A stretch of 27,006 nucleotides of DNA from a virus. The translations under genes were made by a program, and so were the position numbers. The DNA lies in IMG/VR virus record IMGVR_UViG_3300007516_000116, positions 1 through 27,006 of that record; one strand, written 5' to 3'. Every line of letters begins with the position of its first letter. The first letter of the stretch is position 1. A model generated the notes under the pieces. It saw only the letters and a program-made list of their open reading frames with translations. It made no database searches and was not told the DNA's origin. Positions 1 through 27,006 of the stretch are shown here, in pieces.

Positions 1-1629
1 CTTGGTGATGATGCAAATTTTGCATCATCAGTTACTACCTCGCTTAATGCAAAATTTGCAACAGCAGATTTTAACAGCACATTTGATATACGTTTGGCGG
101 CAAGTACAGTAACAACTAACGCAAACCTCACAGGTGCAGTTACTTCTACAGGTAACGCTGCAAGCCTAGGATCATTCACTTCTGCGCAGCTAGCTGCGGC
201 GCTTACCGACGAGACAGGAACAGGCGCAAATGTCTTTGCCACAAGCCCTGTCTTAGTAACCCCAGCCCTAGGCACGCCGTCTGCGCTTGTTGGTACGAAT
301 ATTACAGGTACAGCGGCGGGTTTAACTGCGGGGAACACGACTACCAACGCAAATTTAACTGGTGATGTTACTAGTTCTGGTAATGCAACAACACTAGCCA
401 CAGTTAATGCTACAGTTGGTGGATTTGGTTCTACAACAAACATCCCTGTTATTACAGTAAATGCAAAAGGACTAGTTACTGCGGTATCAACGGTGGCTAT
501 TTCTGGTTCACTTACATTCACTGGTGATGTATCTGGATCTGGATCAACTGGTTCGTCTACTACACTAACACTTGCATCAGTGGCCACAGCAGCGACTACT
601 GGTTCAAGTACAGCTATTCCAGTTGTTACTTTTAACAACAAAGGATTGGTAACAGCAATTACAACAGCAGCGGTAGTTGCACCAGCAGGAACACTCACAG
701 GTGCGACACTTGCATCAGGTGTAACAGCGTCTAGTTTAACATCAGTTGGCACATTAACAAGTTTAACAACAAGTGGTAATTTAACAGTTGGTGGTAATTT
801 AACAGTTAATGGTACAACCACAACAATCAATGCAACAACATTAGCAGTGGCTGATCTGAACATCGAAGTGGCAAAAAACGCCACTACTGCGGCAGCAGCA
901 AATGGTGCAGGACTTACAGTTACTGGTGCAGCAGCGACATTGACTTACACTAATATTGATGATCGTTGGAACTTTAACAAAAACTTGAATGTTACTACAG
1001 TATATGGTGCGTTATCAGGTAATGCAAGTACAGCCACTATATTGGCAACTGCACGAACAATAAACACAGTTTCCTTTAATGGCTCTGCTGATATTGTCGT
1101 TACAGCGGCAGCAGGAACACTTACAGGTGCGACACTGGCATCAGGTGTAACAGCATCTAGTTTAACAAGTGTTGGTACAATATCCACTGGTACTTGGAGC
1201 TCAACGGTTAGTACATCATCAAATTCTACCATGAGTGGTACATTAGCAACTGGTGCATTGACAACAACTGGTGCCATTACAGCAACAGGTGAAATTACAG
1301 CATTCTTCTCTGATGCAAGACTAAAGAAAGATGTTGTAGCAATTACAGATCCAATTGCCAAGATCATGAGTATTCGTGGTGTTACTTTCCGACCAAATGA
1401 AACAGCATTGGCGTTAGGTATTGCAGATACTGCGCAGGTTGGTGTAATTGCTCAAGAAATTGAGGCAATGATGCCAGAGCTAGTATCACCTTCGGCTTTC
1501 CCGGGCTTCTTGACTGTTAAATATGATAAGTTGACAGCATTGTTAATTGAGGCAGTAAAAGCTCAACAAGGTCAAATCGAAACGCTAACTGCACAGATTG
1601 CAGCGTTGGCAAATAAAGCAGGACTTTAA
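1..1629 (+). CDS. Tail fibre protein, 3' part, with C-terminal S74 intramolecular chaperone
   Basis: The frame is open from base 1 with no stop, so the gene starts upstream of the window; the TTG at 94 is not a credible start. The 542 visible residues begin with low-complexity Thr/Ala/Gly/Ser repeats of the kind found in phage fibre shafts (for example GTLTGATLASGVTASSLTSVG, seen in two copies). The last ~105 residues (from about base 1303) match the Peptidase_S74 chaperone domain: it opens with SDARLKKD, the Ser-Asp and Lys of the autocleavage site, followed by VGVIAQEIEAMMPELV and a C-terminal coiled coil (LLIEAVKAQQGQIETLTAQI). In this family the domain drives fibre trimerisation and then cuts itself off. 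The protein should sit at the tail tip and contact the host surface. The 3' end is complete; a late-type promoter for the next gene follows the stop. Confidence 0.9.
   Translation, partial: LGDDANFASSVTTSLNAKFATADFNSTFDIRLAASTVTTNANLTGAVTSTGNAASLGSFTSAQLAAALTDETGTGANVFATSPVLVTPALGTPSALVGTNITGTAAGLTAGNTTTNANLTGDVTSSGNATTLATVNATVGGFGSTTNIPVITVNAKGLVTAVSTVAISGSLTFTGDVSGSGSTGSSTTLTLASVATAATTGSSTAIPVVTFNNKGLVTAITTAAVVAPAGTLTGATLASGVTASSLTSVGTLTSLTTSGNLTVGGNLTVNGTTTTINATTLAVADLNIEVAKNATTAAAANGAGLTVTGAAATLTYTNIDDRWNFNKNLNVTTVYGALSGNASTATILATARTINTVSFNGSADIVVTAAAGTLTGATLASGVTASSLTSVGTISTGTWSSTVSTSSNSTMSGTLATGALTTTGAITATGEITAFFSDARLKKDVVAITDPIAKIMSIRGVTFRPNETALALGIADTAQVGVIAQEIEAMMPELVSPSAFPGFLTVKYDKLTALLIEAVKAQQGQIETLTAQIAALANKAGL
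685..1178 (+). repeat. Imperfect direct repeat of 68 bp within the tail fibre gene (685-752 and 1111-1178)
   Basis: The two copies encode nearly the same shaft segment (AGTLTGATLASGVTASSLTS plus a few residues), 426 bp apart and in frame. They differ at a handful of mostly synonymous positions. Such repeats are common in fibre shafts and could support in-frame recombination that changes fibre length. Confidence 0.8.
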
Positions 1630-1635
1630 TCTTCG

Positions 1636-1642
1636 CTAAATA
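1636..1642 (+). promoter_or_regulatory. T4-like late promoter motif CTAAATA upstream of the 65-aa gene
   Basis: CTAAATA lies in the 29-nt gap after the tail fibre stop and 16 nt before the ATG at 1659. AAGGAG (1645-1650) supplies the ribosome site. The same motif recurs before many structural genes here and resembles the T4 late -10 element TATAAATA. Confidence 0.5.
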
Positions 1643-1658
1643 ACAAGGAGATTAACTC

Positions 1659-1856
1659 ATGGCAATATTACCAGCAACAGGATCAGCAATTACCTTTTCT
1701 AATGTTGAACGAGGCTACACAAACTCAGCGCCAACAGCTGGCTCAAACATTGAATTGCGTTACCGATTAGCAAGGGTCCACCGTGGCCAATCAACTGGCG
1801 CGATTAGTTTAAGCTCTTTCTTTGGCGGGCATACATCACCGTACAACGACAGGTAA
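1659..1856 (+). CDS. Small tail-associated protein, 65 aa, unknown function
   Basis: ATG at 1659 is preceded by a strong AAGGAG site 8 nt upstream. The short protein starts MAILPATGSAITFSNVE and ends GAISLSSFFGGHTSPYNDR. That pattern (LPATGSAIS near the N-terminus, a Ser/Gly-rich AISLSSFFGG end) resembles short proteins beside tail fibre genes in marine T4-like phages. It has no signal peptide or membrane segment. Its place directly after the fibre gene, followed by a strong hairpin terminator, suggests it is made with the fibre and may be a virion or fibre-associated component. No biochemical role can be assigned. Confidence 0.75.
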   Translation: MAILPATGSAITFSNVERGYTNSAPTAGSNIELRYRLARVHRGQSTGAISLSSFFGGHTSPYNDR

Positions 1857-1874
1857 AAGACACAATAATAAAGA

Positions 1875-1900
1875 AAAAGGGCAAATTGCCCTTTTCCTTT
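1875..1900 (+). terminator. Rho-independent terminator after the tail fibre/65-aa genes
   Basis: A 10-bp inverted repeat AAAAGGGCAA (1875-1884) and TTGCCCTTTT (1886-1895) ends in a T-rich run. The fold forms a GGGC/GCCC stem with a small AT loop, and the A-run upstream and T-run downstream suit termination. It lies 18 nt past the 65-aa stop codon. Confidence 0.8.
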
Positions 1901-1952
1901 GGACAAAACTTCATCATCGAGATCGATATATAATGTATACCAGGAGCACCTT

Positions 1953-2441
1953 ATGTCGCTAACACATTCTGAAATTTTCACGGCCGCTGAGAGCATCTTA
2001 AAACAAACACCGTTCCGCACTAAATTTGAAAGAGAAAACTTTCTATACAGCACGTCATCGGGCCCTCGATTGTTGGTTGCGTTATGCAACGACATCATTG
2101 ACCTAAATGAACAGCATGAAAATGCAACAACAGAATGGATTAAAGCGGCAATTCTTGTAGAGATGAATATAATCAACAATAGGATTAAAGAGCTTCAGAT
2201 CGAATTTCCTAATATTAATACTGCACTAGAAGAGTCTGAAGGACAATACTGGACGGAACACCTGGCACAAAAAGCCGCCATTGAGGCAATCTGTATGAAA
2301 GTGTCAGTGGAGAATATGACACGGATGTTAGCATTACCTGCGGAAATGTATGAAGAAGCAATTACTCGTTGCCAAACATTGTTAAATGTTATTAACAAAA
2401 CCACACGAGCAGCTGAACGGAAAGCCGACACTAGGACCTAA
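1953..2441 (+). CDS. Unknown protein, 162 aa
   Basis: The frame is open from a TTG at 1899, but ATG 1953 is preferred because CAGGAG (1941-1946) sits 6 nt upstream and the extra residues fall in the terminator region. The protein is helical and charged (MSLTHSEIFTAAESILK at the start, many Glu/Ala/Ile helices, NVINKTTRAAERKADTRT at the end). No catalytic motif, signal or membrane segment is seen. The stop overlaps the ATG of the glycosyltransferase gene by one base (TAATG), so the two are probably translationally coupled. A weak TATAAT at 1929-1934 has no convincing -35 element. I do not recognise the family. Confidence 0.75.
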   Translation: MSLTHSEIFTAAESILKQTPFRTKFERENFLYSTSSGPRLLVALCNDIIDLNEQHENATTEWIKAAILVEMNIINNRIKELQIEFPNINTALEESEGQYWTEHLAQKAAIEAICMKVSVENMTRMLALPAEMYEEAITRCQTLLNVINKTTRAAERKADTRT

Positions 2442-3079
2442 TGTCAATTTTTGAAAAACAACCTGTCTTAAGTGAGCATGTTGTAATCTGCATCCCTACT
2501 AACGGAACAGTGCATTCACAGTTTGCATTCTGTTTAGTGAACGCAATACAATATACAGAATCTCATGGTATCCCAACCACATTGGTAATGGATGCCGGCA
2601 CTGTACTAAGTAATCAACGGCAAGTACTATTAAATACTGCAATAGATGAGCAACATGCAATGCATATTATGTGGCTTGACAGCGACATGATCTTCCCAAG
2701 TGATACAATTATTCGCTTACTAGAGCACAAAAAGGATGCAGTATGTGCAACTTACTCTAAACGAACACCACCGTTCCACCCAACGGCCTTCTATAGTATA
2801 GATCCCGTTGTACCAGTTGATACTACCAAGACAGGATTAGATATCGTGAGATATAGTGGGATGGGATGTATGTTGATAACAGCCGCGGCGATTGACAGTA
2901 TGACAAGTCCGCATTTTCCCTTAGTTTGGCACGCACCGTCCTCAACATGGCATGGTGAGGATATGGGATTTTGCGACCTATTGGATCACAACGATATCAA
3001 ACTATTTTGCGACTTAGCTCTCAGCTGCGAGATTGGCCATTTAGGTCTGAAAGAGTTTCGTGTGAATGAGGTAGGCTGA
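2441..3079 (+). CDS. Glycosyltransferase, GT-A/GT2-like, DSD type
   Basis: The 212-aa protein has an N-terminal strand VVICIPTNGTVHSQFAF (about residues 14-30), the SNQRQVLLNTA segment (57-67), and MWLDSDMIF with the metal-binding DSD at 80-82, which in this fold coordinates the nucleotide-sugar with a divalent metal. A later HGEDMGFCDL (171-180) and EIGHLG (197-202) fit the acceptor and catalytic side. Such enzymes are widespread in T4-like environmental phages and may modify a virion protein, a host glycan or DNA; the sequence does not say which. The ATG overlaps the previous stop. The last 59 bases overlap a minus-strand gene tail to tail. Confidence 0.8.
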   Translation: MSIFEKQPVLSEHVVICIPTNGTVHSQFAFCLVNAIQYTESHGIPTTLVMDAGTVLSNQRQVLLNTAIDEQHAMHIMWLDSDMIFPSDTIIRLLEHKKDAVCATYSKRTPPFHPTAFYSIDPVVPVDTTKTGLDIVRYSGMGCMLITAAAIDSMTSPHFPLVWHAPSSTWHGEDMGFCDLLDHNDIKLFCDLALSCEIGHLGLKEFRVNEVG

Positions 3080-3452
3080 CAAAAAATGAGCACCACTGGT
3101 TTAATTTTTTCAGATTGATCGCAGCCGACAGCTGATATTCAGGATACGCATCATCATTGATCACACTTCTCATAAGTGCCCCATCAATAAATGCACTTGT
3201 CACTAACATAGACTTAAATTCTTGATCTTTTAGCAGAGTAGTGATCAACGGATGATACCATAGTTCATCATTTATAAGTCTGCGGGTTTCTAAATACCAT
3301 CGCTCGGTATAACATATGCTACTTTTATACAGGCTATTGAGCAGCGGGTTGTTAAGACGCTTGGTCCAGCATGAAGTGAATTCTAATTGACAATGCGGCC
3401 CTCCGTATACAGAAGCCAGTTTGGGCAACGGTGCCTTAATTACTTGCAGCAT
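3021..3452 (-). CDS. Unknown protein, 143 aa, last gene of the minus-strand operon
   Basis: The ATG at 3452 lies 17 nt inside the 3' end of the Nudix gene, and the frame fills a region (3080-3435) with no plus-strand gene, so it is likely real. The protein starts MLQVIKAPLPKLASVYGG and is rich in Leu, Tyr and Trp (WYLETRRLINDELWYHPLIT). I recognise no domain, signal peptide or catalytic motif. The last ~18 codons run antisense through the end of the glycosyltransferase gene; this may be a 3' extension after loss of an earlier stop. No terminator is visible at its end. Confidence 0.6.
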   Translation of the reverse strand: MLQVIKAPLPKLASVYGGPHCQLEFTSCWTKRLNNPLLNSLYKSSICYTERWYLETRRLINDELWYHPLITTLLKDQEFKSMLVTSAFIDGALMRSVINDDAYPEYQLSAAINLKKLNQWCSFFVSLPHSHETLSDLNGQSRS

Positions 3453-3867
3453 CTTTTAATAGTATATCAAGTGCTTCTCGAAAGCCACGACTGTTAAACA
3501 TCTTTGCAGTATTGTAGTGCAACGGCACCGGCCATCGCCATATGTCAACCCAGCAGTAACCCGAACTCTCTTCGTCAAGGATAGGAGTAAATTCATCTTC
3601 ACATAATATGAGATAACTTACATGTCGAAAACTATAATCTCGCGTAGTAAATGTATGTACATGGCTCATTGCAATGGTATCGGGAACGCCAGGATAGCCA
3701 AGTTCCTCGCATAGTTCCCGCTTAAGGCCATTTAAGTCTCCTTCGCCGCGTTCAAGTTTACCTCCCCATAGTCCCCAACAGCCTGGGTGCTTTTCCAATG
3801 GTGACCGCAGTTGCATCATAGCTCTACCAGTCCTACTACTTACAATCAATGCGCCAACTGCTCTCAT
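3436..3867 (-). CDS. Nudix (NTP pyrophosphohydrolase) family protein
   Basis: A perfect Nudix box G-x5-E-x7-R-E-x2-E-E-x-G is present at residues 36-57 (GKLERGE then RELCEELG). This is the Mg2+-binding catalytic helix of enzymes that cleave nucleoside diphosphates linked to another group. The 143-aa length is that of a single-domain Nudix enzyme. The N-terminus MRAVGALIVSS is the usual first strand. T4 encodes a Nudix enzyme (NudE), but the substrate cannot be read here: nucleotide sugars, ADP-ribose derivatives or oxidised dNTPs are all possible. It starts 7 nt after the gp15 stop and overlaps the next gene by 17 nt, so it belongs to the late minus-strand operon. Confidence 0.88.
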   Translation of the reverse strand: MRAVGALIVSSRTGRAMMQLRSPLEKHPGCWGLWGGKLERGEGDLNGLKRELCEELGYPGVPDTIAMSHVHTFTTRDYSFRHVSYLILCEDEFTPILDEESSGYCWVDIWRWPVPLHYNTAKMFNSRGFREALDILLKDAASN

Positions 3868-3874
3868 AACTTAC

Positions 3875-5233
3875 TTAGTTTACAATTCGCCATCGGCCTT
3901 CTTCAAATAACCCTTCAAGGGCAAGTACCCACTCGATACCATTGAAATGCAGTTTCTTCATACTGTTGGCATTTGTAGTATACTCGCTTGTAGTAACAGT
4001 TGATGCATCAAAACTTAAAACCCAGTCGCTGCCGTTGTACTCGATAATATCGCCGGAATTTGCTGTTAGTGTTTCACTCCACATTGAACCCTGAGACAAC
4101 TCATCCATTACTAAATAACGCTGCCCTTGGGCTGCAAGCGGCAAATTGCCAGTGCCAGGATACCCAGCAGATGGATTAATGACGCCATTGACCATTAACA
4201 ATGTATCCGGCGGTAAAGTAGCAGTATCAATATCATAGCTCAATATATTAGAATTTCCCGGAACAATAGTCACGCGGGTAAAAACTTCAAATGGATTTAA
4301 TTCATCTCCTAATTTAAGAATAATTTCTGTAATGCCATTTTTAATGCCACCATGCTTGCCAAAGTGTTCAGCCCAACTTAGCGTGCCATTGTTCACTGCA
4401 TCTACGGTGTTATGGTCCTTATTCAACAGTTGAATCGTGTCGTTAGTTACCCTGATATGTCTATCTTCAAATGTAATCCACATTCGTGATGAATGATAGC
4501 CTTCGTTCAAGATAAATGAATCCAATGCACCAGTTGCATCCATTACATTAAGATTGTTGATAATACTATGAATAAGCACTTGCCGTTTAACCTTAGCCGG
4601 TGGGGTTAGAAAAATCGGCAATGAAAACACCAAAGTAGCAACATCTATCGCATCATCAGTGCCTTGCGGTATTGTGCGCGATGACCAAGTAATGTTTGTA
4701 AGCTCAACAACTGCAAGACTGGTCCAGTCATATGGGTTATTGCTACTTTGTAAATTTACACTTGGATTGAAAAGTAATAGTAGTTGCTCAAGCAATTGCA
4801 ACTTTTGTTCAGTATTACTTGACCACACATCAACATTAAAAGTCAAGTCATATGGAACCGGAGCAGTTCGATCCAGTGTATAGTTCTCTGCGACCTGATC
4901 AACAAACTGTCCATGCGTCTCATCATATACTCGCTCGCCAACCTGCGTCGAAGTTTGAAAACTGGGGTTTATCCGACGGACACTTGCCGGTGCGAGTTCT
5001 GAGATGTAGCAGCTAATTGCCGGCACACTTGATATCGTATTTTCAGAATTCTTGCGAATGATGTGTTGGGCCATGCGGCTTGTATCGCCATAGCGGACAG
5101 GCACCTGATGATAGAAATCTGAATCATTTGCGTCCTTGCCCATCTTAACAGAGAAGCCGCTGAACAATCTCATGAACTGTACAATCCACCGACGCAACTG
5201 CTGGTCATAAAAATAATTCTGTGTGATTGCCAT
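3875..5233 (-). CDS. 15: Proximal tail sheath stabiliser, T4 gp15-like
   Basis: The N-terminal half matches T4 gp15 in pattern: YFYDQQLRRWIVQFMRLFSG aligns with the YFYNSSFRRY...LFSNI start of gp15, then VPVRYGD, YDLTFNVDVWSSN (about residues 130-142) and a PIFLTPPAKVKRQ segment. In T4, gp15 caps the tail and sheath and joins them to the neck. At 452 aa it is far longer than T4 gp15 (about 270 aa). The last ~90 residues are a W-rich module (GDIIEYNGSDWVLSF, LHFNGIEWVLAL) of the kind also found in gp18 and gp14 here. The ATG overlaps the gp14 stop by one base and GAGG lies upstream. It is on the minus strand, opposite to gp13, gp18 and gp19. Confidence 0.87.
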   Translation of the reverse strand: MAITQNYFYDQQLRRWIVQFMRLFSGFSVKMGKDANDSDFYHQVPVRYGDTSRMAQHIIRKNSENTISSVPAISCYISELAPASVRRINPSFQTSTQVGERVYDETHGQFVDQVAENYTLDRTAPVPYDLTFNVDVWSSNTEQKLQLLEQLLLLFNPSVNLQSSNNPYDWTSLAVVELTNITWSSRTIPQGTDDAIDVATLVFSLPIFLTPPAKVKRQVLIHSIINNLNVMDATGALDSFILNEGYHSSRMWITFEDRHIRVTNDTIQLLNKDHNTVDAVNNGTLSWAEHFGKHGGIKNGITEIILKLGDELNPFEVFTRVTIVPGNSNILSYDIDTATLPPDTLLMVNGVINPSAGYPGTGNLPLAAQGQRYLVMDELSQGSMWSETLTANSGDIIEYNGSDWVLSFDASTVTTSEYTTNANSMKKLHFNGIEWVLALEGLFEEGRWRIVN

Positions 5234-6339
5234 TAATTATCTACCTCGGGTTTTGGCTTTGTAAAAACCTGGCTAAGTGGCTGGCGTTCTGGTACAACAA
5301 TAGCATTGCCATCGGCATCGCGTAGTGTAGTCTGATTCGCATTATTGATAAACGAACCAGCATTGTATGTAACAGTGTTCCATGACTTGTTTGTATTATC
5401 AACAACCGCGCGCCACAGCGATCCACGATACACAAATAGCCGCTCGGGCGTAAAATCGGCCCTAATGAATAGTTCGCCTTGGATAGGACTTGACGGAAAT
5501 GACAACCCGCTTGCTACTCCAGTTGTATCACCTTCACTAGCGGCCATCTCTGCTGTTCTGACTTCTATCGAACTACTACCTGAGCCATCAAACCCGTGTA
5601 TCACCGGCGTATTAGTTATATCATTGATTGTTGTGTTGTTGTAGCCAGGAGAAGGCACGGTAATAGCAGCTGATTCCAAAATAGTATTTGAAATCTGTAT
5701 TTCTTTCTGATAGGTGCTTAGTGCGTTCTTCAGACTATCCTCGTCATCTGGATCACCCAATATGCCGCGATACTCTTGAGCATCATTCATCGGAGAACAC
5801 TTGATGCGCCAAAGGTGCGGTAGCCAAGTTGGACCATACCCTTCTGCTGACCGTGAAGCATCATTTACAACATAAAATTTGTTTATACTTTTTGCAGTAG
5901 CATCCAACAGTAAGTCGTCGTTCAAGTGGGGCAATTCAATTACATCGCCGGACATCAACCGCCTACCCATGCGTTCCACCATTTCGTTCATGTGAAAAGT
6001 TAAAAACATTGTGTCGGCGTTAAGAAATAATCCAAACTGGCTTAAATCAAAATCAGCGTCGCTGATATTGTAAGTGCCAATCAGTTCGTAAATTGTCGTA
6101 TCATACACACGATCTCTATTCTCAAGGAATAGCACATCCTGAATGTCAAGCTCAGTGATCTCAGCTTTGATTTTTAAATCGGGCTTGGTTGGATCACTAC
6201 CGTCCTCAATAGCAGCAGGTCCAAGATATTTGTGGATCAGAACACCGGTCCCGCCCATATTTACGGCCTCCCGTATGAGCCGATCCTGAAAATGGTAATC
6301 ATTTGTCTTTCCGTTTTTCCATAATGTTATTCGTGACAC
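5233..6339 (-). CDS. 14: Neck protein, T4 gp14-like
   Basis: Residues 68-140 ([17 protein letters not shown], then [20 protein letters not shown] and [10 protein letters not shown]) are the conserved core I associate with gp14 of T4-like phages. In T4, gp14 with gp13 forms the neck ring that closes the filled head and accepts the tail. The start is a GTG at 6339, supported by AAGGA 8 nt upstream. At 368 aa it exceeds T4 gp14 (about 256 aa); residues 281-312 ([13 protein letters not shown]...RGSLWRAV) look like the P-x-x-G...W module repeated in gp18. The first 13 nt overlap the end of the GIY-YIG gene, so expression should depend on the promoter in front of that gene. Confidence 0.85.
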
Positions 6340-6890
6340 AATATTTGTCCTTCTATTATTGCATGAATTAACAAGTTAGATTTTCGTCGAGCCCAATCGG
6401 CTGTAGCAGCCTCACTAAGTTTTTTGCGTGTTTCATTAGTAACTGGAGGTTTATTCTTTCCAGAGTTACTCATCTTCAACTTCGTTGCTGCTGACATGTT
6501 CTGTTGTGCAATGCACATCTTTTGACGAGTCTCCTCAGACATGTTTTTGGCAGCAATGCTCATCTTCTGTCGAGCCTCAATGGAATGCACATAACCAGCT
6601 GACCCATCGCCGCCATCGGTCCTATTTCTTAATATCCCTGTCCCTAAGTCTTTCCTACCATACCAACGAATCATCCGCCGTTCAATTGCCAGCGCACCAA
6701 TATCAGACAAATGTGTCTCTAGAAATACAATTCGGGAGTTGTCTTTTGGAGTCTGCACACCCGTGTAACCTATACGATGATTGTTATATGCTCGGTATCC
6801 TTTGCCCTTACCAATGTAATATGGCGTTTTGTCAAGGCGCAAATAGGCATAAACATAGTAAATCAACGGGTCTGGAATATTGTTTGGCAT
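6327..6890 (-). CDS. Free-standing GIY-YIG homing endonuclease with NUMOD3 repeats (copy 1)
   Basis: The 187-aa protein carries a GIY-YIG catalytic domain: YYVYAYLRL (the GIY strand), [16 protein letters not shown] (YIG strand and catalytic Arg), [16 protein letters not shown] with the metal-binding Glu, and ILRNRTDGG with the conserved Asn. It is followed by four or five NUMOD3-type DNA-binding repeats ([20 protein letters not shown] and similar). Such Seg-like enzymes in T4 spread by cutting a related phage genome lacking them. No intron or intein surrounds it. The gene heads the minus-strand operon and overlaps the gp14 start by 13 nt. It is clearly paralogous to the enzyme at 8974-9663. 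No Shine-Dalgarno is seen; the ATG is 6 nt after a late-type promoter. Confidence 0.9.
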
Positions 6891-6896
6891 ATGTTG

Positions 6897-6904
6897 TATT
6901 TATG
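6897..6904 (-). promoter_or_regulatory. T4-like late promoter motif CATAAATA for the minus-strand operon
   Basis: On the minus strand CATAAATA is followed by only 6 nt (CAACAT) before the ATG of the GIY-YIG gene, so transcription would begin at or next to the start codon. GGCATA and TATGCC flank the site and could pair, placing the start codon in a weak hairpin in any RNA read through from further upstream. It is the only promoter candidate I see for gp14, gp15 and the Nudix gene. Confidence 0.5.
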
Positions 6905-6916
6905 CCACGGCGATAC

Positions 6917-6945
6917 TTGACTGGGTGTTCAATATCCGTTATAAT
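6917..6945 (+). promoter_or_regulatory. Sigma70-type promoter for the 399-aa gene
   Basis: TTGACT (6917-6922), a 17-nt spacer and a perfect TATAAT (6940-6945). The start site would be near 6952, leaving a ~25-nt leader with GGAG before the ATG at 6977. It is divergent from the late-type promoter of the minus operon. Confidence 0.85.
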
Positions 6946-6976
6946 ACATACATAGTAAACAGAACTGGAGTAAACT

Positions 6977-8176
6977 ATGGCCACAGCCAAAACGAAAGCA
7001 GCGCCAAAACCCGCTAAAGTAACGAAGAAGCAGGTTGCAGTGCATCGGGCCAAAGTGTCTCGTGATAACAGCCCAAATTGGACCGGCGCCGAATATTGGA
7101 CCGGTGAACAGTTTACGAAACAATTCCATGTTACTATGGAACATTACCGCTTTGAGTCAAGCATTAAAGCAATGCGCCCAAACATCCTCGAATGGATGGA
7201 ATTGCATAAGTTTGTTAAGGACGACATTGTTGCATTCCGTAAACTCAAAGACACTCGCCTATCCTCAACGATGTGCTCAATTGCAGCATGTTTGCTACGT
7301 GGTATGCCGCTTGTTCACGAAGGCTTCAACGCAGGCAAAGACACATCAAATTGGCTCCGTGCAGAGGTAATTCTTGCTCTTGCAGCCGGAGCAAATGATA
7401 CAGACGACGAAGTAAGTGATGTTCCTGTAATTGCAAAAACAACAATCCAAGATCGACTTGCTGACAAGTTTAGTGAAGCAATGGGCGAAATTGAAGGCGG
7501 CATTGACACTTACTTTACAGAAGGCAAAGCGTTCTCTGCATTTAAGTTACTGTCGGGACAAAATATTGCAGTTCAATTTGCCACAAAGATTCCCAACCTA
7601 ATTCAACCACGCATTAACGAGCTAACCGAATTGCTCGTGGGCAAAGATAGCCAACTAATGGAAGCATACAGTCATCTTTCCAAGAAAGAAGTGAAAGATG
7701 CAATCAAGTTTTATGAGAACATCATAAACGACGCAATGGTTTATAAAACAAGCAAAATTGCCACTCGTGCTAAGCCGGTGCGTAAGGCAGTGCCACCCGA
7801 AAAACAAGTGCGTGGTCTAAAGTTTCTCAAAGAGTTTGCAGCACTAGGCCTTAAAAGTATCGCACCAACTGATATTTTGGGTGTAAGCGAACTTTGGGTG
7901 TTCAACACAAAAACCCGCAAAATTGGACGATTCACAGTACCAATGCATGGCGACATGGCAATCGGAACACTTGGAGTCAAAGGCAGTGCAATAGTCGGCT
8001 ACGACGAACTGAAAAGCACTTGCAAAACGCTCCGCAAGCCAGATGTACAGCTGAAAGAGTTCAAGGCATGCGGGAAGCCACAGCTTCGTAAGTTTATGGA
8101 CACTATCAAAAGCGTTGAGACCAAGCTTAAAGGCCGTATTTCACCAGAAACCATACTGCTCCGTGCCATCAAGTAG
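6977..8176 (+). CDS. Unknown protein, 399 aa, from a host-type promoter
   Basis: ATG 6977 follows GGAG by about 7 nt. The first ~25 residues are Lys/Ala-rich (MATAKTKAAPKPAKVTKKQ), typical of a flexible basic tail that could touch nucleic acid. The middle is helical, and the last ~100 residues contain ELWVFNTKTRKIGRF, GVKGSAIVGYDE and TCKTLRKPDVQLKEF. I have seen this C-terminal pattern in uncharacterised proteins of marine T4-like phages, but know no function. No transmembrane or signal segment is present. The near-consensus sigma70 promoter suggests early expression even though it sits among late genes. Read-through into gp13 would meet the hairpin at 8187-8217. Confidence 0.8.
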   Translation: MATAKTKAAPKPAKVTKKQVAVHRAKVSRDNSPNWTGAEYWTGEQFTKQFHVTMEHYRFESSIKAMRPNILEWMELHKFVKDDIVAFRKLKDTRLSSTMCSIAACLLRGMPLVHEGFNAGKDTSNWLRAEVILALAAGANDTDDEVSDVPVIAKTTIQDRLADKFSEAMGEIEGGIDTYFTEGKAFSAFKLLSGQNIAVQFATKIPNLIQPRINELTELLVGKDSQLMEAYSHLSKKEVKDAIKFYENIINDAMVYKTSKIATRAKPVRKAVPPEKQVRGLKFLKEFAALGLKSIAPTDILGVSELWVFNTKTRKIGRFTVPMHGDMAIGTLGVKGSAIVGYDELKSTCKTLRKPDVQLKEFKACGKPQLRKFMDTIKSVETKLKGRISPETILLRAIK

Positions 8177-8186
8177 CAATAGCATC

Positions 8187-8217
8187 GTGTCTCCTATAAA
8201 TACAATATAGGAGACAC
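8187..8217 (+). promoter_or_regulatory. RBS-sequestering hairpin with embedded late promoter before gene 13
   Basis: A perfect 12-bp stem, GTGTCTCCTATA (8187-8198) and TATAGGAGACAC (8206-8217), has a 7-nt loop. The 3' arm holds AGGAG (8209-8213), the ribosome site for ATG 8222. The T4 late consensus TATAAATA lies at 8195-8202 across the 5' arm and loop. Transcripts starting there would begin near 8208-8209 and lack the 5' arm, leaving the ribosome site free; read-through RNA would hide it. No T-run follows, so it is not a standard terminator. Confidence 0.8.
8195..8202 (+). promoter_or_regulatory. T4-type late promoter TATAAATA for gene 13
   Basis: An exact match to the T4 late -10 octamer, 19 nt before the gp13 ATG, inside the hairpin described at 8187-8217. 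Confidence 0.75.
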
Positions 8218-8221
8218 ATTC

Positions 8222-8977
8222 ATGACCAGCACTGACAAAACACATTACCGCGCTAAAGTAGCAAAATATATTGAGCTAAATTTGGGTGCTGGCCTCGTGG
8301 ATGTTGAGTTTGATGCCGAGCATTTAGACATGTCGCTAGATCGTGCTCTTGCTAAATATCGCCAGCGTTCTTCCAGAGCAGTAGAAGAAAGTTACATGGT
8401 ACTCAACCTAACAAAAGGTGAGTCAAATTACTATCTTCCAGAAGAAGTAATTAATGTACGCACAATTTACCGTCGAGGCATTGGAACATCAGGTGGTACT
8501 GGAACAAGCTTTGATCCATTTGCTGCGGCATTCGCAAACATGTATATGCTTAACGCGTCGGGCAGTCAAGGGCTAGCTACATTTGAACTATACATGGGCA
8601 AACTTGAATTGTTGGGCCGCATGTTTGGGGCACACCTTACTTTCGTATATAATCCAGTTAGCCATATGCTAAGTATTACCCGCAATATCAAGGCAGACGA
8701 ACCAGTTGTCCTGCAAACATACAACTACAAGCCCGACGAAATGATTATTGCTGATCCAAGCTCGGGTCCGTGGATTAAAGATTACGCCCTTGCTGTGGCA
8801 AAGATGTTACTTGGACAAGCCCGTAGTAAGTTCACTACATTAGCCGGTCCACAAGGCGGAGTTACCTTAAATGGTGCAGAATTGCTTGCACAAGGGCAGG
8901 CTGAGATTGTACAACTTGAAGAAGATATTCGCAACTTCTGCGATGGCGGCACGCCTCCAAGTTTTTTGTTTGGTTAG
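8222..8977 (+). CDS. 13: Neck protein, T4 gp13-like
   Basis: The 251-aa protein carries the gp13 pattern of T4-like phages: [20 protein letters not shown] (residues 37-56), [45 protein letters not shown], and [20 protein letters not shown] near the end. In T4, gp13 and gp14 together complete the head and form the site for tail joining. AGGAG 8 nt before the ATG is hidden in a hairpin that a late transcript would lack. The gene is on the plus strand while its partner gp14 is on the minus strand 2 kb upstream. The TAG stop overlaps the stop of the minus-strand GIY-YIG gene by 3 bases (8974-8977 region). Confidence 0.87.
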
Positions 8978-9663
8978 AGACTCCTTTTATTAAGATGCCG
9001 TTTCTTTGCAGCGGCACTCATCTTCTGTTTAGCTTCTTCAGTATGAGGAAGGCGGGGCCTTGCTAAATCTCTAATCTTCTGTTTAGCTTCTTCAGTATGA
9101 GGAATCCGTAATTTTTGTTTAAATTCTTCTGAACGAATTATACCTATTAGCCTTCCTTTGTTTGCAGAACCTATTTTCTGTTTAGTTTCTTCAGACCGAG
9201 GGCCTCTTATCTTACCCCTTTGCGCGTCACTTATCTTCTGCTTGGTTGCGTCGGTCATTTGTTGTTTAGCAACACTCATCTTCTGTTTAGTTTCTTCTGA
9301 ATGAGGAGTCCGTACTCGACTCTTATGAAATTCGCTTGCCTGCTGACGAGATTCAATTGAACGAATTGACCCTCCCCCACCTTCGCCGCCATCTGTACGA
9401 TTATTAAGGATTCCATTGCCACTATCTTTTCTTCCATACCACCTTATTAAGCGGCGTTCGATTGCCAACGCACCAACTTCAGTTAAATTCGTTTCAAGTA
9501 ATACGATGCAGGATTTTTCTTTTGGACTTCCCTTACGATAAGCTCGGTAAGCCTGCCCCTTACCGATATAGTACGGAGTTCCTGCTTTTGCGGTAATCGA
9601 ATCATGTTTTCTAATCCATGCATACACATAGAAAATTGTTTTATAAATAGCTTTGTTGGTCAT
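8974..9663 (-). CDS. Free-standing GIY-YIG homing endonuclease with NUMOD3 repeats (copy 2)
   Basis: The 229-aa protein has [41 protein letters not shown] with catalytic Glu, and [12 protein letters not shown], nearly the same core as the copy at 6327-6890. It has an insertion after the first strand ([10 protein letters not shown]). Six or more NUMOD3-type repeats follow ([32 protein letters not shown] and others), making its DNA-binding tail longer than copy 1. It ends tail to tail with gp13. Its upstream region (late-type motif, hairpin, AAGG site, MTNK codons) is almost the same as that of the third endonuclease at 20445. A free-standing homing role, targeting sites near gp13 in related phages, is the natural inference. 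Confidence 0.9.
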
Positions 9664-9735
9664 ATAATCCTTAATACGGTTGACTAATGACAGCGGTATT
9701 ACAAGTACGCGGCTGTCACCTATTCTATTTAGTCA
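9652..9735 (-). repeat. Shared endonuclease 5' cassette, copy A (late-type motif, hairpin, RBS, MTNK)
   Basis: On the minus strand this 84-nt segment matches 20371-20456 in three exact blocks of about 25, 18 and 22 nt. The blocks hold TGACTAAATAG, the stem arms TGACAGC/GCTGTCA and TGACTAA/TTAGTCA, the TAAGGA ribosome site and the first four codons. The hairpin loop and a short spacer differ. It contains the late-type CTAAATA at 9726-9732. Confidence 0.88.
9726..9732 (-). promoter_or_regulatory. T4-like late promoter motif CTAAATA for GIY-YIG copy 2
   Basis: CTAAATA on the minus strand lies in the 5' arm of the cassette hairpin, about 60 nt before the ATG at 9663. The identical context occurs before the third endonuclease gene. 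Confidence 0.45.
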
Positions 9736-9751
9736 TTTGGTTAAACTCCTA

Positions 9752-9780
9752 TTGCAATTTTACAATAGTCATGCTAATAT
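9752..9780 (+). promoter_or_regulatory. Extended -10 sigma70-type promoter abutting the gp1 ATG
   Basis: TTGCAA (9752-9757), a 17-nt spacer, and TAATAT (9775-9780) preceded by TG-C, an extended -10. Only 5 nt (AGTGA) separate the -10 from ATG 9786, and no Shine-Dalgarno is present, so the mRNA is predicted to be leaderless. Confidence 0.65.
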
Positions 9781-9785
9781 AGTGA

Positions 9786-10409
9786 ATGACTAAACAAATT
9801 CTTGGCCTTGTTGGCTTCATTGGATCCGGAAAAGACACCGCTGCTGATTACTTTGTAAACAACCATTGGTTTCGTAGAGACTCGTTTGCAGCACCATTAA
9901 AGGACGCAGTTGCCGCAGTCTTTGGGTGGGATCGTACTATGCTCGAGGGGCTAACAAAGGAAGCACGAGAAAAGCGAGAGCAAGTTGACCCATGGTGGGC
10001 AAATCGCTTAAACCTTCCGCAACTAACACCACGCTACATTTTGCAATATTGGGGCACAGAAGTTTTCAGACAAGGATTTCACGACGACATTTGGATAGCA
10101 AGTTTAGAAGCAAGACTTATAAACACGCATGACAACATTGTAATATCAGATTGTCGGTTCCCAAATGAGATTAGGGCGATTAAAAATGTAGGCGGCAAAG
10201 TATATTGGGTGCAACGTGGACCCTTACCGGCATGGTATACAACAGCATTAGATGCTAATAGCGGCCATCCAGCAGCAATAGTTGAATTAAGAAGATTAGG
10301 TATCCATGTGTCTGAAACTGCATGGGTAGGAACCGACTTTGACGGCATCATTGACAATAATTCAACGCTTGATGCATTGTATACCCAACTATCAACGATT
10401 GTCCGCTAA
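9786..10409 (+). CDS. 1: Deoxynucleoside monophosphate kinase, T4 gp1-like
   Basis: The 207-aa protein begins with a P-loop, GFIGSGKDT (residues 10-18), followed by AADYF and FAAPLKDAVAAVFGWD, the layout of T4 gp1. RYILQYWGTEVFR and IVISDCRFPNEIRAIKNVGG are the lid and Walker-B-like parts. In T4 this enzyme phosphorylates dGMP, dTMP and hydroxymethyl-dCMP to feed DNA synthesis. No Shine-Dalgarno precedes the ATG, and the -10 element ends only 5 nt upstream. The following gp18 gene has its own promoters, so the kinase may be a single-gene unit placed between neck and tail genes. Confidence 0.88.
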   Translation: MTKQILGLVGFIGSGKDTAADYFVNNHWFRRDSFAAPLKDAVAAVFGWDRTMLEGLTKEAREKREQVDPWWANRLNLPQLTPRYILQYWGTEVFRQGFHDDIWIASLEARLINTHDNIVISDCRFPNEIRAIKNVGGKVYWVQRGPLPAWYTTALDANSGHPAAIVELRRLGIHVSETAWVGTDFDGIIDNNSTLDALYTQLSTIVR

Positions 10410-10427
10410 AAGAAGAATTGCTATAAT
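10399..10427 (+). promoter_or_regulatory. Extended -10 sigma70-type promoter upstream of gp18
   Basis: TTGTCC (10399-10404), a 17-nt spacer, and perfect TATAAT (10422-10427) preceded by TG-C. It overlaps the 3' end of gp1 and lies just before two late-type motifs. Confidence 0.6.
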
Positions 10428-10430
10428 CCG

Positions 10431-10437
10431 CTAAATA
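10431..10437 (+). promoter_or_regulatory. T4-like late promoter motif CTAAATA, first of a tandem pair before gp18
   Basis: CTAAATA lies 29 nt upstream of a second identical motif at 10460. Doubling would suit the sheath gene, one of the most abundant virion proteins. Confidence 0.5.
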
Positions 10438-10459
10438 GGGTCAGAAATGCCAATATGAG

Positions 10460-10466
10460 CTAAATA
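10460..10466 (+). promoter_or_regulatory. T4-like late promoter motif CTAAATA, second of a tandem pair before gp18
   Basis: CTAAATA is followed by a ~40-nt leader with a weak GAGG/CCTC hairpin (10474-10477 with 10486-10489) and the CGGAG ribosome site before ATG 10510. Confidence 0.5.
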
Positions 10467-10509
10467 TCTCTGAGAGGAATGAAAACCTCAAGAATAACGG
10501 AGATATAAT

Positions 10510-12909
10510 ATGGGTCAATTAGTTTCACCAGGCGTAAGCGTTTCGATCATTGACGAGAGTGCGTATGCCTCCGCTGGCAATGGTACAGTTCCAGTTATTG
10601 TTTTAGCAACTCGGTCTAGTAAATACTCCCCCGACGGCACTACAGCAACATACACCACTGCACCTTTTGCCCTTAAACCACTAGTCATAACAAGTCAACG
10701 AGAGCTTGTTCAATTGTATGGTGAACCAAGCTTTACCATTGTTGATGGTACACCAATCCACGGACACGAATTAAATGAATACGGCTTATTGGCTGCATAC
10801 TACTATTTAGGCATCGCGAATCGTGTTGTTATAGTGCGTGCTGATTTGGATATGGGACAAATGGAGCCAACAGCTACTGCGCCGCGTGGCATTCCTGTAG
10901 ATGGGCAATATTGGATAAATTCTGCAACTAGTTCGCACGGCATATTTGTAGCAGACGCCAATGGAGACTGGGTCAAGAAAGAGTTGGTTGTATTAGAGAT
11001 TGAAAACTCTGAAGTCCAAAACGATAGTGCAGGAGTCAATGGCGACTTTGGAATCGGGCTTACGATTTCAAATACTGCTAGGACATTGTGGAAGAAGGTT
11101 GCCGGAGTATGGGAAGAGGTTACAGTCGGGGTTACCGTTGCACCTCACTACGATATCCCAACCGGTGCCAATGCCGCTGCAGGTGCAATATGGTTTAACA
11201 CAACAAGTTTTGCTGGCGGATTGGATTTACAGGTATACAGGTACTCGTCAGCAACACAAAGCTGGGTCCTTCAACAAGTTGGCCCAACTTCACCGTCACA
11301 ATTAGTGGCGTTTGAAAGCAGTACTGGTGATATCGACGCTACTGCATTGTTTGGCGACCAGCTAGTAACTGGTTCACTGTATATTCAATATGATATAAAC
11401 CCATTGGCATATAGGATCATGCGTTGGATTGGCGACAGCTGGGTAATGCAAGCAATCCCAGCTGCCACCTTAACACCACCAGGGCCAATGGTCAACGGCA
11501 CATTGTGGTACGATGCTGGCACAAACATCGACGTCTATGTTAAGGCAACGGTAAATAATACGCCTGTATGGAAACCAGTAGTATCGGCATTAGCTAATAC
11601 TACATCACCTGCCAGCCCATCAAATGGTGATGTATGGGTTGACACCAATGACATGGCAAACTACCCAATGTTAAAAGTATGGGACGGTAGTGCATGGGTT
11701 ACCAAAGACAATTCTGATCAAACAACTCCAAATGGTTGCTTGTTTGCAGACCTAACAGCAACAGCCGGGGATACAACCGGTGCAGAAGGTGGGGCAACTT
11801 CAATGGATCTTGATGTACCAAACCCAGCGTTTTTCCCCAACGGTATGTTATTTTGGAACAGTGCAGTAAGTTCTGGTAACATTAAGAAGTGGAATGCAGC
11901 ATTAGGAGTCTGGCAAACAGAATCTGGCAACATTGACTCGGGCTCATTGGCCGGTGCTCCGTACATGTTTGACAAGGCGCAACGCCGCGTAGTTGTTAAA
12001 CGTTTACAAGCAGCCTTGACCTCTAATGATGCATTACGTGCAGAAACATTGCAGTTTAATATTATTGCTACACCAGGATATGTTGAATGTATTGACGAGA
12101 TGGTTACACTAAATGTAGACCGCAAAGAAACAGCGTTTGTTATTGCAGATACCCCAATGAAATCATCTACACGGATGGCCGACATGGTATCGTGGTCGCT
12201 CGGTACAAATGCAGGCACAAATGGTGCAGCAGGCCTTGTTACACGTAGTCCGGGCGCAGCAATTTACTTCCCAAGTGGATTGTCAACTGACCTTGATGGC
12301 AACGACGTAGCAGTTCCTGCAAGTCATGCAGTATTGCGTGCCATTGCTTATAACGACCAAGTTTCATATCCATGGTTTGCACCCGCTGGATTAACACGCG
12401 GTTCGTTAAGTGGTATTAGTAATCTTGGCGTTGTTAATGCAGAGAATGAGTTTGTGCCATTGGCATTGAATCAAGGTCAGCGCGATGTACTGTACACAAA
12501 CAACATCAATCCACTTGTTAACTTCCCGGGACAAGGGTTGTATGTATGGGGCCAAAAGACATTAAGTCCGTTGGCATCTGCGTTGGATCGTGTTAACGTT
12601 GGTCGTTTGCTAGCATATCTACGTGGACAGTTTGACATTATTGCTCGTCCGTTCATCTTTGAACCAAATGATCAAAATACACGCAATCGTATTCTTGCAG
12701 TGTACAATGGATTCCTAGCCGACATGTTCACAAAGCGTGCTGTATATGACTTCTTGGTAGTATGTGATAGCGGTAACAATACGCCTTCTAGAATTGACAG
12801 AAATGAGCTGTATATTGATATTGCAATCGAGCCAGTTAAAGCTGCTGAATTTATTTACATTCCAGTTCGAGTTGTTAACACTGGCGCGATCGCCAATGGC
12901 ACTAAATAA
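10510..12909 (+). CDS. 18: Contractile tail sheath protein, T4 gp18-like
   Basis: The start MGQLVSPGVSVSIIDES and the C-terminal third (VNVGRLLAYLRGQFDIIARP, NRILAVYNGFLADMF, ELYIDIAIEPVKAAEFI) are the sheath subunit signatures that hold the interlocking sheath mesh. At 799 aa it is longer than T4 gp18 (659 aa). The excess lies in about residues 125-480, which hold six imperfect repeats of a P-x-x-G-x-x-W-(Y/F/V)-(N/D) ... W module (for example DGQYWIN, NGTLWYD, NGDVWVDTN, NGMLFWN), probably exposed domains on the sheath surface. CGGAG precedes the ATG. One sigma70-type and two late-type promoters lie upstream. The stop codon is part of the late motif of gp19. Confidence 0.95.
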   Translation: MGQLVSPGVSVSIIDESAYASAGNGTVPVIVLATRSSKYSPDGTTATYTTAPFALKPLVITSQRELVQLYGEPSFTIVDGTPIHGHELNEYGLLAAYYYLGIANRVVIVRADLDMGQMEPTATAPRGIPVDGQYWINSATSSHGIFVADANGDWVKKELVVLEIENSEVQNDSAGVNGDFGIGLTISNTARTLWKKVAGVWEEVTVGVTVAPHYDIPTGANAAAGAIWFNTTSFAGGLDLQVYRYSSATQSWVLQQVGPTSPSQLVAFESSTGDIDATALFGDQLVTGSLYIQYDINPLAYRIMRWIGDSWVMQAIPAATLTPPGPMVNGTLWYDAGTNIDVYVKATVNNTPVWKPVVSALANTTSPASPSNGDVWVDTNDMANYPMLKVWDGSAWVTKDNSDQTTPNGCLFADLTATAGDTTGAEGGATSMDLDVPNPAFFPNGMLFWNSAVSSGNIKKWNAALGVWQTESGNIDSGSLAGAPYMFDKAQRRVVVKRLQAALTSNDALRAETLQFNIIATPGYVECIDEMVTLNVDRKETAFVIADTPMKSSTRMADMVSWSLGTNAGTNGAAGLVTRSPGAAIYFPSGLSTDLDGNDVAVPASHAVLRAIAYNDQVSYPWFAPAGLTRGSLSGISNLGVVNAENEFVPLALNQGQRDVLYTNNINPLVNFPGQGLYVWGQKTLSPLASALDRVNVGRLLAYLRGQFDIIARPFIFEPNDQNTRNRILAVYNGFLADMFTKRAVYDFLVVCDSGNNTPSRIDRNELYIDIAIEPVKAAEFIYIPVRVVNTGAIANGTK
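12902..12908 (+). promoter_or_regulatory. T4-like late promoter motif CTAAATA overlapping the gp18 stop
   Basis: The last codons of gp18, ACT AAA TAA, contain CTAAATA. ATG 12928 is 19 nt downstream with AAGGGGA between. Confidence 0.5.
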
Positions 12910-12927
12910 CATTAAGGGGAACTGAAA

Positions 12928-13533
12928 ATGGCAAACTTAGACAAATTTAACGTACCAGCAGATGGGATAAGCGGTATTCTGGTACAACCAAAACTAGCGT
13001 ATCGATTCCGGGTGGTATTAACTAATTTCGGTGGCGAAAACTCTCAGAACTTGACAAGCCAAGTAGTGAGCGTTACTCGGCCGAGCTTAACACACGACGA
13101 CATCACAATTGATGTTTACAACTCGCGAATCTTCCTAGCTGGTAAGCACACATGGGATCCGATTACAATTACCGTGCGGGATGACGTAACAGGCGAGGTT
13201 ACAAAGGCAATTGCTCGACAATTACAGCGACAGGTTGATCATACTAATCAAGCAAGTGCTACGAGCGGCTCGGGCTACAAGTTTGGCGCAAAGATTGAGA
13301 ATCTTGACGGCGGCAATGGTGGCGCTGAAGCAGTTCTTGACGGATGGGAATTGGCTGGCTGCTATATCCAGAATGTAAATTACGGCGAAAATAATTACAG
13401 CACCTCTGATGCGCTGACTATTACGCTTACTATCAAGTACGACAATGCTGACCTTGACGTAGGCGGGACCAAGGCTCTTGCAACTGGTGCAGTCGATGGA
13501 CTTGCTACAAACTCTACAGTATCTGGATTCTAA
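12928..13533 (+). CDS. 19: Tail tube protein, T4 gp19-like
   Basis: The 201-aa protein follows the sheath gene, as in T4. It has AYRFRVVLTNFGG (about residues 25-37), SVTRPSLTHDDITIDVYNSR (48-67), HTWDPITITVRDDVTGEV and the C-terminal strand DALTITLTIKYDNADLD, the two-sheet hexamer-forming tube fold. It should polymerise into the inner tube through which DNA passes. AAGGGGA lies 7-8 nt upstream of the ATG. Two hairpins follow the gene, the second with a T-run, so the sheath-tube unit probably ends there. Confidence 0.9.
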   Translation: MANLDKFNVPADGISGILVQPKLAYRFRVVLTNFGGENSQNLTSQVVSVTRPSLTHDDITIDVYNSRIFLAGKHTWDPITITVRDDVTGEVTKAIARQLQRQVDHTNQASATSGSGYKFGAKIENLDGGNGGAEAVLDGWELAGCYIQNVNYGENNYSTSDALTITLTIKYDNADLDVGGTKALATGAVDGLATNSTVSGF

Positions 13534-13571
13534 TACTTAACCCATAGTGTTAATCCAAGATGATAAGTAGT

Positions 13572-13589
13572 GTAAGCAGGAATGCTTAC
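13572..13589 (+). other. Hairpin with GGAA tetraloop downstream of gp19
   Basis: GTAAGCA (13572-13578) and TGCTTAC (13583-13589) pair perfectly around GGAA, a GNRA-type tetraloop. No T-run follows directly, so it may stabilise the 3' end of the sheath/tube mRNA or support the terminator 15 nt downstream. Confidence 0.65.
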
Positions 13590-13604
13590 CCTTATTAGGA
13601 GAAC

Positions 13605-13627
13605 AAAGGGTGAGAAATCACCCTTTT
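13605..13627 (+). terminator. Rho-independent terminator after gp19
   Basis: AAAGGGTGA (13605-13613) pairs with TCACCCTTT (13618-13626) around a GAAA tetraloop and ends in TTTT (13624-13627). It lies only 11 nt before ATG 13638, and an AGGAG (13597-13601) lies just upstream of the stem. Confidence 0.8.
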
Positions 13628-13637
13628 CTATGAACAT

Positions 13638-14840
13638 ATGGCATTTACAAATTTAGCAACAAGCGCAATTCTAAGTGGGAAGCAAGTAAACAGCGGCCCA
13701 CTTAGTGTTGGCATCCCTTATTTGAAATTTGCATGGACAGTTGACATAGTTAACATCGATGGATTTAATTTAAAAACTCCACTTGTCGCAAAAACTCCAC
13801 TTGTCGCAAAAACATGCGAACTACCGCGGTGGTCAATTACCACCGAAGTTGTAAATGTATACAACCATAAAACACTAGTACAAACAAAATTCAATTATGA
13901 ACCGATTGCTATTAGCTTCTATGACCAAGCAAATAATTTCGTGGAAAACAGAATTTGGGATTATGTTGCAAATAATTTTGATGCAAATGATGGCAGTAAA
14001 CAGGCAAAGCTCACACCATTAAAAATCATTATTACGATGAAGAGTCTGGCAGGAGACGGTTCTGCTGATAGAACTTATACACTTGGCAATGCGTACATAA
14101 CAGATGCGCAACATGATACTGCTGATTATGCAAGTAGTGAACCGGTATTATGGACAATAACAGTACGTTACGAAACATTAGATACTGAAATGTATGCCAA
14201 ACCACCGAAGACAATTGCAACAGGTATAGCCTCTGCTCCAAAGCCTGTACTAAGACAAATTGCCCTTGCTAGTGATGTTTCTGCTGATGTATTAGAAGAC
14301 TGGAAAAATGATCCATTGGATAAAAAAGCCGCAGATGACATGCTTGTTAGAATGCAGGCCAGCACCAACACTGCTAAACCAGCAACAACAGCATGGCCAG
14401 ATGGGTTGAAGAAGAGCACATTAACGGGCGTATATAAAGACAACGCCGGAAACACATACGGCTTACAAAAAGGACCGGCGCTTGAGAGATATCTTGCAGG
14501 GACGCCAACAGGACCGTCTGGATTGCCTAAGCCTATTCAGCCAGCAACCGTGGTGAATCCAAGTGCTGGCATCAACACGCCCAAAGTAGCACCAGCAGTG
14601 CAGCCGTCCCAACCATCAACAGCAGCCGAGGACGCACCGTTTACTAAACAGCTTGCAGCCAGCGAAGCAAAAACTGAGCCACGCCTTGAAGCCAACGCAG
14701 CCAGCGTTCGAGCAGCCGACCCCGGCCAAGCGCAGAAGAATGAGGCAAACATACAAGCAGCAAGGGAGCAACAAGCAATTCTAAGTGGCGGCTCTTCGAC
14801 CATTGTTGGTAGTCGAAGAGGCACATCTTATGCAACGTAA
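13638..14840 (+). CDS. Second tail-tube-like protein with long disordered tail
   Basis: The first ~195 residues resemble a tail tube domain: YLKFAWTVDIVNIDGF, TCELPRWSITTEVVNVYNHK, NYEPIAISFYDQANNFVENR, GNAYITDAQHDTADYASSEP and WTITVRYETLD. The remaining ~200 residues are rich in Ala, Pro, Lys and Gln (SAGINTPKVAPAVQPSQPST and similar) and look unstructured. T4-like tails have tube-related proteins that start or end the tube (gp54, gp48, gp3); this could be such a protein, but I cannot say which. An exact 18-bp duplication gives TPLVAK twice at about residues 47-58. No Shine-Dalgarno is at the usual distance: AGGAG is 36 nt upstream, with the terminator hairpin between it and the ATG. Confidence 0.75.
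   Translation: MAFTNLATSAILSGKQVNSGPLSVGIPYLKFAWTVDIVNIDGFNLKTPLVAKTPLVAKTCELPRWSITTEVVNVYNHKTLVQTKFNYEPIAISFYDQANNFVENRIWDYVANNFDANDGSKQAKLTPLKIIITMKSLAGDGSADRTYTLGNAYITDAQHDTADYASSEPVLWTITVRYETLDTEMYAKPPKTIATGIASAPKPVLRQIALASDVSADVLEDWKNDPLDKKAADDMLVRMQASTNTAKPATTAWPDGLKKSTLTGVYKDNAGNTYGLQKGPALERYLAGTPTGPSGLPKPIQPATVVNPSAGINTPKVAPAVQPSQPSTAAEDAPFTKQLAASEAKTEPRLEANAASVRAADPGQAQKNEANIQAAREQQAILSGGSSTIVGSRRGTSYAT
13772..13807 (+). repeat. Exact 18-bp tandem duplication (TPLVAK twice)
   Basis: Two identical 18-bp units, 13772-13789 and 13790-13807, add six in-frame residues just before the conserved CELPRW of the tube-like domain. The exact identity suggests a recent slippage event. Confidence 0.9.
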
Positions 14841-14901
14841 TTCCCGCGGGCCGAGAAAACCGGTGCATTTGCTAAACTATCGAGATAATTTTCAATCATG
14901 A
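14830..14901 (+). CDS. Possible 23-aa mini-gene
   Basis: ATG 14830 has GAAGAGG 10 nt upstream and the frame encodes MQRNSRGPRKPVHLLNYRDN plus FQS, a basic peptide. It overlaps the end of the tube-like gene by 11 nt, and its TGA overlaps the next ATG (ATGA at 14898). It fills an otherwise empty 57-nt gap. It could be a real peptide, or a coupling ORF that brings ribosomes to the 95-aa gene, which has no good ribosome site. Too short to judge by composition. Confidence 0.35.
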   Translation: MQRNSRGPRKPVHLLNYRDNFQS

Positions 14902-15185
14902 TATACAAAGTAATACCACAAGTTGAATTTGATCGAGCAGTTCAGCGCATTCTAAGTGTAGGACTCAGTCGAGCTCCTGCTGAAAACATTGCGATTGCAC
15001 TATGGCATGCCAGCATTGACCTAGGTTTAAATTTTAAAGTGTTAATTGATACCACTACATCATCAGGCAATCTGGAAGTCATGCAGGATGTACTTGATAG
15101 AATTAATTTAAATCTATCGGATACAATTCGTTATTATAAAGTGCAGCCAATTGTAACAAGTCCCATCGTTGCCCGGGAATTTTAA
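14898..15185 (+). CDS. Unknown protein, 95 aa
   Basis: MIYKVIPQVEFDRAVQRILSV starts a compact, mostly helical protein ending in VQPIVTSPIVAREF. No signal, membrane segment or catalytic motif is visible. Its stop overlaps the ATG of gp4 by one base (TAATG). Placement between tail tube and head-completion genes suggests a morphogenesis role, but this is only context. No strong Shine-Dalgarno is visible; translation may be coupled to the mini-ORF at 14830. Confidence 0.7.
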   Translation: MIYKVIPQVEFDRAVQRILSVGLSRAPAENIAIALWHASIDLGLNFKVLIDTTTSSGNLEVMQDVLDRINLNLSDTIRYYKVQPIVTSPIVAREF

Positions 15186-15646
15186 TGGCTGCTAACTACG
15201 CTCAAGGGGCGTACACCGTAATAAATCCAGAAAAGTACATTGGCACCGGGGTTCCGAAATATCGTAGCGGGTGGGAACTCACTTTTATGAGATTCTGCGA
15301 CAACCATCCAGGCGTTATTAGTTGGGGTTCAGAAGTAGTTCGGATTCCATACAAAAATCCCTTCACTGGTAAAGACACATTTTATGTACCTGATTTTCTA
15401 GTCACATATCAACGCAACGGTGTTAAGATTGCCGAGTTGATAGAGATCAAGCCCAAAGCCCAGGCGGTAATGGAACTTGCCCGCAGTCAAGCCGAGAAAA
15501 TGGCAGTTGTTTTAAACATGGTAAAATGGCAAGCTGCTCGTATATGGTGTAAGAGAATGGGAGCCACTTTCAAAATTCTCACCGAGGACGATCTGTTTAA
15601 CAATGCAAACCCATCCCGCAAGGCACCAAAGAAGCGTAGAAAATAG
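15185..15646 (+). CDS. 4: Head completion protein, T4 gp4-like nuclease fold
   Basis: The 153-aa protein matches the pattern of T4 gp4 (also called gp50): YRSGWELTFMRFCD (26-39), ISWGSEVVRIPYKNPFTGK (45-63), YVPDFLVTY and ELIEIKPKAQ (84-93). Glu31, Asp70 and Glu87-Ile-Lys89 form a PD-(D/E)xK-like set, related to TnsA-type nucleases. In T4, gp4 acts with gp2 and gp13/14 to finish the DNA-filled head. The C-terminus is very basic (KAPKKRRK). The ATG overlaps the previous stop and a late-type motif for gp16 follows directly. Confidence 0.85.
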   Translation: MAANYAQGAYTVINPEKYIGTGVPKYRSGWELTFMRFCDNHPGVISWGSEVVRIPYKNPFTGKDTFYVPDFLVTYQRNGVKIAELIEIKPKAQAVMELARSQAEKMAVVLNMVKWQAARIWCKRMGATFKILTEDDLFNNANPSRKAPKKRRK

Positions 15647-15647
15647 T

Positions 15648-15655
15648 CATAAATA
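15648..15655 (+). promoter_or_regulatory. T4-like late promoter motif CATAAATA abutting the gp16 ATG
   Basis: CATAAATA is followed by only AAGT before ATG 15660 and there is no Shine-Dalgarno, so a transcript from here would begin at or inside the start codon. Confidence 0.5.
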
Positions 15656-15659
15656 AAGT

Positions 15660-16163
15660 ATGACTAAAACGCTCGAGTCTTTTTTCGGTTTTGACACGCC
15701 GCCTGAAGATCCACCAACCATACAACCCATTGAAGCTCAAGAAGCCAACCTTAACACGCCCATAGTGTCACATGTAACCGTCGATATGGGGAACCGTGTA
15801 GACATCGCGCTGCCCACGGTAACTGACATGGAATCGTCCGAGCGTGAACTTGATGAACTTGCGGTAATGGCAAAGGACCAAAGTGAGCGACTTATGGATC
15901 TGGGATTTAACGTTGACGACAGAAATGCTGGGTTAATATTCACTGTAGCAGCACAATTACTAAACACCGCAGTCGCTGCAAGAACATCAAAGCTTGACAA
16001 GAAACTAAAGATGATCAAGTTGCAATTGCTCAAGGCTAAACTTGATTCTGATAAAAAAGAAGCCCCAAATGTTAATGTAGTCGATGCAACTGAGGTCGGA
16101 TTTACCGGAAATCGCAACGATATTGTCAAAGCCATCCTAAACGGCGTGGGTCAGCATAAATAG
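15660..16163 (+). CDS. 16: Terminase small subunit, T4 gp16-like
   Basis: The 167-aa length is that of gp16 (164 aa in T4). A disordered acidic start (LESFFGFDTPPEDPPTIQP) is followed by a predicted coiled coil: ERELDELAVMAKDQSERLMD (about residues 60-79), FTVAAQLLNTAVAARTSKLD and KKLKMIKLQLLKAKLD, then a flexible end with VDATEVGFTGNRND. The central coiled coil builds the ring that recognises DNA and regulates gp17 in T4. The identification rests on this architecture and on synteny with gp4 and gp17. Unlike in T4, where 16 and 17 are adjacent, two other genes lie between. No Shine-Dalgarno is seen and a late-type motif ends 4 nt before the ATG. Confidence 0.75.
   Translation: MTKTLESFFGFDTPPEDPPTIQPIEAQEANLNTPIVSHVTVDMGNRVDIALPTVTDMESSERELDELAVMAKDQSERLMDLGFNVDDRNAGLIFTVAAQLLNTAVAARTSKLDKKLKMIKLQLLKAKLDSDKKEAPNVNVVDATEVGFTGNRNDIVKAILNGVGQHK
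16155..16162 (+). promoter_or_regulatory. T4-like late promoter motif CATAAATA overlapping the gp16 stop
   Basis: The last gp16 codons CAT AAA TAG contain CATAAATA. A 21-nt leader with GAGG (16171-16174) leads to ATG 16184. Confidence 0.5.
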
Positions 16164-16183
16164 TATTATCGAGGATTTACAAA

Positions 16184-16801
16184 ATGCCCACATTATTAGA
16201 ATATATTAACCAACTACAGCGAGAACATCGCTTTCGCATCAAGATGGTGTTTCCACCATCAGACAAGCAGCTTGAAACCATAGAGCGTCATCTTAAGAAA
16301 TATGATGCCCTTGAAGTAGGCCGCCCGGAAAAACTGATGTTACAAGCTATTCCAATGGATTTCCCACAACATGGGGGACACGAAATTGTTATAGTAGACA
16401 TTGTAACACGCTTACCAATCAGCCCCCATATGCTGGAAGCAGAGTTACGAACATTACTTGGAGCAGCCGAAGGCACGCTCAAGGTATTTGGGCGTGACGA
16501 GCCAGTACAAAAGGAAATCGAGAAAGAGCCAAATAATAGCCCGTATGAAGTTAAGACAGGCGAAGACTATCGTGCTAACGAAGCTAACACAGCAAAGGCA
16601 GATGATGCCTCTGGTGATAAGTTTAATCAAAGCATGTTAAAGGATCTTGACACTGCCAACAAAGAACGGAAAGATTCAATTAGAAAGCCATTTACCAAGA
16701 CAACAAGTGGCCCAAGTTTCGACGAGACAAAGGATGGACAAACCAGCCCTATTGGGACACGCAAACAAACCATCCCTAACCCACGCAAAGGAGCAAAATA
16801 A
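16184..16801 (+). CDS. Unknown protein, 205 aa, between gp16 and gp17
   Basis: GAGG lies 9 nt before ATG 16184. The first ~105 residues look folded: LEYINQLQREHRFRIKMVFP, QLETIERHLKKYDALEVGRP and GGHEIVIVDIVTRLPISPHM. The rest is polar and disordered (PNNSPYEVKTGEDYRANEAN and similar), ending PNPRKGAK. No catalytic motif is seen and I do not recognise the family. The last base overlaps the next ATG (TAATG), so the 205-aa and 663-aa proteins are probably made together. Head or packaging assembly is a reasonable inference from location only. Confidence 0.75.
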   Translation: MPTLLEYINQLQREHRFRIKMVFPPSDKQLETIERHLKKYDALEVGRPEKLMLQAIPMDFPQHGGHEIVIVDIVTRLPISPHMLEAELRTLLGAAEGTLKVFGRDEPVQKEIEKEPNNSPYEVKTGEDYRANEANTAKADDASGDKFNQSMLKDLDTANKERKDSIRKPFTKTTSGPSFDETKDGQTSPIGTRKQTIPNPRKGAK

Positions 16802-18792
16802 TGAGCAAGCAAACAACAAACGAAGGCATCCGTTTAACGAAAGAAGGCCTGGACAATGCAGCATACGGTGCTATGCCCGGAGAACAAGATGGCGGAGCAA
16901 TGACAGTATCAATTAGTATGCCAGGCAAGAATATCAGCGTTACAACTGACTCTGCTGATGAGATTGGACAAATTCTAAAGCTTGCTGGCATTGATGTTGG
17001 CGCTCCATCAGCTGTAGATCCTGTCCAATCAGTTGAAGACCCAGTGTCATACATTGGTGTTGGTTCCGAAGGCGAACCAAGTGTTCCAGAACACCCAACG
17101 GTAGATGCACCGTGCGACATGAGCACCGGAGCAGAAGCAACAGGTCCAGAACTTGCAGTTATGGTCAACCCATTGCAATTAGAATTAGAGATGATTAAGA
17201 AGTTGGCAGGCATTCAAACTCCTGTCGTTAACAGTGAAACACCAGCCCTGGCTGGAGAAGAAGCTCCAGCCACTGATGATGAAGAAGAGAACGCAGTTAA
17301 AGAAGAGCCAAACGATCCTGCATTTGATAAAGATCCGAGTAACCAATTTGGTGCAAGTGCTGTACTTGGCGACGAATATGAAGAAGAACAAGATTGGCAT
17401 GACAAAGACGGCAATGTAGATCCAAACGGTGCCCACGATGCAGGCGGTCATTATGATGCCGAACGCGATGCAGATAAGGGCGACGACAGAGTAAAAGAAG
17501 CCACCGATGCAGGCGAAGAAGATGACGCAGACCAATGGTATGACAAAGACGGCAATGTAGACGCAAATGGCCACTACGACGCTGGCGGCCATTATTATGC
17601 AGAACGTGCTGCCGATGAAGACCAATACAATAAAGATGTAAGCGAAACAATTGCGCGTCTGACACAGCTATCAGGCATCCAAGAATCTAAGTGGTTGGCA
17701 AAAGGTATCGTAGGCGAAGCAAAGGATAAAGTGCCAAATGCATTTAGCAAAGACTACAAAAGCGAGATTCCTAAAAAGCCCGGCGAACTTACTGGGCATG
17801 ATTCAAAGAAAATCTCCACTGGCACTGTGTACACAAAGAAACATGGCAAAGATGTCAAGGAAAGTAATAAGCCCGACTTCCTGGACATCGACAAAGATGG
17901 TGACAAGAAAGAAGATTTCAAGAAAGCCGTTAAAGATAAAGTGGTCAAAGAAGTATCTGAATCAGAACGCATCCTTCAACTTGCATTGGGTGAAGGACGA
18001 TTCGCTAATGCCCCAGATGGTGCAAAAGGTGAACCAGAATACTACGGTAGTTTGCCAAGTGCACCGGGCAAAGGCGCGGGCGACAAAGAATTCGGACAAA
18101 ACCGAGCTCCTGGGCAAGGCGAGAATCCAATGGGTGAAAGCACCATTGAAGAACAATTTGCAACAGCAATGGGCGAATATCGTAAGTTTGTAGCTGAAAG
18201 CATTGCCACAATGAATGAAGGCAAGGTTAAAGAGTTGTCAATGGATATGCGCGAACTGTCACCGCAAGCCTTTAAGGCAAAATACAAAGCTACAAAGGCA
18301 GAAATGTCGGACAATAGTCGCAAGCCAGTTACTCCTGCTGATAAGGCAAAGCCAGTAACTGAAGCAACCACTACTGAGTACGGCGTATTCCAAACTGGTG
18401 GTAGCGTTGGTGAAAAGAATGATAAGCCCACTAAAACATTTGACTCTAAAGAAGATGCTCAAGCATACGCTAAACGTTGCAATGCTGCATTATCTAAGGG
18501 CGAAAAAGGCTACTATGGTCTCAAGTATGTAGTAAGAGCAATCAAGGAAGATGTTTCAGAATCTGAAGAACTAAACGAACTAAGTCCAAAAACCCTTGGC
18601 TCCTATGTAAAGAAAGCCGCTGGTGATGCAAAATCTCTCGGGTATAATGCTGGTGCCGCAGATTGGGGCGGCGATGAAGGCCCGGGCAAGCATCCATCTA
18701 AAAAATCATGGGCGGGTAGCGCCTCTGATGATAAAGCTCATAGTCGCCTTAAAGGTGTTTCCAGAGCAGTTGATAAACTTACCGCAAAGTAA
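16801..18792 (+). CDS. Large acidic repeat protein, 663 aa, putative head-associated
   Basis: AAAGGA precedes the ATG, which overlaps the previous stop. The protein is acidic and low-complexity. Visible parts: three short LAGI-type motifs (QILKLAGI near residue 57, MIKKLAGIQ near 131, RLTQLSGIQES near 286); two copies of a D-x-D-G-N-x-D unit (DKDGNVDPNG at 201, DKDGNVDANG at 248, each followed by DAGGHY); an EF-hand-like DIDKDGDKKEDF at 362-373; a folded piece YGVFQTGG...DAQAYAKRC; and LNELSPKTLGSYVKKAAGDA near the end. The SPKTLGSYVKKA motif recurs in marine T4-like phage proteins near head genes. Calcium binding and a prohead-core or internal-head role are inferences. It separates gp16 from gp17, unlike T4. 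Confidence 0.72.
   Translation: MSKQTTNEGIRLTKEGLDNAAYGAMPGEQDGGAMTVSISMPGKNISVTTDSADEIGQILKLAGIDVGAPSAVDPVQSVEDPVSYIGVGSEGEPSVPEHPTVDAPCDMSTGAEATGPELAVMVNPLQLELEMIKKLAGIQTPVVNSETPALAGEEAPATDDEEENAVKEEPNDPAFDKDPSNQFGASAVLGDEYEEEQDWHDKDGNVDPNGAHDAGGHYDAERDADKGDDRVKEATDAGEEDDADQWYDKDGNVDANGHYDAGGHYYAERAADEDQYNKDVSETIARLTQLSGIQESKWLAKGIVGEAKDKVPNAFSKDYKSEIPKKPGELTGHDSKKISTGTVYTKKHGKDVKESNKPDFLDIDKDGDKKEDFKKAVKDKVVKEVSESERILQLALGEGRFANAPDGAKGEPEYYGSLPSAPGKGAGDKEFGQNRAPGQGENPMGESTIEEQFATAMGEYRKFVAESIATMNEGKVKELSMDMRELSPQAFKAKYKATKAEMSDNSRKPVTPADKAKPVTEATTTEYGVFQTGGSVGEKNDKPTKTFDSKEDAQAYAKRCNAALSKGEKGYYGLKYVVRAIKEDVSESEELNELSPKTLGSYVKKAAGDAKSLGYNAGAADWGGDEGPGKHPSKKSWAGSASDDKAHSRLKGVSRAVDKLTAK
17393..17620 (+). 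repeat. Two copies of a Gly/Asp-rich segment in the 663-aa gene
   Basis: Segments starting near 17393 and 17533 (140 nt apart) both encode W-(H/Y)-DKDGNVD, then NG, DAGGHY and AER. They share long runs of identical bases, so they look like an internal duplication that has since diverged. Confidence 0.8.
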
Positions 18793-18800
18793 GAGGGTAA

Positions 18801-20381
18801 ATGGCTTTAGTAAACACATTCATTAAGCCGCCATTTCAGATTGAAAAGTTCAGCGATGTTCAAATCGCTGAACTTTCAAAATGCGCTTTAGATCCAGTTT
18901 ATTTTATCGACACCTACTGTTGGGTACAGCATGCCACATTAGGTAAAGTAAAATTTAAACTTTACGATTATCAACGCGAACTCATTGAGTGCTACCACAA
19001 TAATCGCTATTCTGTAAATCTACTTGGAAGGCAGATGGGTAAAACGGCCTGCGCCGCTGCATATCTTGTATGGTATGCAATGTTCATCGCTGACAGTACT
19101 ATTCTAATCGCAGCCCACAAGTACACCGGCGCTCAAGAAATTATGCAAAGGGTACGTTACACATATGAAACATTACCATCCTGGCTGAAATCAGGCGCTA
19201 CAAGTTATAACAAGGGCAGTATCGACTTTGACAACGGCTCTCGTATCTTGTCAGCAACCACAACCGAAACAACAGCGCGGGGCATGTCACTTTCGCTAAT
19301 CTACTTAGATGAGTTTGCATTCGTCAAGCCGCGTATAGCAACAGAATTTTGGACATCAATCTCCCCTACATTGTCAACTGGCGGTAAGTGTATTATTACC
19401 AGTACGCCAAATCAAGATGACGATCAATTTGCCCGCATTTGGAAAGATGCAATACGCAAGGAAGACGAGTTTGGCAATCAAACCCGCACCGTTGGTCGCA
19501 ATGGGTTTGCTTCTATTAAATTTATTTGGAGCCACCATCCAGATCGTGACGAAGAGTGGGCAAATACCGAGCGGATCAAAATCGGCGCAGAACGATTTCT
19601 GCGGGAACACGAAGGCGAATTCATCATTGCAGATGAGACACTTGTTTCCCCAATGAAGTTAGTAACAATGGAAGGCTCCGAACCCACAAATAAAATGGGG
19701 CAGGTACGTGTGTATTCGTACCCACAACCCGGCGAAACATTTGTATTAGGATGGGATCCAAGCCTTGGCACAGGCGGCGATCCTTCAGCTATTCAAGTAT
19801 TTAGATTACCCGATCTAGTACAGGTTGCAGAGTGGCAACATAATAAAACCGACATGACGGGGCAGTTGCGCACCCTAGTTGCTATCCTAAAATGGATACA
19901 AACTGAATCAAAGAATAACAGCGAGATATATTGGTCCGTGGAAAACAATACCATCGGTGAAGCAGCATTGATGGCAATTCGTGAATTTGGCGAACAAAAT
20001 ATACCAGGGACCTTTGTACAGGAAGTACGAAGACCTGGGCAGAACAGAGGACGTCGTGGCTTTAACACTTCACACAAAACGAAACTAACGGGTTGCATGA
20101 GATTAAAGAGCTATGTCGAAGGCGACAAGATGACTATTAAGAGTCACAACCTATTACGCGAACTGAAAAACTTCATTGCCCGCGGCCCAAGTTTTGCCGC
20201 CAAAGATGGTGAAACGGATGATTTAGTTATGGCAACAATATTAGTACTACGCATGGTGGAAGTTATAATGTCATGGGACAAGGTTGTTTACGACAGGCTT
20301 ATAAATTCCGGTGCAGATCTGATTTTAAAACCAATGCCAATTGGCTGGTCGGCTGGTTATAGTGGTACTTTGACTAAATAG
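18801..20381 (+). CDS. 17: Terminase large subunit (packaging ATPase/nuclease), T4 gp17-like
   Basis: All main motor parts are present in the 526 aa. The ATPase half has Walker A GRQMGKT (76-82), Walker B LIYLDE (166-171) and the coupling motif TSTPN (200-204). The nuclease half has WDPSLGTGGDPSA (Asp319), SVENNTIGEA (Glu381) and ETDDLVMA (Asp473/474), the RNase H-like acidic triad that cuts concatemeric DNA. T4 gp17 is 610 aa; the difference lies mainly in the termini. It acts at the portal of the prohead. AGAGGG lies 6-7 nt before ATG 18801. The stop (ACT AAA TAG) forms part of a late-type motif and of the cassette shared with the GIY-YIG gene copy 2. Confidence 0.95.
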   Translation: MALVNTFIKPPFQIEKFSDVQIAELSKCALDPVYFIDTYCWVQHATLGKVKFKLYDYQRELIECYHNNRYSVNLLGRQMGKTACAAAYLVWYAMFIADSTILIAAHKYTGAQEIMQRVRYTYETLPSWLKSGATSYNKGSIDFDNGSRILSATTTETTARGMSLSLIYLDEFAFVKPRIATEFWTSISPTLSTGGKCIITSTPNQDDDQFARIWKDAIRKEDEFGNQTRTVGRNGFASIKFIWSHHPDRDEEWANTERIKIGAERFLREHEGEFIIADETLVSPMKLVTMEGSEPTNKMGQVRVYSYPQPGETFVLGWDPSLGTGGDPSAIQVFRLPDLVQVAEWQHNKTDMTGQLRTLVAILKWIQTESKNNSEIYWSVENNTIGEAALMAIREFGEQNIPGTFVQEVRRPGQNRGRRGFNTSHKTKLTGCMRLKSYVEGDKMTIKSHNLLRELKNFIARGPSFAAKDGETDDLVMATILVLRMVEVIMSWDKVVYDRLINSGADLILKPMPIGWSAGYSGTLTK

Positions 20382-20456
20382 AATAGGTGACAGCCACGGT
20401 ATGCAACTACCCGCTGTCATTAGTCAACCCACTCTAAGGATTATATGACCAACAAA
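20371..20456 (+). repeat. Shared endonuclease 5' cassette, copy B (late-type motif, hairpin, RBS, MTNK)
   Basis: An 86-nt segment matches the minus-strand region 9652-9735. It can fold with TTGACTAA (20370-20377) against TTAGTCAA (20420-20427) and TGACAGC (20388-20394) against GCTGTCA (20413-20419), leaving a 10-nt bulge. AAGGA (20436-20440) and ATGACCAACAAA follow. Copy B starts inside the last codons of gp17. Confidence 0.88.
20374..20380 (+). promoter_or_regulatory. T4-like late promoter motif CTAAATA overlapping the gp17 stop
   Basis: CTAAATA lies in ACT AAA TAG at the end of gp17 and in the 5' arm of the cassette hairpin, 64 nt before the GIY-YIG start. RNA starting near 20387 would keep only the inner stem of the hairpin. 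Confidence 0.5.
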
Positions 20457-21299
20457 ACTACTTATCTAGCACCGCCATACGTTTACCGAATTGATCATCC
20501 AATATCCGGCGAATTCTACGTTGGTTACCGAAAAGCCAACAAATTGCCAGCAATAGAAGATTTTGGCCACGTTTACAAAACTAGCAGCAAACTGCTAACG
20601 CATCCTTTTGACGAATATACACACATGTTATTAGCTGAATTTTTCACCGAAACAGCAAGCGAAGACGCATATGACTTTGAACAGCTAACTATTTTTGAAA
20701 ACTGGAACAATCCATCACTTGCTAATAAATCATGTTTTCATGGAAAAGGACGATTTAGGAATAACGGTCATTCACAAGAAACTCGTCAAAAGATAAAGGA
20801 AGCTAGAAAGAATCAATCGCCCTTCACCGACGCAACCCGTCAAAAGATAAAGGAAGCTAGAAAGAATCAATCGCCCTTCACCGACGCAACCCGCCAAAAG
20901 ATGAGTGATGCTAACAAGAGGCGGCCACCTATAACTGAAGAAACAAGGCAGAAGTTAAGAGACGGCCATAAGAATATGTCTGCGGAAATTAAGCAGAAGT
21001 TGAAACTTAAACAAGCCAATCGCCCACCTATAACTGAAGAAACAAGGAAAAAGTTAAGTGATTCTGCCATTGGTAGAGTTAGGTCAGCAGAATCTATACG
21101 GAAGACTACTGAAGCAAATACAGGGCGAAAAGATTCGCCAGAAACGTGCCTGGCTAAAAGTATTGCTGGCAAAAACCGATTTAAAAACAGTGGAGGCCAC
21201 TCTGAAGAAACCATACAAAAGATGTGTAAATCACAATCAAATCGTTCAGAGGTAACCCTGGCTAGAATGAGAGCCGCGCAAAAAATCGACCACCTATAA
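20445..21299 (+). CDS. GIY-YIG-like homing endonuclease with NUMOD3 repeats (copy 3), apparent C-terminal frameshift
   Basis: AAGGA precedes ATG 20445. The 284-aa product has a variant GIY-YIG domain: PYVYRIDHPISGEFYVGYRK (residues 9-28), a later FEQLTIFENW with a possible catalytic Glu, and NKSCFHGKG. It differs strongly from copies 1 and 2 beyond the first four residues (MTNK). At least seven NUMOD3-type repeats follow (RQKIKEARKNQSPFTDAT twice, RQKMSDANKRRPPITEET and others). The frame stops at 21299, but just before it, at an A6 run (21280-21285), the -1 frame continues the repeat pattern (NRPPITEETRLKMRNAQLNR) to a stop at 21370. The gene is directly after gp17, a typical free-standing homing site. 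Confidence 0.82.
   Translation: MTNKTTYLAPPYVYRIDHPISGEFYVGYRKANKLPAIEDFGHVYKTSSKLLTHPFDEYTHMLLAEFFTETASEDAYDFEQLTIFENWNNPSLANKSCFHGKGRFRNNGHSQETRQKIKEARKNQSPFTDATRQKIKEARKNQSPFTDATRQKMSDANKRRPPITEETRQKLRDGHKNMSAEIKQKLKLKQANRPPITEETRKKLSDSAIGRVRSAESIRKTTEANTGRKDSPETCLAKSIAGKNRFKNSGGHSEETIQKMCKSQSNRSEVTLARMRAAQKIDHL
20784..20891 (+). repeat. Exact 54-bp tandem duplication in the NUMOD3 region
   Basis: Two identical 54-bp units (20784-20837 and 20838-20891) encode RQKIKEARKNQSPFTDAT twice. Being identical, the duplication must be recent compared with the other, diverged NUMOD3 repeats in the gene. Confidence 0.95.
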
Positions 21300-21370
21300 C
21301 TGAAGAAACAAGGCTGAAGATGCGCAACGCACAGTTAAATCGTCAACCACGCACACCCATAATCGACTAA
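21286..21370 (+). pseudogene. Out-of-frame C-terminal remnant of the third GIY-YIG gene
   Basis: After the A6 run at 21280-21285 the -1 frame reads NRPPITEETRLKMRNAQLNR, then QPRTPIID and TAA at 21368-21370. Its DNA contains CCACCTATAACTGAAGAAAC, present in frame twice earlier in the same gene (near 20924 and 21024). One missing A in the run would explain the break. Confidence 0.75.
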
Positions 21371-21373
21371 ATA
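21367..21373 (+). promoter_or_regulatory. T4-like late promoter motif CTAAATA abutting the 285-aa gene
   Basis: CTAAATA is followed by 5 nt (ACTAT) and ATG 21379, with no Shine-Dalgarno. It overlaps the out-of-frame stop of the endonuclease remnant. Confidence 0.45.
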
Positions 21374-21378
21374 ACTAT

Positions 21379-22236
21379 ATGAAAACTGATGACCAACTTG
21401 CACGAGAAATAGCAGCCGCAGTAGCGGGGGTAAGCCATAATGTCAACTTTCGTGATACCGACGGTAAAGATACTATGGAACAGGATAAGGCGGTTTACAT
21501 GCATCTGTCGCAAGACGGTGTTATGGTGTTTATCAACAGTGAAAATACCGATGTTGAGATAACATTTGATTCGAACAAAACTGATATGGATTGGTTTAAA
21601 GACACGTTTAAGCCCATGGTACAAAATGTTGCAAAACGCTATCTATATGGCACTACCATTCGTAGTTACGCCGGACAGATTACACCAAAAGCAATGGTTC
21701 ACCGTACAGTTAAAGAAAGCAGCCGCAATACCTCTAAAACAAGTTACAAGCCACTTGGATCCACAAAAATCATCCTTCGCCATTCAAAGCCAGTAAATGA
21801 AGAATCACCTGGTGCGCGAAGCCGCAACATTGCCGCCATCTTCGTAGAAAAAGCAGGGGAGCGTTTTCGCTATCCGCACACACACCTACTTGGTGCTCGC
21901 GTGATGGGATTGCATGTAGAGGGTGGTGGCAAACCATGGGATGCAATGGGCGAGAAAATTTGTGAGATTTCCCGTAGACGCAAAGATATTATGGAGCTTC
22001 TACGCTGGTCCAAACGCCTTGGCGAAAACGGCATTACCATAAATGAGGTCCGTGCAAAAGGTAAGAGTGAAGTGATCATGCTTCGGAGGATGATGGAACG
22101 TGCTGCCCGCACTGGAATGCTAGACGAAGTATTAGCATACGAATTGCCACATACGCAATCAGTAGTGGAAAGTTTGTTAGCAACTCACCGTGATGTCACT
22201 GAAGCTCTTGCAGATTTACAATCAAAACTAAGTTAG
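21379..22236 (+). CDS. Unknown protein, 285 aa, conserved in marine T4-like phages
   Basis: The first ~110 residues (VNFRDTDGKDTMEQDKAVYM, then VYMHLSQDGVMVFINSENTD) look like an alpha/beta domain. The middle holds KIILRHSKPVNEESPGARSR, AAIFVEKAGERFRYPHTHLL and GARVMGLHVEGGGKPWDAMG, a pattern I have met in uncharacterised T4-like environmental phage proteins. The C-terminal part is helical and charged. No known catalytic motif can be named. It lies between the terminase/endonuclease region and gp32. No Shine-Dalgarno precedes the ATG, and a late-type motif ends 5 nt upstream, so it may be translated from a leaderless late mRNA. Confidence 0.8.
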   Translation: MKTDDQLAREIAAAVAGVSHNVNFRDTDGKDTMEQDKAVYMHLSQDGVMVFINSENTDVEITFDSNKTDMDWFKDTFKPMVQNVAKRYLYGTTIRSYAGQITPKAMVHRTVKESSRNTSKTSYKPLGSTKIILRHSKPVNEESPGARSRNIAAIFVEKAGERFRYPHTHLLGARVMGLHVEGGGKPWDAMGEKICEISRRRKDIMELLRWSKRLGENGITINEVRAKGKSEVIMLRRMMERAARTGMLDEVLAYELPHTQSVVESLLATHRDVTEALADLQSKLS

Positions 22237-22256
22237 CCGTTTTCTGGCTAAATTGC
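22233..22256 (+). terminator. Weak terminator-like hairpin at the end of the 285-aa gene
   Basis: TTAGCC (22233-22238) and GGCTAA (22246-22251) pair over a 7-nt loop and overlap the stop codon. Only a short AATT follows, so termination may be partial. The gp32 promoter begins 9 nt later. Confidence 0.35.
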
Positions 22257-22259
22257 CTA

Positions 22260-22288
22260 TTGACTTCCTTTGCAGTCATAAGTATAAT
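22260..22288 (+). promoter_or_regulatory. Sigma70-type promoter for gp32
   Basis: TTGACT (22260-22265), a 17-nt spacer and TATAAT (22283-22288), the same two hexamers as the promoter at 6917. It gives a ~75-nt leader before ATG 22370. Confidence 0.85.
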
Positions 22289-22317
22289 TACAACATGTAC
22301 AGTAATGTATAGATTGT

Positions 22318-22340
22318 GTCTCAATAGAGACGACACTATT
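22318..22340 (+). promoter_or_regulatory. Leader hairpin of gp32, possible autoregulatory operator
   Basis: GTCTC (22318-22322) and GAGAC (22327-22331) close an AATA loop; TATT (22337-22340) could pair with that loop to make a pseudoknot. T4 gp32 represses its own translation by binding a leader pseudoknot about 40-70 nt upstream of the start; this element lies 30-52 nt upstream. The likeness is in position and type, not sequence. Confidence 0.35.
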
Positions 22341-22369
22341 ATTGGCTATTATATAAAGGAAAACTCATC

Positions 22370-23362
22370 ATGGCATCATTAGCAGAAATTCGCGCTCGGT
22401 TAGCCGAGCAAGCACAAAAATCCAGCGGTACTAAATTCGCAGGTGGCGATAACGGAATCTTCGCACATTGGAATATTGCAGAAGGCACTTCAGCAACTAT
22501 TCGATTCCTCCCAGACGGTGACGAGAAAAATACATTCTTTTGGCGTGAACGCCAAATGATTAAAATCCCATTCGCTGGCATTGTGGGGCAAGACGAAAAC
22601 AAGAAAGTAACTGTACAAGTACCTTGTACCGAAATGTGGGACGAAACATGCCCAATTCACGCAACAATCCGTCCGTGGTTCAAAGATCCTAATATGGAAA
22701 AACTTGGACGCACTTATTGGAAAAAGCGTTCTTACGTGTTCCAAGGCTTTGTTGTAAACAGCCCAATGGAAGAAGAAAGCATACCGGAAAATCCAATCCG
22801 TCGCTTCATCATCGGCCCACAGATCTTCACTTTGATCAAGCAAGCTTTGATGGATCCGGACATGGAAGATTTGCCAACAGAATACGTTGGTGGTACAGAC
22901 TTCCGTTTGAACAAGACGCAGAAGGGCGGCTATGCTGACTATTCAACATCTGGCTGGGCGCGAAAAGCACGTGACCTAAATGAAACCGAGTTGACTGCAA
23001 TTGCAACACACACGTTGTTTAATCTTGGCGACTTCATGCCAAAGCGTCCAAACGCCGATGAAGTTAAAGCAATCTTCGAAATGTTTGAAGCAAGCGTTGA
23101 TGGGCAATTGTATGATCCAGCCAAGTGGAGCAAGTTCTACCGTCCAAGTGGCGTGGCAATGGCCGGTGGCGGAGCAGCAGGTGACGCAGATGAGGATACA
23201 CCTGCTGCCCGTCCAGCGCCACGAACAAGTACTCCTGCGGCATCAGCAAGTGCACCAGCCGCAGCAAGTGCACCAGCCGCAGCAAGTGCACCAGCAACAG
23301 GTGCAGCAAAGCCATCCGTCGATGATATCCTAAAGATGATTCGTAACCGCTCGGCTTCGTAA
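22370..23362 (+). CDS. 32: Single-stranded DNA-binding protein, T4 gp32-like
   Basis: The 330-aa protein has the gp32 layout: a Lys/Arg-containing N-terminus (LAEIRARLAEQAQK) for cooperative binding, an OB-fold core (ATIRFLPDGD, FFWRERQMIKIPF, GRTYWKKRSYVFQGFVVN, RRFIIGPQIFTLIKQALMDP, YADYSTSGWARK), and a flexible tail ending DDILKMIRNRSAS. T4 gp32 binds zinc through His and three Cys; here only Cys86, Cys94 and His97 cluster (VPCTEMWDETCPIHA), so the zinc site may be altered or lost. The tail has an Ala/Ser/Pro repeat and is less acidic than in T4. AAGGA precedes the ATG. It protects ssDNA and organises replication and recombination with UvsX/UvsY. Confidence 0.93.
   Translation: MASLAEIRARLAEQAQKSSGTKFAGGDNGIFAHWNIAEGTSATIRFLPDGDEKNTFFWRERQMIKIPFAGIVGQDENKKVTVQVPCTEMWDETCPIHATIRPWFKDPNMEKLGRTYWKKRSYVFQGFVVNSPMEEESIPENPIRRFIIGPQIFTLIKQALMDPDMEDLPTEYVGGTDFRLNKTQKGGYADYSTSGWARKARDLNETELTAIATHTLFNLGDFMPKRPNADEVKAIFEMFEASVDGQLYDPAKWSKFYRPSGVAMAGGGAAGDADEDTPAARPAPRTSTPAASASAPAAASAPAAASAPATGAAKPSVDDILKMIRNRSAS
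23246..23295 (+). repeat. 18-bp tandem repeat in the gp32 linker
   Basis: GCAAGTGCACCAGCCGCA is present in two exact units (23246-23263, 23264-23281) plus a 14-bp third, encoding ASAPAA repeats between core and C-terminal tail. It probably sets linker length. Confidence 0.9.
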
Positions 23363-23364
23363 TA

Positions 23365-23398
23365 GATGATGGGTGTAGAATCATCTACACCCATCATC
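23365..23398 (+). other. Perfect 15-bp hairpin after gp32, no T-run
   Basis: GATGATGGGTGTAGA (23365-23379) pairs fully with 23384-23398 around ATCA, 2 nt after the gp32 stop. CCTTCAAAA follows rather than a T-run, so it is not a normal terminator. It may stabilise gp32 mRNA, be a processing site, or act as a partial terminator that lowers uvsX relative to gp32. Confidence 0.85.
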
Positions 23399-23442
23399 CC
23401 TTCAAAAGCAAGCCCTGGTCAGCAGCAAGAAGAGCAGCACAA

Positions 23443-23449
23443 TTAAATA
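23443..23449 (+). promoter_or_regulatory. Weak late-like motif TTAAATA before uvsX
   Basis: ATTAAATA resembles the other motifs but starts with T-T, in a very A-rich leader followed by AAGGAAA and ATG 23467. UvsX is not expected to be late, so this may be chance. Confidence 0.2.
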
Positions 23450-23466
23450 AAAAAAAGGAAAGCATA

Positions 23467-24552
23467 ATGGCAAGCCGTAGTTTCGACGTTTCCAAATTTA
23501 GGAAATCAATCACAAAAAGTATCGAAGGCCTCAGTGTAGGCTTCAACGACCCAACAGATTGGGTGAGCACAGGTAATCACGCCCTTAACTATCTTATAAG
23601 TGGAGACTTCAATAGAGGTATTCCATTAGGCAAAGTAACAGTATTCGCTGGTGAGTCTGGCGCCGGCAAATCTTTCATCTGCGCTGGTAACTTAATTGCT
23701 AATGCACAAAAGCAAGACATATTCCCAATCCTAATCGACACAGAAAATGCACTTGATGAAAAATGGCTACATGCATTAGATGTTGATACAAGTCCTAGCA
23801 AGTTGTTAAAACTTAACATGGCAATGATTGACGACGTTGCTAAGATGATTTCTGAATTCGTTGCGCAATATAAATTAATGCCAGCAGATGACCGCCCTAA
23901 GGTATTGTTCGTACTTGACTCTCTTGGCATGTTGCTAACACCAACTGATGTAAACCAGTTCAATGCAGGTGATATGAAGGGCGATATGGGACGTAAGCCA
24001 AAAGCCTTGACATCGCTAGTACGCAATTGTGTCAATATGTTCGGTAACCTAAATCTTGGTCTTGTATGTACCAACCATACATATCAGAGTCAGGACATGT
24101 TTGATCCAGATGACAAGATTAGTGGCGGCCAAGGTTTCATTTATGCATCCTCTATCGTTGTTGCAATGAAGAAAATGAAGCTCAAGGAAGATGAAGATGG
24201 GAATAAGATTGCCCAAGTAAAGGGTATTCGTGCAGGCTGCAAGATTATGAAAACACGCTATGCAAAACCATTTGAATCCGTCCAAATCAAAATCCCGTAC
24301 GAGACAGGAATGAATCCATTCTCGGGCCTCACTGACTTATTTGAAGGAAAAGAAATCTTCAAGAAAGAAGGCAACAGTCTTATGTACACTGATTCAGATG
24401 GTGTAATTATCAAGAAATTCCGTAAGGGATGGGAACGAAATGATGATGGGTGTTTGGATAAAGTTATGTCTGATATTACTGCTAACCCGCACATTGCAGA
24501 TAAGCGTAAGTCAGAAGTAGCACCTGAACTTAGTAACGACATCGTTGAGTAA
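23467..24552 (+). CDS. uvsX: RecA-like recombinase, T4 UvsX-like
   Basis: The 361-aa protein has Walker A GESGAGKS (62-69), the acidic segment LIDTENALDE (89-98), Walker B KVLFVLDSLG (145-154), the DNA-loop region GDMGRKPKALTSLVRN and the CTNHTYQ segment. This is the UvsX/RecA ATPase core, which forms filaments on ssDNA for strand invasion and recombination-dependent replication in T4. Its length is close to T4 UvsX (391 aa). AAGGAAA lies about 7 nt before the ATG. It follows gp32 by ~100 nt and precedes a cluster including a UvsY-like gene, so the proteins that load and support it are encoded together. Confidence 0.95.
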   Translation: MASRSFDVSKFRKSITKSIEGLSVGFNDPTDWVSTGNHALNYLISGDFNRGIPLGKVTVFAGESGAGKSFICAGNLIANAQKQDIFPILIDTENALDEKWLHALDVDTSPSKLLKLNMAMIDDVAKMISEFVAQYKLMPADDRPKVLFVLDSLGMLLTPTDVNQFNAGDMKGDMGRKPKALTSLVRNCVNMFGNLNLGLVCTNHTYQSQDMFDPDDKISGGQGFIYASSIVVAMKKMKLKEDEDGNKIAQVKGIRAGCKIMKTRYAKPFESVQIKIPYETGMNPFSGLTDLFEGKEIFKKEGNSLMYTDSDGVIIKKFRKGWERNDDGCLDKVMSDITANPHIADKRKSEVAPELSNDIVE

Positions 24553-24554
24553 TC

Positions 24555-24965
24555 ATGCGTGACGAAGTAGCGCAACGTGAAAAATGGTTAGTTGATACTG
24601 GAGCACACATACTTGACAGGAATGAGTACCAACGCTACAGTAGCTATAATAATTTTAGCTATGCACCTGGTTCTGCAATGGACAAAAACGTCAATATGAT
24701 CTATTCAGAACCAGAATACGTGTATAAACTTGAAGTAAGCACACGTACCATTGACAAATGGATAGACGACAGTAGAAAAATAGCCCATATTATGAGTATG
24801 TCTCGCAGATCAAGTTCGTGTTACAACGAATCTGATTATGTAGTTAAAGTGCGAGAGCGCCATACCGCATTACTAAAGGATAACCAAATGTATAAAGATT
24901 CGTGGCGAGAGTTTCAAGCGATGCGTTCCTTACTTGGAGAAGATTCAGGTTGGCCTTATGTGTAA
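24555..24965 (+). CDS. Unknown protein, 136 aa, directly after uvsX
   Basis: The ATG lies 2 nt after the uvsX stop, so the genes are probably co-transcribed and coupled. The protein is polar, with many Ser, Arg and Tyr residues (MRDEVAQREKWLVDTGAH at the start; KIAHIMSMSRRSSSCYNESD later; ending GEDSGWPYV). No known domain, signal or membrane segment is visible. A role in recombination or replication is suggested only by the neighbours. Its 3' end carries the promoter for the next gene. Confidence 0.75.
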   Translation: MRDEVAQREKWLVDTGAHILDRNEYQRYSSYNNFSYAPGSAMDKNVNMIYSEPEYVYKLEVSTRTIDKWIDDSRKIAHIMSMSRRSSSCYNESDYVVKVRERHTALLKDNQMYKDSWREFQAMRSLLGEDSGWPYV

Positions 24966-24978
24966 AAGATGCTATACT
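24950..24978 (+). promoter_or_regulatory. Extended -10 sigma70-type promoter abutting the cupin ATG
   Basis: TTGGCC (24950-24955), a 17-nt spacer, and TATACT (24973-24978) preceded by TG-C. Only 5 nt (AACAT) lie between the -10 and ATG 24984, and no Shine-Dalgarno is visible: the same arrangement as at gp1 (9752-9786). Confidence 0.65.
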
Positions 24979-24983
24979 AACAT

Positions 24984-25448
24984 ATGATTAAAAAACTGAT
25001 GCAACGACTAGGTCGCCATAGAGTTATCATGGATCGCCAAAATGACAAGCCATTGCTTGAACGCTACTACGTGTTTCTAAAAGACCGCAAGTGGTTTCCA
25101 TTCAATGTGTTTGTGCATAAGTTTTGCAGTTCCGATCCCGGGGATGTGCATGATCATCCTTGGGGATATTTTTCTTTGATTTTAAAAGGTGGATATTATG
25201 AGTGGGTTCCAACATTTGATTCTGAAGGCCGAAAGTCTAGTGAGGTACGTCATTGGCGCGGACCCGGCCATTGTCGGATACGCGGTGCTACTAGCTACCA
25301 TAGGATTGAGTTACATCCTAGCATAACACCGTGGACATTATTTTGCCCCGGCGTACATAGGCGCGATTGGGGCTTTCTTGTCAATCATAAATGGATCCAG
25401 AATGAAGAGTATCTTTCTAAGCCACCCACCACGATAATAACATGCTAA
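24984..25448 (+). CDS. Cupin-like (RmlC-like) protein
   Basis: The 154-aa protein contains VHDHPWGYFSLILKGGYYEW (about residues 55-74). HDHPW with a following G-x-Y strand is the first cupin metal-binding motif, and GATSYHRIELHP downstream supplies a further His, as in the second motif. Similar small cupins occur in T4-like and other large phages; their reaction is unknown, and metal-dependent binding of a small molecule or sugar is possible. No Shine-Dalgarno is visible and the -10 element ends 5 nt before the ATG. It sits between uvsX and the UvsY-like gene but is not obviously part of recombination. Confidence 0.72.
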   Translation: MIKKLMQRLGRHRVIMDRQNDKPLLERYYVFLKDRKWFPFNVFVHKFCSSDPGDVHDHPWGYFSLILKGGYYEWVPTFDSEGRKSSEVRHWRGPGHCRIRGATSYHRIELHPSITPWTLFCPGVHRRDWGFLVNHKWIQNEEYLSKPPTTIITC

Positions 25449-25490
25449 GTATCTCAGTATTAAATTGATACTTATATGGAGAAATACAAT

Positions 25491-25727
25491 ATGACTGATT
25501 CCGGAGAAATGCTTGTACAGATGTGGCTTGGTGTTAAACCATACATCGATAAAAAAGAACGCGATGTTGCAGCAGTAAGTTTTCTGCGTGGTGCCGAAGA
25601 CTTCCTTGATCTCGAAGAGGCCCGTAGTGAAGCCAAAGGTACAGACGCTGCAATTGATAATGCATTTGCAGAGATTCTTGGAGAACTTGATGAAGATCAT
25701 AATGAGGAAGATGATGAGGAAGAATAA
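25491..25727 (+). CDS. Small acidic protein, 78 aa
   Basis: Two ATGs are in frame, 25476 and 25491. The second is preferred because GGAG (25478-25481) lies 9 nt upstream of it, while the first has no ribosome site. The protein starts MTDSGEMLVQMWLGVKPYID and ends in a very acidic tail (LGELDEDHNEEDDEEE). Its stop overlaps the ATG of the UvsY-like gene by one base, so the pair is coupled. Acidic tails can mimic DNA or contact ssDNA-binding proteins; nothing more specific can be said. Function unknown. Confidence 0.75.
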   Translation: MTDSGEMLVQMWLGVKPYIDKKERDVAAVSFLRGAEDFLDLEEARSEAKGTDAAIDNAFAEILGELDEDHNEEDDEEE

Positions 25728-26188
25728 TGAGTTCCTGGTTTGGTAAAGTAAAAGCAAGTCTTGGTAATCTTCCGGACTGCATTACATTCTTTGAAAATGA
25801 ATTAATTGCCGCCCGCCGAGAATTAAAAGTAGATGGCAGTCTTGAAAAAGCTGCACGGGAGATGCCAGGGTTGGTCGAGTTTCGTTTTAATCAGTTGCAA
25901 GAACTTGAGGCGATACTTGAACACCTAAACCTTGAAGCACGAAAACTTCGTGGTGCCAAATTTAGACACTTTACTGAACATTACAATAAAACATTAACAT
26001 CACGTGATGCCGAGAAGTATGTTGATGGTGAGCAAGATGTATTTGATATGGACTGCATTATTAACGAATTTGCTCTTGTACGCAACAAGTTCCTTGGGTT
26101 AGTAAAAGGGCTTGATATACGGCAGTGGCAGGTGTCGGGAATAATAAAACTCAGAGTCGCAGGAATGGAAGACGCCGAACTGCGATAA
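25727..26188 (+). CDS. uvsY: Recombination mediator, UvsY-like
   Basis: The 153-aa helical protein has FRFNQLQELEAILEHLNLEA, KLRGAKFRHFTEHYNKTLTS, RDAEKYVDGEQDVFDM and VKGLDIRQWQVSGIIKLRVA. The R-x-L-T-(S/x)-R-D-x-x-K-Y-V-D-G-E block and the RQWQ segment are what I associate with UvsY-like proteins of marine T4-like phages; T4 UvsY is 137 aa. UvsY loads UvsX onto gp32-coated ssDNA, which fits the location in the same cluster as gp32 and uvsX. GAGG lies before the ATG. Similarity to T4 UvsY itself is low by eye, so a profile search should confirm it. Confidence 0.65.
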   Translation: MSSWFGKVKASLGNLPDCITFFENELIAARRELKVDGSLEKAAREMPGLVEFRFNQLQELEAILEHLNLEARKLRGAKFRHFTEHYNKTLTSRDAEKYVDGEQDVFDMDCIINEFALVRNKFLGLVKGLDIRQWQVSGIIKLRVAGMEDAELR

Positions 26189-26197
26189 GGACATAAT

Positions 26198-26458
26198 ATG
26201 ATTGGTATTAGAACAATGAGCGATGTTTGGCGCGAGCAGCGGCCGCAAAGGCCGCAGCAAGCCCGTCAATTTGCAAAACCAGCTCGTCCTGAAGGTCTCA
26301 AATTAACAGCAGCCGTCGTATTAGCACGTAAATTGGATGTATTGTTGTCTGATATTATCGAAATGAAGCTAGCAGTCGAAGAAGGCTTACATGGAGCAGC
26401 AGAAATGTTGGCAACATACGAACAGCGATTAAAGGCAATGCGAGACAACATGCGATAA
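26198..26458 (+). CDS. Unknown protein, 86 aa
   Basis: AAGGA lies 6 nt before ATG 26198, 9 nt after the UvsY-like stop, and supports this start over the ATG at 26216. A basic, Gln/Pro/Arg-rich start (REQRPQRPQQARQFAKPARP) is followed by two predicted helices (KLTAAVVLARKLDVLLSDII and AAEMLATYEQRLKAMRDNM). No known family. It is probably the last gene of the recombination cluster, because a terminator follows directly. Confidence 0.72.
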   Translation: MIGIRTMSDVWREQRPQRPQQARQFAKPARPEGLKLTAAVVLARKLDVLLSDIIEMKLAVEEGLHGAAEMLATYEQRLKAMRDNMR

Positions 26459-26464
26459 GCAAAT

Positions 26465-26492
26465 AACCCGCTGCAATGGCGGGTTTGTTGTT
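26465..26492 (+). terminator. Rho-independent terminator after the recombination cluster
   Basis: AACCCGC (26465-26471) pairs with GCGGGTT (26479-26485) over a 7-nt loop, followed by a T-rich run (TTTGTTGTT). It lies 7 nt after the stop of the 86-aa gene. Confidence 0.75.
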
Positions 26493-26512
26493 AAAATACA
26501 ACACTCGTTTAG

Positions 26513-26541
26513 TTGACAATTTATCCGAAATGCAGTATAAT
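26513..26541 (+). promoter_or_regulatory. Full-consensus sigma70 promoter
   Basis: TTGACA (26513-26518), a 17-nt spacer and TATAAT (26536-26541): a perfect match to the host consensus, the strongest in the window. It suggests strong early expression of the gene at 26574. Confidence 0.92.
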
Positions 26542-26573
26542 TAATACTTAAACAGCAACAAACGGAGTTCGAA

Positions 26574-26873
26574 ATGGTTAAGCAAGATTTCCGGCAAGAT
26601 TTTACTATGCGGATCTACAAAGCGGACAAGCGTACCAAGTCCGGCGAGAAGATTGTTTCCACCACTGTTTGGGCCGGTCGCACTGCATCTATTATGGAGC
26701 GTGAATGTGCCGCACTTGCTGCATTGCTGTATCCCGCAAAACAGGGATACCGTTTCGAATATGACCCAACTTTCAAGACTGTGAAAAGCTTGATGACTGG
26801 CAAGGATGTTGTTATTGCCGCAGACACTCCTTTCTGTTGTGACCCGTCGACCGAAACTTTTTGGTCGTCGTGA
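26574..26873 (+). CDS. Unknown protein, 99 aa, from a consensus early-type promoter
   Basis: GGAG (26564-26567) lies 6 nt before the ATG. The protein starts MVKQDFRQDFTMRIYKADKR and contains GEKIVSTTVWAGRTASIMER and AALLYPAKQGYRFEYDPTFK; it appears to be a small soluble alpha/beta protein. There is no known domain. The perfect sigma70 promoter upstream suggests a role early in infection, for example in host takeover, but this is inference. The stop TGA overlaps the ATG of the next gene (TGATG). Confidence 0.75.
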   Translation: MVKQDFRQDFTMRIYKADKRTKSGEKIVSTTVWAGRTASIMERECAALAALLYPAKQGYRFEYDPTFKTVKSLMTGKDVVIAADTPFCCDPSTETFWSS

Positions 26874-27006
26874 TGAAATGGTTTCTCGAAACTACTAAAT
26901 GGGACAATGCAGCAACACCAAACGGTGTTTACTTGCTGGATGACAGTAAGAGCAAGCTGTATGCGTTTTGCCCATTTGGAACTGATCCCATTAAGGTATT
27001 TAAACA
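26873..27006 (+). CDS. Unknown protein, 5' part, cut by the window end
   Basis: The ATG at 26873 overlaps the previous stop (TGATG) and the frame stays open to the end of the window, giving 44 residues (MKWFLETTKWDNAATPNGVY, then LLDDSKSKLYAFCPFG and so on). It is probably coupled to the 99-aa gene and made from the same early-type promoter. The visible part shows no known motif. Confidence 0.65.
   Translation, partial: MKWFLETTKWDNAATPNGVYLLDDSKSKLYAFCPFGTDPIKVFK

Follow-up and report, generated by a model that had tools for sequence, protein, structure and literature searches.

The gp13-like neck gene of the window (the whole stretch of 27,006 nucleotides that was analysed, a 27-kb virus fragment) is preceded by a hairpin which, with a probability of about 85% by our estimate, works as a combined late promoter and translation lock like that of T4 gene e. 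In T4 gene e the late promoter lies in the 5' arm of a hairpin in which the ribosome binding site is buried; the early read-through RNA is silent and the late RNA is translated (PMC3014915). For the window the corresponding scheme would be as follows. RNA started upstream, for example at the sigma70-type promoter at 6917, would cross the upstream gene into gp13 and carry both arms of the hairpin. This read-through RNA would fold the 12-bp stem and hide the AGGAG, so that gp13 would not be made early. Late RNA polymerase with a phage gp55-type sigma factor would start inside the hairpin, at approximately 8208, and the resulting RNA, lacking the 5' arm, would have its Shine-Dalgarno sequence free at the very 5' end and be translated. 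The evidence that can be read directly from the sequences comprises the hairpin, its compensatory conservation, the motif at its apex, the upstream sigma70 promoter, the late sigma factor in relatives and the recurrence at other late genes. From these we infer where and when late transcription starts, that early RNA reads through, and how translation is affected; keeping the neck protein off early RNA would be the selective reason. The features concerned are listed in Table 1.

Table 1. Features of the gp13 leader and of other parts of the window.
Feature	Position	Strand	Basis
Homing-endonuclease-like gene (phrog_314/15526)	6327-6890	-	Profile match
Sigma70-type promoter TTGACT-17-TATAAT, presumed origin of early read-through RNA	6917-6945	+	11/12 match
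Upstream gene, 399 aa, phrog_11903, unknown function	6977-8176	+	Co-directional with gp13
5' arm of the putative sequestering stem, GTGTCTCCTATA	8187-8198	+	Fold, inverted repeat, compensatory changes in relatives
Putative T4-type late promoter TATAAATA	8195-8202 (core TAAATA 8197-8202)	+	Motif match, apex position, gp55-type sigma in relatives
Hairpin loop AATACAA, 7 nt	8199-8205	+	RNA fold
3' arm of the stem, TATAGGAGACAC, holding the ribosome binding site	8206-8217	+	Fold, inverted repeat
Predicted late transcription start	8208-8209	+	T4 spacing rule and TAA(A/G)TA-N5-ATG spike in the clade
Shine-Dalgarno sequence AGGAG	8209-8213	+	Buried in the 3' arm
gp13-like neck / head-tail adaptor Ad2 gene, 251 aa	8222-8977	+	phrog_211, E = 9e-34; relatives annotated neck protein or Ad2
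Homing-endonuclease-like gene (phrog_314/15526)	8974-9663	-	Profile match
Homing-endonuclease-like gene (phrog_314/15526)	20445-21299	+	Profile match

From 5' to 3' the leader consists of GTGTCTCCTATA, AATACAA, TATAGGAGACAC, ATTC and the ATG at 8222. The arms pair at 12/12 positions with the AGGAG inside, and TATAAATA straddles the 5' arm and the loop. The original prediction had described exactly this, a perfect stem burying AGGAG at 8187-8222 with the octamer across 5' arm and loop; its coordinates were correct to the base, and the octamer was seen at 8195-8202. The RNA fold of 8150-8260 has an energy of -24.6 kcal/mol (z = -3.8), and none of 200 shuffled sequences was equally stable. Inverted repeats that pair perfectly over 12 bp or more, with a loop of 3-12 nt, occur three times in the window, against 0.017 expected under a first-order Markov model. 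Comparison of the hairpin region with Rfam gave only sub-threshold chance matches to a microRNA model. TATAAATA is not rare by itself, with 2 copies found in the window and 1.5 expected. Because it occurs at the chance rate, the motif count was not taken as evidence, and placement, covariation and a swapped-flank control were used instead; the significance of TATAAATA appears to lie in its placement and in its conservation in relatives.

The position of the late start was predicted with the T4 spacing rule. The T4 TATAAATA box is located at -13 to -6 (PMC2988020), which for the octamer of the window gives a +1 at 8208; an RNA starting there would omit the 5' arm. The predicted +1 is the first G of GGAG in most relatives; at almost every hairpin locus it falls either on GGAG or within a few bases 5' of it, and at one locus (L001) it lies one base inside. 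Across the clade the Shine-Dalgarno sequence was predicted to be unpaired at ~0.00 in the read-through RNA versus 0.43-0.97 in the late RNA, and for the AGGAG of the window the values were 0.00 and 0.38-0.96, depending on the 3' length folded. The start region of gp13 (8222-8233, CATGACCAGCAC) is strongly predicted to pair with coding sequence at about 8288-8302 (GTGCTGGCC...) in both RNAs. In the late RNA of the window this pairing is predicted to involve the AUG once more than ~80 nt have been made; it is unexplained by the lock model and may not matter co-transcriptionally.

Promoters resembling TATAAATA are present before late genes of the clade, as in T4-type late transcription, and TAAATA is enriched in the noncoding DNA preceding genes; in a 285-kb relative (G004), 63 of the 134 sites fall within the 10% of the genome that is noncoding. 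A gene for a gp55-type late sigma factor was found in six of the seven relatives searched (G004, G005, G001, G002, Atu_ph07 and PA5oct), by matches to phrog_12791 (E about 1e-83 to 1e-118) and phrog_234; the seventh, without a match, is a 68-kb fragment.

The sigma70 promoter that had been proposed at 6917 was confirmed at 6917-6945, and the 399-aa gene behind it ends ~46 bp 5' of the gp13 ATG. Most relatives have the same gene order with a spacing of 44-49 nt. A scan of 1.7 kb covered those hairpin-bearing relatives (gp13 identity 54% or more) whose upstream sequence was long enough. It showed in each a sigma70 promoter about 1308-1366 nt 5' of gp13, of the form TTGACA-17-TATAAT (12/12), preceding a co-directional gene as in the window; the match to the consensus is 11/12 in the window itself and 10/12 in L002/L003. 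A terminator scan of the + strand of the window listed no terminator-like site between the upstream gene and gp13. Given a consensus sigma70 promoter, a co-directional gene and no terminator-like site on the + strand, it is plausible that early RNA reads into gp13.

Relatives were collected by a sheath-protein scan of viral contigs, which yielded ~80 loci; these are partly redundant contig fragments with many close relatives among them, and the counts therefore overstate independent events. By gp13, the closest deposited phages (Atu_ph07, PA5oct, Munch and others, all of them jumbo phages) share at most 45% identity, and megablast of the region against deposited phages gave no DNA-level match. 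In nearly all relatives with a 54-97% identical gp13, the leader contains a strong stem that carries TAAATA at its apex and GGAG within the 3' arm, and at ~43% identity most relatives keep such a hairpin too (L059, L061-L064). The letters of the stem differ between relatives while TAAATA and GGAG stay in place; in L001, with 97% gp13 identity, the leader stem reads GTGTGTCTCTGC-TAAATACT-GCGGAGACACAC. TAAATA is invariant at the apex in 21 aligned loci.

Covariation was assessed for a 14-pair stem in 15 distinct aligned sequences, in which 88% of the cells are paired and both sides have changed at 7/14 pairs (26 cells). None of 500 shuffles reached 26 such cells, a result which is inflated by related sequences. 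This does not affect the slide test, in which registers slid by 1-3 columns contained 1-7 both-side-changed cells versus 26 in the true register. In addition, a sequence-anchored register scan showed 82% pairing at one offset versus 20-51% at the rest. Stem changes in relatives that break the pairing, which would have counted against the original prediction, were looked for in this way, and the stem was found to persist through compensatory changes; its structure thus appears to be kept by selection.

Other leaders are built differently. In L002/L003 (61% identity) and L055 (50%) there is another stem, in which a CATAAATA arm pairs with the start codon region and the Shine-Dalgarno sequence is not hidden; the promoter is again placed in an arm. 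No such hairpin was found in the gp13 leader of Atu_ph07, where the upstream gene is divergent, in that of L004, or in those of L071-L085, a distant group for which we use the working label marine. Several of these marine relatives have TAAATA exactly 5 nt 5' of the gp13 ATG. Two of them (L073/L074) lack the hairpin despite a sigma70-like site (11/12) upstream, so the tie of the hairpin to early read-through is not absolute, although their starts look leaderless.

The swapped-flank control was applied to genes in general: at sites with TAAATA 12-32 nt before a start, stems between promoter flank and start region with a score of at least 20 were counted, and compared with the same sites after their 5' flanks had been swapped. 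The numbers seen versus expected were 12 versus 1.0 in the clade (a count that includes orthologous gp13 sites), 5 versus 0.5 in G002, 3 versus 0.4 in PA5oct and 4 versus 0.8 in Atu_ph07. Further carriers are an endolysin gene (phrog_894), whose orthologues have differing stems around CATAAATA, a holin gene (phrog_3427, score 17), HNH homing endonuclease genes and a baseplate-like gene. As a positive control the same scan was run blind on the T4 genome, where the highest ranks went to e (leader AATACCTTCTA-taaatact-TAGGAGGTATT), a segB-like GIY-YIG gene, soc and I-TevII. That T4 uses the device for e, soc and I-TevI, as had been stated beforehand, is documented (PMC3014915, PMC2988022), and the scan recovered e and soc; I-TevI, however, was outside its top 14.

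This recurrence also bears on whether the hairpin instead serves the upstream gene, as a 3'-end stabiliser, a pause or terminator or an RNase processing site, with the burial of GGAG being incidental. The hairpin starts 10 nt past the stop codon of that gene, and a stable stem there could protect a 3' end. Its position, however, follows TAAATA and GGAG across relatives, the same arrangement is found at endolysin, holin and homing endonuclease genes with differing upstream genes, and L002 and L055 use a different stem that hides the start codon rather than the Shine-Dalgarno sequence. We consider this explanation improbable. An intrinsic terminator in particular was rejected, as a G+C-rich stem followed by a T run is not present and the + strand scan does not list the hairpin.

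A second type of start was recognised by its spacing. At 43 gene starts TAA(A/G)TA is separated from the ATG by exactly 5 nt, compared with 13 starts with a gap of 4 nt and 0-7 with most other short gaps, in counts pooled over seven partly redundant genomes (G004, G001, G002, G005, G006, G007 and the window) with gene calls made by simple ORF heuristics. Beside this spike the promoter motif has a second, broad peak at 16-28 nt before the ATG. The 5-nt peak is absent in PA5oct, Atu_ph07 and T4. One virion structural gene retains the 5-nt gap in 6/6 clade genomes, with varying N5. Examples in the window are located at about 21367, before a virion gene, and at 15650 with a gap of 4 nt. Under the T4 spacing rule a 5-nt gap puts +1 on the A of the AUG, which predicts leaderless late mRNAs. 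The spike thereby supports the +1 used for the hairpin loci and suggests a second late-only design. Distant gp13 relatives appear to use this TAA(A/G)TA-N5-ATG design in place of the hairpin. With odds that we judge to be about even, the clade achieves late-only expression by two interchangeable start designs on one promoter, a sequestering hairpin or a leaderless start, between which gp13 orthologues would switch; read-through RNA would offer the leaderless starts no Shine-Dalgarno sequence. Start-codon stems with a score of at least 16 were in weak excess in the 5-nt-gap class (6 seen versus 1.5 expected), and such stems were dropped as a rule for these starts.

The distribution of TAAATA was also used to weigh a lock that is opened otherwise, through a protein, a change in temperature or cleavage of the loop by RNase, with TAAATA as an AU-rich loop signal and not a promoter. 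The invariance of TAAATA in the loop would equally be expected of a loop-binding or cleavage signal. However, TAAATA is found at many genes without a hairpin, its spacing is promoter-like (the spike at 5 nt before the ATG and the broad peak at 16-28 nt), and gp55-type sigma genes are present, so that we give this possibility a very slim chance. It is scarcely credible that the inverted repeat, which does enclose the promoter motif, acts in transcription only, as a promoter structured at the DNA level (through an extruded hairpin or as an inverted-repeat operator, as in the N4 virion polymerase promoters). In the same genomes the majority of TAAATA sites preceding genes are without such a repeat, arm sequences that are free to vary if paired do not fit a protein-binding operator, and the apex TAAATA has no fixed flanking sequence.

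The late-promoter/translation lock has been described on late genes and homing endonuclease genes, namely T4 soc, gene 49, I-TevI/II/III and segB and Aeh1 mobE (PMC2988022, PMC3014915). As far as can be told from sequence, the mechanism is this known T4 device; its occurrence in this phage lineage and on a neck gene is new, as is the covariation across the clade. The hairpin logic is the same as that of T4 gene e, whose product is lysozyme, whereas the product here is a neck protein; the phages belong to a separate jumbo lineage without a megablast-level DNA match to deposited phages, and in most relatives the late RNA is predicted to begin directly with GGAG. Many of the T4 and Aeh1 genes are accessory or mobile, whereas here the device is fixed clade-wide on a gene for a virion neck protein, and is linked with a sigma70 promoter that is conserved 1.3 kb upstream. 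The other carriers (endolysin, holin, homing endonuclease) are the kinds of genes that T4 guards. For CBB/GAP32-type jumbo phages an ATAAATA motif before structural genes and a gp55-like sigma factor have been described (PMC5259590); the motif, there a MEME prediction only, resembles that of the clade, which likewise has a gp55-like sigma. The hairpin device was not found in that paper under the terms searched, nor was it reported for jumbo phages in the open-access literature searched.

Selection would thus maintain, in a distinct lineage of jumbo phages, a device known from a handful of T4 genes, and would do so at a virion gene of an essential type in addition to lysis, decoration and homing genes. 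As the predicted 5' ends are base-precise, dozens of predictions, including the leaderless late mRNAs, could be tested by one 5'-end sequencing run.

Some further observations were made in the window. The homing-endonuclease-like gene at 8974-9663 sits between gp13 and a dNMP kinase gene; compared with PA5oct it is an insertion. In the gene at 6890, TAAATA lies 6 nt 5' of the ATG, and the start codon is covered by a short GGCATA/TATGCC stem. At 18845-18876, close to the 5' end of the ORF for the terminase large subunit, there is an inverted repeat whose arms (AAAGTTCAGCGAT/ATCGCTGAACTTT) pair perfectly over 13 bp around a 6-nt loop. Finally, a long inverted repeat with a 15-bp perfect core, possibly a terminator, follows just after the gp32-like gene at 23354-23409, with no clear T run.
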